DNA from: Blautia sp. An81
Lineage (GTDB): Bacteria; Bacillota; Clostridia; Lachnospirales; Lachnospiraceae
Length of the DNA: 64,000 nt
Assembly: GCF_002161285.1 (NCBI RefSeq)
Contig: NZ_NFHH01000002.1
Span: 124,001-188,000, forward strand
Direction of reading: 5' to 3'
Below the pieces are notes generated by a model. It did no database searches, was not told the DNA's origin, and worked only from the letters and a program-made list of their open reading frames with translations. This document shows, piece by piece, positions 1-64,000 of the stretch. The position numbers and the translations under genes were made by a program. The number at the start of each line of letters is the position of its first letter. Positions within the stretch are counted from its first letter, which is position 1.

Positions 1-642
1 CTGGGAACTACATTTAATGTGGCAGTAACTGTGATCAACTCTGTGATGAACTTTGTGATCGGTTTTGTATTTGCCTGCTATATTCTGCTCCAAAAGGAAA
101 AGTTATCTGTCCAGATCCGGAAAGTCCTTTACGCATTTTTCCCTGGAAAAGTTGTGCGTCAGGTGTTAAAAGTGGCTTCTCTGAGTTATAAGACATTTTC
201 TAACTTCGTTACAGGCCAGTGCCTGGAAGCCGTGATCTTGGGAACCATGTTTTTTGTGGTAATGAGTATTCTGAAATTCCCTTACGCGATGCTGGTTGGA
301 GTGGTGATCGCCTGTACCGCCCTGATCCCTATATTCGGAGCTTTTATCGGCTGTGTTGTAGGGGCCTTCCTGATCCTGGTGGTGAACCCTATGCGGGCGG
401 TGGCTTTTGTTATCCTGTTTCTGATCCTTCAGCAGATTGAGGGAAACCTGATTTACCCCCATGTGGTAGGAAACTCGGTAGGACTGCCTTCTATCTGGGT
501 GCTGATGGCCGTGACAGTAGGCGGAAACCTGATGGGAGTAGTAGGAATGCTGGTGTTTATTCCACTGACCTCTATCATTTACGCATTGTTCCGCCAGACC
601 GTCCATAGGAGATTAAAGGAGAGAAAGATCCATGATATTTGA
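1..642 (+). CDS. AI-2E family transporter, C-terminal part (5' end outside window)
   Basis: The frame is open from base 1 without a start codon, so only the last 213 residues of a protein usually about 350 long are present. Several hydrophobic segments suggest an integral membrane protein. The motif IEGNLIYPHVVGNSVGLP near the C-terminus is typical of the AI-2E exporter/PerM family (members export AI-2 or act as Na+/H+ antiporters; the substrate here is unknown). Its last codons overlap the start of tatD by 11 bases, which suggests co-transcription and translational coupling. Confidence 0.85.
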   Translation: MGTTFNVAVTVINSVMNFVIGFVFACYILLQKEKLSVQIRKVLYAFFPGKVVRQVLKVASLSYKTFSNFVTGQCLEAVILGTMFFVVMSILKFPYAMLVGVVIACTALIPIFGAFIGCVVGAFLILVVNPMRAVAFVILFLILQQIEGNLIYPHVVGNSVGLPSIWVLMAVTVGGNLMGVVGMLVFIPLTSIIYALFRQTVHRRLKERKIHDI

Positions 643-1396
643 GACACACGCCCATTATGATGATGAGGCTTTTGACAGAGACCGGGATGAACTTTTGAAG
701 ACCATGCATGCCCATGGAATTGAGAAAATCATCAATGTGGGAGCTTCTTTGGAAGGAGTAAAGGATACGGCGGATCTTATGGAAAGATATCCTTTTGTCT
801 ATGGAGCAGTAGGTATTCACCCGGATGAGGTGGGAAGTCTCACCGAAGAAGACATGAAGTGGCTGCGGAGTCTGTGTGACAGAGAAAAAACCGTGGCTGT
901 AGGAGAAATCGGTCTGGACTATTACTGGGACAAAGAAAATCATGATGTTCAGAAAAAATGGTTTGTCCGGCAGATGGACCTGGCCAAAGAAACCGGGCTG
1001 CCCATTATCGTCCACAGCCGGGACGCAGCTAAAGATACCCTGGATGTCATGAAAGCAGAGCGGGCGGATAATTTAAAGGGAGTGATCCACTGCTATTCCT
1101 ACTCCAAAGAACATGCCAGAGAATATATGAATATGGGATACTATCTGGGGGTAGGCGGCGTGGTTACTTTTAAGAATGGAAAACGGCTGAAAGAAGTGGT
1201 AGAATATGCGCCCCTGGATTATCTGCTGCTGGAGACCGATGCGCCCTATCTGGCTCCGGAACCCTACAGAGGAAAGCGGAACTGTTCTCTCTACCTTACC
1301 TATGTGGCTCAGACCATTGCACAGATAAAGGGCGCGTCTTATGAGGAAGTGGTTGAGGTTACCAGAAGGAATGCAGAAAGACTCTTTGGAATATAA
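632..1396 (+). CDS. tatD: TatD family metal-dependent hydrolase (DNase)
   Basis: 254 residues, the normal family length. TatD proteins are cytoplasmic TIM-barrel metallohydrolases with 3'-5' DNase activity. Visible metal ligands are the N-terminal THAHYDDEAF (HxH), the glutamate in VAVGEIGLDYYWD, IVHSRDA, VIHCYSYS and the C-terminal LLETDAPYLAPEPYRGKRN signature. The ATG overlaps the end of the upstream permease gene, and AGGAGAGAAAG lies just before it. A gap with a promoter separates it from the amylase gene downstream. Confidence 0.93.
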   Translation: MIFETHAHYDDEAFDRDRDELLKTMHAHGIEKIINVGASLEGVKDTADLMERYPFVYGAVGIHPDEVGSLTEEDMKWLRSLCDREKTVAVGEIGLDYYWDKENHDVQKKWFVRQMDLAKETGLPIIVHSRDAAKDTLDVMKAERADNLKGVIHCYSYSKEHAREYMNMGYYLGVGGVVTFKNGKRLKEVVEYAPLDYLLLETDAPYLAPEPYRGKRNCSLYLTYVAQTIAQIKGASYEEVVEVTRRNAERLFGI

Positions 1397-1438
1397 ATAG
1401 CAGAAAAAGTCAAAATATCGTAATTTTCAATCAAATAA

Positions 1439-1466
1439 TTGCAGGAATTTATCCGAAATCTATAAT
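1439..1466 (+). promoter_or_regulatory. Predicted sigma-A promoter of the GH13 glucosidase gene
   Basis: TTGCAG at 1439-1444, 16 bp spacer, perfect TATAAT at 1461-1466, about 43 bp before the start codon. It is the only promoter-like pair in the 112-bp gap after tatD. Confidence 0.55.
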
Positions 1467-1508
1467 AAGATGTTAAATAGAGAATTAACATAGAGGAGGA
1501 TTTTTCTT

Positions 1509-3065
1509 ATGCCAAAATGGTTGGACAATGCAATTTTTTATGAGATTTACCCTCAGACTTTTCTGGATACTAATGGAGACGGCATCGGAGATTTTCAGGG
1601 AATCATCAGAAAATTAGACTATATAAAAGAACTGGGATGTAATGCCATCTGGCTGAATCCATGCTTTGTTTCTCCTTTCTCAGATGCAGGTTATGACGTG
1701 GCGGATTATTATACAGCTGCGCCCAGATATGGAACCAACGAGGACTTGAAAGAGCTTTTCGCAAAGGCTCATGAGAAAGATATGCACGTGATCTTAGACC
1801 TGGTCCCGGGACATACATCTATTGAACATCCCTGGTTTAAAGCTTCTTTAAGCCCAGAGGAAAATGAGTTTAGCCACCGTTATATCTGGACGGATAAAGC
1901 CTGGAAGGGATTTGAAAATGTAGGAAATATTAAGGGCTGTATCAGAGGTCTTTCAGACAGAGACGGCTCCTGCGCAGCCAACTATTATACTACTCAGCCG
2001 GCTTTGAACTATGGTTTCTATAAGGTGACAGAATCCTGGCAGAAAGATATGCATTCTCCTGAAGCAATGGCTACCAGAGAGGCTATGAAAGATATCATGC
2101 GTTTCTGGCTGGGAATGGGATGCGACGGTTTCCGTGTGGATATGGCAGGCTCCCTGGTAAAGAATGATGAAGAGGGAAAGGGAACCATTGAGCTGTGGCA
2201 GGATTTCCGTAAATTTTTAGATGAAGAGTTCCCGGAGGCGGCCATGATTTCTGAATGGGGACAGCCGGACAAATCTCTGGAGGGAGGATATCATATGGAC
2301 TTCCTTCTCCACTTTGGACCTTCTTATTACATGGACCTGTTCCGCAGTGAGCATCCATACTTTAAGCGGGATGGGAAAGGAAATATTGGAGATTTTGTAA
2401 GAACCTACCAGGCTAATTATGACAAGACCAACGGAAAGGGACTGATCTGTATTCCCTCCGGTGACCACGACATGAGCCGTATCAAGGAAAAACTGGATGA
2501 TGAAGAAGTAAAGATTGCTTTTGCATTTCTTCTTTCTATGCCGGGAGCGCCTTTTATATACTATGGAGACGAAATCGGCATGAATTATCTGGCAGGTATC
2601 CGTTCTGTAGAAGGAGGATATGAAAGGACAGGAGCAAGATCTCCCATGCAATGGGATAAGACCACTAATGCAGGTTTTTCCAGCGCTAAGCCAGAGGATC
2701 TCTATATTATGATCGATCCGGACAAGAACCGTCCTACAGTGGAAGCTCAGATGGAAGATGAAGATTCTCTGTTCCATGAAGTTCAGAAACTGATTAAAAT
2801 CCGTCTTGACCATGAGGCCCTTCAGAGCAATGCATCTTTGGAATTCCTTTATGCAGAGGATAACGCATATCCTCTGGTTTATAAGAGAACAGGAGAGAGG
2901 GAAACAATAGTAGTGGCCCTGAACCCTTCTGATAAAGAGGTTACGTGTAAGATAAATGCCAAGGATGGAATAGACATTCTGTATTCCAACAATGGTGAGT
3001 CTGCACTGAAGGACGGAACTCTGACCGTTCCTCCTGCAAGTGCAAGCTTTATCAAAATAAAATAA
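1509..3065 (+). CDS. GH13 alpha-amylase family protein (oligo-glucosidase / trehalose synthase-like)
   Basis: 518 residues without a signal peptide, so probably cytoplasmic. It hydrolyses or transfers alpha-glucosidic bonds in imported malto-oligosaccharides; the exact substrate cannot be read off. GH13 conserved regions in order: VILDLVPGHTS (region I), GFRVDMAGS with the nucleophile Asp (II), MISEWGQP with the general acid Glu (III) and IPSGDHDMSR with the transition-state Asp (IV). Regions I and IV are variant, with G where N is usual in (N)HTS and GDHD instead of NHD. AGAGGAGGA at about 1492-1500 sets the start. It is followed by a terminator-like hairpin and a second GH13/glgB transcription unit. 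Confidence 0.88.
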   Translation: MPKWLDNAIFYEIYPQTFLDTNGDGIGDFQGIIRKLDYIKELGCNAIWLNPCFVSPFSDAGYDVADYYTAAPRYGTNEDLKELFAKAHEKDMHVILDLVPGHTSIEHPWFKASLSPEENEFSHRYIWTDKAWKGFENVGNIKGCIRGLSDRDGSCAANYYTTQPALNYGFYKVTESWQKDMHSPEAMATREAMKDIMRFWLGMGCDGFRVDMAGSLVKNDEEGKGTIELWQDFRKFLDEEFPEAAMISEWGQPDKSLEGGYHMDFLLHFGPSYYMDLFRSEHPYFKRDGKGNIGDFVRTYQANYDKTNGKGLICIPSGDHDMSRIKEKLDDEEVKIAFAFLLSMPGAPFIYYGDEIGMNYLAGIRSVEGGYERTGARSPMQWDKTTNAGFSSAKPEDLYIMIDPDKNRPTVEAQMEDEDSLFHEVQKLIKIRLDHEALQSNASLEFLYAEDNAYPLVYKRTGERETIVVALNPSDKEVTCKINAKDGIDILYSNNGESALKDGTLTVPPASASFIKIK

Positions 3066-3070
3066 AAAGA

Positions 3071-3136
3071 ATAAACAGGGAGAGCAGTGGGAACAGCTGA
3101 AGAAAAAAGGCTGTTTTCATTGCTTTTTCTGTTTAT
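3071..3136 (+). terminator. Long imperfect terminator hairpin after the GH13 gene
   Basis: ATAAACAG at 3071-3078 pairs with CTGTTTAT at 3129-3136. Inside it GAGCAGTGGGAACAGC pairs, with G-U pairs, with the run GCTGTTTTCATTGCTT. The T-rich 3' arm supports factor-independent termination, although the stem is long and imperfect. Confidence 0.5.
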
Positions 3137-3168
3137 ATGAGGAAAGGTGTTTTTTTGCCGAGGAAGTG

Positions 3169-3197
3169 TTGATTTTTTATATACCGATTGGTATAAT
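3169..3197 (+). promoter_or_regulatory. Promoter with embedded palindromic TetR operator
   Basis: TTGATT (3169-3174), exactly 17 bp spacer, TATAAT (3192-3197). The 16-bp inverted repeat TATACC-GATT-GGTATA at 3180-3195 fills the spacer and touches the -10 box, where a bound repressor would block RNA polymerase. The next gene is a TetR regulator, so autoregulation of it and of the glucan genes behind it is the simple reading. Confidence 0.78.
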
Positions 3198-3228
3198 AGA
3201 CCTATCGCAGACATTAAGAGCAAAGGCG

Positions 3229-3819
3229 GTGATTCGAATAGACAACAGGGAATTGCTTCTGGATGCCGCACTGGATCTTTTTTATGCCAAAGGATATGAC
3301 GCAGTGGGGGTTCAGGAAATTGTAGACAGGGCGGGAGTTACAAAACCGACTCTTTACTATTATTTCGGAAGCAAAATAGGGCTTTTACAGAATCTCCTGG
3401 AGCGGGGATACAGAGTTTTGGAAAAAGGAGTTCTGGAGGCAACCAGGATGAAGGCTAATCTGCCGGAGGTCTTGTATAAAGTCGCAAGAGAATTTTTTGA
3501 CTATGCGGCAGACCACCAAAAATTTTATCTGTTTATGCTGGCTTTGTTTTACTCTGGGAGACAAAATGAAGCTTATAAAACAGTGGCGCCTTTCATTGAG
3601 AATTATTATAATCTTATTGTAGGGATTTTTGAAAACGCAGCATCTCAGCTGGGCAATATGAGAGGGAGGCAGAGGCTGTTTGCAGTTGGATTCACAGGAA
3701 CTCTCAATCACCATATTATGACAGTAAGCTACGGACTTTCAGAAAATGAAAATTTTGAAATCTCTAATGAGACTACTTATGAGATCGTACATCAATTTTT
3801 ATACGGAATATATTCTTAA
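3229..3819 (+). CDS. TetR/AcrR family transcriptional regulator of the glucan operon
   Basis: 196 residues from a GTG start. The longer frame that opens at 3166 overlaps the promoter (-10 at 3192-3197), so a start upstream of about 3204 is impossible on the main transcript; GTG 3229 follows AAAGG. The N-terminal HTH reads LLLDAALDLFYAKGYDAVGV, then VDRAGVTKPTLYYYFGSK, a canonical TetR DNA-binding domain. The C-terminal half is an all-helical ligand domain with no recognisable ligand signature. It lies 15 bp upstream of a GH13 enzyme, so it probably senses an alpha-glucan-derived sugar (inference). Confidence 0.87.
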   Translation: MIRIDNRELLLDAALDLFYAKGYDAVGVQEIVDRAGVTKPTLYYYFGSKIGLLQNLLERGYRVLEKGVLEATRMKANLPEVLYKVAREFFDYAADHQKFYLFMLALFYSGRQNEAYKTVAPFIENYYNLIVGIFENAASQLGNMRGRQRLFAVGFTGTLNHHIMTVSYGLSENENFEISNETTYEIVHQFLYGIYS

Positions 3820-3834
3820 CAGGAGGAAATGAAA

Positions 3835-5193
3835 ATGGCAGCATGGTATGAAGAGGCAGTATTTTATCACATTTACCCCATTGGCATGACCGGGGCACCC
3901 AGGGAGAACAGAGAGGAGCAGGTGGTCCACAGATTTGAACTTCTGAATGACTGGCTCCCTCATGTGGCAGAGCTGGGCTGCACCGCTATCTATATAGGAC
4001 CTCTTTTTGAGTCCACTACTCACGGATATGATACCAGAGACTACAAAAAGGTAGACAGAAGACTGGGAGACAATGAGGACTTTGCAGAATTTGTAAAAAA
4101 AGCACATGACCTGGATATTAGGGTAGTGGTAGACGGAGTTTTCAACCATACAGGAAGAGAATTTTTTGCCTTCCAGGATATTCAGAGGAACCGGGAACAT
4201 TCTCCTTACTGCGGATGGTACAAGGGTATTAACTTTGGATGGAACAACCCCTACAATGATGGTTTTGGCTATGAAGCCTGGAGAAACTGCTTTGAACTGG
4301 TTAACCTGAACCTTCAGAACCCTGAAGTAAGAGATTATCTTTTGGATGTGATCGATTTCTGGATCGATACTTTTGATATCGACGGTATCCGTTTGGACTG
4401 TGCAGACTGTCTGGACTTTTACTTCATGGAAGAGATGCGGCGGCGGACGTCCGAGAAGAAAAAAGATTTCTGGCTTATGGGAGAAGTGATCCATGGAGAC
4501 TACAGCCGCTATATCCAGGACGGACAGAAGATGCTCCACAGCGTTACCAACTATGAGCTCCATAAAGGTCTTTATTCCGGACACAATGATCACAATTATT
4601 TTGAAATTGCACATACTATCCGGAGAGAATTTGATGAAAACGGCGGCATCTACAAAGGTATGAAACTTTACTCTTTTGTAGATAATCATGATGTAGACAG
4701 GATCATGAGCAAGCTGAACCAGAAAGAGCATATTTATCCGGTATATACACTTTTATATACTTTACCGGGAATCCCTTCTCTCTATTATGGTTCTGAATGG
4801 GGGATTGAAGGCAGAAAAGAAGGAAGCAATGATGACTTCCTGAGACCTGCTTTAAGTATGGAGGACCTGGAGAAAGAACAGGATTCTCCAGTGATGGACT
4901 GGGTAAAGAAGCTTGGAGAAGTCCATAAGAAGTTCAGCCAGTGCCTGGCCTATGGCCGTTACAGGGAGCTGCTGCTGACCAACCGGCAGTATGCTTTCGC
5001 AAGATTTACAGAGGAACAGGGACTTCTGACTGCTGTAAACAATGACGAGCAGGAGGCAGAGCTGTTCATTCCAGCTCCTTTCCAGGATAAGACTTATGTA
5101 AATCTAGAAACAGAAGAGGAAGTGGCGGTGGAAAACGGCAGGCTGCATATCACTGTGAAAGCTGCAGGAAGCGCATTCCTGGAAATACGTTAA
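3835..5193 (+). CDS. GH13 alpha-amylase family enzyme (cyclomaltodextrinase/neopullulanase-like)
   Basis: 452 residues. AGGAGG at 3821-3826 is spaced 8 bp from ATG 3835, better than the in-frame ATG at 3829. No signal peptide, so cytoplasmic glucan or maltodextrin hydrolysis is expected. Catalytic regions: VVVDGVFNHTGREF (I), DGIRLDCADCLDFYF with the nucleophile Asp (II), WLMGEVIHGDY with the acid Glu (III), SFVDNHDVDRIMS (IV). The small C-terminal beta domain ends in AAGSAFLEIR. It is transcribed with the TetR gene before it and glgB 59 bp after it. Confidence 0.9.
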   Translation: MAAWYEEAVFYHIYPIGMTGAPRENREEQVVHRFELLNDWLPHVAELGCTAIYIGPLFESTTHGYDTRDYKKVDRRLGDNEDFAEFVKKAHDLDIRVVVDGVFNHTGREFFAFQDIQRNREHSPYCGWYKGINFGWNNPYNDGFGYEAWRNCFELVNLNLQNPEVRDYLLDVIDFWIDTFDIDGIRLDCADCLDFYFMEEMRRRTSEKKKDFWLMGEVIHGDYSRYIQDGQKMLHSVTNYELHKGLYSGHNDHNYFEIAHTIRREFDENGGIYKGMKLYSFVDNHDVDRIMSKLNQKEHIYPVYTLLYTLPGIPSLYYGSEWGIEGRKEGSNDDFLRPALSMEDLEKEQDSPVMDWVKKLGEVHKKFSQCLAYGRYRELLLTNRQYAFARFTEEQGLLTAVNNDEQEAELFIPAPFQDKTYVNLETEEEVAVENGRLHITVKAAGSAFLEIR

Positions 5194-5252
5194 AATAATA
5201 GGTGCGGGAATGCTGTACATTCCTGAATATGGCAAAAAAGGGGAAGAGTTTT

Positions 5253-7157
5253 ATGGGAAACAATATGAAAATAACAGAGCTGGACCGATATCTTTTCGGA
5301 CAGGGGACACATTATGAAATCTATAAGCTTCTGGGGGCCCATCCGGGGACTCAGAGAAAGAAAGAAGGGGTTTTCTTTGCAGTTTGGGCCCCTCATGCAA
5401 AGGCGGTTTCCGTAGTAGGAAACTTCAACGACTGGGACCCGGAAGCCAATGTAATGAACTGTGACAATGACATGGGAATTTATCAGCTTTTTATCCCCAA
5501 AGTCCGGGTGGGAGACCTGTATAAATTCTGTATTACCACCTATAAAGGAGAAAAGCTGTATAAGGCGGACCCATATGCAAACTTTTCAGAAGTACGTCCA
5601 GGTACAGCCTCCAGGGTAGTGGATATTACCAATTACAAATGGACAGACGCTACATGGATGAAGAAACGTCAGGAGTTTGATGTAAAAAAAGACGCTATGG
5701 CCATTTACGAGGTACATCCCGGTTCCTGGAAAAAACATCCCCGGAAAGACGAGGAAGACAAAGGCTTTTACAATTACCGGGAACTGGCCCATGCCCTTGC
5801 AGACTATGTAAAAGAGATGGGATATACTCACGTAGAACTTATGGGGATTGCAGAGCATCCCTTTGACGGCTCCTGGGGCTATCAGGTAACAGGCTATTAT
5901 GCGCCTACTTCCCGTTATGGTACTCCTGAGGACTTCCGCTATTTTGTCAACTATATGCACAGAAATAAAATCGGCGTTATCCTGGACTGGGTACCTGCCC
6001 ACTTCCCCAGGGATGCCCATGGATTGGCAGATTTTGACGGTACGCCTACTTACGAATACGCAGACCCGAGAAAAGGGGAACATCCCGATTGGGGCACCAA
6101 GGTCTTTGATTATGGCAAGAATGAGGTGAAGAACTTCCTTATTGCAAATGCTCTGTTCTGGATCCAGGAGTATCATGTGGATGGATTGAGAGTGGACGCT
6201 GTGGCTTCCATGCTGTATCTGGACTATGGACGGCAGCAGGGACAGTGGGTTCCTAATCAGTACGGAGAAAACAAGAACCTGGAGGCGATTGAATTCTTCC
6301 GTCACCTGAATTCCGTGGTTCTTGGGAAAAATAAAGGCGCCGTTATGATCGCTGAGGAGTCTACCGCCTGGCCTATGGTTACTGGAGATCCAAAAGACGG
6401 AGGCCTTGGCTTCAGCCTGAAGTGGAATATGGGCTGGATGCATGACTTCCTGGAATACATGAAGCTGGACCCCTATTTCAGAAAATATAACCACAATAAG
6501 ATGACGTTCTCCACTACCTACGCTTACAGCGAGAATTATGTCCTGGTACTTTCCCATGACGAGGTAGTCCATCTGAAATGCTCGATGATCAATAAAATGC
6601 CGGGCCTGGGACAGGACAAGTTTGAAAACCTGAAAGCAGGTTATTCTTACATGATCGGTCATCCGGGAAAGAAACTGCTGTTCATGGGACAGGATTTCGG
6701 CCAGTATCAGGAATGGAGCGAGGAGAGAGAACTGGATTGGTACCTCTTAGGAGAGCAGAGCCACCAGCAGCTCCAAAACTATGTGAAACAGCTTTTTGCC
6801 CTTTATAAAAAATACCCTGCTCTGTACGCCAATGACGCAAATCCTCAGGGCCTGGAGTGGATCAATGCAGACGATGCTACAAGAAGTATATACAGTTTTA
6901 TGCGGATGTCACCTACAGGAAGAAACAATCTTCTCTTTGTGATCAACTATACTCCTGTGGCCAGGGATGACTACCGGGTTGGCGTGCCAAAACGGAAACA
7001 GTATAAACTGATCCTGAACAGCCGGGAGCCGGAGTTTGGCGGCCATGAACATAAAGAACAGACCATTTACAAAGCAGTGAAAAAAGAATGCGACGGAAGA
7101 CCATATTCCTTTGCATATCCTCTGCCGGCTTATGGAGTGGCAGTGTTCTTATTCTAA
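5253..7157 (+). CDS. glgB: 1,4-alpha-glucan branching enzyme
   Basis: 634 residues from ATG 5253, which follows AAGGGGAAGAG; an in-frame ATG at 5202 lacks a comparable site. It forms alpha-1,6 branches in glycogen. An N-terminal CBM48 domain (FAVWAPHAKAVSVVGNFNDW, about residues 35-54) precedes the GH13 barrel: ELMGIAEHPFDGSWGYQ, ILDWVPAHFPRDAHGL, GLRVDAVASMLYLDY (nucleophile Asp), MIAEESTAWP (acid Glu), VLSHDEVVH. The C-terminal beta domain is present. The rest of the glycogen pathway is not in the window. A strong terminator follows directly. Confidence 0.95.
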   Translation: MGNNMKITELDRYLFGQGTHYEIYKLLGAHPGTQRKKEGVFFAVWAPHAKAVSVVGNFNDWDPEANVMNCDNDMGIYQLFIPKVRVGDLYKFCITTYKGEKLYKADPYANFSEVRPGTASRVVDITNYKWTDATWMKKRQEFDVKKDAMAIYEVHPGSWKKHPRKDEEDKGFYNYRELAHALADYVKEMGYTHVELMGIAEHPFDGSWGYQVTGYYAPTSRYGTPEDFRYFVNYMHRNKIGVILDWVPAHFPRDAHGLADFDGTPTYEYADPRKGEHPDWGTKVFDYGKNEVKNFLIANALFWIQEYHVDGLRVDAVASMLYLDYGRQQGQWVPNQYGENKNLEAIEFFRHLNSVVLGKNKGAVMIAEESTAWPMVTGDPKDGGLGFSLKWNMGWMHDFLEYMKLDPYFRKYNHNKMTFSTTYAYSENYVLVLSHDEVVHLKCSMINKMPGLGQDKFENLKAGYSYMIGHPGKKLLFMGQDFGQYQEWSEERELDWYLLGEQSHQQLQNYVKQLFALYKKYPALYANDANPQGLEWINADDATRSIYSFMRMSPTGRNNLLFVINYTPVARDDYRVGVPKRKQYKLILNSREPEFGGHEHKEQTIYKAVKKECDGRPYSFAYPLPAYGVAVFLF

Positions 7158-7178
7158 AATAGAATATTGAAAAAGAGG

Positions 7179-7231
7179 AATCCCTCAAAATCTCTGACGA
7201 AATTAGAAGGCAGAGGTTTTGGGGGATTTTT
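7179..7231 (+). terminator. Rho-independent terminator after glgB
   Basis: An 18-base arm (7179-7196, AATCCCTCAAAATCTCTG) pairs through two G-U pairs with 7211-7228 (CAGAGGTTTTGGGGGATT). The loop is 14 nt and a T run follows. Confidence 0.85.
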
Positions 7232-7270
7232 ATGGGTGAATTAGGTAGAGATAAAATTAATTTTTAAAAT

Positions 7271-7313
7271 AAATGGTTATAAACTTTACAAACACAACCA
7301 TTTAAAGTATAAT
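7271..7313 (+). promoter_or_regulatory. Promoter with inverted-repeat operator for the 7.4-8.2 kb gene pair
   Basis: TTTACA (7285-7290), 17 bp, TATAAT (7308-7313). Perfect 8-bp inverted repeats AAATGGTT (7271-7278) and AACCATTT (7296-7303) bracket the -35 box. This suggests a dimeric regulator controls the downstream pair, possibly the winged-helix-like protein encoded first. Confidence 0.65.
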
Positions 7314-7392
7314 GTGATAATAGAATGATAAAACGAAAATTATTAGATGGATTAAATGAATTAAATGAATTAAAAAGATTGGGAGAGATAAT

Positions 7393-7800
7393 ATGGAATC
7401 AAATGCAAAGCAGATAAGAGACAGGTATAAGGAATTACTGGACGACGGTGTGCCTCACAGCAGGAAAGAACTATTTGCCTATGCAAAAGAAGATGTGGAA
7501 GAAAATGCGTATACTATTGGAATGTTGACGGGAGCATTAAAATCTCTTGTGGATTCTTCAGATATATACCAGTCCATGGGCAGAGGCATATATCAGAAGG
7601 TTGAACTTTCAGAGAAGTCTTCGAATAAGATTAGTGCTAGATATCTCAACATCTTTAAGAGAACTTTAGAAGAGACGAGTAAAGAATCAGTGAATCCAAT
7701 GGTCCTTTTGGAAATTGATGAAGATGAAAAGAAGAAAATGAAAGAAATTCAAGAGTGTATCCGGAAAATAAAAAGAACTGTGGAACATTTGGAGGAATAA
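7393..7800 (+). CDS. Small winged-helix-like protein of unknown function
   Basis: 135 residues, not assigned to a named family. Residues about 5-75 look like a winged helix: a helix with the motif SRKELFAYAKE, a second helix TIGMLTGALKSLVDSS, and a short strand-turn-strand MGRGIYQKVEL. The last 40 residues are a charged helix (EIDEDEKKKMKEIQ). GGGAGAG precedes the ATG. It is 13 bp upstream of a nucleotide-processing-like gene and probably co-transcribed with it from the operator-bearing promoter. A regulator or adaptor role is inference. Confidence 0.6.
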   Translation: MESNAKQIRDRYKELLDDGVPHSRKELFAYAKEDVEENAYTIGMLTGALKSLVDSSDIYQSMGRGIYQKVELSEKSSNKISARYLNIFKRTLEETSKESVNPMVLLEIDEDEKKKMKEIQECIRKIKRTVEHLEE

Positions 7801-7813
7801 GGAGAGAACAAAA

Positions 7814-8209
7814 GTGGAAAAGTGTTTTGTGATTATGCCTTTTGAAAAGAATCTGGATGAAGTTTATCATCGTTTGATAAAACCAACTGTGGAAAAAAAG
7901 GGATATGAAGTAAAAAGATCTGATGAAATTTATGGGAATCAGCCGATTATTGAGGACATTACAACGGAAATCCGAACTGCAAATGTCTTGATTGCAGATG
8001 TTACAGGCAAAAATCCAAATGTAAATTACGAATTAGGATATGCCCATGCACTGGGTAAAGAGGTGATTATTATTACGCAGGATATCAATGATATTCCTTT
8101 TGATTACAGACATAGGAGGGCAATTATATATAAAACAACAGATTTTGACTGGAAGGATAAATTGGAAAAGGCCCTTAGCAGAACGTTGGATGTAGTTATG
8201 AAAAAATAA
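7814..8209 (+). CDS. Nucleoside 2-deoxyribosyltransferase / TIR-like nucleotide-hydrolase fold protein
   Basis: 131 residues from a GTG start behind GGAGAG. The pattern CFVIMPFEKN, TANVLIADVTGKNPNVNYEL and GYAHALGKEVIIITQ, followed by IPFDYRHRRAIIY, is the hallmark of small Rossmann-like proteins related to nucleoside 2-deoxyribosyltransferase and TIR folds. Related domains occur as nucleotide or NAD-cleaving effectors in bacterial conflict systems (family knowledge). The conserved Asp of ADVTG and Glu of NYELG are probable active-site residues. A winged-helix partner lies upstream and broken defence-type genes downstream, so a defence role is plausible but unproven. Confidence 0.7.
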   Translation: MEKCFVIMPFEKNLDEVYHRLIKPTVEKKGYEVKRSDEIYGNQPIIEDITTEIRTANVLIADVTGKNPNVNYELGYAHALGKEVIIITQDINDIPFDYRHRRAIIYKTTDFDWKDKLEKALSRTLDVVMKK

Positions 8210-8216
8210 TAGTATA

Positions 8217-8601
8217 AGGTATTCTGCAGGGCATGTAGAAGAGCTTGAGACTGCCATATCTCAAATGTTCAGAGAAGGAATCAGCTTTTATGATACTAAG
8301 GAAGCATTTTACCATGGATTCCTTATGGGGCTGTTGAATGGATTGGAGGATTACTATGCGTATTCTAACAGAGAATCTGGTACAGGAAGATATGATATTT
8401 GTCTGAAATGCATGGATGTGGCAAAGCCGGCTGTGATCATAGAACTGAAGTGGCACCAAGTTATGTAGAACTTGAGGAGCGGAGCGATGAAGCATTAAAA
8501 CAGATTTTGGGAAAACAGTATGAAACGGACTTGGCTCGTGACGGATAGCAGGAGGTTCTGTGTTATGGAATCGCCTTTTATAAGAAAAATTGTAAAATAA
8601 A
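8217..8601 (+). pseudogene. Remnant of an AAA-ATPase-like / PD-(D/E)XK nuclease protein (C-terminal part)
   Basis: Frame pieces give an uninterrupted 8217-8465 segment with SNRESGTGRYDICL and AVIIELKWHQV. This is the nuclease core (D then ELK) of the AAA-ATPase_like/PDDEXK_9 proteins. A frameshift follows and the next pieces read YVELEERSDEALKQILGKQY and YGIAFYKKNCKI, in the usual family order. The entire ATPase part (several hundred residues) is missing and a TAG plus a frame change interrupt the rest. Confidence 0.75.
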
Positions 8602-8655
8602 GTTGTCGAAAGATAAAATTTTTTCGTAATAATTCAATATTGAGGTGATAACTCT

Positions 8656-9021
8656 ATGAAGAATAAAATGCTTTCCCAAAGCGTTACAGATAATATAATG
8701 ACTATGATAACCGTTGAAAAACGTTTTTCTGTTGGCGATAAGCTTCTCAATGAGTTAGAACTGGCAGAGGAGTTAAATGTGAGTCGACAACTCTACGGGA
8801 AGCGTGTGGAAGAGGGGATTCGGCAGAACAGGGACAGAACTTTTCAAAGTTGTCAACGTACCAATGCAGGACACTATGGAAGAATATGTGGCATTGACAA
8901 AGAAGACAGAAGAGAACCAGAAAGCATATTTTACTGGTCCAATGGGAAACGATATCTATCAGTTTTCGTCTTTTCCATAGGTATCATACCGCCATATCTC
9001 CCATACAGATTCCGACAATAA
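8656..9021 (+). pseudogene. Broken GntR-family regulator (N-terminal winged helix only)
   Basis: The first 45 residues are a FadR/GntR winged helix: VGDKLLNELELAEELNVSR. The expected next piece TTLREA is found one frame over, so a frameshift ends the domain and the remaining open frame to 9021 has no family resemblance. GAGGTGATAACTCT precedes the ATG. Another frame across 8855-8980 reads VPMQDTMEEYVALTKKTEEN, which I could not assign. Confidence 0.65.
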
Positions 9022-9258
9022 AGACAATTCAACTCCTCTGTAGACGGAGTACATATCGGAAAACTGGCAGAACTGCTCCAGGACTATCTTTCCAGCTTTT
9101 CGTGATCTGTTTTGAATACCCTCAGTGTACTTTTATGGGAAGGCGGCAAGAACAGTTCGATACCGTACGGTTCCTGTTGGAGTCCCGATGGCTGTGAGAT
9201 AATTGCTGAATGAAAATGGAAGAAATGCCAAAAAGATTCAATATAAGGAGAGCGGAGG
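9022..9258 (+). other. Decayed intergenic stretch, no intact gene
   Basis: Only short open stretches are visible, for example VDGVHIGKLAELLQDYL near 9050 and a later piece KAARTVRYRTVPVGVPMAVR. They look like coding debris but were not recognised. No promoter, terminator or RNA was identified. Confidence 0.4.
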
Positions 9259-9480
9259 ATGGAAATTGAAAGAGGTAAATATCTTCAGGATTTGATTAAT
9301 CGGATGAACAATCATATGATTAAAGTTGTGACGGGCGTTAGAAGATCGGGAAAATCCTATCTGACAAGATTGTTTGAAAAAACTTATCTGAAGGATATTA
9401 TTGAGTCACATCTTATGGAAAATATTTATTTATAATGAACTTTACGGCCGCGGCTATGTTGTGAATGTGGGAATTGTAGT
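9259..9480 (+). pseudogene. Internally deleted DUF4143-type ATPase
   Basis: Starts ATG GAA ATT after GGAGAGCGGAGG and encodes MEIERGKYLQDLINRM followed by VVTGVRRSGKSYLTRLFE, the Walker A loop of AAA_14/DUF4143 ATPases. Within about 60 codons it jumps to ESHLMENI and, after a one-base shift, IYNELYGRGYVVNVGIVV, which belongs to the C-terminal part. About 250 residues between are missing, so an internal deletion plus a frameshift killed the gene. Confidence 0.75.
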
Positions 9481-9510
9481 ATGTATTTGCTTACACCGGA
9501 GGGGAATTTT

Positions 9511-11190
9511 ATGAGTAACTGGAAAGACTTATTTCAGGAGCATATTCTTGCTCGTGGAGAGGCGTATTACTTTGAAGGCGCAGTTTTGGAACTCCATAAA
9601 ACAGAACACGGGTATCATGCTGTTGTAGAGGGGACGGAGGATTACGAAGTAGATATTGAGATGGAAGGGGGACGGGTCTGTGAGATGTACTGCTCCTGTC
9701 CCTACGCAGAAAATGGAAATAACTGTAAGCATATGGCAGCGGTTCTTTTTGAGATTGAGGAACAGAATGAAGAGGACATTCTGGCAGAAGGGACTTGCCC
9801 GGACGATCAGGAAAAAGAAGTGGAAGAAATTATTGAAAGGATCTCGGAAGAGGAATTACGCTCCTTTGTAAAGGGGATAGCTGCACAGGATAGTGAAATC
9901 CGTAACATACTTATGACTAGATATGCGGTAAAGATAGATGAGAAACAGATGGAGCGGTTGAAACAGGGAGTAGATCAGCTTGTATGGGAGTACGGAGACA
10001 GGAGCGGTTATATTGATTACCGGAATGCCCTGGATTTTTGCTGGGCGCTAGAAAATTATCTGGAAGATAAAGTGGATACATTGATTGAACGAAAATGCTA
10101 TGGGCAGGCGTTTGCTCTGACAAACTATGTTTTCCAAACCATCGGAAATATAGATATAGATGATTCTGACGGCGGCATATCCCAGGTCGCAAATGTGTGT
10201 TATGATAAATGGAAAAAAATACTGGAGAACTGCAGTGAAGAAGAAAAAAACGAAATGTTTTCCTGGTTTATGAGCCATCTGTCATGCGATTATGTGGTAG
10301 ATTACATGGAAGACTATATGGAAGATTTCCTGACTCATGAGTTTCAGAATCGGGAAATGTTAGAAAAGATGCTAAAGGATTTGGATGAAAGGATTGAGAT
10401 GCAGACATCGTCCACGGATTGTGGAAGTACATGGAGCGCTCGATACGGCTACGAGAATAATATTATAAAGCGGTTGGAACTCATGGAGCGACTGGGCTTC
10501 TCGGCGGAAGAAATCAGGGAATATAGAAGGCAGCATTGGAGATTTTCGGTGGTAAGAGAGCTGGAAATACAGGAGAACCTTAACAATGGGAATCTGGATG
10601 AGGCAATCCGGATATTGCAGGAAAGTAAAATTCTGGATAAAGAGTACCCAGGGCTGATTGCCAGGTACAGCGAGCAATTGATTTCCATATATGAAACACA
10701 GCCGGATAAAGAGGTGTACAAAAAAGAACTGCTGTATTATGTCTTTGAATGTCCGCAAAATAATCTGGTACATATTTATAAACTCAAAAAGGTCTGCACA
10801 GATAAGGAGTGGGATGGTTATAGGGAAAAGATTCTGAAAAGCCCTAAAAATTACAACATCCTGTATCCATTTATGGAGAAAGAGGGCATGTATGAACCAA
10901 TGCTTGAATGCCTTAAGAAAGAAACGTTCATCTATAACCTGGATAGATATGAAAAAGTGCTGAAAGAGAAATTCCCGGAGCAGGTACGGGATATTTATAT
11001 TTCATATCTGCGCCATGAAGCGGAAAGAGCAAGTAATCGAAACAGGTACAGAGAATTAATGAAATATCTGAAAAAGATCCGAAGATATCCGAGAGGGAAA
11101 GAAAAAGCGTCCGAGATTGCGAAGAACTGGCGGGCGGTGTATTACCGAAGGACGGCCATGATGGATGAAATGCAGAAAGCAGGGTTTTAA
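9511..11190 (+). CDS. SWIM zinc-finger domain protein
   Basis: 559 residues from ATG 9511, set by GGAGGGGAA at 9498-9506; an in-frame ATG at 9481 has no site. The SWIM motif CxCx(n)CxH is at about residues 60-75 (YCSCPYAENGNNCKHMAAVL). The remainder is highly charged and alpha-helical with no catalytic domain seen. SWIM domains bind DNA or protein; this stand-alone form is common in Firmicutes and functionally uncharacterised. It lies 42 bp upstream of the YkgJ gene and probably shares its transcript. Confidence 0.85.
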   Translation: MSNWKDLFQEHILARGEAYYFEGAVLELHKTEHGYHAVVEGTEDYEVDIEMEGGRVCEMYCSCPYAENGNNCKHMAAVLFEIEEQNEEDILAEGTCPDDQEKEVEEIIERISEEELRSFVKGIAAQDSEIRNILMTRYAVKIDEKQMERLKQGVDQLVWEYGDRSGYIDYRNALDFCWALENYLEDKVDTLIERKCYGQAFALTNYVFQTIGNIDIDDSDGGISQVANVCYDKWKKILENCSEEEKNEMFSWFMSHLSCDYVVDYMEDYMEDFLTHEFQNREMLEKMLKDLDERIEMQTSSTDCGSTWSARYGYENNIIKRLELMERLGFSAEEIREYRRQHWRFSVVRELEIQENLNNGNLDEAIRILQESKILDKEYPGLIARYSEQLISIYETQPDKEVYKKELLYYVFECPQNNLVHIYKLKKVCTDKEWDGYREKILKSPKNYNILYPFMEKEGMYEPMLECLKKETFIYNLDRYEKVLKEKFPEQVRDIYISYLRHEAERASNRNRYRELMKYLKKIRRYPRGKEKASEIAKNWRAVYYRRTAMMDEMQKAGF

Positions 11191-11232
11191 GAATAGAGAT
11201 AATCGGACGGAAAAAGGGAAAGGAGACCGAAA

Positions 11233-11742
11233 ATGATCGCACCGAGAAAGATAAAATTTGAAGCGAAGAAAAAGAGAAACGAAAATTATGAATTTCGCAT
11301 TTTCCTGAAAGGAAATGCAGATGAAAAAGAATTGGATGAGCAGTTCCACAGGCTGCACAAAGAGCTGTTTGCAGGATATGACTGCAGTCGATGTAGAAAC
11401 TGCTGCAAGATGTACCGGGGCAGTATCCCGGAAGAAGATCTCGCCCGGGATGCAGAGTATATGGGGCTTACAAAAGATCAATTTATTGAAAAGTATCTGT
11501 TGGAAAGCGATGAGGAAAACAGATACCAGACAAAAAACGCTCCCTGTGATTTTCTGGGAGCAGACGGAAACTGCCAGCTGGGCGACTGCCGGCCGGAAAG
11601 CTGTAAGAAATATCCATATACGGATCAGCCGGACAGATGGGCGAGCCTTTACAGTGTACTGGATGTGATCGAGGTCTGTCCGGTGGCATTTGAGATATAT
11701 GAGAGGCTGAAAAAAGAATATGGATGGACGTATAGAAGATGA
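11233..11742 (+). CDS. YkgJ family cysteine cluster protein
   Basis: 169 residues. The cysteine cluster reads YDCSRCRNCCKMYRGSIP near residue 55, then NAPCDFLGADGNCQLGDCR and PESCKKYPY, and a last Cys in EVCPVAF, matching CxxCxxCC...C...C of the YkgJ/CxxCxxCC family. These probably bind zinc or an Fe-S cluster; the function is unknown. GGAGACC precedes the ATG. It sits directly upstream of the split spoIIID gene. Confidence 0.85.
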   Translation: MIAPRKIKFEAKKKRNENYEFRIFLKGNADEKELDEQFHRLHKELFAGYDCSRCRNCCKMYRGSIPEEDLARDAEYMGLTKDQFIEKYLLESDEENRYQTKNAPCDFLGADGNCQLGDCRPESCKKYPYTDQPDRWASLYSVLDVIEVCPVAFEIYERLKKEYGWTYRR

Positions 11743-11824
11743 AGTAATGCCTTCGAAGTATGGGGGCATGACCCGGAACTATTCTGCATAGATTGTAAAA
11801 AGCAGAGATTTCGGGGGATTTTCC

Positions 11825-11968
11825 TTGAAAGATTATATTGAAGAGCGTGCTATTGAAATTGCAAATTATATTATTGAAGAGAAAGCCACGGTAAGGCAGA
11901 CAGCAAAGAAATTTGGGGTGTCGAAATCTACGGTACATATAGATGTAACAAAAGAGGTGTTTTTGTGA
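11825..11968 (+). pseudogene. spoIIID: spoIIID, 5' part of a split gene (N-terminal HTH half)
   Basis: TTG start at 11825 after CGGGGGATT. Codons 1-38 encode the SpoIIID N-terminus: KDYIEERAIEIANYIIEEK, then TVRQTAKKFGVSKSTVH, the HTH including the recognition helix. SpoIIID is the DNA-binding regulator that acts in the mother cell under SigE. Homology stops exactly at His38 (11936-11938); the next codons belong to the inserted element and hit TGA at 11966, giving a 47-residue product. The missing 46 codons, KDVTERL onward, are at 24399-24536 in the same orientation. A weak SigE-like -10 (CATAGATT, 11787-11794) lies upstream. Confidence 0.9.
11935..11950 (+). repeat. Left attachment junction (attL) of the spoIIID element
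   Basis: ACATA TAGATGTAACA. The first five bases are shared exactly with the right junction, and the near-homology AGATGT continues after one mismatch. The stretch ATATAGATGTAACA (11937-11950) recurs exactly at 22787-22800 over the recombinase promoter. Confidence 0.75.
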
Positions 11969-12118
11969 AGGTTGTTTATGAGGTGAGGTAAGAGTGTTTA
12001 GTGGGGTTAAGACTTTTATATGTAACAACACGTGTTCAAAAGGTACGATTTAAGCGAAAAAAGCCTCGTGACCATGAGGAAAATAAAAGCAAAAAGTATT
12101 CTGTGATAAAGTATAAAG

Positions 12119-12153
12119 GATTAGAAGAGAAAATGTCTCTTCTAGTCTTTTTT
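12119..12153 (+). terminator. Rho-independent terminator
   Basis: GATTAGAAGAGA (12119-12130), loop AAATG, TCTCTTCTAGTC (12136-12147), then TTTTTT. It lies just inside the left end of the element, where it would stop transcription entering from the spoIIID promoter. The 260 bp between the truncated spoIIID and the IS66 fragment hold no other feature I can support. Confidence 0.8.
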
Positions 12154-12232
12154 AGTGAGAAAGTTTTTCTGATGAAGTGTAATAATATGTGGTTATATGC
12201 TTTGTAGAAAAATCCGTAGGAATTAAAATTTT

Positions 12233-12760
12233 TTGTTTTATGGAAAGATTCCGTCGGTGCAGGGAGTACAATTCTGCTCCAAGCTGTTTGATTGTGAGCG
12301 GTACTCAAAAGCAAAAAATCATACTGCGGAGCAGAGAAAACAGTTCCGTCTTGAAAAGGAGAAGCCGATACTGGAGGCATTCTGGAATTGGCTGGATCAA
12401 CAGCGTCCAAACAAGGGAACCCGTTTGGCGAAAGCGGTGAACTATGCCCAAAATCGGAAAGACACTCTGATGACCTATCTGGAAGACGGTCATTGCAGTT
12501 TATCCAATAATCTTAGCGAGAATGCAATCAGACCATTCACTGTTGGCCGGAAAAACTGGCTGTTCAGTGCCAGTCCGAAGGGAGCTGCCTCTAGCGCTAT
12601 TGTGTATACAATGGTTGAGATGGCAAAAGCGAATGACCTGAATACCTACAAATATCTGACATACCTCTTATCACAGCGGCCAGACGCTAAAATGTCAGAT
12701 GAACAGCTGGAACAGCTTGCCCCATGGAGCGAGACTGCGAAAGCGAACTGTCAAAACTAA
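12233..12760 (+). pseudogene. IS66 family transposase (TnpC), C-terminal fragment
   Basis: 175 residues corresponding to the C-terminal third of an approximately 500-residue IS66 transposase: FRLEKEKPILEAFWNWLDQQ, then DTLMTYLEDGHCSLSNNLSE with the catalytic Glu context, IRPFTVGRKNWLFSASPKGA, and the C-terminal DEQLEQLAPWSE. The N-terminal leucine zipper/HTH and the first catalytic Asp residues are absent. Homology begins abruptly around 12240, so this is a truncated, non-autonomous remnant. Confidence 0.88.
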
Positions 12761-12828
12761 ACATAGAGCAAAACGCTTGCATCTATCATTTTGGTGCAAG
12801 CGTGATTCATGGGCAGCGTAGCAATATT

Positions 12829-13659
12829 TTGCGCTTACTAAAAAAGGATGAACACACTCACTATGACAAGAAGAAAAAAGATGTTGCTCCGAACAGACAA
12901 TTGGCACAGGCCATTCTTAATCAGTACCAGCCTAAAAGTGTGGAGGACATGCAGGATGCGCTGAAAGATATTTTTGGCTCCATGTTTGAAGCAATGTTGC
13001 AAGACGAAATGAACAGCCATCTGGGATACTCGAATAACGAGCGGAGCGAAAAAGAAACTACTAACCGAAGAAATGGTTATACAAAAAAAACATTGAAAAC
13101 AACAGTTGGCGATGTCCCTATTGAAGTCCCACGTGATCGGGAAGGTACTTTTGAACCGGCGGTTGTACCGAAAAGAAAGCGGGATGTCTCAGATATTCAG
13201 GACAAAGTACTTTCCATGTATGCGAAGGGAATGAGCCGGCGCGATAATGCAGATACCATTGAAGATATCTACGGATTCGAAATCTCTCATGAGACAATTT
13301 CAGAGATTACAGACAGCGTTCTGGAGCAGCTGGAAGAATGGCAAAACCGCCTATTAAAGCGCTTCTATACCTTTTTGTTTGTAGACTGCCTGTACGTTGC
13401 AATCCGAAAGGAATACGAAACAAAGAACTATGCCGTCTATGTGATTCTGGAATACGATGTTGATGGGCAAAAAGATATCTTGGGATTATGGCTGAGTGAG
13501 TCCGAAAGTAAACATCAGTGGATGCAGATCTTTGATGAGATCAAAAATCGCGGCGTGGAAGATGTTCTTTTCCTTTCTATGGATGGTGTAAGCGGACTGG
13601 AAGAAGGAGCCAAAGCGATTTTTCCGCATGTGACGGTGCAGCGATGCATGAGAGATTGA
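12829..13659 (+). pseudogene. IS256 (Mutator-type) transposase, truncated
   Basis: Homology to IS256-type transposases begins near PNRQLAQAILNQYQPKSVED; an in-frame TTG at 12829 is the nearest start. The domain continues through RRNGYTKKTLKTTVGDVPIE and PKRKRDVSDIQDKVLSMYAK to TFLFVDCLYVAIRKEY (first DDE Asp) and VLFLSMDGVSGLEEGAK (second Asp). It stops at VTVQRCMRD, where the family continues with VHLIRNS, so about 130 residues with the catalytic Glu are missing. A 29-codon unassigned frame (13644-13733) follows in another frame. Confidence 0.85.
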
Positions 13660-13818
13660 TTTCTGCTTATCAGGAAGCCCGTGAATTAAACGATGAAATG
13701 GAAGGCCTTGTGAAAGATGCTTTAACAAATTAACTCAAAAGAGTACTTGAGTATAAGACTGGGGAGGTTTCCCTCCACAAAATATTTTTCAAAAACTTAC
13801 ACAAAAAACTTGACAATC

Positions 13819-13982
13819 CCACGTTCCAGAGATGATTTCTCCTGATTTACGTAATTTTTTGGTGATTTTAGGGGCACCATAATTCTGTTTTGATTCATCG
13901 TAAATATCCTGAATTTTAGCTTTTACGGCTTCACGTCTTTTTTCTGTATTGGAAGGAACACGTTTTAGCCATTTTTCTTATA
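13819..13982 (-). pseudogene. IS3 family transposase OrfB fragment
   Basis: On the minus strand this reads KKWLKRVPSNTEKRREAVKA and then KIQDIYDESKQNYGAPKITK, the N-terminal HTH_21-type region of IS3/IS150 OrfB, breaking off after SGEIISG. About 55 of roughly 270 residues remain and no DDE domain is present. With the IS66 and IS256 debris it makes this part of the element an insertion hot spot. The rest of 13740-14119 shows no gene. Confidence 0.75.
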
Positions 13983-14119
13983 AGGAATTCTCATTTTGAC
14001 TTGTACTATTTATATTCTAACACCAATAATCTAATTGATTATTATCAGGTTTAGGTAGATAAATAAGATTTTTCGCAAATTCTACAAAGGATATTAAGAA
14101 TAATATTGGGGGAGGGCCT

Positions 14120-15349
14120 ATGAGCGATATAATTAAATTTAATTCTGACAGAGAGATAGTTACAGAACAGAATGGTGAAATCGTAAGAGAATGCAATGAT
14201 TTAGCCGAGATGACAGAAGAAATGTTGCTGGATGCACGAAAAGAAATTGCAAATACTAAAACACTTAGTGCGCCGATTGCTGAACTGGCTTTATTAGGAA
14301 CTGGAGTAGCGTCTTTAATCCCGGCTTTAAGGAAAGTAACACAAACAACAACATTTAATACTCAGGGATTATATCAGCTTGCAAATGCAGGAGTAGGAGA
14401 CACTTTAAAGATATCAAAGAATGGCAATTTTTGGGGAGCATTCAAAACTGCAGATGGGTCATCGAAATTTGCACAGCTTCAAGCGGCAGAGCCTCTTTCA
14501 ACTACCAGTACTGCGGTAATGCCTATTGATCCGGCAATAATGATGGCAGTAGCGTTGTTTGCAATAGAGCAACAGTTAAAAGGTATAGAGGAAAAACAGA
14601 AGCAGATTCTGTCATTCCTTGAAATTGAGAAAGAATCAGAGACTGAAGCAGATGTAGAGATTCTGTCAAAGATGATTACTACATATAAGCATAATTGGAA
14701 TAATGAGCATTTTATTGCAAGCAATCATAAGATGGTGTTGGATATTCAAAGAACAGCCAGAAAGAATATGCTTTCATATAAAAAGAAGGTTGCAGAACTA
14801 CTAGATTCCAAAAAAATGATTGTTGCTCAGGCAAAAGTAAAATCAATTTTGAGCGATTTACAGAAGAAATTCAAATATTACAGATTGTCGCTATATACTT
14901 TTTCTATGGCTTCATTGATTGAAATTATGCTTAGTGGTAATTTCAAAGAGGCATATATTTCTGATATAAAGACAGAAATTAAGAAAATTTCATTGGAATA
15001 CAGAGATTTATTTACAGAATGTTCCATGTATCTTGAGAAAATGGCTTCAGGATCTGTAGAAGCAAATGTTATGAAAGGTATTGGTGTTGCAAGTAAGGCA
15101 GTAGGAAAGTTTATAGGAAGTATTCCAGTTGTAAAAGAAGGGCAAGTGGACGAGTTCTTACAAGATGGAGGAGCACATTTGAAAGAAAATGCCCAGGATA
15201 TGCAGAAGAATATATTAGAATCATTTGCAACCCTTCATAATCCGGGAACTGGTGTTTTTATGGAAAAAATGGAGGATATGATTCAGATTTATAATCATAC
15301 GGACAGAATTTGTTTTGATGATAAGAAAATATATCTTATTGCAGGGTAA
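14120..15349 (+). CDS. Unknown alpha-helical protein with membrane-active-like segments
   Basis: 409 residues, no family recognised. GGGGGAGGGCCT precedes the ATG. Two hydrophobic stretches stand out: IAELALLGTGVASLIPAL (about residues 54-71) and DPAIMMAVALFAIEQ (about 138-152). A glycine-rich amphipathic stretch, KGIGVASKAVGKFIGSIPVV, lies near residues 318-337. The region between is a long charged helix (GIEEKQKQILSFLEIEKESE). The pattern recalls helical pore formers or membrane-tethering proteins, but this is not evidence of function. It ends 8 bp before a GIY-YIG nuclease gene, so the two likely form one unit. Confidence 0.6.
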   Translation: MSDIIKFNSDREIVTEQNGEIVRECNDLAEMTEEMLLDARKEIANTKTLSAPIAELALLGTGVASLIPALRKVTQTTTFNTQGLYQLANAGVGDTLKISKNGNFWGAFKTADGSSKFAQLQAAEPLSTTSTAVMPIDPAIMMAVALFAIEQQLKGIEEKQKQILSFLEIEKESETEADVEILSKMITTYKHNWNNEHFIASNHKMVLDIQRTARKNMLSYKKKVAELLDSKKMIVAQAKVKSILSDLQKKFKYYRLSLYTFSMASLIEIMLSGNFKEAYISDIKTEIKKISLEYRDLFTECSMYLEKMASGSVEANVMKGIGVASKAVGKFIGSIPVVKEGQVDEFLQDGGAHLKENAQDMQKNILESFATLHNPGTGVFMEKMEDMIQIYNHTDRICFDDKKIYLIAG

Positions 15350-15357
15350 GATAATGG

Positions 15358-16182
15358 ATGAATGCGAATGAGAAGGAGAAGAATGTGGAGAAATTTTCAG
15401 AGAAAAGTTTATTATCGCTTGGAGATTATTATGTCTATGGTCTGATTGATCCTAGGAATAGGAAAATATTTTATATTGGCAAGGGAACCGGGAATCGAGT
15501 TTTTGAACATGAATTGGAAAGTCAAGAAAATCCTGAGAGCGAAAAGTTGAAATTAAAGATGATAGTCGAGATTAAAGCAGCTGGTTTGGAAGTTGAAAAA
15601 GTTATTATTAACTGCAATCTGACAGAAGCGGAAGCATTTGCAGCAGAAGCGTCACTGATTAATGCGTTTAATTATGTTGAAGACACCCGGTTAACAAACA
15701 TTGTTGCAGGACATCATTCGGCAGAGGCTTTGACAGTAGATGATTTTGAAAAGATATATGGAGCAGAAGAGTTACAAGAATCAGATATCCGACACAAGAT
15801 AATGATTATCAAGATAAATAAACTTTATCAAAAAGGAATGACGGAAGAAGCTCTGTATGATTCGGTACGTGGTATTTGGCGAGCATCACTAGAACGTGTG
15901 AAGACAGTGGAATATGTTTTTGGGGTTTATAATTCGTTAATAGTTGCGGTATATAAACCGACAACGTGGTATGTCTGTAAAGAAGCATTAGAAAAATTGC
16001 CAAAGCATGTTACACAGTTGACTTCGAAAACGGAGAACAGAGTATTTTTTGTAGATAAAGGATTTGAGAATCATGAGTTAATGGACAAAGCAGAAAAGTT
16101 TTATTTGTATAAGTCCATTGCTAGTTTGAAAGTGAATCAGAGTGCACAGAATCCAATTACATATTTAGAGGCTAAAGAATAG
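15358..16182 (+). CDS. GIY-YIG nuclease domain protein (COG3680 / LEM-3-like)
   Basis: 274 residues from ATG 15358; an in-frame GTG at 15385 has the better ribosome site (AGGAGAA) and may be the true start. The nuclease domain occupies about residues 20-115: YYVYGLIDPRNRKIFYIGKG gives the GIY...YIG pair, then the Arg helix GTGNRVFEHELES and Glu in LTEAEAFAAEASLINAFNY. This resembles the stand-alone GIY-YIG class found in COG3680 and animal LEM-3 nucleases. The C-terminal 150 residues (WRASLERVKTVEYVFGVYNS) are unassigned. It follows the unknown gene by 8 bp and precedes a terminator at 16315. Confidence 0.8.
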   Translation: MNANEKEKNVEKFSEKSLLSLGDYYVYGLIDPRNRKIFYIGKGTGNRVFEHELESQENPESEKLKLKMIVEIKAAGLEVEKVIINCNLTEAEAFAAEASLINAFNYVEDTRLTNIVAGHHSAEALTVDDFEKIYGAEELQESDIRHKIMIIKINKLYQKGMTEEALYDSVRGIWRASLERVKTVEYVFGVYNSLIVAVYKPTTWYVCKEALEKLPKHVTQLTSKTENRVFFVDKGFENHELMDKAEKFYLYKSIASLKVNQSAQNPITYLEAKE

Positions 16183-16314
16183 AGCAAGATCCACCCCGGT
16201 ATTACCATATTGCAATTTCTTGCATGTTCTTATTCGGAGTATTGAATTGATGGGGAGCATCCCCATACCCGCTAATTGGCTTCGCAACAAAAAATATATA
16301 TTTTTGAATAAATA

Positions 16315-16362
16315 CAGCTATATGGTTTCAGAGATGAAATCAGATGGCTGTTTTTGTTTTTT
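16315..16362 (+). terminator. Rho-independent terminator after the GIY-YIG pair
   Basis: CAGCTATATGGTTTCA (16315-16330), loop GAGA, TGAAATCAGATGGCTG (16335-16350) with one mismatch and G-U pairs, then T5GT6. The 16183-16314 gap and the 16363-16679 gap contain no gene I can support. Confidence 0.75.
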
Positions 16363-16679
16363 ACATTTAATACAAGTTTTCATGAAGTGATGCTTTTACA
16401 TTTTGGTAAAAACCAAGATGTTTTAATGGGTTTGAGGTGTCCTCAGTAAGAAGAAAATCATGGGATGACATGGAGAGAAAAACGATAATGTTAAACATAG
16501 GTGGATTTTGCTCTGTAAAAAATAAAAGAAATATGGAGTAACCCTGTAAAAGAGTTCATTTTCCTTTCGTTATATAGAGGGATATTCAAAACGCTTAAAA
16601 ATGAAGTGAGGTTAAGGTCTATTTCAATAGACATTTTCATAGTAATGGACAAAGAGAAAAGGGAGGTGGGAGCACCGCT

Positions 16680-16847
16680 ATGAAGAAACAAAAACTGAAT
16701 TATCGTTTTCATAATCCGAATACTGCGGAAGTGACCGCCGATTACATATTGAAAGTATTTATTGAGGCGAATATGAAGAAAGTAGAACGGGCTATGCAGG
16801 AGGTGGCTGAAAAAGGTTTGGAAGAGGACAAGCAGGAGAGAAAATAA
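16680..16847 (+). CDS. Small conserved mobile-element protein (55 aa)
   Basis: 55 residues: MKKQKLNYRFHNPNTAEVTA then a helix DYILKVFIEANMKKVERAMQ. GGGAGGTGGGAG at 16661-16672 gives a clear ribosome site. Near-identical short proteins accompany conjugative and mobilizable elements of gut Firmicutes; the function is unknown. It indicates that part of this region came from such an element. Confidence 0.65.
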   Translation: MKKQKLNYRFHNPNTAEVTADYILKVFIEANMKKVERAMQEVAEKGLEEDKQERK

Positions 16848-16943
16848 AAGATTTTGAGCTGCAAGTTTACTTGTGTTCTTGATGGAAAAAGGGTAAACTG
16901 ATGAATAAGAAGTTGCGATTTTGAAGGGAGACCTTGATTATTT

Positions 16944-17030
16944 ATGAGAAAAGAATTTGATATTTCACAGTTCGATAAATATAGAGAAGATAACAGAAGA
17001 GAAGTAAAGAAAGCGAATGGGGGCTTTTGA
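16944..17030 (+). pseudogene. Truncated AlbA_2-type DNA-binding protein (N-terminus only)
   Basis: 28 codons: MRKEFDISQFDKYREDNRRE then VKKANGGF and stop. EDNRREVKKA(N/A)GG is the start of proteins with the AlbA_2 (Schlafen-like) DNA-binding domain. All following domain residues are missing. The next 80 bases encode another fragment (AETMRVIGMAEEYVKKNRLQ) that I cannot assign. Confidence 0.55.
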
Positions 17031-17236
17031 TTGAAATAGAGTCTTGTCAGGCGGAGACCATGCGTGTGATCGGAATGGCAGAAGAATATGTGAAAAAGAA
17101 CCGACTTCAAAAAGGGCAGATATAAAGTCAATAAATATACTGATAAAAATACTGCTTTAAATTAGTATATACGATTGGCTATGTTTTATATATTTGTTAT
17201 GTTAGTTTATGTAGAATATGAGGGAAAATTAAAAAA

Positions 17237-17420
17237 ATTAGCACTCACCTCTTGATAATGGAAGTTGATTTTTGTCCTGTCTTGTGTATCTCAGAAATGC
17301 CTATTTTACAGGCTTTCGGAGTGATCAGACATTTTGTCTAGTATCGTAGAATAGCGTCAAATGAATTGCAAATGGTGTAAATTTGGTGTAAAAAATCAGA
17401 GAAAAAAGGAGAGTGCTAAT
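17237..17420 (+). repeat. Widely spaced inverted repeat with CIRCE half-site sequence
   Basis: ATTAGCACTC at 17237-17246 and its exact complement GAGTGCTAAT at 17411-17420, 164 bp apart, just before the TnpV start. The nonamers equal the two arms of the HrcA operator CIRCE, but the spacing (normally 9 bp) is wrong for a functional site. Confidence 0.5.
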
Positions 17421-17423
17421 AAA

Positions 17424-17770
17424 ATGAAGCTGACTTATACAAATGTGAATGGATATCTGATTCCTAATCTCACCTATAAATCCGGTGAGCAGATGGAACA
17501 ACTTGGGAAATATGGATTTTTACGCAGAGACTATTTGAAGAATCACAGAAATTCGCTGTATCAGGTAATGCTCCTGCAAGACAGCATTAGTGAGCATCTG
17601 CTGGAAGTAGACAGGCAGCCAGAGAACGGGAAGAAATTATTCTGAAACAGCTAGAGAAAAAAGAGCCTTTGCCGGATAAAGAGAAAGATCAGATGGCATG
17701 GGTAAGAGCTGCCAATCAACACAGAGCGATTGCGGAAGAGATCATCCTGAAGGAATTGATTTATATCTAA
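17424..17770 (+). pseudogene. TnpV family transposon-encoded protein, frameshifted
   Basis: ATG 17424 after AAAGGAGAG encodes MKLTYTNVNGYLIPNLTY and GKYGFLRRDYLKNHRNSLYQ, typical of TnpV (about 115 residues). Around 17613 the frame shifts. The rest, EEIILKQLEKKEPLPDKEK and then AIAEEIILKELIYI, continues in the next frame to TAA 17768-17770. It is a transposon accessory gene inactivated by one frameshift. Confidence 0.75.
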
Positions 17771-17932
17771 ATGAATGTGATGAGGTCGTGGAATGCGACC
17801 TCATTGTTGTATGAGAATATAAAATTGCAGTAGGCAGAACGGTCTAAAAAGGGTAAAATAGAAATATCAGTTTGTAATTTTGGATTGAAAAATTGCAATA
17901 TTATCACTGTTAACAGGAAGGAGGGCTTTCTG

Positions 17933-18817
17933 ATGAATAAAGCGTTTTATGGAGAAATTAAGAAAATACTTTCAGATGCAAGAAATAAAGTTTATCAGAC
18001 TGCCAACTTTGCCATGGTGGAAGCTTACTGGCAGATTGGAAAGTCTATTGTTGAAGAACAAAACGGAGAAGAACGTGCAGAATACGGAACAGGATTGCTC
18101 AAGGAACTGTCGAATCAGATGACACGAGATTTTGGAAAAGGTTTTACGGTAGCAAATCTGAAAAATATGCGGCAGTTTTATCTGACGTTCCCAAATAGCT
18201 ACGCACTGCGTAGCGAATTGAGTTGGACGCATTATCGACTTTTAATGCGTGTAGAAAATGTTGCACAGGAGATTCAAACATTAGAACAGGGAAAAACACC
18301 GGAGGATATTATTCGTGATCCATATGTGCTGGAATTCCTTGGATTGTCTCCGAATGATGATTTTTATGAAAGTGACTTGGAACAGGCTCTTATTACACAT
18401 TTACAAAAGTTTTTATTGGAATTAGGATGAGGATTTTCTTTTGTTGCCAGGAAAAAAAGAATTACGTTTGATGGATGCCATTTTAGAATAGATCTTGTTT
18501 TTTACAATTATATTTTAAAATGTTTTGTGCTTATTGACTTGAAGATTGGTGATTTGACACATCAGGATTTAGGACAGATGCAAATGTATGTGCATTATTA
18601 TGAACGAGAATTGATGAACGAAGGAGATAATCCGCCGATTGGAATTGTGTTATGTGCAGATAAGAGTGATGCAGTTGTACGATATACATTGCCAGAAAGT
18701 GAAACACAGGTTTTGGCTTCAAAATGTAAATTATATCTTCCTTCAGAAGAAGAATTACTGAAAGAGTTAAAAAGGGAATATCAGGCAATGGAAGCTGCAC
18801 AACCAGACAAAAAATAG
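17933..18817 (+). pseudogene. YhcG/DUF1016 PD-(D/E)XK nuclease with one internal TGA
   Basis: ATG 17933 follows AAGGAGGG. The DUF1016_N part reads VEAYWQIGKSIVEEQNGEER and FGKGFTVANLKNMRQFYLTF. The nuclease part reads FRIDLVFYNYILKCFVLIDL, then KIGDLTHQDLGQMQMYVHYY. The two halves are in the same frame and separated only by TGA 18428-18430 in LLELG-stop-GFSFVARKKR, where homologues have a charged residue such as Arg. It is otherwise full length (294 codons). These nucleases occur with restriction and mobile elements. Confidence 0.8.
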
Positions 18818-19046
18818 AAACTTTATTGGTTAATGGAGTAGATATAAAGACAGGCGTGAGTCATAAAAAATATGACTTGGTCAAAATCCATTCCACTTGC
18901 TGTAAACTGTCAGGAATGCTATATTATAAGAAATATCTGTCGTACTGTACAGTTGTACCAAAAATAAAATGTATGGGAAAGACGGTGAAAAAATGATACC
19001 GCCTGTAAGAATACACGGACGGAAATGGGATGTGGAGGAATGGAGC

Positions 19047-19754
19047 ATGTTTAAAGAAATTAGAGATGAACGGGCTTTCAACGGGATTTTAAATCAGATT
19101 ATAGAGAACATTCAGAATGGCAGTCTCAAAGCGGGCGATGCCCTTCCGGCGGAGCGGACAATGGCGGAGATCATGGGAGTATCCAGACCGGCAGTCAGAG
19201 AAGCTTTGAGAGCACTGGAACTGCTGGGAATAGTCAAGCCGGTGCCGGGAGGCGGAAATTATATTACGGAGGACCTGGATACCTGGCTGATCGAACCTTT
19301 ATCCATACTTTTTAAATTAAATAATGGATATCTGCGCCAGAATCAGCAGTTCCGTGCGGCACTGGAGCGAGAAGCGGCAATTCTTGCGGCACGAAAGTGC
19401 ACACCGCTGGATGCAGCAGAATTATGGGTGATTCTTGCACGGCTGGACGCCGCAGAAGATGAAAAGATACGGGGTGAACTGGATCGCGAACTTCACAAGA
19501 AGATTGCAAAGATCGCAGATAACCCGATGGTTTACAGTGTCCTTGCGGCAGCAGATCAGCTTACTGAGAATATTGTTTCCGGGACGAGAGACTACATTAT
19601 GAAAAAGAATAATTCTGTCAGAGAGGTTGATGACCAGCATCATCGGCTTGTTAAGGCAATCATCAACGGAGATGTAGAACAGGCGGAACGATGTATGTCC
19701 GAACATATGGATACGATTGAACGTTATATGGAAGAAATGCAAAAAAAATCCTGA
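19047..19754 (+). CDS. FadR-type GntR transcriptional regulator
   Basis: 235 residues from ATG 19047, which follows GTGGAGGAATGG; an in-frame ATG at 18969 is less well supported. N-terminal winged helix: IENIQNGSLKAGDALPAERT, then MGVSRPAVREALRALELLGI and PVPGGGNYI. The C-terminal FCD ligand domain has ALEREAAILAARK and the metal-site type residues DRELHKKIAKIADNP and MSEHMDTIERYMEE. FCD regulators usually sense small carboxylates; the adjacent malate/lactate genes fit this. The gap 18818-19046 holds no gene. Confidence 0.88.
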   Translation: MFKEIRDERAFNGILNQIIENIQNGSLKAGDALPAERTMAEIMGVSRPAVREALRALELLGIVKPVPGGGNYITEDLDTWLIEPLSILFKLNNGYLRQNQQFRAALEREAAILAARKCTPLDAAELWVILARLDAAEDEKIRGELDRELHKKIAKIADNPMVYSVLAAADQLTENIVSGTRDYIMKKNNSVREVDDQHHRLVKAIINGDVEQAERCMSEHMDTIERYMEEMQKKS

Positions 19755-19797
19755 GAAATTTTGGGCATTTTTACAGGGTAAATTGATATGACCTCTA

Positions 19798-19872
19798 TTG
19801 CGTTTTGGTAATACCGGCGGTATAATTAAAATGTAAATTGGTAATGCCGATAAATAAAACTGGCAACACCAG
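19798..19872 (+). promoter_or_regulatory. Promoter with three phased FadR-type operator repeats
   Basis: TTGCGT (19798-19803), 17 bp, TATAAT (19821-19826). Three copies of TGGYAAYRCC lie at 19806-19815, 19839-19848 and 19861-19870; their starts are 33 and 22 bp apart, all on one DNA face. The first runs into the palindrome ATACCG-G-CGGTAT (19811-19823), which overlaps the -10 box. The last lies in CTGGCAACACCAG just before the ribosome site. Confidence 0.7.
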
Positions 19873-19888
19873 AAGGAGGGACGAAACA

Positions 19889-21019
19889 ATGGGATATGTG
19901 AAATGGTCACATGAGACACTGAATCATTTTTGCGGAGACGTATTCAAGGCGTTTGGTTTTACAGAGGAAGAAAGCAATCAGATCAAGGATGTGCTTCTTA
20001 CGGCTGACCTTTATGGAATAGAAAGTCATGGCATGCAGAGAATGGTGCGTTATCATAAGGGAATCGAAAAGGGAACGATCCATCCGCAGGCAAAGCCTGA
20101 AATTGTATTTGAAACACCGATATCTGCAGTGATTGATGGTCATAATGGAATGGGACAGCTTATTTCCGTTTATGCAATGAAAAAAGCAATCGAAAAAGCC
20201 AAAAAGACCGGAGTTGGAATTGTAACTGTCCGTGAGTCTAATCATTTCGGTATCGCTGGATATTATGCAAAGATGGCATGCGATGAGGGACTTCTGGGAA
20301 TGGCCTGTACAAATTCAGAGGCTATTATGGTTCCTACGTTTGGCAAAAAAGCCATGCTTGGATCAAACCCAATCGCAGTAGCTATGCCGGCAGACCCGTA
20401 TCCGTTTTTCTTTGACTGTTCTACCACGGTAGTTACAAGAGGAAAACTCGAAATGTACAATAAAATGGAGAAACCACTTCCGGATGGATGGGCCCTGGAC
20501 AAAGATGGTCATGCAAGTACAGATGCACCGGATGTCCTTTCCAATATTGTTGCAAAGAAGGGCGGTGGAATCATGCCCCTTGGTGGAAATGAAGAGGTTA
20601 CAGGAAGCCACAAGGGATATGGATATGGTATGCTGTGTGAACTATTCAGTTCCATTCTTTCTATGGGTGTTACTTCGGATCATTGCTGCACATTCCCGGA
20701 TAAAACAGGAATCTGTCATGGATTTATGGCAATCGATCCGGCTGCATTTGGTGATCCTCAAGCAATCCGCAGACACTTTTCAGAATACCTGGAAGCTTTG
20801 AGAGAAAGTCCGAAGGCAGAAGGCAAAGATCGTATTTATACACATGGTGAAAAAGAAGTTTTGGCAGAAAAAGATAGAAGAGAGCATGGATTACCTGTAA
20901 ACGATAATACGATGGTCGAACTTGCTAATCTGTGTGGATATCTCGGACTTGACTTTAATAAATATTTTGATGGATATGAGCTTCCAAAAGAAAGCAAATT
21001 CTTTACCGGTAATTATTAA
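19889..21019 (+). CDS. Ldh family oxidoreductase (malate / L-lactate dehydrogenase, type 2)
   Basis: 376 residues from ATG 19889 with AAGGAGGGA at 19873-19881; an upstream in-frame start at 19838 lies within the operator region. It is an NAD(P)-dependent cytoplasmic dehydrogenase acting on 2-hydroxy acids such as malate, lactate or ureidoglycolate. Visible: ADLYGIESHGMQRMVRYHKG, VTVRESNHFGIAGYYAKMA, FGKKAMLGSNPIAVAMP and EVTGSHKGYGYGMLCELFSS, all family hallmarks including the catalytic His of SNHFG. Followed 98 bp later by malic enzyme. Confidence 0.9.
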   Translation: MGYVKWSHETLNHFCGDVFKAFGFTEEESNQIKDVLLTADLYGIESHGMQRMVRYHKGIEKGTIHPQAKPEIVFETPISAVIDGHNGMGQLISVYAMKKAIEKAKKTGVGIVTVRESNHFGIAGYYAKMACDEGLLGMACTNSEAIMVPTFGKKAMLGSNPIAVAMPADPYPFFFDCSTTVVTRGKLEMYNKMEKPLPDGWALDKDGHASTDAPDVLSNIVAKKGGGIMPLGGNEEVTGSHKGYGYGMLCELFSSILSMGVTSDHCCTFPDKTGICHGFMAIDPAAFGDPQAIRRHFSEYLEALRESPKAEGKDRIYTHGEKEVLAEKDRREHGLPVNDNTMVELANLCGYLGLDFNKYFDGYELPKESKFFTGNY

Positions 21020-21117
21020 TAGATTAGAAGATTGCTGTGAACGGAGTGAACAGCAACAATAGAAGAGTCGAATGATACGGTTTCGCAAAATTTAAGATAC
21101 CAGGGAGGACAATAGAA

Positions 21118-22293
21118 ATGGATTATGCAAAAGAATCTTTAAGACTGCATGGAGAATGGAAAGGTAAGATTGAAGTTGTAACAAGAGTACCTGTAGAAAA
21201 TAAGGATGATCTGTCACTTGCCTATACACCAGGTGTTGCACAGCCTTGTCTCGAAATCCAGAAGGATGTGGATAAATCTTATGATCTTACCAGAAGATGG
21301 AACATGTGTCTGGTAGTAACTGACGGTTCAGCTGTTCTTGGACTTGGAAATATCGGACCAGAGGCCGGAATGCCGGTAATGGAAGGAAAATGTGTACTTT
21401 TCAAGGCATTTGGCGATGTAGATGCATTCCCTCTTTGTATCAAGAGCAATGATGTAGATGAGATCGTTAATACAATTTATCTGATCTCCGGTTCTTTTGG
21501 CGGAGTAAATCTGGAAGATATTTCAGCACCGAGATGTTTTGAAATTGAGAAGAAATTAAAAGAAAAATGTGATATCCCGATTTTCCACGACGATCAGCAT
21601 GGTACAGCGATTATCACTCTTGCCGGTCTGACCAACGCACTGAAGGTTGTAGGAAAGAAAAAAGAAGATGTTCGTATCGTTATGAACGGAGCAGGAGCTG
21701 CTGCAATTTCTATTGCACGTCTCCTTCTGACAGCAGGATTCAAAGATATCACTCTCTGCGACAGAAAGGGTGCAATCTACGAGGGACGCCCGGAAGGCAT
21801 GAATCCGATCAAAGAAGAAATGGCTAAAGTTACTAACCTGGCTAAAAAATCCGGTTCTCTTGCAGAGATGCTGGTTGGCGCTGATGTATTTATCGGTGTT
21901 TCAGCACCGGGTGCTGTTACAACAGAGATGGTTAAGACCATGAACAAAGATGCAGTTGTTTTTGCATGTGCGAACCCGACTCCGGAGATTTTCCCGGATG
22001 ATGCAAAGGCAGGCGGAGCAAAAGTTGTTTCCACAGGAAGAAGTGATTTTCCGAATCAGATCAACAACGTACTTGCTTTCCCGGGAATCTTCCGTGGTGC
22101 ATTTGATGTGAGAGCAAAAGAAATCAATGACGAAATGAAATTGGCAGCGTCTGAAGCACTTGCAAATCTGATCACAGATGAGGAACTTTCTCCGGAGTAT
22201 ATTATTCCGAAGGCATTTGATAAGCGAGTAGGACCAGCGGTAGCCAAAGCGGTTGCTGAGGCAGCAAAGAGAACCGGTGTAGCTCGTATTTAA
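21118..22293 (+). CDS. NAD(P)-dependent malic enzyme
   Basis: 391 residues, the short bacterial form without a phosphotransacetylase extension. It decarboxylates malate to pyruvate in the cytoplasm. Conserved parts: SLAYTPGVAQPCLEI with the catalytic Tyr region, GLGNIGPEAGMPVMEGKC, metal ligands in CFEIEKKL and IFHDDQHGTAIITLAG, and the Rossmann loop MNGAGAAAISIARLLL. AGGGAGGACAATAG precedes the ATG. With the Ldh enzyme and FadR regulator it makes a small malate/lactate module without a transporter. A short frame after it (22296-22376, AGVTPESHETALKVMKAC) is unassigned. Confidence 0.93.
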   Translation: MDYAKESLRLHGEWKGKIEVVTRVPVENKDDLSLAYTPGVAQPCLEIQKDVDKSYDLTRRWNMCLVVTDGSAVLGLGNIGPEAGMPVMEGKCVLFKAFGDVDAFPLCIKSNDVDEIVNTIYLISGSFGGVNLEDISAPRCFEIEKKLKEKCDIPIFHDDQHGTAIITLAGLTNALKVVGKKKEDVRIVMNGAGAAAISIARLLLTAGFKDITLCDRKGAIYEGRPEGMNPIKEEMAKVTNLAKKSGSLAEMLVGADVFIGVSAPGAVTTEMVKTMNKDAVVFACANPTPEIFPDDAKAGGAKVVSTGRSDFPNQINNVLAFPGIFRGAFDVRAKEINDEMKLAASEALANLITDEELSPEYIIPKAFDKRVGPAVAKAVAEAAKRTGVARI

Positions 22294-22461
22294 ACGAGAT
22301 ACGCAGGGGTAACACCGGAAAGTCATGAGACTGCACTGAAGGTTATGAAAGCGTGCCAGATAGAGGTTGTCGAATGAACGGATTACAAAAAGATATAGAA
22401 TAAAGTAAAGCAGAAGGGGCTGTCGGTTAATATCACATTTCGGCATCCTCAGTAGCAATTG

Positions 22462-22520
22462 AAAGGATCCCTGCAAGGACAAGGCTTGTTAGCCTTCCAC
22501 CTTGCGTAGGATCCTTTTTT
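22462..22520 (+). terminator. Rho-independent terminator after malic enzyme gene
   Basis: AAAGGATCC pairs with GGATCCTTT, then GCAAGG pairs with CCTTGC, and AAGGCT-TGTT-AGCCTT forms the tip. A run of six T ends the structure. The gap from here to the recombinase promoter has no gene. Confidence 0.85.
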
Positions 22521-22760
22521 CTATGAAAGATGAAATTTATTTTTGGCCGCAAAAATCCCTTGTCTGGATTTTTACAGCCACACTTTTGATCAAGCTGTTT
22601 TTTTCGGTGTTTTTCCCTCAAACTTCTTTAATTTTTCATTGAGAAAACGGCAGTATTTATTTATATTCCTTCCGATTGCGGTCCGCTCAAGAGATTAAAA
22701 GATAAATAAAAGTAGAGTAGTTTGAGATGGGATTAATTTCAATAATTTTCTCTTTTTCTG

Positions 22761-22800
22761 TTTAAGAATCTTTATTTTGATATATAATATAGATGTAACA
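22761..22800 (+). promoter_or_regulatory. Recombinase promoter carrying a copy of the att arm
   Basis: TATAAT at 22783-22788 with a weak -35 (TTTAAG, 22761-22766). The sequence ATATAGATGTAACA at 22787-22800 is identical to 14 bp of the left junction (11937-11950) and overlaps the end of the -10 box and the start region. Recombinase binding here would give autoregulation. Confidence 0.55.
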
Positions 22801-22831
22801 GAAAATTAATTTGATACAGAGAGGTAACACT

Positions 22832-24400
22832 ATGAAGATAGCAGCCTATTGCCGTGTTTCCACAGATAAAGCCGACCAGCTTAACAGTTTAGAAGCTCAA
22901 AAGGAATTTTTCTCCGAATATACGCAGCGTACCGGAGATGTGTTAGTAAAATTATATGCAGATGAAGGTATTTCCGGAACGAAAATAAAAAATCGTAAAG
23001 AATTTCTTCGTATGATGTCTGATGCAGAAAAGGGAATGTTTGATATGGTCGTTGTAAAGGATATTTCTCGTTTTGCCAGAAATACCGTAGATCTTTTACA
23101 GAATGTTCGCAAGTTGAAAGCGTTAGGTATTGAAACACAGTTCCTTACAGCGAATATGACAAGTATGGGAAATAGTGAGTTTGTTCTCACCATCTTTGGA
23201 GCATTGGCTCAGGAAGAAAGTGCCAATACATCTAAGCGAGTGAAATTTGGAAAGAAACTAAATGCAGAAAAAGGACGAGTTCCCAACATTGTGTACGGAT
23301 ACGATAAAACAATCGGAGATTATTTCAATCTTGAGATTAACAAAGAAGAATCGAAGGTTGTAAAGCAAATTTATAAGTGGTACACAGAGGAGGGTTACGG
23401 TGCTGCCAAGATTTCCAATATGCTGAATGAAAAGGGGTATCGGACAAAGAGAAACTGCAAATGGAGTCAAAATGCCATCTGTCGGATTTTGACCAATGAG
23501 ATTTATACGGGAAAGATTATCAATGGAAAGCAGGAAATCAGTGATTTTCTGACTGGTCAGAGAAGAGAGAAGGATGAAACGGAATGGCTTGTTGTGGAAC
23601 GTCCGGAGCTTCGTATGATTGAAGATGAGGTGTTTGAAAAAGCACAGGAAATTCTTCGTGGAAGAAACGATGCATTTAACTTGAATCATGAACGTCAAAG
23701 CAACAAATATTTATTTTCTACGTTGATTAAATGTAAAGAATGTGGATGGTCGTTTAGAAGAACAGTCCGTACTTACAAAAATACGTATGTGCGTTGGGTT
23801 TGTTCCGGAAGAAATGGAAAGGGAGCAGACAGTTGTCCAAATAAAACTGCCGTGGATGAAGAAGAATTAATCCAGGTTTTACAGGAATATTTCAATCGGA
23901 TTCTACAGCAAAAAAATAAAGTGATTGATTATGTAGTGAAAGAATTTCAAAGAGTGTACAAAGCAAAAGATGAAAATGCAGAGTACGAGAAGGAATTGAA
24001 TTTGCAGATTGCCAGATTACAGAGAATGCGACAGAAATATATGGACATGTATACTGATGATTTGATTTCAAGAGAAGAATTGAATGATAAGTTGGGTGGT
24101 ACTCGTCAAGAACTGGCTCGTCTGGAAAATGAATTGAAAATGGTATCCAGTAATTTGACAAAAGGAGATCAGATGGAAAAAATCTTAAATGATACCTTTA
24201 AGCAGATTGAGGATATTACAGATGTTCATGAGATGACCAATGTACAGTTAAAGAGACTGATTAAGAAAATAGAAGTAGACAAAGATGGAAATGTGGATAT
24301 TTACCTTCGATTATTGGGAGATTTGGGATTAAATGAAAGCATTTTAGTGGAAGACGAATGTGAAAATAAAACAGTTCTAAATAGTAATGACCAAACATAA
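22832..24400 (+). CDS. Large serine recombinase of the spoIIID element
   Basis: 522 residues from ATG 22832 after GAGAGGTAAC. Domains: catalytic resolvase fold about 1-150 (AAYCRVSTDKADQLNSLEAQ with the nucleophile Ser10, ADEGISGTKIKNR, VVVKDISRFARNTVDLLQNV), recombinase DNA-binding domain about 155-270, zinc ribbon (IKCKECGWSFRRT ... WVCSGRN ... DSCPN), then a coiled coil about 380-460. It is complete and looks active. It reads toward the right junction and its last codon and stop, ACA TAA, lie in the ACATA att core. It is the likely enzyme for integration into and excision from spoIIID. Confidence 0.93.
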   Translation: MKIAAYCRVSTDKADQLNSLEAQKEFFSEYTQRTGDVLVKLYADEGISGTKIKNRKEFLRMMSDAEKGMFDMVVVKDISRFARNTVDLLQNVRKLKALGIETQFLTANMTSMGNSEFVLTIFGALAQEESANTSKRVKFGKKLNAEKGRVPNIVYGYDKTIGDYFNLEINKEESKVVKQIYKWYTEEGYGAAKISNMLNEKGYRTKRNCKWSQNAICRILTNEIYTGKIINGKQEISDFLTGQRREKDETEWLVVERPELRMIEDEVFEKAQEILRGRNDAFNLNHERQSNKYLFSTLIKCKECGWSFRRTVRTYKNTYVRWVCSGRNGKGADSCPNKTAVDEEELIQVLQEYFNRILQQKNKVIDYVVKEFQRVYKAKDENAEYEKELNLQIARLQRMRQKYMDMYTDDLISREELNDKLGGTRQELARLENELKMVSSNLTKGDQMEKILNDTFKQIEDITDVHEMTNVQLKRLIKKIEVDKDGNVDIYLRLLGDLGLNESILVEDECENKTVLNSNDQT

Positions 24401-24410
24401 AGATGTCACC
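24395..24410 (+). repeat. Right attachment junction (attR) of the spoIIID element
   Basis: ACATA at 24395-24399 matches the left junction; AAGATGTCACC then continues into spoIIID. The mismatch right after ACATA (A here, T at the left) places the crossover within ACATA, because only then is the conserved Lys codon after STVH restored. Confidence 0.75.
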
Positions 24411-24539
24411 GAACGTCTTCTCCAGATCAACCCCTCTCTTGCGGCCCGGGCCAGAGTGGTGCTGGACGTAAACAAATCAGAACGGCATATCCGGGGCGGA
24501 CTGGCTACCAGGGAGAAATACCTGCATCAGCATGCATAG
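24396..24539 (+). pseudogene. spoIIID: spoIIID, 3' part of a split gene (C-terminal half)
   Basis: Starting with the shared His codon at 24396, the frame reads HKDVTERLLQINPSLAARAR then VVLDVNKSERHIRGGLATRE and KYLHQHA, stop at 24537. This is the C-terminal half of SpoIIID including its basic DNA-contacting tail. In the inserted state an in-frame ATG at 24387 exists but has no ribosome site. Fused to codons 1-38 at 11825-11938 it gives an uninterrupted 84-residue protein, normal for clostridial SpoIIID. Confidence 0.92.
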
Positions 24540-24565
24540 CCGGTCATTTTTCAAGAAATATTGAG

Positions 24566-24609
24566 AAAAGTCTGTGAAAGGGCCCAAGCCCGGAACACAG
24601 ACTTTTTTC
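24566..24609 (+). terminator. spoIIID terminator
   Basis: AAAAGTCTGTG (24566-24576) pairs with CACAGACTTTT (24596-24606), loop of 19 nt, followed by T residues. It shows that spoIIID was a monocistronic gene ending here before the insertion. Confidence 0.8.
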
Positions 24610-24719
24610 TATGCCTGGATTTATAAATGAAGATCGCTTATATAATTCAAAACGACAAAACACATAGAGGATAGCTTTTTTATATTTGGTAAAAATAGAT
24701 AAAAAATAAAAAAGAAAAT

Positions 24720-24765
24720 TGTGAAAAGTCACGTAAATATATAAAAAGGGACTCGAGTCCTTTTT
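24720..24765 (+). promoter_or_regulatory. Crp/Fnr-like site and GC-centred palindrome before the nucleoside operon
   Basis: TGTGA-AAAG-TCACG at 24720-24733 is a 5-4-5 dyad of Crp/Fnr type; the operon encodes a Crp/Fnr regulator. Downstream, the AT-rich TATATA (24738-24743) may be a -10. The perfect-centred palindrome at 24744-24765 (core GGACTCGAGTCC) may be an operator or an early stem-loop in the leader. Assignments are inferred. Confidence 0.5.
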
Positions 24766-24835
24766 CAGATGTTAAATTAAAGGTAAGATGCAGGTAGAAC
24801 AAAGAACGAAAACAAAAAAGAAAGAAGGTATGATT

Positions 24836-25618
24836 ATGAATTACTCAGAAGATGCTAATAAACAATATCACATTCAGGTAGGAAAAGGAGATGTGGGACG
24901 TTATGTGATCCTTCCGGGGGACCCCAAACGCTGTGCTAAGATTGCCAAGTATTTTGACAACCCGGTGATGGTGGCAGACAGCAGGGAGTATGTTACCTAC
25001 ACCGGATATCTGGACGGTGTGAAGGTAAGCGTTACTTCCACAGGAATCGGCGGACCGTCTGCTTCCATCGCCATGGAAGAGCTGACCATGTCAGGAGCAG
25101 ATACTTTTATCCGGATCGGAACCTGCGGAGGCATGCAGCTGGATGTGAAGAGCGGAGACGTTGTCATCGCAAACGGCGCTATCCGCATGGAAGGTACCAG
25201 TAAAGAATATGCGCCTATTGAGTTTCCGGCGGTGGCAGATATCCGGGTGACAAATGCTTTGATCCAGGCAGCAGAGGAGCTGGAAAGCCCTTATCATGTG
25301 GGTGTGGTACAGTGTAAGGACTCTTTCTATGGACAGCATTCTCCGGAAAGAATGCCGGTGAGTTATGAACTTCTCAATAAATGGGAGGCCTGGAAACGGC
25401 TGGGCTGCCTTGCTTCGGAGATGGAATCAGCGGCTCTTTTTGTTGTGGCAAGCCATCTGAGAGTTCGGGCAGGTTCCTGTTTCCTGGTTATGGCAAATCA
25501 GGAGAGAGAAAAAGAAGGCATGGAGAACCCTGTAGTCCATGATACAGATATGGCTATACGGGTGGCGGTACAGGCAATCCGAAATCTGATCAAGGCAGAC
25601 CAAAAGGCAGAGAAATAA
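24836..25618 (+). CDS. udp: Uridine phosphorylase
   Basis: 260 residues from ATG 24836, 8 bp after GAAGG; in-frame upstream starts at 24788 and 24830 are less likely. It cleaves uridine with phosphate to uracil and ribose-1-phosphate. NP-I family motifs: [20 protein letters not shown] (phosphate site), [26 protein letters not shown] and [14 protein letters not shown] (ribose-binding Glu-Met-Glu). It is the first gene of a 12-gene nucleoside operon. Confidence 0.92.
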
Positions 25619-25629
25619 GGGAGGAAATT

Positions 25630-26052
25630 ATGGAAAAAGCAAAGATACAGGAGCTGATCGATACAGCAGTTGCTCAGCTTTCCTACTCTTATACACCATA
25701 TTCCCACTTTAAAGTTGGAGCGGCCCTCCTTGGGAAAAATGGACAGATTTACACGGGATGCAACATTGAAAATGCAGCCTATACTCCTACAAACTGTGCA
25801 GAGAGAACGGCTTTTTTCAAAGCAGTCAGTGAAGGAGTCAGAGATTTTGAGGCCATCTGTATCGTGGGAGGCCCGGAGGGACAGCTTAATGATTATACCC
25901 CTCCCTGCGGAGTCTGCAGGCAGGTTATGATGGAATTCTGCAGTCCAAAGGAATTCCAGATCATACTGGCAAAAGGGAAAGAAGATTATAAAATATACAG
26001 GCTGGAAGAGCTGATGCCCCAGGGATTCGGCCCTGGTAATCTGGCAGACTGA
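25630..26052 (+). CDS. cdd: Cytidine deaminase
   Basis: 140 residues, homotetrameric type length. It deaminates cytidine and deoxycytidine to uridine. Zinc and catalytic motifs: NCAERTAFFKAVSEG (HAE replaced by the usual Firmicute CAE) and PPCGVCRQVMMEF. GGGAGG precedes the ATG 11 bp after udp, so its product feeds the upstream phosphorylase. Confidence 0.95.
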   Translation: MEKAKIQELIDTAVAQLSYSYTPYSHFKVGAALLGKNGQIYTGCNIENAAYTPTNCAERTAFFKAVSEGVRDFEAICIVGGPEGQLNDYTPPCGVCRQVMMEFCSPKEFQIILAKGKEDYKIYRLEELMPQGFGPGNLAD

Positions 26053-26070
26053 GAGGCAAGGAGGACAGAA

Positions 26071-27261
26071 ATGAAAGAATATAAACGTGTATTTGTCATC
26101 GTAATAGATTCTCTGGGAATCGGGGCTATGCCTGATGGAGAAAAGTTTGGAGATGTTGGAGTGAATACCCTGGGACATATATCGGAATCCGTAGAAAACT
26201 TCCGGATTCCCACCCTTCAGAAGCTGGGAATGGCCAACCTGACGCCCCTTCGTCAGGTGCCTGCTGTGGATGAACCTCTTGGATATCAGGCTGCTCTGAG
26301 AGAGCGGAGCAACGGGAAAGATACCATGACCGGCCATTGGGAGATCATGGGAATTGAGACTAAGAAGCCATTTAAAACATTTACAGAGCATGGCTTTCCT
26401 AAGGAACTGATCGAGGAGCTGGAAAAGAGAACCGGCCATAAAGTAATCGGAAATAAAAGCGCCAGCGGAACGGAAATCATTGATGAGCTGGGAGAAGAAG
26501 AGATTGCCACCGGACATATGATCGTCTATACTTCTGCGGATTCTGTGCTCCAGATCTGCGGGAATGAAGAGACCTTTGGCCTGGAAGAATTATACCGGTG
26601 CTGCGAGATTGCAAGAGAGCTGACCATGAAAGAAGAGTGGAGAGTGGGAAGAGTCATTGCAAGACCCTATGTGGGCAGGAAAAAAGGAGAGTTTGAGCGG
26701 ACCAGCAACCGACATGACTATGCCCTGAAACCACCGATGAAAACCGCTCTGGACGTGCTGAAAGATCATGGACTGGATGTGATTTCTGTAGGAAAGATCA
26801 AAGATATTTTTGATGGAGAAGGGATTACAGAAGCCTATAAATCCAAATCTTCTGTTCACGGTATGGAACAGACCATAGACATTGCCAAGAAGGATTTTCA
26901 TGGACTTTGTTTTGTAAATCTGGTGGATTTTGATGCAAAATGGGGACATAGAAGAAACCCGGAAGGCTATGCAAAAGAGCTGGAAATGTTTGATGAAAAA
27001 CTGGAGATTTTACTGGAAAATCTGAAAGACGATGACCTCTTGATCATTACGGCAGATCATGGAAATGATCCTACCTATACAGGAACAGACCATACGAGAG
27101 AAAAAGTGCCCTTCCTGGCATACTCCAAATCCATGGAAGGCAACGGAAGGCTGCCGGAACAGGATACTTTTGCGGTGATCGGAGCTACTATTGTTGAGAA
27201 CTTCGGACTGGATATGCCGGAACAGACCATCGGAACCTCATTGCTTTCATATATAAAATAA
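26071..27261 (+). CDS. deoB: Phosphopentomutase
   Basis: 396 residues, full length. It converts (deoxy)ribose-1-phosphate to the 5-phosphate with Mn2+. Alkaline-phosphatase-superfamily metal ligands: [19 protein letters not shown] at the N-terminus, [13 protein letters not shown] (phosphorylated Thr region), and [19 protein letters not shown] near the C-terminus. GGAGGACAG precedes the ATG. It links the phosphorylases of this operon to DeoC. Confidence 0.95.
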
Positions 27262-27287
27262 AACTTTGACAAAGGAGGAATGAAGAG

Positions 27288-28475
27288 ATGAAAAAACTGA
27301 AAAGGCTTGCCGCATTGCTTCTGGCAGTATGCACAGCGGTTACTGCCCTGGGATGCGGACCTTCGGGAACACAGGAAAGTACCAGCGACTCAGAATATCG
27401 TGTGGCCATGATTACAGACAGCGGGGATATCACGGACCAGTCTTTTAACCAGACGACCTATGAAGCCTGTCTGGAGTATTGTACAGAAAACAACATTGAT
27501 TTTACCTATAAAAAACCAGATGGAGATACAGACTATGCCAGGATTGCCATGATCGATGTGGCCGTGGCAGAAGGATATAACATCATTGTTATGCCGGGAT
27601 ATATCTTTGCACCGGCACTGGTAGAAGTGACTTATAAATACCCGGATGTGAAATTTATCGCCCTGGATATGACGGCGGGAGATATCATTGCGGCAGCTGT
27701 AGGAAGCAAATATTATGATGATCCGGATTCCTATGAGGCTTCCGATTATTATAATACGGAAAACACATACTGTGCAGTCTACCAGGAGGAAATACCGGGA
27801 TATATGGCAGGATATGCAGCGGTAAAACTGGGATACCGGAACCTGGGATTCCTGGGCGGACAGGCAGTGCCGGCGGTTATGAGGTTTGGATTCGGTTATG
27901 TACAGGGAATTAATGACGCGGCCAAAGAACTGGGAATTGTAGATGAGATTCAAGTGGAATATGCCTATGGAGGACAATTCTATGGTTCTACAGAGATTAC
28001 GGCAGCTATGGATACCTGGTTCAGCCAGGGCACAGAGATCGTATTTGCCTGCGGCGGCGGAATCTTTACTTCAGCAGCAGAGGCTGCGGCGAAAGTAGGG
28101 GGCAAAATGATCGGCGTAGACAGTGACCAGTCTCCTATTATTGACGCATATGGAGAAGGAATGACTGTGACTTCAGCTATGAAAGGCCTGGGAGCTACTG
28201 TAAAAGCTATGCTGAATTCGATTATTGTAGACGGTACCTGGGAAGAACATGTAGGAAAAATTGAGAACCTGGGTCTGGTATCAGGAACAGATACATCTGT
28301 AAATTATGTGGGACTTCCGGAGGATACAACTCAGTGGAATGAAAACTTTACTGTAGAAGATTATCACCAGCTGGTACAGAAGATTTATGACGGAGAGATC
28401 CAGATTGACAACTCTATTGACAAGATGCCGGAGGTATCTGTCAAGGTAAACGAAAGACAAGGATCGATCATGTAG
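27288..28475 (+). CDS. BMP family nucleoside-binding lipoprotein of ABC transporter
   Basis: 395 residues. A lipoprotein signal with charged KKLKR, hydrophobic ALLLAVCTAVTALG and lipidation Cys at about residue 24, slightly off the lipobox consensus (A at -3). The mature part is a BMP/PnrA domain: VAMITDSGDITDQSFNQTTY, VMPGYIFAPAL, LGFLGGQAVPAVMRFGFGY, GKMIGVDSDQSP. It captures nucleosides outside the membrane for the ATPase and two permeases encoded next. AAGGAGGAATG gives the start. Confidence 0.92.
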   Translation: MKKLKRLAALLLAVCTAVTALGCGPSGTQESTSDSEYRVAMITDSGDITDQSFNQTTYEACLEYCTENNIDFTYKKPDGDTDYARIAMIDVAVAEGYNIIVMPGYIFAPALVEVTYKYPDVKFIALDMTAGDIIAAAVGSKYYDDPDSYEASDYYNTENTYCAVYQEEIPGYMAGYAAVKLGYRNLGFLGGQAVPAVMRFGFGYVQGINDAAKELGIVDEIQVEYAYGGQFYGSTEITAAMDTWFSQGTEIVFACGGGIFTSAAEAAAKVGGKMIGVDSDQSPIIDAYGEGMTVTSAMKGLGATVKAMLNSIIVDGTWEEHVGKIENLGLVSGTDTSVNYVGLPEDTTQWNENFTVEDYHQLVQKIYDGEIQIDNSIDKMPEVSVKVNERQGSIM

Positions 28476-28501
28476 GAAAATACAGAAAGGAGGAAACAAA
28501 A

Positions 28502-30028
28502 ATGGGAGAATATGCAGTTGAAATGCTGAATATAACCAAGAGATTTCCTGGCATTGTGGCAAATGACAACATCACCCTGCAGCTGAAAAAAGGGGAAATC
28601 CATGCACTCCTGGGAGAAAACGGAGCAGGGAAATCTACTTTGATGAGCGTGCTGTTTGGCCTGTATCAGCCGGAGGAAGGAGAGATCCGGAAAGACGGAA
28701 AAACCGTACAGATCAAGAATCCCAATGATGCCAACGCCTTGGGGATCGGTATGGTGCATCAGCATTTTAAGCTGGTAGAATGTTTCTCTGTACTGGATAA
28801 TATTATCCTTGGCGCAGAGCCGGTACAGGGAGGATTTTTAAAGAAAGACGAAGCGAGAAAAAAGGTGATGGACCTGTCTTCCAGATATCATCTCCAGATC
28901 GATCCCGATGCTATTGTGGAAAATATCACAGTGGGAATGCAGCAGAGAACGGAAATTTTGAAAATGCTGTACCGGGATAATGAAATCCTGATTTTTGACG
29001 AGCCTACGGCAGTGCTGACTGTACAGGAGATCGAAGAGCTGATGCAGATCATGAAAGGCCTTGCAAAAGAGGGAAAGAGTATCCTTTTTATTTCTCACAA
29101 GCTCAACGAGATCATGGAAGTTTCTGACAGATGTACGGTACTTCGGAAGGGAAAATATGTAGGTACAGTAGAGACAAAAGATACCACTCCTGAGAAGCTG
29201 TCCGCTATGATGGTAGGAAGAAATGTAAGCTTTAAAGTAGAGAAGAAACCTGCCAAACCAGGGGATGTAGTGCTGGACGTAAAGCATATGACCGTTGGCG
29301 GACAGAACAAAAAAGACGCAGTTCAGGATGTGAATTTCCAGGTACGAAAAGGAGAAATTGTCTGCATAACAGGAATTGACGGAAATGGTCAGACGGAGCT
29401 GGTCTACGGACTGTCTGGCCTGGAGCCTCTGAAAAGCGGAAATATCCTTATGAATGGAAAAGACATTACCCATACTCCTATCCGCCAGCGTTCTGTTATG
29501 GGCATGAGCCATATTCCAGAGGACCGGCATAAACATGGACTGGTCCTGGACTATTCTCTGGAGGATAACCTGGTGCTGCAGAGATACTTTGAACCTCAGT
29601 TTACGAATAAATTCGGAGTGCTGAAGAGAAAAGAAATCCGGGAATATTCAGATCGTTTGATCGAAGAGTATGATATTCGTTCCGGCCAGGGCTCGGCAAC
29701 TACTGTTCGTTCCATGTCCGGAGGAAATCAGCAGAAGGCCATTATTGCCAGGGAGATTGATAAGAATCCGGATCTTCTCATCGCTGTGCAGCCTACACGA
29801 GGAGTAGATATCGGGGCTATTGAGTTCATTCACAAACAGCTTATTGAACAGAGAGATGCGGGAAAAGCCGTGCTTTTAGTCAGCCTGGAACTTGATGAAG
29901 TTATGGACGTGCCGGATCGGATTCTGGTAATGTACGAAGGGAAACTGGTCGGAGAATTCAAACCCGATGAGGTGACGGTTGAGGAATTGGGACTTTATAT
30001 GACCGGTGCTAAAAAACAGGAGGTGTAG
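28502..30028 (+). CDS. Nucleoside ABC transporter ATP-binding protein (two ABC domains)
   Basis: 508 residues, NupA/YufO-like. The first ABC domain has a full Walker A ([18 protein letters not shown]), a variant signature region ([17 protein letters not shown]) and Walker B ([16 protein letters not shown]). The second has a degenerate Walker A ([17 protein letters not shown]), signature [15 protein letters not shown] and Walker B-like [16 protein letters not shown], as usual for this subfamily and sugar importers. It powers the two permeases downstream; AAAGGAGGAAAC precedes the ATG. Confidence 0.94.
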
Positions 30029-30031
30029 GAT

Positions 30032-31123
30032 ATGAATACGAAAAAAGAAAAGAAAGGATTCCTGGAAATCGCCGGTGTGCAGACTGTGATCGCCTCTCTG
30101 ATCTGTATTATCCTGGGGCTGCTGGTAGGATATGTTGTGCTGTTATGCATTAACCCGGCAGAAGCCTGGAGTGCAATGACCGCAATCCTGAAAAACTTTT
30201 TATACTTCCCCAGACCAGAAGTGGCTCTGGAATATTTCGGAAGTACCCTTGCCAAGACTGCCCCTCTTCTTATGTGTACGCTGTCTATCTTATTTGCCTA
30301 TAAAGTAGGACTTTTCAATATCGGAGCTTCCGGACAGTATGCGGTGGGAGCAGGGCTGGCCCTTTACCTGGCACTGGCCTTCCAGATGCCCTGGTATGTC
30401 TGCATGATCGCAGCCATGATCGGCGGAGGCATCCTTGGCGGGATTGCAGGAATTTTGAAGGCTTACTTAAATGTAAACGAAGTTATTGCGGGAATCATGC
30501 TGAACTGGATCAGCCTTTACAGTGTGAACATGCTTCTGACCAATGTAAAGGAGTCCAGCACTACCTATACAATGGCTCTGAAGACTAATGCTCCCGGAGC
30601 CTTGATCCCAAGTCTGGGCCTGGACGGGCTGTTTTCCAACAACCGGTATGTGACCATTGCCATTCCTCTGGCGATTATCATTGCCATTCTGGTGTGGTTC
30701 CTGATGAGCAAAACAAAACTGGGTTACGAGCTGAAAGCTACCGGATTGAATAAAAATGCGGCAAAGTATGCAGGTATGAAAGAGAAGAGAAATATGATCC
30801 TTACCATGGTGATCGCAGGCTGCCTCTCCGGATTGGGAGCTTCATTCCTTTATCTGAGCGGCATCGAGCAGTGGTCCTGCGCCCAGACAGCAGTTCCGGC
30901 TATGGGCTTTAACGGAATCGCAGCAGCTTTCCTTGGGGGACTGAATCCTATCGGAAGTGTTTTCTCCGCATTTTTCATCCAGCACATTACAAGCGGCGGC
31001 TCTTATGTGGATAAGATGGTATACTGTGCCCAGATTTCTGACCTGATCTCAGCAATCATCATTTACTTCTGCGGCTTTGTATTATTCTTTAAACACTGCA
31101 TGAACAGAAAAGGGAAAAAGTAG
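30032..31123 (+). CDS. Nucleoside ABC transporter permease 1 (BPD_transp_2)
   Basis: 363 residues with about nine to ten hydrophobic segments, e.g. TVIASLICIILGLLVGYVVL. The family signature around LFNIGASGQYAVGAGLALYL and NEVIAGIMLNWI is present. It starts 3 bp after the ATPase stop, behind AGGAGG within the end of that gene, so they are translationally coupled. It forms the channel with the next permease. Confidence 0.93.
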   Translation: MNTKKEKKGFLEIAGVQTVIASLICIILGLLVGYVVLLCINPAEAWSAMTAILKNFLYFPRPEVALEYFGSTLAKTAPLLMCTLSILFAYKVGLFNIGASGQYAVGAGLALYLALAFQMPWYVCMIAAMIGGGILGGIAGILKAYLNVNEVIAGIMLNWISLYSVNMLLTNVKESSTTYTMALKTNAPGALIPSLGLDGLFSNNRYVTIAIPLAIIIAILVWFLMSKTKLGYELKATGLNKNAAKYAGMKEKRNMILTMVIAGCLSGLGASFLYLSGIEQWSCAQTAVPAMGFNGIAAAFLGGLNPIGSVFSAFFIQHITSGGSYVDKMVYCAQISDLISAIIIYFCGFVLFFKHCMNRKGKK

Positions 31124-31141
31124 GAAAGGAGGAAGAAAAGG

Positions 31142-32083
31142 ATGGCACTATTATTACAATATACATTAATTTATGCCTCAGTACTGATGCTGGTAGCCCT
31201 GGGCGGATGCTTTTCAGAACGAAGCGGCGTAATTAACCTGGGCTTAGAGGGAACCATGGTCATCGGCGCCCTGGGCGGAGCTCTGGTAATGAAATACATG
31301 GGGAATCTTCCGGCGGCTCTCATGATCCTGGCAGTTGTGATCGGAAGTGTCCTTTTCGGTATGGTTTATTCCCTTCTGCTGGCAGTATCGGCAATTAATT
31401 TTAAGGCAGACCAGACCCTTATCGGAACGGCCATGAACCTTCTTGGAACAGCGGCTGCTACAGTATTTGTAAAAGCAATCAATATGTCAGAAAATGTAAA
31501 CAACGTTTCTTCCTCGATCCAGTACATCGAACAGAGAAAAGCGTTTTCCGCCTTTAAGATTGGAAATTTTGAGGTGAGCTGGTTTATGATCCTGGCAGTT
31601 ATCCTTCTGATCATTGCCCATATTGTTCTCTATAAAACCAGATTTGGCCTTCGCCTGCGGGCCTGCGGCGAGCACCCTCAGGCAGCAGATTCTGTGGGAA
31701 TCAACGTATATAAAATGCGCTATGCAGGCGTTCTGATTTCCGGGGCTTTCGGAGGCCTTGGAGGAATCGTTTACATTACAGCAGGAGTCAGTGAATGGAA
31801 GTTTGAGAACGGCGTTGCCGGCTTCGGATTCCTTGCTCTGGCAGTTATGATCTTTGGTCAGTGGGAACCAAAACTCATCGGACTGGCGGCCCTCCTTTTT
31901 GGACTATTCCGGGCTCTGTCCAATGTATATTCAGGATTCGACATTCTGGAAGCACTGAACATACCAAGTGCAGTTTACAACATGCTTCCTTATATTATTT
32001 CTCTTGTGGTGCTGGCACTGTTCTCAAGGAACTCCAGAGCGCCGAAAGCGGAAGGCATCCCCTACGACAAAGGACAGCGATAA
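31142..32083 (+). CDS. Nucleoside ABC transporter permease 2 (BPD_transp_2)
   Basis: 313 residues, multiple membrane spans. Family signature: FSERSGVINLGLEGTMVIGA near the N-terminus and GLRLRACGEHPQAADSVGIN in the cytoplasmic loop that contacts the ATPase. AAAGGAGGAAGAAAAGG sets the ATG. It is the second channel half of the nucleoside importer. Confidence 0.93.
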   Translation: MALLLQYTLIYASVLMLVALGGCFSERSGVINLGLEGTMVIGALGGALVMKYMGNLPAALMILAVVIGSVLFGMVYSLLLAVSAINFKADQTLIGTAMNLLGTAAATVFVKAINMSENVNNVSSSIQYIEQRKAFSAFKIGNFEVSWFMILAVILLIIAHIVLYKTRFGLRLRACGEHPQAADSVGINVYKMRYAGVLISGAFGGLGGIVYITAGVSEWKFENGVAGFGFLALAVMIFGQWEPKLIGLAALLFGLFRALSNVYSGFDILEALNIPSAVYNMLPYIISLVVLALFSRNSRAPKAEGIPYDKGQR

Positions 32084-32139
32084 GGAATATCCCCGTTGTC
32101 TGGGGACAGAAAATTAAAAATCAGTAAGGAGAAGATCCC

Positions 32140-33414
32140 ATGGAAAGATTTGCCATCAGAGGCCATATCTGTTACAGTGAAGATAAGAACAAAATACGGA
32201 CCACAGAGCATGGGTATGCAGTATGCGAAAATGGAAAATGCTTGGGAGTCTTTGAGGCCCTCCCGGAGGAATGGAAAGGGATTCCCTGTGTGGACTACGG
32301 GGAGAAACTGATCATTCCGGGGCTTGTTGACCTTCATGTCCATGCTCCCCAATACACCTTTCGGGGACTGGGGATGGACATGGAGCTGATTGACTGGCTG
32401 AATACCCATACTTTTCCGGAAGAGGAGAAATATCAGAATACAGAATATGCCCAAAAGGCGTATTCGATATTCATAGACGACCTCCTTCACAGCTCCACTA
32501 CAAGGGCCTGTGTCTTTGCCACCTGCCATAAGGAGGCTACCTTATGGCTGATGGAAAAGATGGAGGAAGCAGGACTGGCAGGATATGTGGGTAAGGTAAA
32601 TATGGATAGGAACAGCCCGGAAGGACTCTGTGAGAAAAACGCTGAAAGGTCAGCAAAGGACACGGAAGAGTGGCTCCTGGCATCGGCAGGTCTTTCCAAT
32701 GTCAGGCCGATTCTGACTCCAAGATTTATCCCCACATGCTCAGAGGAGTTGATGGAGAGACTTTCTGAACTCCAGAAAAAATACCGGCTGCCAGCCCAGT
32801 CTCACCTTTCAGAAAATCTCAGTGAGATAGAATGGGTGAGGGAGCTCTGTCCTGAAGCTACATGCTATGGCGATGCTTACCGGCTTCACGGTCTCTTCGG
32901 GGGAGACTGTCCAACTGTCATGGCTCACTGTGTTTACAGCAATGCAGAGGAAATCCAGATGATGAAAGAGCAGGGAGTGTTTATTGCTCACTGTCCGGAG
33001 TCTAATGCAAATCTGGCGTCGGGAATCGCACCGGCCAGGAAATATTTAGATCAGGGACTGAAGATGGGACTGGGCACAGATGTAGCTGCAGGCACTTCCC
33101 TTTCCATGTTCCGGGCCATGGCTGCAGCCATTCAGTGCTCAAAGCTCCGGTGGAGGATACAGGATGAAAGCCTTGCTCCTCTGACTGTAGAGGAAGTATT
33201 CTACCTTGCTACAAAAGGGGGAGGAGAATTCTTCGGAAAGGTGGGAAGTCTGGAGCCTGGCTATGAATTTGACGCAGTAGTCATTGATGACGGAATGCTC
33301 CGCCACGCCCGGAAACTTTCTCCAAAAGAGCGGCTGGAGCGGCTGATCTACCTGGCAGAGGACAGACAGATCCAAGCAAAATATATCAAAGGAAAACAGG
33401 TGCTTCCTATATAA
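32140..33414 (+). CDS. guaD: Guanine deaminase (amidohydrolase)
   Basis: 424 residues. It deaminates guanine to xanthine with zinc. Amidohydrolase motifs: PGLVDLHVHAPQYTFRGLGM (HxH), LIDWLNTHTFPEE, RFIPTCSEELMERL, QSHLSENLSEIEW, VMAHCVYSNAEEI, LGTDVAAGTSLSMFRAMAAA. The PQYTFRG and SE(N) patterns separate guanine deaminase from other members. AAGGAGAAG precedes the ATG. Its substrate is the guanine released by the purine phosphorylase in this operon. Confidence 0.88.
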   Translation: MERFAIRGHICYSEDKNKIRTTEHGYAVCENGKCLGVFEALPEEWKGIPCVDYGEKLIIPGLVDLHVHAPQYTFRGLGMDMELIDWLNTHTFPEEEKYQNTEYAQKAYSIFIDDLLHSSTTRACVFATCHKEATLWLMEKMEEAGLAGYVGKVNMDRNSPEGLCEKNAERSAKDTEEWLLASAGLSNVRPILTPRFIPTCSEELMERLSELQKKYRLPAQSHLSENLSEIEWVRELCPEATCYGDAYRLHGLFGGDCPTVMAHCVYSNAEEIQMMKEQGVFIAHCPESNANLASGIAPARKYLDQGLKMGLGTDVAAGTSLSMFRAMAAAIQCSKLRWRIQDESLAPLTVEEVFYLATKGGGEFFGKVGSLEPGYEFDAVVIDDGMLRHARKLSPKERLERLIYLAEDRQIQAKYIKGKQVLPI

Positions 33415-33435
33415 AAGGACTATAGGTGACGAAAG

Positions 33436-34167
33436 ATGGAAAACAAATATCTGGCAAAGATCCTGCCTTTTTTAAACGAAATAGAAAAGGAGAGAAGAGA
33501 GCAGTTTGAAGGGTATTTTCGGACAGCTCCCATGTGGCTGATGGACACCTTTGTGGTGGAAGAACTGGAAAAAGGAACCATATTTGTCCAGGAGGGTGAG
33601 CCTGCGGACATGATCTACCTGATAGGAAAGGGTCTTATCAAAGCCACAGATTACAGAATTTACGGTATTAACTATGACTTTACAGTTTTCGACAAAGTCT
33701 ATGCTTTCGGCGGGATGGAAGTGATCATTAATCTGGACAAATACCAGACAACTCTTCAGACAGTGACAAAATGTACAGTGTTGAAAATTCCCAAAGAAGG
33801 CTTTAAAAAATGGCTGGATTCCGACATTGTAGCCCTTCAGCAGGAAAGCAGACTGATGGGAGAATACCTTCTGGAGCAGGCCCGGGACAGCCGGATGCTT
33901 TTATTCCTCCAGGGGGCAGACCGGGTGGCCTTTCTTCTAATGAAACGGTATCGGAAATATGCCGAGAATGGGGTCATGAAGATGAAAGGAGACCGGCAGG
34001 AACTGTCGGATTTTACGGGATTGTGTGTAAAGACCATCACTCGTTCCATTAAGAAATTTAAAGAAAGCGGGTTGATCACCACCCAGGGAAGCTATATTCT
34101 CATTAACTATGAACAGTACTGCCGGATGGAAAAAATGATATCGGAAATCCTGGCGGAAGATTTATGA
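33436..34167 (+). CDS. Crp/Fnr family transcriptional regulator
   Basis: 243 residues. The cyclic-nucleotide-binding-like beta barrel covers about 30-150 (VEELEKGTIFVQEGEPADMI, GMEVIINLDKYQTTLQTVT). The C-terminal winged helix is DRQELSDFTGLCVKTITRSI then KKFKESGLITTQGSYILINY. The cAMP-binding arginine signature and an N-terminal Fe-S cysteine set are not evident, so the effector is unknown. Lying within the operon suggests it controls it; a matching 5-4-5 dyad is at 24720. Confidence 0.88.
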   Translation: MENKYLAKILPFLNEIEKERREQFEGYFRTAPMWLMDTFVVEELEKGTIFVQEGEPADMIYLIGKGLIKATDYRIYGINYDFTVFDKVYAFGGMEVIINLDKYQTTLQTVTKCTVLKIPKEGFKKWLDSDIVALQQESRLMGEYLLEQARDSRMLLFLQGADRVAFLLMKRYRKYAENGVMKMKGDRQELSDFTGLCVKTITRSIKKFKESGLITTQGSYILINYEQYCRMEKMISEILAEDL

Positions 34168-34180
34168 GAGGAGTGGAAAT

Positions 34181-34993
34181 ATGGAAAATAAATTAAAGAC
34201 TTGCCTGGCAAGTATCAGAGAAAAAACAGATTTCAAACCAGAAGTTGCCCTGATCCTGGGAAGCGGACTGGGAGACTATGCGGAAGGTATTAAGATAGAA
34301 ACTACTGTGGATTACTCAAATATTGAAGGATTTCCCGTGTCTACAGTAAAAGGACACAAAGGACGTTTTGTTTTCGGATATGTAGGAAATGTCCCGGTGG
34401 TGATCATGCAGGGAAGAGTTCATTATTATGAAGGATACTATATGTCTGATGTGGTGCTGCCCACAAGGTTAATGGGCCTTTTAGGAGCAAAAAAACTGAT
34501 CCTTACCAATGCAGCAGGAGGAATCAATGAGAACTTCCAGCCGGGAGATTTTATGATGATCACTGACCAGATCGCAACAGGCGTCCCCAGCCCCCTGATA
34601 GGACCAAACCTGGAGGAGCTTGGAGACCGGTTCCCGGATATGAGCGAAGTCTACAGCAAAAGAATCCGGGAGGTAATCCGGAAATCTGCCGAAGAATGCG
34701 GAATCCATCTCCAGGAAGGGGTCTATGTACAGCTTACCGGACCAAATTATGAGACTCCTGCAGAAGTCCGGATGTGCCGGATCTGGGGAGGAGACGCTGT
34801 GGGAATGAGTACTGCCTGCGAGGCTATGGCTGCCCGCCATATGGGAATGGAGATTGGAGGAATCTCCTGTATCACTAACCTGGCCGCAGGACTGTCAGAC
34901 AAAAAACTGGATCACAAAGAAGTGCAGGAAACTGCGGACAGAGTTTCCGTGCAGTTCAAAGAACTGGTTACTAAAATTATAGAAAAGGTGTGA
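34181..34993 (+). CDS. Purine nucleoside phosphorylase (inosine/guanosine, trimeric type)
   Basis: 270 residues, the trimeric PNP class. It splits inosine and guanosine with phosphate. Motifs: ALILGSGLGDYAEGI, VIMQGRVHYYEGYYMSDVVL, LILTNAAGGINENFQPGDFM, VQLTGPNYETPAEVRMCRIW, GDAVGMSTACEAMAARHMGM. GAGGAGTGGAAAT sets the ATG, 13 bp after the regulator gene. Confidence 0.94.
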   Translation: MENKLKTCLASIREKTDFKPEVALILGSGLGDYAEGIKIETTVDYSNIEGFPVSTVKGHKGRFVFGYVGNVPVVIMQGRVHYYEGYYMSDVVLPTRLMGLLGAKKLILTNAAGGINENFQPGDFMMITDQIATGVPSPLIGPNLEELGDRFPDMSEVYSKRIREVIRKSAEECGIHLQEGVYVQLTGPNYETPAEVRMCRIWGGDAVGMSTACEAMAARHMGMEIGGISCITNLAAGLSDKKLDHKEVQETADRVSVQFKELVTKIIEKV

Positions 34994-34997
34994 TTAT

Positions 34998-35963
34998 ATG
35001 GATATAGAACAGCTTCCAAAACTTGACCTCCACTGTCATCTGGACGGTTCTCTTACAAAGTCTATGATAGAGAAACATCTGGGGAAAGAAGTGACCAGGG
35101 AGGCTCTGACCGTATCTCAGGACTGCAAAAGCCTTACGGAATATCTGGAGAAATTTGACCTGCCTCTTCAGTGTCTTCAGGACGAGAAAGGACTGGAAGA
35201 AGGCGCCTATACCTTTGTGGAAGAAATCGCAAAAGACAAGGTAGAGTATATTGAAGTACGATTCGCCCCTATGCTTTCCGTACATGAAGGTTTAAGCTGC
35301 AGACAGGTGATCGAAGCGGTGAGGCGAGGTATGGAACGGGGAAAAGAAGATTTCCATGTGCATTATGGAATCATAGTGTGCGCTATGAGAAACCACAGTG
35401 AGGAACAGAACCTGGCCATGCTGAAATGTGCCAGAGAATATCTGGGAGAAGGGGTATGCGCCCTGGACCTGGCCGGAGATGAGTCCGCCTTTCCTACGGC
35501 CCAGTACCGGAACATTTTTCAGGAGGCAAAAAGACTTGGCATGCCCTATACTATTCACTCCGGGGAAACCGGAAGCCTGGAAAATGTCCGGGAGGCCTGG
35601 GAACTGGGAGCGGCCAGGATCGGTCATGGAATTGCACTGAAAAAAGACCCGGAGTTGATGAAAACATATGCCAGAGCAGGGATCGGCGTGGAAATGTGTC
35701 CTACAAGCAACTTCCAGACTAAGGCAGCGCAAAGCTGGCAGGATTATCCTCTCCGTCAGTTTTTGGAGGAAGGAATTAAGGTTTCCGTAAATACGGATAA
35801 CCGGACTGTCAGCGGTACTACTATGACAAAAGAGCTGATACGGGTTTACGAACAGTATGGCCGGGATGAAGAACTGATCTTTACCCTGCTGCAAAATGCT
35901 GCTGATACAGCCTTTAACCCGAAAATCAGAGAAATCTTTGAGAAGAAATGGAAAGGAATTTAA
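34998..35963 (+). CDS. add: Adenosine deaminase
   Basis: 321 residues. It converts (deoxy)adenosine to (deoxy)inosine, the substrate of the preceding phosphorylase. Zinc and catalytic motifs: [95 protein letters not shown] precedes the ATG, 4 bp after pnp. Confidence 0.94.
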
Positions 35964-35964
35964 G

Positions 35965-36636
35965 ATGGATAAAAAAGAAATTTTGAAATATGTAGACCAT
36001 ACTTTACTGACACAGACTGCAGCCTGGGAGGAGATCCGTCAGATTCTGGATGACGCCATAAAATATGGAACAGCCTCTGCATGTATTCCGGCTTCCTATG
36101 TAAAGCAGGCTGCCGAATATGTAGAGGAAAAGCTTCCAATCTGCACGGTTATCGGTTTTCCAAACGGCTACAGCACCACAGCCACTAAGGTATTTGAGAC
36201 AAAGGACGCTGTTGCAAATGGAGCTTCCGAGATCGACATGGTCATCAATATCGGAAAGCTGAAAGATAAGAAGTACGAAGAAATCGAAGAGGAGATTCGC
36301 CAGATCCACCAGGCCTGCGGCGGCAGGATCCTGAAGGTTATTATCGAGACATGCCTTCTTACTGAGGATGAAAAGATAAAAATGTGCGAGATCGTCACAA
36401 AGGCAGGAGCAGAATATATTAAAACATCTACAGGATTTTCTACCGGAGGAGCCACCTTTGCAGATGTGGAACTGATGAAAAAACATGTGGGAAAAGAAGT
36501 GAAGGTAAAGGCTGCCGGAGGCATTTCTTCCTTTGACGACGCAGAAGAATTTATCCGCCTGGGAGCTGAAAGACTTGGTACAAGCAGGCTGGTGAAGATC
36601 ATGAAAAACAGCCCGGATGCCGGGAATGGATACTAA
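35965..36636 (+). CDS. deoC: Deoxyribose-phosphate aldolase
   Basis: 223 residues from ATG 35965, one base after the add stop, with GGAAAGGA inside add as ribosome site; the longer frame opening at 35896 overlaps add. It cleaves deoxyribose-5-phosphate to glyceraldehyde-3-phosphate and acetaldehyde. Motifs: [49 protein letters not shown] and [20 protein letters not shown] with the Schiff-base Lys. It ends the catabolic branch of the operon. Confidence 0.95.
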
Positions 36637-36648
36637 GGGGGAGACGGT

Positions 36649-37260
36649 GTGAGTACACATATGATGGTGGAGCTGGTGGGATATATTGGCTCCATACTGG
36701 TGCTGATCTCATTTCTTATGACTTCCGTAGTAAAACTTCGGATTATCAATGCAGTGGGAGGAACGATTTTTGCAGTTTACGCCATGATCATTCAATCCTA
36801 TCCTACAGCCCTTATGAATTTCTGCCTGGTAGGGATTAATATTTATTATCTGGTCCGCCTCCGGAAATCAGATAGAAATTATGATTTTATTGAAGGAAAG
36901 CCGGGAGAGTCTATGGTTCAGTATATGATGGATTTTTATCACACAGATATCCAGAAATACTTTCCAATATTTAAAGAAAAACAGCCGGAATGTGATACTG
37001 CATACGTAGTCTGCAAGGATGCTTCACCTGCCGGGCTGTTTCTTGGAAAGAAAGGGGAAAAGGGTGATCTGGAGGTCCTTCTGGACTACTCTGTGCCGGC
37101 ATACAGAGACTGTTCCGTGGGAAATTATCTCTATTCAAAATTAAAAGATCATGGAATCCGCAAAATGATCTTTACAGGAACGCCGGGTCCTCATGAATCT
37201 TATCTGCAGACAATGGGATTTGAAAAAGTAAATGGAGTTTATGTAAAAGAGCTGGCCTGA
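36649..37260 (+). CDS. YgjV-like membrane domain fused to a GNAT acyltransferase-like domain
   Basis: 203 residues from a GTG start after GGGGGAGACG, 12 bp behind deoC. The N-terminal about 75 residues hold three hydrophobic segments (VELVGYIGSILVLISFLMTS, INAVGGTIFAVYAMIIQS, LMNFCLVGINIYYLVRL) like the small YgjV/PnuC-like membrane proteins. The C-terminal part (about 115-203) resembles a GNAT fold: VPAYRDCSVGNYLYSKLKDH, then YLQTMGFEKVNGVYVKEL. The function is unknown; its position suggests co-transcription with the nucleoside operon. Confidence 0.65.
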   Translation: MSTHMMVELVGYIGSILVLISFLMTSVVKLRIINAVGGTIFAVYAMIIQSYPTALMNFCLVGINIYYLVRLRKSDRNYDFIEGKPGESMVQYMMDFYHTDIQKYFPIFKEKQPECDTAYVVCKDASPAGLFLGKKGEKGDLEVLLDYSVPAYRDCSVGNYLYSKLKDHGIRKMIFTGTPGPHESYLQTMGFEKVNGVYVKELA

Positions 37261-37323
37261 AACAGTCTGAGACATAGCTGCCCTGTGGATGAAAAGAAGG
37301 GGAAATTTTTGCCAGGGTTATGA

Positions 37324-37352
37324 TTGCATATCAGAAAAACAAGATGTATAAT
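37324..37352 (+). promoter_or_regulatory. Predicted promoter of the SLC13-like permease gene
   Basis: TTGCAT (37324-37329), 17 bp, TATAAT (37347-37352). It leaves an approximately 85-nt leader before the ATG at 37444, in which no known riboswitch fold was recognised. Confidence 0.6.
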
Positions 37353-37443
37353 AGGGCTGTTTGTCCAAGTCCAGGCCCGTGACCCCGGGATTTTCGGCAA
37401 GGACAGCGCAAAAATTTCGCATGATGTGCAGGGAGACCATTAC

Positions 37444-38565
37444 ATGAAAACTCTGAAAGAATTTTTTAGAAAAGAGACGGTTTTCTGCGTCTCTTTTCTT
37501 CTTGCTCTTATTTCGGCAGCGGTGGTGAGACCGGATCCGGCCTATCTGACTTATCCGGATTACCGGACGCTTGCCCTGTTGTTTTGTTTTATGATCATTG
37601 TAGCCGGATTTCAATGGCTGGGGATATTTTCCCTTTTGGGAGAGACCCTGCTGAAGAAGGCCAGCAGCCTGCGGAACTTGTCTGTGCTTATGGTGCTTTT
37701 GTGCTTTTTCTCAAGTATGATCATCACAAACGACGTGACCCTGATCACTTTTGTACCATTTACCATATTGGTATATCAGATGGTAGGGCGGGAAGACAGG
37801 ATCCTGAGGATCGTGGTGCTGGAGACCATTGCCGCCAACCTGGGAAGTATGGCTACTCCTATAGGAAATCCCCAGAATCTTTATTTATATTCTATGTCGG
37901 GAGTTACTCTGGGAGAGTTTGCACAGGCAGTTTGGCCCTATGCCGGCCTTTCCCTGATCCTTCTGGTATGTATCCTTTTTACAGAAAAAAATGAAGCTTT
38001 AAAGAGTATTGCAGTAAAGGGGCAGAAAGAGGTCCAGATAGGAAAAAACCTGTTCCAGCTTTTGGCATTTGCGGCCTTGCTTTTATTATGCCTGCTGGTA
38101 GTATTTCGGGTCTTTCCATATATTCCGGTGCTGATCTGTGTGGCGGCAGCTGTGCTGGCAGTGAACCGGAGATTATTTGGAAAAGTAGACTATTTTTTGC
38201 TGCTGACTTTTTTGTGTTTCTTCATTTTCATTGGAAATATGAAGCGGATCCCGGAGATCAGCAATACGCTGGCTTCTCTTGTCCAGGGAAAAGAATTGTG
38301 GGCAGGGATCCTCACCAGCCAGATCATCAGCAATGTGCCTGCGGCCATCCTGCTGTCGGGATTTGCAGGAAATTTTTCACTTCTCCTTACAGCGGTTAAT
38401 CTGGGCGGCCTGGGAACCCTGGTGGCTTCACTGGCAAGTCTGATCTCCTTTAAATTTTATACAGTGGAATATCCACAGAGAAAGGGAAGATTTATGGCAG
38501 TCTTTACGGTGTGGAACCTTGTTTTCCTGGGGATCCTTATCTGTGAGGCCCTTATCCTCACATAG
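37444..38565 (+). CDS. SLC13/ArsB-like anion permease
   Basis: 373 residues from ATG 37444 after CAGGGAGACC; the upstream open frame from 37324 overlaps the promoter. About 10-11 membrane segments. The transport signature FFSSMIITNDVTLITFVPFT and the loop ETIAANLGSMATPIGNPQNL, repeated as TSQIISNVPAAILLSGF in the second half, place it in the ion-transporter (DASS/ArsB/NhaD) superfamily. The substrate, a dicarboxylate or inorganic anion, is unknown. Confidence 0.82.
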   Translation: MKTLKEFFRKETVFCVSFLLALISAAVVRPDPAYLTYPDYRTLALLFCFMIIVAGFQWLGIFSLLGETLLKKASSLRNLSVLMVLLCFFSSMIITNDVTLITFVPFTILVYQMVGREDRILRIVVLETIAANLGSMATPIGNPQNLYLYSMSGVTLGEFAQAVWPYAGLSLILLVCILFTEKNEALKSIAVKGQKEVQIGKNLFQLLAFAALLLLCLLVVFRVFPYIPVLICVAAAVLAVNRRLFGKVDYFLLLTFLCFFIFIGNMKRIPEISNTLASLVQGKELWAGILTSQIISNVPAAILLSGFAGNFSLLLTAVNLGGLGTLVASLASLISFKFYTVEYPQRKGRFMAVFTVWNLVFLGILICEALILT

Positions 38566-38636
38566 CTGCCAAGTATATCATCTCGAAAAAATATCCTGGG
38601 TGATCGGTCCGATTGTTTAGGGGACGATGTACTAAT

Positions 38637-38670
38637 GGAAGTCTTTTGACAGAGAAGGCTTCCGTCTTTT
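38637..38670 (+). terminator. Terminator after the SLC13-like gene
   Basis: GGAAGTC (38637-38643) pairs with GGCTTCC (38657-38663) with one G-U pair; 13-nt loop, then GTCTTTTT. Confidence 0.6.
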
Positions 38671-38701
38671 TATGTGGAAGAGAAAAAGTTGAGAATCTCT
38701 C

Positions 38702-38730
38702 TTGTACACCAGAAACCGGGAGCGTATAAT
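38702..38730 (+). promoter_or_regulatory. Predicted promoter of the MATE exporter gene
   Basis: TTGTAC (38702-38707), 17 bp, TATAAT (38725-38730), 39 bp before the ATG. Confidence 0.65.
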
Positions 38731-38768
38731 GTGGGATATCAAAAAGATACGGAGGAGAAAAAAGAAAA

Positions 38769-40112
38769 ATGGACAGGAAAAAGCTCTTTTTTTCCAATAC
38801 AGACCTACGGAAACTGATCCTTCCTCTGGTGGTGGATCAGTTCCTTCAGGCCTTTGTGGGACTGGCAGATTCTGTCATGGTGTCCAGCGTAGGGGAAGCT
38901 GCAGTATCGGGGGTTTCTCTCATTGATACGGTGATGGTTCTGATCATCAATATCTTTACGGCCCTTGCCACAGGCGGAGCAGTCATCGCCGGCCAGTTCC
39001 TGGGCAAGAAAAAGACAGAAATGGCCTGCAAAGCCACAAACCAGCTTTTGGCTTTTACCCTTAAAGCTTCTCTGGCAGTGATGATCCTGGGATATCTGGG
39101 ACGGAATCTGATCACACATGTGATCTTCGGCAATATTGAGGCAGACGTTCTTTATAACTGTAATGTCTATATGATGATCGTCTTTGCCTCCATTCCTATG
39201 ATCGCCCTGTATAATGCAGGGGCAGCGGCTTTCCGGGCAATGGGAAATTCCTCGATTGCTATGAAGACTTCTCTGCTGATGAATGCCATTAATATCTGCG
39301 GGAATGCCGTTTTGATCTATGGGTTCCACAGAGGAGTGGAGGGAGTTGCCATCCCCACTTTAGTTTCCAGAACCGTAGCCTGTATTGTGATGCTGTTTAT
39401 GCTGAACAATCAGAAGCATATGGTTCACATTTATCATCCCTTTTCCTTTAAAACAGACTGGTCTCTGCTGAAAAAGATCCTGTATATCGGAATCCCCAAT
39501 GGCCTGGAGAACAGTATGTTCCAGCTGGGTAAGATCATGGTGCTGAGCATTGTGACTGGATTCGGAACTGCTTCTATTGCAGCGAATGCGGTTTCCAACA
39601 ATGTGGCTACTTTTGCGACTCTTCCGGGAATGGCTATTGGCTTTGCCATGCTTACCGTGGTGTCTCAATGTGTGGGAGCCGGGGACTTTGAACAGGTAAA
39701 ATATTACACCAAAAAGCTGATCAGGATCATTTATATTTCCGCCCTGGCAATTAATATTCTTGTGGTACTGGCTGTGCCTTTTGTGGTGAGTATTTACGGA
39801 CTTTCAGAAGAAGCCAGCAGCTATGCGCGACAGATTTTGTTTTACCATTCTGCCTGTGTAGTGACTATCTGGCCTCTGTCTTTTTCCCTGCCAAATACCC
39901 TGAGAGCGGCGGCAGACGTAAAGTTTACGATGGGAATGTCCATCCTTTCTATGTGGATATTCCGGATAGGATTCAGCGTGGTGCTGGGAGTATATTTGGA
40001 TATGGGAGTATTCGGAGTTTGGGTGGCCATGACTATTGACTGGCTGTTCCGGTCTATATGTTTCGTTACAAGATACATAAGAGGAAAATGGAAACATGCG
40101 GCACTGGTATAG
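38769..40112 (+). CDS. MATE family efflux transporter
   Basis: 447 residues with 12 predicted membrane segments in two similar halves. MATE proteins export cationic compounds or drugs by Na+ or H+ antiport. Visible: LILPLVVDQFLQAFVGLADS and VMVSSVGEAAVSGVSLIDTV in the first half; KILYIGIPNGLENSMFQLGK and SIAANAVSNNVATFATLPGM in the second. GGAGGAG precedes the ATG. It is followed 14 bp later by the pentapeptide-repeat gene; the substrate is not predictable. Confidence 0.93.
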   Translation: MDRKKLFFSNTDLRKLILPLVVDQFLQAFVGLADSVMVSSVGEAAVSGVSLIDTVMVLIINIFTALATGGAVIAGQFLGKKKTEMACKATNQLLAFTLKASLAVMILGYLGRNLITHVIFGNIEADVLYNCNVYMMIVFASIPMIALYNAGAAAFRAMGNSSIAMKTSLLMNAINICGNAVLIYGFHRGVEGVAIPTLVSRTVACIVMLFMLNNQKHMVHIYHPFSFKTDWSLLKKILYIGIPNGLENSMFQLGKIMVLSIVTGFGTASIAANAVSNNVATFATLPGMAIGFAMLTVVSQCVGAGDFEQVKYYTKKLIRIIYISALAINILVVLAVPFVVSIYGLSEEASSYARQILFYHSACVVTIWPLSFSLPNTLRAAADVKFTMGMSILSMWIFRIGFSVVLGVYLDMGVFGVWVAMTIDWLFRSICFVTRYIRGKWKHAALV

Positions 40113-40126
40113 GACGAGAAAAAAGT

Positions 40127-40798
40127 ATGAACAAAAAAGTATTTAAAGAACCAAAGATTCCCGAAGAACTGACAGAGGTAAAGGATGGAGCAGAGCTTAT
40201 CCGGACAGCCAGGGAAGAAGAAGGGGAAATCTTCAGAAGACAGTTTACAGGGACTTTTCTGTCCAGAATTGACGGAAATCATATTTCTTTTCAGCAGGTA
40301 GTGTTCCGGAACTGTAAATTCTTAGGCTGCTCTTTTGACAGAGCCAGCTTCACAGATGTGAAATTTATAGGCTGTGATTTTTCCAATTCCAGTATGAATG
40401 ATGTCTGCTTTAAAAGCTGTGCTTTTGAAAACTGTAAAGCTTTGGGAACAGATTTTTACGGAAGCAATATCCGCCATATCTCCATTGAAAACTGCAATTT
40501 CAGAGATGCAGGCATGGATGCGGTACGTATGAGCTATGTGAAAATCTACCATTCAGATTTTACCGACGCCAGCTTCAGCAAATGTAATATCACCAATGTA
40601 GACTGGAAGGACGACTGCTTTAAAAATGCCAGCTTCTTTAAGACCTGGCTGAAGGATATTGACTTTACAGAGTGTGATATTACAGGCATTGTGATCTCTG
40701 ATGCAAAGGACGAACTGAGGGAAGTGATCGTAAATCTGGAACAGGCCATTGTCCTGGCAAAAAGACTGGGAATTGTGATAAAAGAGCTGGAGAAATAA
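40127..40798 (+). CDS. Pentapeptide-repeat protein
   Basis: 223 residues from ATG 40127; a longer frame from 40058 overlaps the exporter gene. Residues about 55-190 contain A(D/N)LXX-like repeats: FRNCKFLGCSFDRASFTDVK, FIGCDFSNSSMNDVCFKSCA, FENCKALGTDFYGSNIRHIS, FTDASFSKCNITNVDWKDDC. These form a right-handed quadrilateral beta helix. Some such proteins mimic DNA and protect gyrase; no evidence for that here. A charged helix forms the C-terminus. The gap 40799-41056 holds only the guaA promoter. Confidence 0.88.
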   Translation: MNKKVFKEPKIPEELTEVKDGAELIRTAREEEGEIFRRQFTGTFLSRIDGNHISFQQVVFRNCKFLGCSFDRASFTDVKFIGCDFSNSSMNDVCFKSCAFENCKALGTDFYGSNIRHISIENCNFRDAGMDAVRMSYVKIYHSDFTDASFSKCNITNVDWKDDCFKNASFFKTWLKDIDFTECDITGIVISDAKDELREVIVNLEQAIVLAKRLGIVIKELEK

Positions 40799-40943
40799 TC
40801 ATATATGTGGATGAGCTGGATAGATGAGAATATAGAGGGCAGACTGATGCAGTTCAGCAGCAGGCACAGCAGACTATAAGGCAGGAAGAGTACGGCATTT
40901 GGTTTGGAGGATTTCTGCATTCCAAGCCCCAGGGATTTTTTCC

Positions 40944-40972
40944 TTGTAAAATGGATAGGGATAATCTATAAT
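40944..40972 (+). promoter_or_regulatory. Promoter of guaA
   Basis: TTGTAA (40944-40949), 17 bp, TATAAT (40967-40972), about 80 bp before the start. I looked for a purine riboswitch in the leader and saw none. Confidence 0.7.
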
Positions 40973-41056
40973 GAAGTATACAATCCAGGCTGATATCTAA
41001 GGAAGCTGGATAAAATGTTTTTAAATGAAGATAAAGAAGAACAGGAGGACACTTTC

Positions 41057-42601
41057 TTGAAGAGAGAAACCGTTATTGTACTTGACTTTGGCGGCCAGTA
41101 TAATCAGCTGATCGCAAGACGTGTACGTGAATGTAATGTTTACTGCGAAATCTATTCTTATAAAACAGATATTGAAAAGATAAAGGAGATCCAGCCCAAA
41201 GGTATTATCTTTACCGGCGGCCCCAACAGTGCGTATCTGCCGGATTCTCCTACTTATTCAAAGGAAATCTTTGAGCTGGGTGTTCCCATCCTGGGAATCT
41301 GCTACGGCTCTCAGCTTATGATGCATCTTCTGGGAGGAAAAGTAGAAAAGGCTCCTGTAAGAGAATACGGAAAGATTGAGGTTACTGTAGACCAGAAATC
41401 AAAACTCTTTGAGAATGTGTCTGAGAAAACCATCTGCTGGATGAGCCATAACGACTACATCTCCAAACCAGCTCCGGGATTTGAGATCATCGCTCATACA
41501 GATGACTGTCCTGTAGCGGCTGTGGAGAATACAGAAAAGAACCTTTACGCAACTCAGTTCCACCCAGAAGTTCTGCATACAAAAGAAGGCAAAAAGATGC
41601 TTTCCAACTTTGTCTATAATGTATGTCAGTGTGCCGGCGACTGGAAAATGGATTCCTTTGTGGAGGAGACCATCAAAGCTATCCGTGAGAAAGTGGGCAA
41701 TGGAAAAGTCCTGTGTGCTCTTTCCGGCGGCGTAGATTCCTCTGTGGCAGCAGTCCTTCTTTCTAAGGCAGTAGGGAACCAGCTTACCTGTGTGTTTGTA
41801 GACCATGGCCTTCTTCGTAAAAATGAGGGCGATGAGGTTGAGGCTGTATTCGGTCCGGAAGGCCCCTATGACCTGAACTTTATCCGTGTAAATGCTCAGG
41901 AAAGATTCTATGGAAAATTAAAAGGGGTAACAGAACCGGAGAAGAAACGTAAGATCATCGGTGAAGAATTTATCCGTGTATTTGAAGAAGAAGCAAAGAA
42001 GATCGGCACCGTGGACTTCCTGGTACAGGGAACTATTTATCCCGACGTAGTAGAAAGCGGCGTAGGCGGAGAATCCACCGTAATTAAGTCCCACCACAAT
42101 GTAGGAGGACTGCCGGATTACGTTGATTTCAAAGAAATCATCGAGCCTCTCCGTGACCTGTTCAAAGACGAGGTCCGCCAGGCAGGCCTGGAGCTGGGAA
42201 TACCAGAATACCTTGTTTTCAGACAGCCATTCCCAGGCCCGGGACTTGGTATCCGTATCATCGGCGAAGTAACTGCTGAGAAAGTACAGATGGTACAGGA
42301 CGCCGATGCTATCTGGAGAGAAGAGATCGCTAAAGCCGGCATTGACCGGGAAATCGGCCAGTATTTCGCAGCCCTGACCAATATGCAGTCTGTGGGCGTT
42401 ATGGGAGATGAAAGAACCTATGACTATGCCATTGCACTGAGAGCAGTGACCACAACAGACTTTATGACAGCAGAGAGCGCAGAGATCCCATGGGAAGTAA
42501 TCGGACGGACAACCAGCAGGATCGTTAATGAAGTGAAGCACATTAACAGAGTACTGTATGATTGTACGGGGAAACCACCGGCGACGATTGAGTTTGAGTA
42601 A
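41057..42601 (+). CDS. guaA: GMP synthase (glutamine-hydrolysing)
   Basis: 514 residues from TTG 41057, chosen because AGGAGGAC at 41043 is correctly spaced and homologues begin at [18 protein letters not shown]; the open frame extends to ATG 41015. It aminates XMP to GMP. Class I amidotransferase: [20 protein letters not shown] (Cys), [11 protein letters not shown] (His-x-Glu). ATP pyrophosphatase: [21 protein letters not shown]-terminal dimerisation domain ends KPPATIEFE. The 3' end is a probable integration site of the element that follows. Confidence 0.96.
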
Positions 42602-42680
42602 GTAAAGAAATCTGAGAACCCGCATAAACAGGGCGTTTGCGACGCATTAGGGGTCTATTTGATAACAAAATGATAACACT
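42590..42680 (+). repeat. Probable left attachment end of the guaA-integrated element
   Basis: GAGTTTGA (42590-42597), the end of guaA, recurs at 52693-52700. Inside the element the arm-like pair GATAACA-AAAT-GATAACACT (42661-42680) closely matches GATAACA-GATT-GATAACACT at 52573-52592. These could be core and arm sites of the tyrosine integrase. Confidence 0.55.
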
Positions 42681-42744
42681 GGATGAAAAGCATTTATTCA
42701 CTTTTCGTCAGAGGTTATCAGGTAAATCCAACTGAAACCGATAG

Positions 42745-42792
42745 AAAAGGTCTTACTGAATTGAGTGAAATCAATTTGGCAAGACCTTTTTT
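42745..42792. terminator. Bidirectional terminator downstream of the repressor gene
   Basis: AAAAGGTCTT (42745-42754) pairs with AAGACCTTTT (42781-42790), with AATTGA-GTGAAA-TCAATT as inner stem. T runs on both strands mean it could stop both the leftward repressor transcript and rightward read-through. Confidence 0.75.
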
Positions 42793-42803
42793 GTTGGCTT
42801 TTT

Positions 42804-43316
42804 TTAATCTGTATTGTTTTCAGCTTTTCGCTTTTCACGCAGAGCGTCCAATTCCTGGCGGGTTTGTTCAGCCTCCATTTTAGGATAGGTATAACGCCAC
42901 TGATCGTATTCTTCTTTGGTGATCTCGCCGGACTCCAGTTTTTCTGCCTGCTGATACCATGCGTTAAACATATCCCACATACTGTGGTAGGTCATTCCGG
43001 TGTCTTTGTCCAGTCGGAGGCAGAGTTCGCCGTCCAGTTTTCCGATTTTCAGACCACGGGTATCTTCCAGTGTAAAGAGAGTGTGCATAAGTCCAATATC
43101 CGTGTCAATATCGGGAACATTCAAAGCGTGAGGCGATACCTCAAAAATCTGTGCCAGTGCGTTTAAATATTTCTCTTTCGGGCTGCGTGCGCCTTTTTCA
43201 TACTGGGCGATACGGACGTCTGCCTGAGAGTCGCTAAAACCCAGAAGTTTGCCCAGATATTTCTGTGTAAAGCCACGGAGCAGCCGGAAATAATGGATTC
43301 TTTCGCCAATAGCCAT
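42804..43316 (-). CDS. CI-like XRE family repressor of the guaA element
   Basis: 170 residues from ATG at 43316, 7 bp after AGGAGA (minus strand). N-terminal HTH: IHYFRLLRGFTQKYLGKLLG then FSDSQADVRIAQYEKGARSP. The C-terminal part (WYQQAEKLESGEITKEEYDQ) is charged and lacks a LexA-type peptidase motif, so no self-cleavage is expected. It is divergent from the excisionase-integrase genes, with four 18-bp operators between; repression of integrase expression is the likely role. Confidence 0.8.
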   Translation of the reverse strand: MAIGERIHYFRLLRGFTQKYLGKLLGFSDSQADVRIAQYEKGARSPKEKYLNALAQIFEVSPHALNVPDIDTDIGLMHTLFTLEDTRGLKIGKLDGELCLRLDKDTGMTYHSMWDMFNAWYQQAEKLESGEITKEEYDQWRYTYPKMEAEQTRQELDALREKRKAENNTD

Positions 43317-43353
43317 AACCATTCTCCTATCTGAAGTCTTTTGATAGGTTGAG

Positions 43354-43475
43354 TATAACATAAAAGTATAGGAACAATCAAGAAAAACCAATACAAAAAA
43401 GTATAGAAATTTCTGTAAAACCACTTGACCAATACAGAAAAGTATAGTAATATGTGACTATACAAAAATGTATAG
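43354..43475. promoter_or_regulatory. Divergent control region with four 18-bp repressor operators
   Basis: Copies at 43354-43371, 43389-43406, 43430-43447 and 43458-43475; the last is a perfect dyad CTATAC-AAAAAT-GTATAG, the others keep a perfect GTATAG arm. The rightward promoter TTGACC (43425) -17- TAATAT (43448-43453) has operator 3 exactly in its spacer. A leftward promoter (TTGATT 43381-43376, TATACT near 43357-43352) overlaps operator 1. A further copy is at 52657-52674. Confidence 0.82.
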
Positions 43476-43500
43476 AATAAATAAGAAAGAGAGGTAGCTT

Positions 43501-43695
43501 ATGGAGAAAATGTTTATGCGAGTGAGCGAAGTCATGGAGGCGCTGGATGTTTCCGAGTCTTATGCTTACAAATTGATCCGAAAACTCAACAAAGAACTGG
43601 AAAAGACAGGGTGTGTTACAATTCCCGGCAGGATTGACCGCAAGTTTTTTTATGAACAGTTTTACGGTACACAGTCATACGAAGGGAGGAATTAG
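43501..43695 (+). CDS. Excisionase-like small HTH protein
   Basis: 64 residues. The HTH reads MRVSEVMEALDVSESYAYKL then IRKLNKELEKTGCVTIPGRI, like MerR/Xis-type excisionases that start with an ability to bend att DNA. GAGAGGTAG precedes the ATG. It lies 2 bp upstream of the integrase gene under the operator-covered promoter. Confidence 0.8.
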   Translation: MEKMFMRVSEVMEALDVSESYAYKLIRKLNKELEKTGCVTIPGRIDRKFFYEQFYGTQSYEGRN

Positions 43696-43697
43696 AA

Positions 43698-44807
43698 GTG
43701 CCGGTATACAAAACTGAGAAAAATGGAACTTGGTATGCAATGGTGCGCTATAAAGACTGGAAAGGGGAGCGTAAGCAGAAATGCCAGCGTGGGTTTGCTA
43801 CTAAGCGGGAGGCGCAGGAGTGGGAACGGCAGTTTCAGTTGCAGAAACAGGCAAATATGGATATGACGTTAGAGAGTTTCTGCAAGTTGTATGAGGCAGA
43901 TGTGCGTCCACGATTGAAAGAAAACACATGGCTTACTAAGGAAAGCATTATTCAAAGCAAAATTCTTCCTTATCTGGGGCAGAGAAAAATGTCTGAGATC
44001 ACGGCAAAAGATGTGATCGACTGGCAGAATGAAATGCGGAGCCAGAAAGGGAAAACAGGTAAGCCCGTATCTCCCACCTATCTGAAAACAATCCACGGAC
44101 AGTTGAGTTCTATTTTCAACCATGCGATCCGCTACTATGATCTGAATATCAATCCGGCGAGAAAGGCAGGAACCATGGGAGCGGAAGAAAACAAAGAAAT
44201 GTTGTTCTGGACGAAAGAAGAATATCTGAAATTTGCTGAAGAGATGATGGATAAACCTCTTTCCTACTATGCATTTGAAATGTTGTATTGGTGTGGCATC
44301 AGGGAGGGGGAACTGTTGGCATTGACACCAGCGGACTTCGATTTTGATAACCAGACAGTCACGATCAATAAATCCTATCAGCGATTAAAGGGCAGGGATG
44401 TAATTACCAGTCCAAAAACAAAGAAAAGTAATCGAATAATAAAAATGCCCCAGTTTCTCTCGGAGGAAATGGAGGACTGTATGAAATTGTATTACAGTTT
44501 GAAACCCACAGATCGATTGTTTCCGGTTACAAAACACTATTTATCTCATGAGATGGACAGGGGATGCAAAGCTGCCGGGGTAAAACGGATCAGAATCCAT
44601 GACCTTCGTCACAGCCATGTTTCCTTGTTGATAGATATGGGTTTTACTGCACTGGCGATTGGAGATCGGGTGGGGCATGAAAGCGAAAAGATTACTTACC
44701 GATATGCACACCTGTTTCCTTCAAAGCAGACAGAAATGGCAGACAAGCTCAATATTGAAAGGATTAGAAGTGAGACAGAGAAAGGAGAAAACAAATTATG
44801 TCAGTAA
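43698..44807 (+). CDS. Tyrosine integrase of the guaA element
   Basis: 369 residues from GTG 43698 after GGGAGGAATTAGAA. An N-terminal AP2-like arm-binding domain (VYKTEKNGTWYAMVRYKDWK), a SAM-like core-binding domain, then the catalytic domain with R (CGIREGELLALTP), HxxR (IHDLRHSHVSLLIDMG), H (DRVGHESEKITYRYAHL) and the nucleophile Tyr in TYRYAHLF. All catalytic residues are present. It probably integrates at the guaA 3' end. Confidence 0.93.
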   Translation: MPVYKTEKNGTWYAMVRYKDWKGERKQKCQRGFATKREAQEWERQFQLQKQANMDMTLESFCKLYEADVRPRLKENTWLTKESIIQSKILPYLGQRKMSEITAKDVIDWQNEMRSQKGKTGKPVSPTYLKTIHGQLSSIFNHAIRYYDLNINPARKAGTMGAEENKEMLFWTKEEYLKFAEEMMDKPLSYYAFEMLYWCGIREGELLALTPADFDFDNQTVTINKSYQRLKGRDVITSPKTKKSNRIIKMPQFLSEEMEDCMKLYYSLKPTDRLFPVTKHYLSHEMDRGCKAAGVKRIRIHDLRHSHVSLLIDMGFTALAIGDRVGHESEKITYRYAHLFPSKQTEMADKLNIERIRSETEKGENKLCQ

Positions 44808-45127
44808 AGGTTTTGGACAGGCAAGGGCGCTGGAGAAATAAGATTGTAGCGTTCCGGGTATCGCCGGAAGAAGACGAGCAGCTTGAGATAGCTGTAAGGT
44901 TATCGGGATTAACAAAGCAGGATTATATTGTCCGCCGCCTGCAGGAAAAAGAGATTGTAGTGGTGGGAAATCCAAGAGTGTACAAGGCTTTGAAAAATGA
45001 ACTGGAAAAGGTATTGGAGCAGTTGGAACGCATAGAGGCAGGCGCCGGCGTTTCCAGAGATTTATTAGATACAATTGAACTGATTACAAAGACAATGCAG
45101 GGTATGAAAGATGAAAAAAGCCTTTAA
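44798..45127 (+). CDS. Ribbon-helix-helix / MobC-like relaxosome protein
   Basis: 109 residues; start overlaps the integrase stop by 10 bp, with AGAAAGGAGAA before it. KIVAFRVSPEEDEQLEIAVR, then LSGLTKQDYIVRRLQEKEIV, is the RHH fold seen in MobC-type plasmid mobilization proteins. The C-terminal helix (ALKNELEKVLEQLERIEAGA) may oligomerise. The likely role is binding near oriT. Confidence 0.72.
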   Translation: MSVKVLDRQGRWRNKIVAFRVSPEEDEQLEIAVRLSGLTKQDYIVRRLQEKEIVVVGNPRVYKALKNELEKVLEQLERIEAGAGVSRDLLDTIELITKTMQGMKDEKSL

Positions 45128-45232
45128 GTGTCGGCAAACACCTAAAGGCAAGGACTTGGTAAAATACCAAAATCAATCTATCTGTATTCTACCAGAGTCC
45201 CATAATGCTTTCAACCAGAAATGGAGGTAAAT

Positions 45233-46231
45233 TTGAAAAACAGAAAAGCAGAGCCGGGACTCCGGCTGATCAATATGGAGAATGTTGCGGTGGAGCAGGT
45301 AGAATGGCTGCTCTATCCGTTTATCCCATATGGGAAAGTCACAATCATACAGGGCGATCCCGGAGAGGGGAAAACAACAATGGTGCTGCAGATCATAGCA
45401 AAGCTGACAAAAGGCGAGCCTGTGCTGCCGGTAAAGGACGGAGAAGAAGAACCCACAGAAAAGGCAGACGAGCCAGTCAATGTGATTTACCAGACCGCAG
45501 AAGACGGGCTGGGAGATACTATAAAGCCCCGTCTTCTGGCGGCAGGGGCAGACTGTTCTAAAGTGCTTGTCATTGATGACAGTGAACAGCCGTTGACTAT
45601 GTTAGATGAACGTCTGGAACAGGCAATCCGGCAGACAAACGCCCGTCTTGTAGTTTTAGATCCGATCCAGAGTTTCCTTGGGGCGGAAGTAGATATGCAC
45701 CGGGCAAATGAAATCCGTCCACTGATGAAACGGGTGTCTGTGCTGGCGGAAAAATATCACTGTGCGGTTGTCCTGATCGGTCATATGAACAAGAACAGCA
45801 CCGGAAAATCTTCATATAGGGGGCTTGGCTCTATTGACTTTCAGGCAGCTGCAAGGAGCGTTCTGATCGTAGGGCGTGTGAAGAACGAGCCGGAAACAAG
45901 AGTAGTTTGCCATGTAAAAAGCTCCCTTGCACCAGAGGGAAAATCAATCGCTTTTCGCTTGGATAAAGAGAACGGATTTGAATGGATCGGGGAATATGAC
46001 ATCAGTGCGGATGATCTGCTGAGTGGCAATAACCGTGGACAGAAGATAAAAGAGGCGAAAGAGTTCCTGCTTGAGATATTGGCAGACGGGGCAGTTGAAC
46101 AGAATGTAATCCTTAAAGAGGCGGAAAACCGTGGGATTAAAGGGAAGACACTCTGGAATGCGAAGAAGGCTCTTGGCGTCCAGTCGATAAAACCCGGCGG
46201 ACACTGGTCGTGGGTATTGCCGGAACAATAA
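45233..46231 (+). CDS. RepA-like AAA ATPase (RecA-fold, AAA_25)
   Basis: 332 residues from TTG 45233, 5 bp after TGGAGGT; the ATG at 45221 lies inside that site. Walker A IIQGDPGEGKTTMVLQIIAK, Walker B ARLVVLDPIQSFLGAEVDMH, then VVLIGHMNKNSTGKSSYRGL and SIDFQAAARSVLIVGRVK as in hexameric RepA/DnaB-like ATPases of mobile elements. The C-terminus has a winged-helix-like end (KTLWNAKKALGVQSIKPGGH). It probably acts as replication helicase/initiator of the excised circle. Confidence 0.82.
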   Translation: MKNRKAEPGLRLINMENVAVEQVEWLLYPFIPYGKVTIIQGDPGEGKTTMVLQIIAKLTKGEPVLPVKDGEEEPTEKADEPVNVIYQTAEDGLGDTIKPRLLAAGADCSKVLVIDDSEQPLTMLDERLEQAIRQTNARLVVLDPIQSFLGAEVDMHRANEIRPLMKRVSVLAEKYHCAVVLIGHMNKNSTGKSSYRGLGSIDFQAAARSVLIVGRVKNEPETRVVCHVKSSLAPEGKSIAFRLDKENGFEWIGEYDISADDLLSGNNRGQKIKEAKEFLLEILADGAVEQNVILKEAENRGIKGKTLWNAKKALGVQSIKPGGHWSWVLPEQ

Positions 46232-46297
46232 ATCAACATGGCAAGATTACCATTTCTTTAGGAACAGGTAATGTTGCCACCTTGAAAGGAGATTTGG

Positions 46298-46531
46298 ATG
46301 AAACAGGTACAGATACCGCAGAAATTGTTTGTGCAACTGATTCATTATCATCTGATGGAGGACGACAACCATGAGGGTGAGATAAGGATAGGATTGGAGA
46401 AGAAACTGGATGCACTGGTGTTACGTGAGTTATATGGGAAGTCTAAGACTGCTCTGACAGAGGAAGAACGGGAGAAAGCCCGGCAGGAATATTTGGACAG
46501 GCGGGGGATACCGAACAGTTTCCGCTGGTAA
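46298..46531 (+). CDS. Small conserved mobile-element protein (77 aa, 'complexin-2'-annotated family)
   Basis: 77 residues: MKQVQIPQKLFVQLIHYHLM, IRIGLEKKLDALVLRELYGK, EEREKARQEYLDRRGIPNSF. The family recurs beside relaxase genes in gut Firmicutes and is often, without basis, labelled complexin-2. The function is unknown. AAAGGAGATTTGG precedes the ATG. Confidence 0.7.
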   Translation: MKQVQIPQKLFVQLIHYHLMEDDNHEGEIRIGLEKKLDALVLRELYGKSKTALTEEEREKARQEYLDRRGIPNSFRW

Positions 46532-46605
46532 AGTTTTCTTTGATGATATAAGACAGGAGCGTGTCACGCTCCTGTGATAGCGGACAAGGCGGAAGGAGGG
46601 ATTTT

Positions 46606-46846
46606 ATGATTATCCAGCCGGAACGTGGAACACGGAATGTTAATGAAAAATTTTATGAGATGGAGACGAGACAGATTGCTATGCTCAATGAAATTTTTGG
46701 AGAGGTAGAACTGACAAAAGGAGAAATGCGGACGCTGGTATGGCTTGCGGGATGGGGGGGAAAGCACAGTGGCAAATGTGGTGCCCGCAATACGAAAAGC
46801 GATAGCGGCGGAAGCAAGGCGGCTGGGGCAGCCGCTCCGTCCGTAG
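46606..46846 (+). pseudogene. Small mobilization accessory gene, frameshifted in a G run
   Basis: ATG 46606 after GGAGGG encodes IIQPERGTRNVNEKFYEMET and ELTKGEMRTLVWLAGWG. Seven G at 46754-46760 shift the frame; with six G the frame would read GESTVANVVPAIRKAIAAEA and end at TAG 46844. As written, it instead runs through the oriT region to 47001. Either a real inactivating mutation or a homopolymer sequencing error. Confidence 0.7.
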
Positions 46847-46900
46847 GACGGATAAGCTCCCGGCAGGGCGCAAAGGCAGCTTTTGACGGACGGAACGGCT

Positions 46901-46985
46901 GTCGAAAGTGCTTTTGCGTTACTTTCGACGAAAGTAACAAAGCTTATGCGCCGTATCCGGCGCTGATTACTACCCGACAAGGGAG
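46901..46985. other. Candidate oriT (origin of transfer)
   Basis: Between the small mob gene and the relaxase start: perfect 9-bp inverted repeats GTCGAAAGT (46901-46909) and ACTTTCGAC (46921-46929), immediately re-used in ACTTTCGACGAAAGT, then hairpin GCGCCG-TATC-CGGCGC (46948-46963). The position and stacked inverted repeats upstream of a relaxase are typical of oriT; the nick site is not identified. Confidence 0.6.
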
Positions 46986-47027
46986 AAAGGAGAGTTATTG
47001 AAGAGGACAATCAGCTTTATGACAGGG
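46981..47027 (+). repeat. Left copy of 47-bp direct repeat
   Basis: 46 of 47 bases match 51882-51928 (first 40 identical: GGGAGAAAGGAGAGTTATTG, then AAGAGGACAATCAGCTTTAT). It contains the ribosome site and first codons of the relaxase gene. Confidence 0.85.
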
Positions 47028-47054
47028 AAAAGGAGGAAAAAATCAAAGAACTGA
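46998..47054 (+). pseudogene. Relaxase gene, 5' stub
   Basis: TTG 46998 after GAAAGGAGAG encodes MKRTISFMTG, the relaxase N-terminus, then departs (KRRKKSKN, stop). The true continuation is at 51928 onward after a 4.9-kb insert. A different frame here continues as a charged helix (KEEKIKELKEEYQKALEKQ) to TAA 47086, unassigned. Confidence 0.65.
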
Positions 47055-47132
47055 AGGAAGAGTACCAGAAAGCTCTGGAAAAGCAATAAAAATCCCGGTC
47101 AGACACAGATCCTGAAGAAGTGTCTGCCGGAT

Positions 47133-47759
47133 CTATTCCGGCAGAGGGCTTTTGGAACCTGACAGAGGTGTCTGTGAGGGCGTGTTATCAGGATACATAT
47201 GACGGAGGGCGTTCATGATCAGCCGGAAGGTGAGCTGGGCCATATATTGAGGCGTTTCATCGGTATCGGAGGTCAGCCAGGTTTTCACCAGACCGATGCA
47301 GCCGGAAAGACAGAAAGAATAGGAATATTTCAGGTCTTCAATAGTGTCCGGAAAAGTCCGGCGCAGTACGTTAAGACTGTGGGTGGAAATCAGATTTTCA
47401 ATGCGATGGATAAACGCGATATCCCCGTTTGGCCCCAGCAAGGCGCTGCAGATATCTTTGTTTTCTGCCAGGATATGAAAAATATCCTCAATAAAAGGAA
47501 AGCTGGATTCGTTAAAGGGACTGACCGGATGATTCTGAATGGTCTGGCGGATCTCTTCCAGCAGTTCTTCTTCAATGGTGGAAAGCATATTGAAAATATC
47601 CGTATAATGGAGATAGAAAGTAGAACGGTTGATATCCACTTCCTCTACCAGTTCTTTTACAGTAATTTCTTTAATACTTTTTTCCTGCATAAGTTTTGCA
47701 AGCCCGGCTCGAAGCTGGGCTTTTGTTTTGCGGATTCTCCGGTCAGTTTTTTCTTTCAT
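47133..47759 (-). CDS. TetR family regulator, divergent from the YhgE/Pip gene
   Basis: 208 residues, minus strand, with AAGGAGA before the ATG. N-terminal HTH: KTKAQLRAGLAKLMQEKSIK, then VKELVEEVDINRSTFYLHYT. The C-terminal domain resembles the TetR_C_33 type. The intergenic region carries TAGACA/TGTCTA repeats next to the YhgE promoter, so it most likely represses that gene and itself. Confidence 0.9.
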   Translation of the reverse strand: MKEKTDRRIRKTKAQLRAGLAKLMQEKSIKEITVKELVEEVDINRSTFYLHYTDIFNMLSTIEEELLEEIRQTIQNHPVSPFNESSFPFIEDIFHILAENKDICSALLGPNGDIAFIHRIENLISTHSLNVLRRTFPDTIEDLKYSYSFCLSGCIGLVKTWLTSDTDETPQYMAQLTFRLIMNALRHMYPDNTPSQTPLSGSKSPLPE

Positions 47760-47798
47760 AGATTTCTCCTTTCGAAAATATAAAAAAATTATAAACCA

Positions 47799-47884
47799 TA
47801 GACACTAGATAGACATTTTGTCTATTAATAGACATGACGAAGGATTATTGTCGGTTGTAAGGTATTTATAACCCTAGTATAATG
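47799..47884. promoter_or_regulatory. TetR operator cluster and YhgE promoter
   Basis: TAGACA at 47799, 47810 and 47829 and TGTCTA at 47819 form TAGACA-TTT-TGTCTA and the perfect palindrome GTCTATTAATAGAC. The promoter is TTGTAA (47856-47861) -17- TATAAT (47879-47884), with operators 22 bp or more upstream of the -35, in the likely promoter of the divergent tetR gene. Confidence 0.72.
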
Positions 47885-47957
47885 CGGTATGTGTAAATAA
47901 TCAACATAATATCTATTAAACAATAACTAGTTGCGCAGACAGAAAGGAGACAGGAGA

Positions 47958-50900
47958 ATGCTGAAACTAGAGTGGAAAAAGCTGCTGAGTAATAAACTCA
48001 TGTTGGTAGTTATTGTTGCGATTATTGCAATTCCTACCATTTATACCACCCTTTTTCTGGGATCCATGTGGGACCCTTACGGCAATATGGACAAATTGCC
48101 CGTGGCTGTGGTGAATGAGGATAAATCGGTAGAATATGAGGGAGAAACATTAAACATAGGAAAAGAAATGGTGGAGAATCTGAAAGAGGACGGTTCTCTG
48201 AATTTTTCTTTTACAGATAAGGAAAGGGCCCGGCAGGGGCTGAAAGACGGAAGTTATTATATGGTCATTACCATACCGGAGGATTTTTCAGCCAATGCGG
48301 CCACCCTTACCCGGGAAAAACCTGAAAAAATGGAACTTTCTTATGAAACAAACCCGGGTATCAATTACATTGCTTCTAAGATGAGTGAGACAGCTATGGA
48401 GAAAATCCAGAGTTCTGTCCGGGAAGAAGTTACCCGCACTTATGCAGAAGCGGTTTTTGAACAGATCGGTAAGGCCGGGGACGGAATGGAGGAAGCGGCA
48501 GATGGTTCCGGGAAGCTCCAGGAGGGAATCCGGGAACTTGCCTCAGGAAATGAACAGATCGAAGAGAATTTACAGGTTCTGGCAGAGAGTACTCTGGTAT
48601 TCAGAGATGGCAGTCAGACCATGGAAGAGGGACTAAAGACTTATACAGATGGAGTAACAGCCGCAGACAAGGGAGCACGTGAACTTCAGGATGGGGCCAG
48701 TGAACTGAACAAGGGGACGAAAACCCTGGACAGCGGGGCAAAAGAACTTGCCGGCGGAAGTGAAAGCCTGGATGCAGGAGCCCAGTCCCTGGAAGAGGGC
48801 ATGGGACAGTTAGAAGGAAAGATCCCGGGACTTTCTCAGGGAGTCCGGGCATTATCCCAGGGGTCTTCCCAGCTTGCCGCAGGTGTCAAGACAGCGGGAG
48901 AGGGAAGCAAAAGTCTGAAGGCAGGAGCTGAACAGACAGACAGGGGTCTTGCATCTTTACAGGAAGGACTGGATCAGCTGAACAGTGCAGCATCCCAGCT
49001 TCCCGGGCAGACACAGAAACTTCAGGAAGGTACAAATGAGGTTTATGAAGGGGCAGCTCAGCTTTCCCAGGGAATGAAGCTTCTGGAAGAACAGGCAGTC
49101 CCCGGCATTTCTGCCAGTATTGATCAGGTAAACGGACAGCTGCAGGATGGAGGAAAACAGGTTTTTGACTCTGTGAAAGAGGGCGCGGACCAGTTAAAAT
49201 CCAGTGCCGATCAGCTCCTTGCGGGGATTCAGGGAACGGAGAGCATGTCCCAGGAAACAGGAAGTGGGGACCAGCTGGGCGATACTTTAGAGAGGAATGC
49301 CCAGGAAGCCGGAAACCAGGCAGAGGCAGCCCAGGCTGCGGCAGAAAATCTGGGAGGTGTGGAAAGTACAGACGCCTCTTATTTAAGTGATTCCTTGCAG
49401 CAGGCAATTGATTCAGGAGATATAGATGCAGTGGCATCCGTTGCCTGGGAGGCAGTGGCAGCTGCACAGCAAAACGCCGATGCAGCCAATGAGGCGGGAA
49501 GCCGTCTCCAGGAAGCTTCTCAGGCTCTTGGGAACAGCAGTGCCGCCCTGTCTCAGGATCAGCAGACCATGGCAGAGGCAGTCCGGCAGGCCCGGGATAT
49601 GACCGGGGCCGGTTTGGCAGGGGAAAATTCTACAGACCTGAGCAGTGTGGTAAAGGGTCTTCAGGCATTATCAGAAGGTCTGGGACAGTTGTCTGCTCAG
49701 ACAGAAACAGCCGGAGAACAGTATCTGGCAGGAGTGGACAACGGCATGGAGCAGCTGAAGAGCGGAATCGGCACACAGGTTGGAGACAGTCTGTCTCAGC
49801 TGAGGGAAGGTGCTGACCGTCTTACCCAGGGAAGTGGAGAAGTGAACCGGGGAGTAGAACAGCTGACTGAGGCGGCACCTGCACTTGCCGGCGGAATCCA
49901 GAGTGCAAAGGATGGAGCCGGAGCACTGAAGACACAGGGAACGGAAGCACTGGTACAGGGAGCCGGGCAGCTGGATGAGGGATTTGGCCGTCTGGTACAG
50001 GGGAGTTCTGATCTGGATAAAGGAGTACAGGAAATGCAGGGACAGCTTCCGGCTCTTTCCCAGGGAGTGGAACAGCTGTCCCAGGGAGCAAAGGATCTGA
50101 AACAGGGAACTGGAAGTCTGAAGACAGGAGCCCAGACCCTTTCTCAGGGAGCAGGAACTCTTTCGGCGGGTATGGATACCTTGGTAGCCGGAACCAGCAA
50201 GTTGTCCCAGGGAACCGGCCAGCTTACTGCAAACAATCAGGCTCTTCTTGGAGGAGCGGTACAGCTGGAGGACGGAGCCTCCCAGATCAGCAGCGGAGCT
50301 TCCCAGCTTCATGATGGAAGTAAAACTCTTGGATCCGGGATTGAACAGCTGGCGGAAGGAACTAGGACTTTAAAAGACAGTCTGGCAGAGGGGGCAAAAC
50401 AGATCCGGGATACGAATAAAGGAGAAGATACGGCGGATATGTTTGCAGCTCCTGTGGAAACAAAAGAAACACAGATCACCAGGGTAGAAAATAACGGCCA
50501 TGCCATGGCCCCCTATATGATGTCTGTGGCACTTTGGGTAGGCTGTATTGCCTTTAGTCTTATGTATCCGCTGACAAAGTACAGCGGAAAGCTGAAATCC
50601 GGTCTGGCCTGGTGGGGAAGCAAGGCATCGGTACTGTATCTGATTGCCCTGCTCCAGGCAGCGGTGATGATCTTTATGCTTCATCTGTGTGACGGTTTTG
50701 AGCCGGTGGAAATGGGGAAAACCCTGGCGGTGGCCTGTCTGGCTTCGGTGGCTTTTATGTCTGTGATGTATTTCTTTACCAATACTTTTGGCAAAGTGGG
50801 AAGTTTCCTGATGCTGGTATTTATGGTGATCCAGCTGGCAGGTTCTGTGGGAACCTACCCCCTGGAACTGTCCGGAAGCTTTGTCCCTTATCTTCATGAC

Positions 50901-51104
50901 TGGGTACCGTTCACTTATACGGTGGAAGCCTTCCGAAGTACCATATCAGGAGGAGAAAGTATTCAGGAAGCCGTAATATTCCTGACCGTTTTGTGGATCG
51001 TCTTTACCCTGCTGACCATTCTGGAGTTCCAGATCCGAACCCTTAAGATGAAAAGAGGAAAAAGGACTCTGGATAACTGGTTAGAGGAAAAGGGACTGGC
51101 ATAA
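47958..51104 (+). CDS. YhgE/Pip family membrane protein with long glycine/leucine heptad-like repeats
   Basis: 1048 residues from ATG 47958 after AGGAGACAGGAG. One N-terminal membrane segment (LMLVVIVAIIAIPTIYTTLF), the Pip domain (PVAVVNEDKSVEYEGETLNI, YMVITIPEDFSANAATLTRE), about 650 residues of repeats of the type LxxGxxxLxxG (e.g. GAQSLEEGMGQL, LSQGAKDLKQGTGSL), and about five C-terminal segments (MAPYMMSVALWVGCIAFSLM). The family includes the phage infection protein Pip and type VII secretion-linked YhgE. A surface-spanning rod role is inference. It is unusually long and glycine/glutamine-rich. Confidence 0.9.
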   Translation: MLKLEWKKLLSNKLMLVVIVAIIAIPTIYTTLFLGSMWDPYGNMDKLPVAVVNEDKSVEYEGETLNIGKEMVENLKEDGSLNFSFTDKERARQGLKDGSYYMVITIPEDFSANAATLTREKPEKMELSYETNPGINYIASKMSETAMEKIQSSVREEVTRTYAEAVFEQIGKAGDGMEEAADGSGKLQEGIRELASGNEQIEENLQVLAESTLVFRDGSQTMEEGLKTYTDGVTAADKGARELQDGASELNKGTKTLDSGAKELAGGSESLDAGAQSLEEGMGQLEGKIPGLSQGVRALSQGSSQLAAGVKTAGEGSKSLKAGAEQTDRGLASLQEGLDQLNSAASQLPGQTQKLQEGTNEVYEGAAQLSQGMKLLEEQAVPGISASIDQVNGQLQDGGKQVFDSVKEGADQLKSSADQLLAGIQGTESMSQETGSGDQLGDTLERNAQEAGNQAEAAQAAAENLGGVESTDASYLSDSLQQAIDSGDIDAVASVAWEAVAAAQQNADAANEAGSRLQEASQALGNSSAALSQDQQTMAEAVRQARDMTGAGLAGENSTDLSSVVKGLQALSEGLGQLSAQTETAGEQYLAGVDNGMEQLKSGIGTQVGDSLSQLREGADRLTQGSGEVNRGVEQLTEAAPALAGGIQSAKDGAGALKTQGTEALVQGAGQLDEGFGRLVQGSSDLDKGVQEMQGQLPALSQGVEQLSQGAKDLKQGTGSLKTGAQTLSQGAGTLSAGMDTLVAGTSKLSQGTGQLTANNQALLGGAVQLEDGASQISSGASQLHDGSKTLGSGIEQLAEGTRTLKDSLAEGAKQIRDTNKGEDTADMFAAPVETKETQITRVENNGHAMAPYMMSVALWVGCIAFSLMYPLTKYSGKLKSGLAWWGSKASVLYLIALLQAAVMIFMLHLCDGFEPVEMGKTLAVACLASVAFMSVMYFFTNTFGKVGSFLMLVFMVIQLAGSVGTYPLELSGSFVPYLHDWVPFTYTVEAFRSTISGGESIQEAVIFLTVLWIVFTLLTILEFQIRTLKMKRGKRTLDNWLEEKGLA

Positions 51105-51119
51105 GAGAAAAAAGAAGGG

Positions 51120-51167
51120 AAAGGACTTTGTACTGCCTTTGAAAAGACAGTGCAGGGTCCTTTTTTT
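51120..51167 (+). terminator. Terminator after the YhgE/Pip gene
   Basis: AAAGGACTTTGTACTG (51120-51135) pairs imperfectly with CAGTGCAGGGTCCTTT (51148-51163), followed by a T run. Confidence 0.75.
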
Positions 51168-51315
51168 CGGCCATCCATACACTATAATTTATATAAGGTA
51201 TGATATGGACAGACAGCGGGAACGGAAGCCTCCGGGATTTTTCTTCAGACACCCTCCCCGGACAGTAAAAGGATAAGAAGGTATCACTGGAATTGTATGA
51301 ACAGATAGGAGAAAA

Positions 51316-51902
51316 ATGGAGGGGCCTATGGAATATAATAAGGAACAACAGGAAGTCCTGATCCAGGACTTTATTGATATGCTTTTTGTGCAGAGAAACT
51401 TGTCATCCAATACCCTGTATGCCTATAAAAATGACCTGCAGAATTTTTCCAGGTGGCTGGAAAGACGGCATTACGGGGATATCAATGACCGGAGCATCTA
51501 TGAATATTTTTTTATATGCAGAATGAGATAGAATTAGCACCCCGTTCTATCCGCAGAAAATATGTTTCCATTCAGCAGTATTGTGATTATCTCAGAATGG
51601 TTTTGAACTTAAATGAGATTTTCTTCCGGTTCACGGCCAGAAAATTTCAGTTGCCAAGGACATTGCCCAGGACATTATCCAGGGAAGAGATTAAAGAGCT
51701 GATTCTGGCGGCTACTTTCCAGTATCAGCAGGCCTGGTCAGAATATAAAGAAAGACTGGCTGTCCGGAATATGTGTATAATCGAGCTGCTTTTCTGTCTG
51801 GGGCTTCGGGTGGGAGAACTTTCCGCTCTGGATATGGCAGATTACTGGCCGGAAGAGAATACAGTGCTGATTCGTGGAAAAGGGAGAAAGGAGAGTTATT
51901 GA
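51316..51902 (+). pseudogene. XerC/D-like tyrosine recombinase, frameshifted and truncated
   Basis: N-terminal SAM-like part: VQRNLSSNTLYAYKNDLQNF and SRWLERRHYGDINDRSIYEY. A seven-T run at 51506-51512 shifts the frame; eight T would join it to LAPRSIRRKYVSIQQYCDYL. The catalytic part then has the first Arg (LLFCLGLRVGELSALDMADY) but breaks at GKGRKE, where the relaxase repeat begins. HxxR and Tyr are lost, so no active enzyme is possible. Confidence 0.8.
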
Positions 51903-51928
51903 AGAGGACAATCAGCTTTATAACAGGG
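51882..51928 (+). repeat. Right copy of 47-bp direct repeat
   Basis: Matches 46981-47027 with one difference. Here it joins the truncated XerC frame to the relaxase body. Confidence 0.85.
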
Positions 51929-52331
51929 CAAGGCTTTGTCAACCACAACAGCAGAAAATTCCATGCAAAGAATACAGATCCGAAACGGAGTCACTGGAAT
52001 GTGGAATACTGCAATCAGGATATTCAAGAAATATACCATGAATTATTTGATGAGGCACTTGAAAGGTATAATGTAAAGCAGACAAGGAAAGATCGAAAAT
52101 CATTATGAAAAAATCCGTTCTGGAAAGCAGGAAAAACCATTTCATGAGATAATCCTTCAGATTGGAAATAAAAATGATATGGGAGCGGAAACGCCTGATG
52201 GACAGATTGCAGCAAGAATATGGGATGAATATATAAAAGGTTTTCAGGAACGGAATCCTGCCTTGCGTGTGTTTTCCGCTCATCTCCATCTGGATGAGGC
52301 AACACCGCACCTGCATATAGATTTTCCTTAA
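51899..52331 (+). pseudogene. MobV-type relaxase, N-terminal part (frameshifted, truncated)
   Basis: TTG 51899 encodes KRTISFITGQGFVNHNSRKF and DIQEIYHELFDEALERYNVK. A frameshift near 52098 leads into EKIRSGKQEKPFHEIILQIG and FSAHLHLDEATPHLHIDF, the HxDExxPHxH metal motif of Pre/Mob (MobV) relaxases. It stops at 52329 right after the motif, about a third of normal length, so DNA nicking is lost. Confidence 0.82.
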
Positions 52332-52513
52332 TTGATACAATTAATTTTTATGTGGGAAAAGGGTATGATTCGCTAGAGGTGATATATACTTTATTAAGCT
52401 ATAATGAGTTTAAACATCAAATGATATTAGAACTTAAAGACAATAGTAATAAAGCGTTACTTATTGGAGATGATTTTGCGAGTGTGGTATTGGGAAGTGG
52501 TTGTATTGATTAA
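52332..52513 (+). other. Unidentified coding fragment
   Basis: An open frame without a start reads INFYVGKGYDSLEVIYTLLS then ILELKDNSNKALLIGDDFAS and stops at 52511-52513. It looks like the C-terminus of a real protein fused behind the relaxase fragment, but I do not recognise it. Confidence 0.4.
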
Positions 52514-52558
52514 TTTGCCAAATGCTAGATTTAAAATTTGAAATATAGCTGTAATTTT

Positions 52559-52700
52559 GATAACAAAATCGTGATAACAGATTGATAACACTAGCAGAAA
52601 CAGGCCATAGAGATATGACAGTTGGAAATAAATAAAATCAAATAAAACCAAATCTCCTATACAAAACTGTATAGAACTAAATTTGATTTTGCGAGTTTGA
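52559..52700 (+). repeat. Probable right attachment end of the guaA element
   Basis: GATAACA at 52559, 52573 and 52584 (the last two 11 bp apart, as at the left end), one repressor operator CTATAC-AAAACT-GTATAG (52657-52674), and the core-like GAGTTTGA (52693-52700) matching the guaA end. A hairpin AAAGCC...GGGCTTT around 52720-52742 may end the leftward integrase transcript. Confidence 0.55.
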
Positions 52701-52781
52701 ATAGTCGGCGGTGGGCCAGAAAGCCTTTATTTACGGGCTTTTCCGGCACCGGTGCCTCTGGATTGCATTATCATTGCATTT

Positions 52782-53963
52782 TTACATTTGCCTGTGATAA
52801 GAAGCGGTGAACTGATTGTGTGTGTAATCAGCCACGCTTTCCGTAGCAGGTGTGAAGTTAATAACTCCGCCTAACATTTTAGCAACCTCAAAGTTGCTGT
52901 TAGGATATAGATGTCCATAGGTCCCTAAAGTCGTCTGGATTTTTTCGTGGCCGAGACGGTCTTTAATGATCAATGGATTCACCCCCATGCTGATTAAGAG
53001 TGCAACATGAGAATGACGTAAAGCATGGATTTTAATTCGGTGAACGCCGGCAAGCCCTGCCAGCTTTTCCAGGGCTCTTGGCAGGGTATGCTTGCTGGTG
53101 GGAATCCCATTGTAGCTTAGTACAAAGTTACAGTCTTTCAAAACTTTTTTCTGTACTTCTTTCCACTCTTTTAATTCCCTGATAGTATCATCATCAAGCA
53201 CAACTGTTCGGACACTGGCAGATGTTTTGGGTTCCACAAATTTGTATTCCGTCATTGATTTGTAATACAGCGTTTTGGTTACACTGATTATTCCGCTTTC
53301 AAAATCAATGTCATCCCACTGTAATGCAGCAGCCTCTCCGATCCGCAGTCCTGTTGTGAACAGGAGCCAGAAGCAGATGAACAAATAATGTTCATAGTAG
53401 TCACCCTTGTATAAAAGGGAAATGACTTTCTGAAATTCATCCAGCGTCCAGAAATCTATCTTCACTTTTTTTGACTTAATATTGCCGACCATACGTGACG
53501 GATTTTTTGAAGCAAGACCAAGGATAATTGCACGGTCAAAAGCGAGCGACAACATGCCCTGGATAATCCGTACATAATTTGGACTGTACTCTTTTGCCAG
53601 CTTCAGCTGCCATGCCTGTACATGAATCGGCTCTATTTCAGCAACCTTTTTCCTGTAAAAAAATTTAAAGTGCTTTTCAATAGTATTTAATCGGTTTTTA
53701 TAGGTACTTTCTTTGACCTGCGTTTTATACCATGGAAGATAAATTTCCTCAATGTACTGCTTAAACGAGGGCTGTTTCTTTTCCATAGCCAGTCCTTCTT
53801 CTGCCGCCAGCACCAATCGGGAATACTCTGTACGAGCCTCCTTTTTTGTAGAAAAGCCGCTGCGGTATTTCTGGATCTGCTTTCCGGTTACAGAATCATA
53901 GCCCAGGTTTGCCCTGAAATAATAGGTTCCGTTTTCCGCTTTTTTAATTGGATCTTTTGCCAT
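52782..53963 (-). CDS. Tyrosine integrase of the second element
   Basis: 393 residues, minus strand. AP2-like arm-binding start (AENGTYYFRANLGYDSVTGK), SAM-like core binding (SFKQYIEEIYLPWYKTQVKE), catalytic R (LFTTGLRIGEAAALQWDDID), HxxR (KIHALRHSHVALLISMGVNP), LGHEKIQTTLGTYGHLYP with the final Tyr. Complete, of the Tn916-type class common in ICEs. AAGGAGTAAAC precedes the ATG. It reads toward the element boundary, as usual. Confidence 0.93.
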   Translation of the reverse strand: MAKDPIKKAENGTYYFRANLGYDSVTGKQIQKYRSGFSTKKEARTEYSRLVLAAEEGLAMEKKQPSFKQYIEEIYLPWYKTQVKESTYKNRLNTIEKHFKFFYRKKVAEIEPIHVQAWQLKLAKEYSPNYVRIIQGMLSLAFDRAIILGLASKNPSRMVGNIKSKKVKIDFWTLDEFQKVISLLYKGDYYEHYLFICFWLLFTTGLRIGEAAALQWDDIDFESGIISVTKTLYYKSMTEYKFVEPKTSASVRTVVLDDDTIRELKEWKEVQKKVLKDCNFVLSYNGIPTSKHTLPRALEKLAGLAGVHRIKIHALRHSHVALLISMGVNPLIIKDRLGHEKIQTTLGTYGHLYPNSNFEVAKMLGGVINFTPATESVADYTHNQFTASYHRQM

Positions 53964-54000
53964 AAAGTTTACTCCTTACATTTCTGCAAGAAGTGTGTCA

Positions 54001-54192
54001 TTACTGCTCATCTGGAAGTTTGATACCGAGCAGTTCTTCTACGGCCTCTTTTGGAACTCTGTCCAGCTTTCTTGACTGATAGTAGGTATGTCCTTTTTCC
54101 ACCATTAACTTTTTAGCCTCACGTATAATGTCAGCAGCAAAAGAAGGACCATATCCAAGTGCAATTAAATCTGATTTCGTTACAGTAATCAT
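54001..54192 (-). CDS. DUF3173 family protein (excisionase-like)
   Basis: 63 residues from ATG 54192 after GAAAGGAGGGTT: MITVTKSDLIALGYGPSFAA then DIIREAKKLMVEKGHTYYQS and RVPKEAVEELLGI. DUF3173 proteins sit upstream of ICE integrases and probably serve as recombination directionality factors. The 54208-54535 stretch upstream holds a small hairpin (54440-54461) but no gene. Confidence 0.8.
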   Translation of the reverse strand: MITVTKSDLIALGYGPSFAADIIREAKKLMVEKGHTYYQSRKLDRVPKEAVEELLGIKLPDEQ

Positions 54193-54535
54193 AACCCTCC
54201 TTTCCATGAACAGAGTACCATTCTCAATACCTGTTCATTATTATACCAGAATTTGAGTAAAAGGTCTTTAGGTTCAGATACCTCTTGCAAAAATAAATTA
54301 TAGTTATGTTTAAGATACCGTTTTTCTCTATCTCCCTGGAAGCCAGTTCCTGCGCCTTCCCAAGCCGCGTCTTCGGCGTTGCTATGCAATCTTAAAGCCT
54401 GCAGGCACGCATCATGCTGCACTATCTGCAGGCACCCGTATCCCTCTTCCGGGAGGGTATGAAATTTTCAAGGTACTCTATTTTGCCATTTGTAAGGGAA
54501 ATAGCGGAGAAAATGCAGAATGTGTAAAAAAATAG

Positions 54536-54560
54536 AAAAAAAGCTGCCCGTGTGGACAGC
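54536..54560 (-). terminator. Terminator of the leftward XRE repressor gene
   Basis: Minus strand: GCTGTCC-ACAC-GGGCAGC followed by seven T, ten bases after the stop codon. Confidence 0.8.
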
Positions 54561-54569
54561 CTCTGAAAA

Positions 54570-54887
54570 TTATTTATGTCTGGCAGCGAGCCGATGTAGT
54601 ATACTGATTACAGCGATCATATCCTCATCGTCGAGCTGCTTTAATAAGTCAGCCGCTTTTTCGTATAGAGGAAGATTGTGAAGAGCTGTATCGAAGAACT
54701 GGCAGGGAGTTACTTCCAGATATTCGCAGATTTCCAGGAAGTTCTCCATGGTAGGCAGGGAGCGCCCGGAAGAAATGGACTGGATGTAACTTTTGTTTTT
54801 GCCGAGATCCAGGCTCATCTGATATTCGGATACATTCTTTTTTATCCGCAGTTCGGTAATCCTGTCACCGATAAATTTTTTCTCCAT
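54570..54887 (-). CDS. XRE family transcriptional regulator of the second element
   Basis: 105 residues from ATG at 54887 after AGAGAGGTGGGTGAC; the open frame to 54986 lacks a site there. HTH: FIGDRITELRIKKNVSEYQM, SLDLGKNKSYIQSISSGRSL, then FLEICEYLEVTPCQFFDTAL. The short C-terminal helix includes LLKQLDDEDMIAVISILHRL. It is a Cro/CI-type switch protein; two direct repeats upstream are candidate operators. Confidence 0.85.
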   Translation of the reverse strand: MEKKFIGDRITELRIKKNVSEYQMSLDLGKNKSYIQSISSGRSLPTMENFLEICEYLEVTPCQFFDTALHNLPLYEKAADLLKQLDDEDMIAVISILHRLAARHK

Positions 54888-54944
54888 GTCACCCACCTCT
54901 CTTCCTACATCTTCCTTCGATTTTAAACTATTTACTTCTGGCAA

Positions 54945-54997
54945 ATTACGGAATAAAATAGAGTTATTCACTATATAAATGCTCATATTACGGAATA
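54945..54997. promoter_or_regulatory. Two phased repeats ATTACGGAATA upstream of the XRE gene
   Basis: Exact copies at 54945-54955 and 54987-54997, 42 bp (four helical turns) apart; CGGAAT occurs again at 55002. They lie between the repressor gene and the rightward genes, as expected of operators. Confidence 0.6.
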
Positions 54998-55084
54998 TAA
55001 CCGGAATTTACTGCTATATACCTGATTGCAAAAAAATGTGATAGAAGCGCTGTTTTAGGGTATGATGTTAATGAGGTGTTTTTA

Positions 55085-55291
55085 ATGAAAATCATAGGTA
55101 CGCAGGAAGAATTGAAATGGGTCCGCAGGGCGCTGGCAAATAACTGTGAGGGATGTATCTTTGAAGAACGATGTAATCAAAATGCCAGTGAGGAACTGAA
55201 GAAGCATGGAAAAACTCTGACAAGCTGTGAGGAATTTATGTCAAGACAGATCACGTTTGTCTGCGAGGAGGAAACAAAAGCCACAAAATAG
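55085..55291 (+). CDS. Small cysteine-containing protein of unknown function
   Basis: 68 residues from ATG 55085 behind GAGGTG. ALANNCEGCIFEERCNQNAS and TSCEEFMSRQ give four cysteines, perhaps a zinc site. No family recognised; it is the first rightward gene of the element. The nearest promoter to its right serves the next unit. Confidence 0.5.
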   Translation: MKIIGTQEELKWVRRALANNCEGCIFEERCNQNASEELKKHGKTLTSCEEFMSRQITFVCEEETKATK

Positions 55292-55335
55292 GATAGTTAT
55301 GTCATTATCACATACCATATATAGTATAAAACAAA

Positions 55336-55605
55336 TTGACAGCACCTATATCCTGTGCTACTATACTGATATAGTTCTTTTTTATGCGTTCCCCGGCGGG
55401 GGATCATGTTTTGGGATTTTGAGAAATCCCGTACATGAAGAGGAAAAGCAGGAGCTTTTCCCGGCATAAGTTGTTTATGTTTGTAGTGAAGTGTCACCGT
55501 ATGCCTGAAATGGCTGTGTGGCACTTTTTTTGTTTTATCGGTGAAGAACCAGATTGGAAAAGGATGAATGGAGAAAACAAGAGGTTTCTCTGCTCATCCT
55601 TTTTT
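55336..55605 (+). ncRNA. Structured leader RNA with promoter and tandem terminators
   Basis: Promoter TTGACA (55336-55341) -17- TACTAT (55359-55364). The transcript would then fold: CCCC-GGC-GGGG near 55391, GGGATTT-TGAG-AAATCCC (55413-55430), AAAAGC-AGGA-GCTTTT (55444-55459), then terminator 1 (55489-55532, AAGTGTCAC...GTGGCACTT plus T7) and terminator 2 (55558-55605, AAAAGGATGA...TCATCCTTTTTT with inner GGAGAAA/TTTCTC). Only read-through reaches the gene at 55722. It is either a separate small RNA or an attenuator. Confidence 0.6.
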
Positions 55606-55721
55606 GTTGCCGTTTATCCGGAAGAAAATGTTTCTGCCGGATTTTTGTGTATGTGTGTGGCCTGCCACAATCAGCTTCGGCTGTTTATGGATAATTATTT
55701 TAAAGAAAGGTGGAAGAAACA

Positions 55722-56861
55722 ATGAATGAAACAATGGTTTACGCAGATGGTTTTGAAAAGACATTTGCCACGGCGGAGGAGATGCTTGATTTTCTTTCAA
55801 GAAGAGGGAAAGCCTCAGAGTGGATCCGCAAGCCCATCCGTGCCCTCCGGCTGGTGCCGCTTGAAAAAGAGGCGGGCAACCTGGAGAACGGAGACGAAGA
55901 GATGGAGGAGATCCTGAAGGATACGGAAAAGCACACCCGGCTTGTACTGAAGGTACGAGGCGAGGCATATCCGGTCCGGAACTGTGCAATCCAGACGATC
56001 TTAGGACGTGCCGGTATCGGCGGGGACGGCCTGCGAAAGCTGGATCTGGCAACCTATGCAAAGGTTGTGAATTGCTGCCTGAAAGTAGCGAAAGGAGAAT
56101 GCCTCATCAAGATTGCGGATGGAAAAGTCTCTGCAGTCCACGGGGGAGACGCCCATGACTACAGCGTACTGGACATGAAGGCAATCTTTGAGATAACCAG
56201 CGAATATCTCCACACGAATTTCAGTGGAAGCACTTATCTGGAAGGCTCTGGAACCTATGACCATTCTGTTATGAGTGCCATGTGGACGCTTTCCGGGAAC
56301 CAGGAGCTTCTGGACACCTACAGGGATGCGCTGGACCGGTACGGAGTAAGCAGAAAGAATATTACACCGGCGCTGCGCCTGACCACTTCTGATGTCGCAG
56401 CCAGCGGTGTCAATCTGTATCCTATGCTGCTGACAGACGGGAACAACCATACGCTCAGCCTGGGAAGCCCGATCACTCTGGCGCACAGGAACCACAGCAC
56501 AATCCTGGATTACCGCAACAATTTGAAAGAAGTGTATGCAAGATATCAGGATGCCACAGAGCGTTTGGCAGCGCTTCTGGAAATCGAGATCCATAACCCG
56601 GTGAACTGCTTAAGGTTACTGATGAAAAAGCTGAAGATCAAGGCGGCGATCCGTAATGAAGTGGTGGAGATGTATGTGGCACAGAACGGGGAACAGAGCT
56701 GTACGGCCCATGACCTTTACTATGCCATGAACGAGGCACCCTTCTATGCCGCCTGCCAGGGATTTACCGGCAGCCAGCTTTTGCGGATGGAGGAAAACCT
56801 GACCAGGGCCCTTGCCATGGACTGGAAGGAATTTGATGTATATGGCGCCGTTAAGTGTTAA
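55722..56861 (+). CDS. Conserved mobile-element protein, unrecognised (possibly DUF932-like)
   Basis: 379 residues from ATG 55722 after GAAAGGTGG. No catalytic motif. Recognisable stretches are YADGFEKTFATAEEMLDFLS, QTILGRAGIGGDGLRKLDLA, GGDAHDYSVLDMKAIFEITS and LRLTTSDVAASGVNLYPMLL. The layout resembles DUF932/phage-plasmid proteins that sit at the head of replication operons, but I cannot confirm this. First gene of the operon with YqaJ, RecD2-like and primase-like genes. Confidence 0.55.
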   Translation: MNETMVYADGFEKTFATAEEMLDFLSRRGKASEWIRKPIRALRLVPLEKEAGNLENGDEEMEEILKDTEKHTRLVLKVRGEAYPVRNCAIQTILGRAGIGGDGLRKLDLATYAKVVNCCLKVAKGECLIKIADGKVSAVHGGDAHDYSVLDMKAIFEITSEYLHTNFSGSTYLEGSGTYDHSVMSAMWTLSGNQELLDTYRDALDRYGVSRKNITPALRLTTSDVAASGVNLYPMLLTDGNNHTLSLGSPITLAHRNHSTILDYRNNLKEVYARYQDATERLAALLEIEIHNPVNCLRLLMKKLKIKAAIRNEVVEMYVAQNGEQSCTAHDLYYAMNEAPFYAACQGFTGSQLLRMEENLTRALAMDWKEFDVYGAVKC

Positions 56862-56871
56862 GGAGGAGCTT

Positions 56872-57915
56872 ATGAAACAGATGTTACGAATGGATTATGA
56901 ACCGGAACAGGTCGTGGATATCAGTACCCTCTCCAGAGAGCAATGGCTCGCATTCCGCCGTCTGGGGATCGGAGGCAGTGATGTAGCCGCTATCATGGGA
57001 ATCTCGCCTTTTGTTACCAGCCGTGATCTTTACTATGACAAGATTGGCGTTACCCCGGTGATTGAGGAACCTGAAGCCAACTGGGTTGCCAAGGAATTTG
57101 GACACAGACTGGAGGATCTGGTAGCGGAGATTTTCTCTAAGAAAACCGGCCTGGAGGTGTTTCCCGTGCGGATCATGTTCCGGCATCCGCTTTACCCGTT
57201 TATGCTTGCCGATATTGATTTCTTTGTGCGTATGCCGGATGGCAGCTTTGCCATACTGGAGTGCAAAACCTGTAATTATAACGCCAAAGAGAAGTGGGAT
57301 GACGGGAAAATCCCGGAGCACTATGTCTATCAGGTGCGGCACTATATGTCGGTGGTGAACATCAGTCATGCATTTATTGCGTGTCTGTGGGGGAATAACG
57401 AGAACGACTTTGTATACCGTCCTCTGGAGCGTGATCTTATGGAAGAGCAGGATATCATCGAGCAGGAAGGATATTTCTGGCGTGAATTTGTGGAGAAGAA
57501 GGTGGAACCGCCGCTGGTGGGGAAACCGGATCTGGTGCTTGCCAGCATCCGCCGTTACAGCGGCTATGCTGATAAGTCGATCCCGGAAATCCCAATCACG
57601 ACGCTGGATTCCAAAAGCCTGGAAAAGTATCTTGCTTTATCAGATGAAAAATCACGCTTAGAGAAGCGTAAGAAGGAAATTGACGCAGAACAGCGTGCGA
57701 TCAGTGTTCCTTTTGTGGAGCTGATGGAACAGGGATGCAAGGCATTTCTGGAAGACGGAACCAACCGTTACAAGATTACCTTTAACCCGACCCGCAGGAC
57801 GATGATCGGGAAAGAAAATCTTGAAAAGCTGAAAGTGCAGCATCCGGATATTTTCAAAGAATATGCTACAGAAACAGAAAACCGGATCTTCCGGTTAAAG
57901 AAGGAGGCGGCGTGA
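56872..57915 (+). CDS. YqaJ-type viral recombinase (lambda exonuclease family)
   Basis: 347 residues from ATG 56872 after AAGGAGGAG. YqaJ fold: FRRLGIGGSDVAAIMGISPF, EFGHRLEDLVAEIFSKKTGL, then PFMLADIDFFVRMPDGSFAI and LECKTCNYNAKEKWDDGKIP, containing the D...ExK nuclease core, and YVYQVRHYMSVVNISHAFIA. It degrades one strand of duplex ends for annealing-based recombination, pairing with the annealing-like protein at 60610. C-terminal coiled coil (DEKSRLEKRKKEIDAEQRAI). Confidence 0.9.
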   Translation: MKQMLRMDYEPEQVVDISTLSREQWLAFRRLGIGGSDVAAIMGISPFVTSRDLYYDKIGVTPVIEEPEANWVAKEFGHRLEDLVAEIFSKKTGLEVFPVRIMFRHPLYPFMLADIDFFVRMPDGSFAILECKTCNYNAKEKWDDGKIPEHYVYQVRHYMSVVNISHAFIACLWGNNENDFVYRPLERDLMEEQDIIEQEGYFWREFVEKKVEPPLVGKPDLVLASIRRYSGYADKSIPEIPITTLDSKSLEKYLALSDEKSRLEKRKKEIDAEQRAISVPFVELMEQGCKAFLEDGTNRYKITFNPTRRTMIGKENLEKLKVQHPDIFKEYATETENRIFRLKKEAA

Positions 57916-58331
57916 TGTTAAAAGGAAAAAGAGCGTATATCTGCTCTCCGTTGTCTGCGAAAACCCGGGAAGAACGAATGTTTAACATGGGGCTTGCGAA
58001 GGCGTATCTGGATACGGTCAGCCAGGTATTCCACTGCCGTACATATGCCTCCCATGCCTATCTGCCACTGATGCTGGATGACACCATACCAGAGGAACGG
58101 AAGCTGGCGCTTTCCATTGGGAAACAGCTTTTAGACTTTTGTGATGTGCTGATTATCTGTGGAGAGAGGATTTCTTCCGGCATGGAAGGAGAAATCCGTT
58201 ATGCCCATGATACCGGGAAGGAGGTGTACTGGCTCAAAGGAGGCCGGGATCCGTTTCAGTTACGGAAGATAAAAAATTGGAAGGAGATCGAATATGCGGT
58301 GCAGATACCGGAAAACCATATTTCTGAATGA
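57915..58331 (+). CDS. DUF4406/DUF7768-like nucleoside deoxyribosyltransferase-fold protein
   Basis: 138 residues; ATG 57915 overlaps the YqaJ stop (GTGATG) with AAGGAGG 7 bp upstream. RAYICSPLSAKTREERMFNM, FHCRTYASHAYLPLMLDDTI and LLDFCDVLIICGERISSGME match the Rossmann-like DUF4406 family. Function unknown; common in phage and ICE operons. It overlaps the next gene by 38 bp. Confidence 0.78.
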   Translation: MLKGKRAYICSPLSAKTREERMFNMGLAKAYLDTVSQVFHCRTYASHAYLPLMLDDTIPEERKLALSIGKQLLDFCDVLIICGERISSGMEGEIRYAHDTGKEVYWLKGGRDPFQLRKIKNWKEIEYAVQIPENHISE

Positions 58332-60528
58332 GGAGAATGGATACACCATTGCGGTGTTTACGACGAAGGATGCTTCTGTACCGCTTGCTGCCAGAGACAA
58401 ATACTTACAGGGCCAGAAAGTGATCGGGTTTATCGCCATAGGCTTTGACCTGCCCCAGTCTGACCAGATCGAGATTGAGATGGAAGGACAGTGGGAAAAG
58501 TCCAGCCACGGCCTGCAGTATCAGGTGGAAAATTTCATGGAGATCGTGCCGCGCACGAAGGAGGGGATCTTAGGCTACCTCTCCTGCGGCTCTGTAAAGG
58601 GTGTAGGGGCAAAAGTTGCAGAGGCCATTTACAAAGAATTTGGCCTTAATACACTGGAAATCATGGAGGAACATCCCCAGGAGCTTCTGAAGGTAAAAGG
58701 AATTTCCAAGAAAAAGCTGAAGGGGATCGTGGAATCCTACGGAAAGAACAAGGTGTTCCGGGAACTCATGACGTTCCTGGCACCCTATAAGGTAACACCT
58801 AAAAAGGTGAACCTGATCCTCCAGCGGTTTCGCAATGAGTCCGTGGAGATTGTCCGCAACAGACCTTATCAGCTCTGTGCAGTAAAAGGGTTTGGCTTTT
58901 TAACGGTGGATGCTATTGGACGGCAGAACTGCCAGGCGCTCAATGATCCCATGCGGATTTCAGGCTGCCTCTCCCATCTCATGGAATCAGCTATGAAGGA
59001 GGAGGGGCATCTGTACCTGGAGCGCCCGGAGCTGATCCAGCGGGCCTATACCATGCTGAACCAGGATCTTCCGAATCAGGCAGTAACAGAAACAGATATC
59101 CAGAGGGTACTCTACCGGCTGGTCATGCAGGAAAGCATTGTGGTAGACGGCGAGCGGGTGTATGTGAAGAAGCAGTATGAGGAAGAAAACCAGACCGCTT
59201 CCATGATCGCCCGGCGTTTGTTGGATCAGGGCGAGGCGTATGACATCGAAAAGGAATTGGCGCAGGCCCAGACTGCCCTGGGGATTACCCTGTCAGAAAA
59301 GCAGAAGCAGGCAGTGCGTATGGTGTTCCAGAACCAGATCAGTATTATTACCGGAGGGCCTGGAACCGGGAAGACCACCGTGTTAAAAGTCATCCTTTAT
59401 ATCCATGCCATTGTCTGCCGATCACAGGTGCAGCTCATGGCTCCTACGGGGCGTGCGGCACGCCGGATGGCGGAAAGCACCGGGCATGAAGACGCCTCAA
59501 CGATGCACATGGCTCTGGGGCTTCTGGGTGACTTTGCCGATTATGAAGACGCAGTAGAATATCTGGAAGCCGGTTTTTTGAATCTGGATGAAGTATCCAT
59601 GGTAGATATGCATTTGGGATATGAATTTTTCCGCAGGGTAAAGCCTGCCTCCCGTATCCTGCTGGTAGGCGACGTAGATCAGCTCCCTTCTGTGGGAGCC
59701 GGTGATGTGTTCCGGCAATTGATCGGCTGCGGGCTGATCCCTGTGACGGTGCTGGATCTGGTATTCCGCCAGGGTAAGACCAGCAACATCCACCTAAATG
59801 CTCGTAAAATGTTGGCAAACCGGACGGATTTTGGATTTGGAGATGATTTTCAGTTTGTCTCCTGCAATTCAGCGGATGAGACTGCGGCTATGGTACGCCA
59901 GCTTTACCAGGAAGAGGTCGCAAGGAATGGGCTGGACCATGTACAGATTCTGACACCCTATCGGGTAAAGACGGTAAATGGCGCAAACGAATTGAACCGG
60001 AGCCTGGAGGACCTGATCAATCCCCCAAGTCCTGGAAAAAAGGAGCTGTCCGCAGGCGGGCAGACCTACCGGGAGGGGGATAAGGTGCTTCAGAACAAGA
60101 ATACATTGATGGCCAGCAATGGCGACCTGGGAAGAATTACGGATTTTTATACGGATGAGGAGGGAGCCGCGAAAACGGTAATCGAATATCAGGATGGACG
60201 TATCGTGACCTACGAGACAGAAGATCTGGAGATGATTGAACATGCCAATGCGATTACCATACACAAGGCTCAGGGATCCGAGTGTGATATTGTCATCATC
60301 CCCTGGGTGAGAGCCTTTTATATGATGCTGAAGCGGAATATCCTGTACACAGGTATCACCCGTGCAAAGAAAAAGGTGTATCTGGTTGGTCAATGGAACG
60401 CAGTCTGCCAGGCAATCCATACGGACGATGCCGGCAGGCGCAATACAGCTCTTGGAGAACGGATTACCCGCTACTATTATCAGTACCTTGATGAGCGTGA
60501 GCCGGAGCAGCTTCGGCTCGCAGTATAA
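58294..60528 (+). CDS. RecD2-like ATP-dependent DNA helicase
   Basis: 744 residues. The N-terminal OB/HhH region (GSVKGVGAKVAEAIYKEFGL, LLKVKGISKKKLKGIVESYG) is typical of RecD2. SF1 motifs: QISIITGGPGTGKTTVLKVI (I), LMAPTGRAARRMAESTG (Ia), FLNLDEVSMVDMHLGYEFFR (II), RILLVGDVDQLPSVGAGDVF (III), ITIHKAQGSECDIVIIP (V), LKRNILYTGITRAKKKVYLV (VI). A 5'-3' helicase probably aiding replication or recombination of the element. The start lies inside the previous gene. Confidence 0.92.
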   Translation: MRCRYRKTIFLNEENGYTIAVFTTKDASVPLAARDKYLQGQKVIGFIAIGFDLPQSDQIEIEMEGQWEKSSHGLQYQVENFMEIVPRTKEGILGYLSCGSVKGVGAKVAEAIYKEFGLNTLEIMEEHPQELLKVKGISKKKLKGIVESYGKNKVFRELMTFLAPYKVTPKKVNLILQRFRNESVEIVRNRPYQLCAVKGFGFLTVDAIGRQNCQALNDPMRISGCLSHLMESAMKEEGHLYLERPELIQRAYTMLNQDLPNQAVTETDIQRVLYRLVMQESIVVDGERVYVKKQYEEENQTASMIARRLLDQGEAYDIEKELAQAQTALGITLSEKQKQAVRMVFQNQISIITGGPGTGKTTVLKVILYIHAIVCRSQVQLMAPTGRAARRMAESTGHEDASTMHMALGLLGDFADYEDAVEYLEAGFLNLDEVSMVDMHLGYEFFRRVKPASRILLVGDVDQLPSVGAGDVFRQLIGCGLIPVTVLDLVFRQGKTSNIHLNARKMLANRTDFGFGDDFQFVSCNSADETAAMVRQLYQEEVARNGLDHVQILTPYRVKTVNGANELNRSLEDLINPPSPGKKELSAGGQTYREGDKVLQNKNTLMASNGDLGRITDFYTDEEGAAKTVIEYQDGRIVTYETEDLEMIEHANAITIHKAQGSECDIVIIPWVRAFYMMLKRNILYTGITRAKKKVYLVGQWNAVCQAIHTDDAGRRNTALGERITRYYYQYLDEREPEQLRLAV

Positions 60529-60609
60529 AAATATTTCCACTTATGAAGAAAGGCAGGCTATTCCTTATATAGAGGGATATCCTGCCCTGTTTGTGAAAGG
60601 AGCAGATGT

Positions 60610-61548
60610 ATGAACGAATTACTGTATCAGAAGAATCAGGCAGTGGCAGCTTTGAACCGGGTGGAGGGATTTGAACCTCTGGAATTTGCCCGGACAATCA
60701 AACAGGAGGATCAGGAAGACCAGCTTTATCTGGACGTAAAGTACCGGAAACTCTGGTTCCGTCTGGCCTATCCTCTGGGGCGGATCGCCAGTACCATTGT
60801 TCGGTTTAACGAAAATATGGCGCTGGCAGAGGCAAGGATCTATCTGAACCATGAAGATGCACCGGAGAACTATATTGCCAATGCTTTTTCCATGAAATTC
60901 CGCTCAGAGGATCCGAAGTTTGGAGACAAGTTCTTAGAGATGGCAGAGACTGCCGCCGTGGGAAGGGCACTCTCCGATTCGGGCTTTGGTGTCCAGTTTG
61001 CGGACGTAGGAGAAAGCAACGATCCGGCGCAGGTGGATGCGGGAATCCCCGCACCGCCGCAATATCCGGAAGCTACCGTAGGTACTCCCTCTTATGGAGG
61101 ACAGCCGGTTTATGCCGGACAGCTGGACTACAGTAGTCAGAACGGCTATGCCGGGAACACTCCCGCTGGAAATATGCCGTATCCAGGCAGACCGGAAGAA
61201 ACCAATCCCAGTCAGAGCATGATGAACCAATTCTATCGTCAGGCCCAGGTGCAGGGAAATATGATGGGAGCGTCTGTACAACAGATGAAACCAACAGTGG
61301 CTGCGCCGGATATTCCGCTGGACAAAAATCTTCCCGTGGAGGAGCTGGTGAACCGAATGACCTATGAGCAGGCGAAAGCCGTGGTTATCGGTGGCAAAGG
61401 AAAATTTGGCGGAAAATCTATGGGGCAAGTGGCTGTGGAGAGCCCTTCCAGCCTGGATTATTTCGCTAACAGCTACCGGGGGCATAACAACCTGATCCCG
61501 GCGGCAGCCAGGGTGCTGTTAAACCAAGCGTTGCCGCTTGCAGGATAA
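60610..61548 (+). CDS. Putative single-strand annealing/recombination protein
   Basis: 312 residues; GAAAGGAGCAG precedes the ATG. N-terminal domain about 1-145: VKYRKLWFRLAYPLGRIAST, EARIYLNHEDAPENYIANAF, and FLEMAETAAVGRALSDSGFG, the last like the ETxAxGRAL(A/G)xxGFG pattern of phage annealing proteins (Erf/Rad52-like). A proline/glycine/tyrosine-rich linker follows (QPVYAGQLDYSSQNGYAGNT). C-terminal domain: NRMTYEQAKAVVIGGKGKFG. Partner of the YqaJ exonuclease by context. Confidence 0.65.
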   Translation: MNELLYQKNQAVAALNRVEGFEPLEFARTIKQEDQEDQLYLDVKYRKLWFRLAYPLGRIASTIVRFNENMALAEARIYLNHEDAPENYIANAFSMKFRSEDPKFGDKFLEMAETAAVGRALSDSGFGVQFADVGESNDPAQVDAGIPAPPQYPEATVGTPSYGGQPVYAGQLDYSSQNGYAGNTPAGNMPYPGRPEETNPSQSMMNQFYRQAQVQGNMMGASVQQMKPTVAAPDIPLDKNLPVEELVNRMTYEQAKAVVIGGKGKFGGKSMGQVAVESPSSLDYFANSYRGHNNLIPAAARVLLNQALPLAG

Positions 61549-61608
61549 AGTAATACACAATACCCGTAGTCTGTCAAAGGGCTGCGGGAGAAAGGAGGTC
61601 GGACCTGG

Positions 61609-62823
61609 ATGTATGATATGACCGGGTTTGATTATGACATCACCGATGTCGCCAACCTTTTGCGGCTGCATAAGCGCCGTGGGAATTATTATGACTGCCC
61701 GTTCTGTGGCGATACCAAAGGGCGGCTGAATATCAATCCGGCAAAAAACGTCTTTCGCTGTAACCGCTGTGACAAATCCGGCGGGATGCTGCAGCTTTAT
61801 GCGGACTTGCATAACCTGACCTACCGGGAAGCAAATGAGGAAATCCGGGAGGCTCTGAATAAGGGGGAATACCGCCAGGTGCGTCAGGCAAAGGCACAGG
61901 AAGAGAAGGAAGAACCTGTGCAGTCAAAGCTGGCTCCGCTGGATGTCCGGCATCACACCTATTCGGAAATGCTCAATATATTTCCGATATATGGAGTACA
62001 TAGGGATAACCTGTTTTCCCGTGGTCTTACAATGGAACAGATTAAGGAGCGGAAGTACCGGAGTATGCCCCTCTATGGCATCCATTTGATTATAGAAGAA
62101 CTGCTGAAGAAAGGGTGCCAGCTGGAAGGTGTACCAGGCTTCTATCGGGATGAAAACGGACAGTGGACAATGAATGTCAAAGCAAAAAACTCTGGTTTCC
62201 TGGTTCCTGTGGAGTCCATGGATGGAAAAATCCAGGCGTGTCAGATTCGTCTGGACCATCCAAGGGATAACAACAAATATCTCTGGTTTTCCAGTGCGGG
62301 CTATCCAAACGGAGTTTCCTCTGGAAGCCCGGTTCATGTGATCGGAGATATGGATGCGGAAAACGTCTATCTGACAGAGGGCGGACTGAAAGGCTCGATT
62401 GCTCATTATCTGTCCGGGCATACATTTATCTGCCTGGCAGGTGTGAATATGTACCGGAGCCTGCGCCCGGTGTTGGAGGAATTTCAGCAGAGAAAGATGA
62501 AAATTCTCTTTGAGGCGTTTGATATGGACAAGAAACTGAAAACAGACTGTGATAAGCATTATCATAAATGCTCGGTCTGCAGTGAAAAGGGAACGCCGGA
62601 AAACTGCCCGTACAAGGTGGAAAAGCGCCGGATCATCCAGAACGCCTGTGGAAAAGTCTATGGGATCTGCCAGGAGCTGTCCCTGCCGGTCAGCCGTATG
62701 GTCTGGGACCAGGATGCAGATGGTAACTGGAATGGAAAACTCAAAGGTATAGATGATTATTATTACGCAAAGCGGGCTGCACAGACAGCCCCTTTGCAGA
62801 AACAGAAGGGAGTGGACATATGA
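61609..62823 (+). CDS. CHC2 zinc-finger primase-like protein
   Basis: 404 residues. ATG 61609 follows AAAGGAGGTCGG. N-terminal zinc finger YDCPFCGDTKGRLNINPAKN then VFRCNRCDKSGGMLQLYADL as in DnaG (CHC2). The middle (MDGKIQACQIRLDHPRDNNK) and VYLTEGGLKGSIAHYLSGHT with ILFEAFDMDKKLK resemble a TOPRIM-like E...DxD arrangement. It may prime replication of the excised element. It overlaps srtB by 4 bp. Confidence 0.85.
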   Translation: MYDMTGFDYDITDVANLLRLHKRRGNYYDCPFCGDTKGRLNINPAKNVFRCNRCDKSGGMLQLYADLHNLTYREANEEIREALNKGEYRQVRQAKAQEEKEEPVQSKLAPLDVRHHTYSEMLNIFPIYGVHRDNLFSRGLTMEQIKERKYRSMPLYGIHLIIEELLKKGCQLEGVPGFYRDENGQWTMNVKAKNSGFLVPVESMDGKIQACQIRLDHPRDNNKYLWFSSAGYPNGVSSGSPVHVIGDMDAENVYLTEGGLKGSIAHYLSGHTFICLAGVNMYRSLRPVLEEFQQRKMKILFEAFDMDKKLKTDCDKHYHKCSVCSEKGTPENCPYKVEKRRIIQNACGKVYGICQELSLPVSRMVWDQDADGNWNGKLKGIDDYYYAKRAAQTAPLQKQKGVDI

Positions 62824-63593
62824 AAAAGGGAGAAAAGCTGCTGTTTCTGGCAGGGATCCTGCTTGCCATCGGCGCGCTTGCTTTTTCAGCATGGAAACTA
62901 AGAGGAATCTATGGAGAATACCAGGAAGGCGAGGATACCTACGAAGAGCTTGCTTCATTTGTGGAGGAGCCGGAGGATAAGCCGGAACCAGACGGGGGCG
63001 AACCAGATGCAGAACCGGACGGATATTTGAAGATTGACTTTGAAGGACTGCAGGCTGTGAACCCGGACGTGATCGCCTGGATTGATATTCCCGGCCTATC
63101 CATCAGTTATCCGGTGGTACAGGGAACCGATAATGCTTATTATCTGCATCATCTGTTTACCGGGGAGTACAACAGCAGCGGCAGTATCTTTGCGGACTGG
63201 CATAACCAGCCGGATTTTGCGGATCCGAACACCATTGTATACGGCCACAATATGAAAAACGGCAGTATGTTTGGAACCCTCTCCCATTATCAGGATCAGG
63301 CTCTGTGGGAAACATCTCCTTACTTTTACCTGTATGTGCCGGGAAAGGTGCTGAAATATCAGATCTTCTCCTGTTATGCCGGGTATGTGGGGAGCGAGGC
63401 TTACACCTATGCGTTTCCGGAAGAGACAGACTTTCTGGATTTTCTGAGGAAGATCCGTTCCTATGCGGGATATGATACCGGTGTGGAAGTCGGGGAAACA
63501 GACCGGGTGGTGACACTATCCACCTGCGTCAGCTCCAGACGGGATTATCGGTATATTGTCCATGGGAAACTGGTAGAGGAAATAGAAAATTGA
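62820..63593 (+). CDS. srtB: Class B sortase
   Basis: 257 residues. N-terminal signal anchor LLFLAGILLAIGALAFSAW, acidic linker (EEPEDKPEPDGGEPDAEPDG), then the sortase fold: LSISYPVVQGTDNAYYLHHL, NTIVYGHNMKNGSMFGTL (catalytic His), VVTLSTCVSSRRDYRYIVHG (Cys and Arg). It anchors substrate proteins at the outer surface. No sorting-signal substrate is in the window; in ICEs SrtB genes accompany surface or conjugation proteins. Confidence 0.93.
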   Translation: MKKGEKLLFLAGILLAIGALAFSAWKLRGIYGEYQEGEDTYEELASFVEEPEDKPEPDGGEPDAEPDGYLKIDFEGLQAVNPDVIAWIDIPGLSISYPVVQGTDNAYYLHHLFTGEYNSSGSIFADWHNQPDFADPNTIVYGHNMKNGSMFGTLSHYQDQALWETSPYFYLYVPGKVLKYQIFSCYAGYVGSEAYTYAFPEETDFLDFLRKIRSYAGYDTGVEVGETDRVVTLSTCVSSRRDYRYIVHGKLVEEIEN

Positions 63594-63673
63594 AGCAAAG
63601 AAACGTAACCGAAGGCTGCGCCGGTATGGGAAAGGAACACACCATGCCGGTCATTTTTATGGAGGAAAAGATC

Positions 63674-64000
63674 ATGTTGGAAGCTGAATATGAGAAAGAA
63701 CGGGAGAAAATTGAAGGGAAAGAAGATGACAGGCTTAAGAATGAGCGGATACAAACACTCCAGATAATCTTTCAGCGAGCCTGGCGTTATCAGGAGCAGG
63801 GGATGCTGGAGGAGCTCGTCTTGGGCTTTGTCCGGAAAAAGACAAGGATGATTGAGAAAGCTAAAACAAAAGGCGAACTGCAGGAAATCAGCAAACCGCC
63901 AAATCCGGTTTCTAACGGCAATGGCTTTACAGCCGGAAAGTATGATACGGAGGAAGAAGAATTGCTGGTCTGGAGCCTTACTTCTTTAAAAGAAGTACCA
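63674..64000 (+). CDS. Unknown coiled-coil protein, 3' end outside window
   Basis: 109 codons open to the window edge from ATG 63674, 8 bp after GGAGG at 63661; alternative in-frame starts are at 63644 and 63659. MLEAEYEKEREKIEGKEDDR and RIQTLQIIFQRAWRYQEQGM are charged helices; PPNPVSNGNGFTAGKYDTEE forms a linker. No family recognised. Confidence 0.55.
   Translation, partial: MLEAEYEKEREKIEGKEDDRLKNERIQTLQIIFQRAWRYQEQGMLEELVLGFVRKKTRMIEKAKTKGELQEISKPPNPVSNGNGFTAGKYDTEEEELLVWSLTSLKEVP

Follow-up and report, generated by a model that had tools for sequence, protein, structure and literature searches.

The closest described systems are excisable insertions in sporulation genes. The skin element of C. 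difficile, which splits sigK in frame, encodes a sigma-A-driven serine recombinase (CD1231) and a small recombination directionality factor (RDF; CD1234, 72 aa) that is driven by sigma-E and also controlled by SpoIIID (PMC5025042). The gin element of Bacillus cereus ATCC10987 (GirA, GirB, GirC, GirX) splits gerE, a small mother-cell DNA-binding regulator; it carries no phage genes, encodes three recombinases and a small RDF without known family, and has a core of 9 bp (PMC5595907). In Bacillus, SP-beta in spsM, vfbin in spoVFB, yin in yabG and skin in sigK likewise break up genes of the sporulation programme, from which they are excised (PMC4191935 and PMC10747680), and PMC10747680 describes the yin element of C. 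botulinum as excised at all time points. A literature search that lay largely outside subscription journals and preprints returned no report of an interrupted spoIIID and none that documents spores in the named species in which we find the gene split.

The locus described here lies in a window of 64,000 nucleotides of Blautia sp. An81 DNA (the whole stretch that was analysed) and shares with skin the in-frame split of a mother-cell gene and a serine recombinase; it also encodes a small protein that may correspond to the skin RDF, and its target, spoIIID, acts before sigK. With gin it shares the interruption of a small mother-cell DNA-binding regulator, the lack of phage genes among those searched and a small candidate RDF outside known families, whereas its single serine recombinase means that it lacks the gin-type three-recombinase set; from the Bacillus elements it differs in its target gene and in belonging to a family found at a single place in members of several bacterial families. 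In the window, spoIIID is split in frame between short direct repeats, ACATA at 11935-11939 and at 24395-24399, both on the + strand (Table 1). The 5′ half comprises 38 codons, begins with TTG and ends ...S-T-V-H, while the 3′ half comprises 46 codons and a stop, beginning K-D-V-T-E-R-L. Given ACATA at both ends of the insert, the element spans 11939-24398, that is 12,460 bp, in agreement with a preliminary description of this DNA in which two halves in the same orientation, some 12.46 kb apart, met at ACATA. Before excision, the N-terminal half reads on ...H-I-D-V-T-K-E-V-F-L-stop, to 11968. The break falls between His38 and Lys39, which we take to lie inside the recognition helix and not directly after it, as had first been proposed. 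That the insert ends in an intact large serine recombinase was borne out: the gene runs from an ATG at 22832 to a stop codon (24398-24400) that overlaps the right att core, and its product combines a resolvase catalytic domain, a recombinase domain and a zinc ribbon, with S10, presumably the catalytic serine, invariant in 10 of 10 aligned recombinases.

Table 1. Features of the split spoIIID locus and of the inserted element (positions in the window).
Feature	Position	Strand	Basis or remark
spoIIID promoter region, CATAGATT = sigma-E-type −10	11780..11824	+	common to family spoIIID genes
spoIIID 5′ half	11825..11938	+	PF12116 positions 1-43; run-on stop at 11966-11968
attL: core ACATA and element left end ATAGATGTAACAAAAGAGG	11935..11968	+	sequence comparison
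Transposase remnants, IS66-type and Mutator-type (cargo)	12233..13659	+	profile search
Cargo gene, 409 aa, family without match	14120..15349	+	profile and defence-model searches
Cargo GIY-YIG protein, PD-T4-3 defence model match, E 2.3e-42	15358..16182	+	model search
Promoter-like GTCTATT-N14-CATAGTAA 5′ of candidate RDF	16617..16645	+	place conserved; not significant against shuffles here
Candidate RDF, 55 aa, family KLNYRFHNPN	16680..16847	+	conserved co-occurrence
DUF1016/PDC-S02-type nuclease gene, truncated (cargo)	17885..18430	+	profile search
GntR regulator, malate/lactate dehydrogenase (Ldh_2), malic enzyme (cargo)	18969..22293	+	profile search
Recombinase promoter TTTAAG-N16-TATAAT, then ATAGATGTAACAGAAAA	22761..22805	+	motif comparison
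Large serine recombinase, 522 aa, intact; stop overlaps right att core	22832..24400	+	profile search, alignment
attR: element right end AGTAATGACCAA, core ACATA, C-half start	24375..24410	+	sequence comparison
spoIIID 3′ half, 46 codons and stop	24399..24539	+	without own start codon

Two checks suggested in the preliminary description, for another intact copy and for related genomes, could be made, and both favoured its proposal. A PF12116 profile search of the assembly (82 contigs, 100% complete) matched these two halves only and thus no second spoIIID, and the same-genus genome G002 (L008) has an uninterrupted locus, with 939 nt upstream (92.5% identical) and 297 nt downstream (97.3% identical) contiguous, whose empty site contains exactly the predicted junction GGTACATAAAGATGTCAC. 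The gene is split at the window's place, or at most three codons away, in 6 of 20 genomes of the genus and in 26 of the 241 spoIIID-bearing genomes of the family; the latter are the 28 half-only genomes minus G157, whose intact gene is interrupted only by a contig end, and the degenerate G394, and the count misses genomes such as G225, in which a split copy accompanies a divergent intact spoIIID. Their two halves lie on the same contig in 12 cases and on two contigs in 8, and a single half is present in 6 (G022, G242, G298, G437, G213 and G399). With five more genomes of the genus and 25 more of the family sample split there, among them the same-genus G012, where another element class has its core a few bases further on, chance is excluded. 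The recombinase family is tied to spoIIID across many genera: among the best 80 named recombinase loci (several G and L loci being one genome in two collections), the recombinase leads into the spoIIID C-terminal half in 77, with L155, L202 and L214 leading into other host sequence. Where the C-terminal half could be read (76 loci), an exact overlap between the recombinase stop codon and the core is seen in 69. Because no more than three candidates were scored in each genome, the genome recombinase count is a lower bound. A second class, with three serine recombinases in a row, occupies the spoIIID place in G118, G174 and G213.

The reading we favour, at a probability of about three in four, is that the 12.46-kb insert is a mobile, skin-like element that is removed in the mother cell, an excision that we infer from the comparisons. 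The insert would be a site-specific element of a large family, which we name spoIIID-in, integrated by its serine recombinase at codons 38/39 of spoIIID. Vegetative cells would carry the element within the gene and have a truncated SpoIIID; recombination of attL with attR by recombinase and RDF would then free a circle and restore spoIIID, with its own sigma-E-type promoter (consensus KMATA-N16-CATA[CG]AnT in 70 aligned spoIIID promoters), and the later mother-cell programme could proceed. Because the mother cell is terminal, the element would be kept in the spore. A candidate skin-like switch had been put forward at the outset, with plain inactivating insertion as its alternative, and gains support from the comparative evidence of recombinase family, candidate RDF, sigma-E-type sites before a share of the RDF genes, retained markers, lack of a second spoIIID in the window's genome and empty site; the horizontal mobility and the large family of the element were not foreseen.

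The candidate RDF is a previously undescribed small protein, proposed for this role because of its co-occurrence with the element. All 25 complete elements carry one (a set that excludes L174, the same as G434, as well as G097 and G311, which have another recombinase class), as does every one of the 68 loci that extend 5 kb or more upstream of the recombinase; among the 397 genomes of the family sample it occurs in 17, of which 15 are split by this element class. Counting against the switch, G297 combines the candidate RDF and a recombinase truncated at the end of its contig with an intact spoIIID, and G225 has the two copies noted above. Searches of Pfam and NCBIfam gave no match for the protein, and its predicted structure, one long helix with a mean pLDDT of 80, found no convincing solved relative in a structure search. 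A sigma-E matrix derived from 66 distinct spoIIID promoters identified sites at p ≤ 0.05 upstream of the candidate RDF in 24 of 60 regions (distinct sequences of 120 nt or more, which are related by descent and hence not 60 independent tests) versus 3 of 85 recombinase upstream regions; eight RDF loci in which the anchor residues were absent (L217, L181, L158, L164, L187, L169, L185 and L182) had been dropped. Against shuffles, 36 of the 60 regions were not significant, and the window's own gave p 0.75.

More tentatively, spoIIID may be a place where mobile elements of the gut dock again and again by means of at least three recombinase lineages, the main one of which would form a self-limiting switch: sigma-E alone would start the RDF, excision would rebuild SpoIIID, and SpoIIID (or the recombinase) would act back via the GGACAAAG leader of the RDF gene and an att-arm copy at the recombinase promoter. 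The leader is present in 34 of the 60 regions and resembles what we take to be the Bacillus SpoIIID box. At the recombinase promoter of the window, ATAGATGTAACAGAAAA is a copy of the right arm of the spoIIID att site with 4 mismatches in 17, and such a copy, which also holds TGTAACA, adjoins the promoter in 66 of 85 regions, which share descent and so are not independent tests, and whose shuffles preserve single-base content only. Control of the RDF by SpoIIID before excision is ruled out in the window's system, because SpoIIID is the split product. On this wider reading, about a tenth of the family's spoIIID-bearing species (26/241) would have to cut out a mobile element before a spore can be made.

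A distinctly less probable account is that of an ordinary mobile element that uses spoIIID as its attB, with low, unregulated excision and a merely incidental reconstitution of spoIIID during sporulation. The elements do move between hosts, as the favoured reading also holds, and as follows from a 5.5-kb element stretch that is 98% identical between hosts whose spoIIID C-terminal halves are 72-75% identical; the window's cargo at 18969..22293 is part of 5.5 kb whose DNA is 98% identical to that of the G008 element. A recombinase tree built by a quick method, in which family labels cluster beyond shuffles and Lachnospiraceae needs 8 changes, points to neither pure descent nor free transfer. Some relatives are phages, and attP, the recombinase end joined to the element's left end, is found in three phage contigs with identical recombinases. 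The TATAAT-type recombinase promoter, the nonsignificant RDF promoter of the window and the excision of yin at all time points noted above also speak for unregulated excision. Against it, the elements shrink to 3.8 kb at the smallest, yet recombinase and RDF candidate persist in all 25 complete ones, and both the sigma-E-type sites in 24 of 60 RDF regions and the retained sporulation genes described below argue for regulated excision. Neither search of the window element's genes (10 in one, 8 in the other) yielded a virion structural gene. The relative L220 does encode a head maturation protease. Viral contigs gave no match to the window's circle junction or to one looser pattern, and the one match to a second looser pattern was a chance hit with neither recombinase nor RDF; no excised circle of this element class appeared in these scans, which counts against the favoured reading. 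The window's left end occurs in two viral contigs in another context, neither beside spoIIID nor as part of an attP.

It is unlikely that the insertion is a plain inactivating one and that the split lineages have lost sporulation. Absence of the gene is common in the family sample, where 156 of the 397 genomes, incomplete bins included, have no spoIIID over the cut-off, and the G004 recombinase is frameshifted. However, spoIVA is present in all 29 split genomes tested (of 30 known; G022 was left out) versus 5 of 15 lacking spoIIID, these 15 and 20 intact comparison genomes being our own choice from lists. Sigma-K-type genes were found in 28 of the 29, with no match in G212 (79% complete), which would fit inactivation; the window's genome has both spoIVA and sigma-K-type genes, the two markers checked there. 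The C-terminal half is open in 92 of 92 cases, and the G004 recombinase is the sole broken one among those of this class read whole. All 153 scored pairs have dN<dS/2 (259 of 414 pairs were saturated), which is weak evidence because, as elements move, intact halves may be recent, and the host halves are older than recent insertions.

Very improbable is a SpoIIID that works unexcised, whether truncated or in two pieces: the element's left end does keep the frame with H-I-D-V-T-K, near the native H-K-D-V-T-E, but the C-terminal half has no start of its own and the N-terminal run-on amounts to only 9 codons in the window and is likewise short in those relatives that were read. An assembly or binning artefact, conceivable where the relatives are mostly metagenome bins, of which some bear improbable labels, can practically be dismissed, since single-contig G004, G008 and G274 and named isolates show the split. 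Isolates with a split spoIIID include Blautia massiliensis GD8, Schaedlerella arabinosiphila DSM 106076 and Agathobaculum butyriciproducens DSM 100391.

Sporulation controls how strict gut anaerobes pass between hosts. If the mother-cell excision of spoIIID-in is real, a sizeable share of gut Clostridia would put their mother-cell programme behind the removal of a mobile element, at a regulator that acts earlier than sigK. The recombinase and small protein would constitute a new pair, whose directionality is testable on plasmids, and one motif would be common to the element's integration site, a promoter operator and host coding sequence. Genome-based predictions that treat a missing or broken spoIIID as the mark of a non-sporulating organism could then be wrong in these species.

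The preliminary description had read a spoIIID gene cut by a 12.46-kb element with its own serine recombinase, and the two gene halves, the ACATA motif at either end and the intact recombinase are all borne out by our analysis. The break lies between His38 and Lys39, and no second spoIIID was found among the 82 contigs of this draft genome (4.3 Mb, 100% complete), as the reading of a single interrupted gene requires. In addition, the related genome G002 (locus L008), from the same genus, holds an uninterrupted spoIIID in which 939 nt upstream (92.5% identity) and 297 nt downstream (97.3%) of the insertion point are contiguous and which contains exactly the predicted junction; judged by its sequence, this empty site is a natural control for the proposed excision product. 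Among the element genes searched, no virion genes were seen, and the GntR, Ldh_2 and malic enzyme genes listed in the table are cargo carried between species.

Features of the window element, with locations in comparison genomes
Feature	Location	Remark
Left core (attL), ACATA	11935-11939	
Right core (attR), ACATA	24395-24399	
Element	11939-24398	12,460 bp
RDF candidate	16680-16847 (+)	55 aa
Transposase remnants		cargo
Two defence-like genes		cargo; PD-T4-3 protein and truncated PDC-S02 protein
GntR / malate/lactate dehydrogenase (Ldh_2) / malic enzyme module	18969-22293	cargo
Serine recombinase		intact, 522 aa; stop codon overlaps right core
G004, second divergent spoIIID N-half (L037, L038)	~3,023,939	with own element left end, inside the element
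G225, divergent intact spoIIID	C42:153187-153429	
G225, split spoIIID copy with recombinase	C5:2163-2306	
G264, two sigK parts	C1:659043-679486	~20 kb apart, one contig

Within the genus, spoIIID was split in 6 of 20 genomes (G000, G004, G008, G012, G014 and G013, the last counted from an N-half alone at a contig end), intact in 12, and without a match over the cut-off in two. Of 397 family genomes drawn, 241 had spoIIID over the cut-off and 28 matched over only half its length; inspection of the break points removed G157 and G394 and left 26 splits, with the halves on one contig in 12, on two contigs in eight and a single half found in six. Ends of the window's class occur in 20 of the 26. 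A second class, seen in four (G012, G118, G174 and G213; loci L039, L040, L122-L125 and L130), has the core GATG a few bases downstream and inverted ends TGGTGTCA at the same place in spoIIID. In three of these (G118, G174 and G213) the element encodes a gin-like tandem of three serine recombinases; in G012 the contigs are interrupted at the element, so that such an array cannot be seen. The recombinase of the remaining two splits (G097 and G311) is 45-47% identical. Given these three classes of ends and recombinases, at least three recombinase lineages have, on the sequences compared, inserted into spoIIID within codons 38-41. The G004 recombinase is frameshifted (354 + 154 aa), and in G148 (contig C33; L114, L115) the spoIIID halves lie ~75 kb apart, with an extra frameshifted N-half fragment near the left end.

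Scanning named genomes for the recombinase gave 384 relatives, and 76 of the best 80, which were kept, have a readable spoIIID C-half where the recombinase ends. The stop codon and the core overlap exactly in 69 of these 76 loci, and the four letters preceding codon 39 are ACAT in 71, ACAC in four and GCAT in one; at locus L165 the contig stops 36 bases further on, still inside the C-half. Three relatives (L155, L202 and L214) also finish at these core letters or close to them, but the host sequence there is a different one, so there may be further target sites. Named hosts among the best 80 include Blautia glucerasea, B. schinkii, B. massiliensis, [Ruminococcus] torques ATCC 27756, Schaedlerella arabinosiphila, Mordavella massiliensis, Agathobaculum butyriciproducens and Pseudoflavonifractor phocaeensis. 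Bins labelled Parabacteroides, Bacteroidales and Muribaculum (L154, L191 and L203) also hold the recombinase and a C-half; these groups are not known to form spores, which makes misplaced contigs or wrong labels the probable explanation. The family sample contains 15 genomes (of 397) with a close recombinase (E ≤ 1e-180), and 13 of these are split genomes. Of the other two, G297 combines an intact spoIIID with a recombinase truncated where its contig ends, and the bin of G225 has both a split and a divergent intact copy, either through mis-binning or because a second gene truly exists.

Over its right-hand 5.5 kb, the window element shares 98% identity with the element of G008, compared with 72% for the spoIIID C-halves; for locus L140 the values are 98% and 75%. 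Such near-identity in divergent hosts indicates that the element has moved recently between species, re-entering the same codon, and therefore that integration is active and precise. In three IMG/VR contigs of 50-119 kb, which share one and the same recombinase (72% identical), this gene runs straight into an element left end at a palindromic attP, TGACTCCTGTACAT|ACAGGAGTAAC, and in L220 phage genes, e.g., a head maturation protease, lie close by; by these comparisons the family thus includes phages. Viral contigs L235 and L236 have the window element's left end beside unrelated sequence, L235 together with three distant recombinases.

Cargo varies widely among the 25 complete elements compared (3,818 to 20,045 bp), and one small gene is found by profile in all 25 (21 by BLASTP), on the recombinase's strand and about 0.25 to 8.7 kb upstream of it. 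It is present in 82 of 99 recombinase loci, some being one genome from two collections; none of the 17 loci lacking it extends more than 4,720 bases upstream, and it is present in every one of the 68 with ≥5 kb. It also occurs in 17 of the 397 family genomes (15 split by the window's class, G297 and, weakly, G118). No Pfam or NCBIfam family matched it. RDFs are described in PMC5025042 as lacking significant sequence similarity to one another, and this conserved gene is therefore the best RDF candidate.

The local σE pattern, derived from 70 spoIIID promoters, is KMATA-N16-CATA[CG]AnT. At p ≤ 0.05 in a shuffle test, sites of this type precede the RDF candidate in 24 of 60 upstream regions (~3 expected by chance), a subgroup reading TAATA-N16-CATAGAAT, and the recombinase in 3 of 85 (~4 expected). 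The window's own RDF site (GTCTA ... CATAGTAA) keeps the position and was not significant in this test. Recombinase upstream regions instead have a TATAAT-type −10, and in 40 of 85 GTAAC comes shortly after TA[TC]AAT. We infer σE timing of the candidate RDF; the same division, a σA recombinase and a mother-cell RDF, was shown for the C. difficile skin element, whereas here it is predicted from promoter sequences. Of 85 distinct recombinase upstream regions, 66 contain a copy of the att right arm, which in the host gene spans codons Lys39 to Arg44 (AAAGAYGTAACAGAACG), with ≤4/17 mismatches (shuffles 0.35%); in 60 of the 66 the copy lies 42-46 nt ahead of the recombinase start. This points to autoregulation of the recombinase gene through an att half-site. 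Alternatively, SpoIIID itself may act at this copy, because PMC5025042 names TGTAACAAT as a putative SpoIIID motif in C. difficile.

In the genome sets chosen for marker tests, spoIVA was detected in 29/29 split genomes tested (of 30 known), 20/20 intact (in two pieces in G011) and 5/15 spoIIID-less genomes; σK-type matches, which include the σE relative, numbered 28/29, 20/20 and 6/15. All 92 spoIIID C-halves are open (90 by script; flagged L163 and L212 are open too, with differing ends). These patterns fit retained sporulation and are not proof of it, as insertions can be recent. Retained sporulation is expected to need whole SpoIIID at some moment. We also observed sigK in two parts in G264 and G388 (contigs C19 and C68), both with split spoIIID, at profile positions of about 24-118 and 108-226, and one sigK part each in G072 and G075, which have no spoIIID over the cut-off.

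Sequence comparison thus establishes the split of spoIIID and the element family responsible, for which we infer excision in the mother cell. Among known systems, C. difficile skin and B. cereus gin come closest. Within the literature searched, spoIIID is new as a target, as are the repeated use of a single position in several bacterial families and by different recombinase classes, the candidate RDF family, and an att motif common to the host gene and the recombinase promoter.
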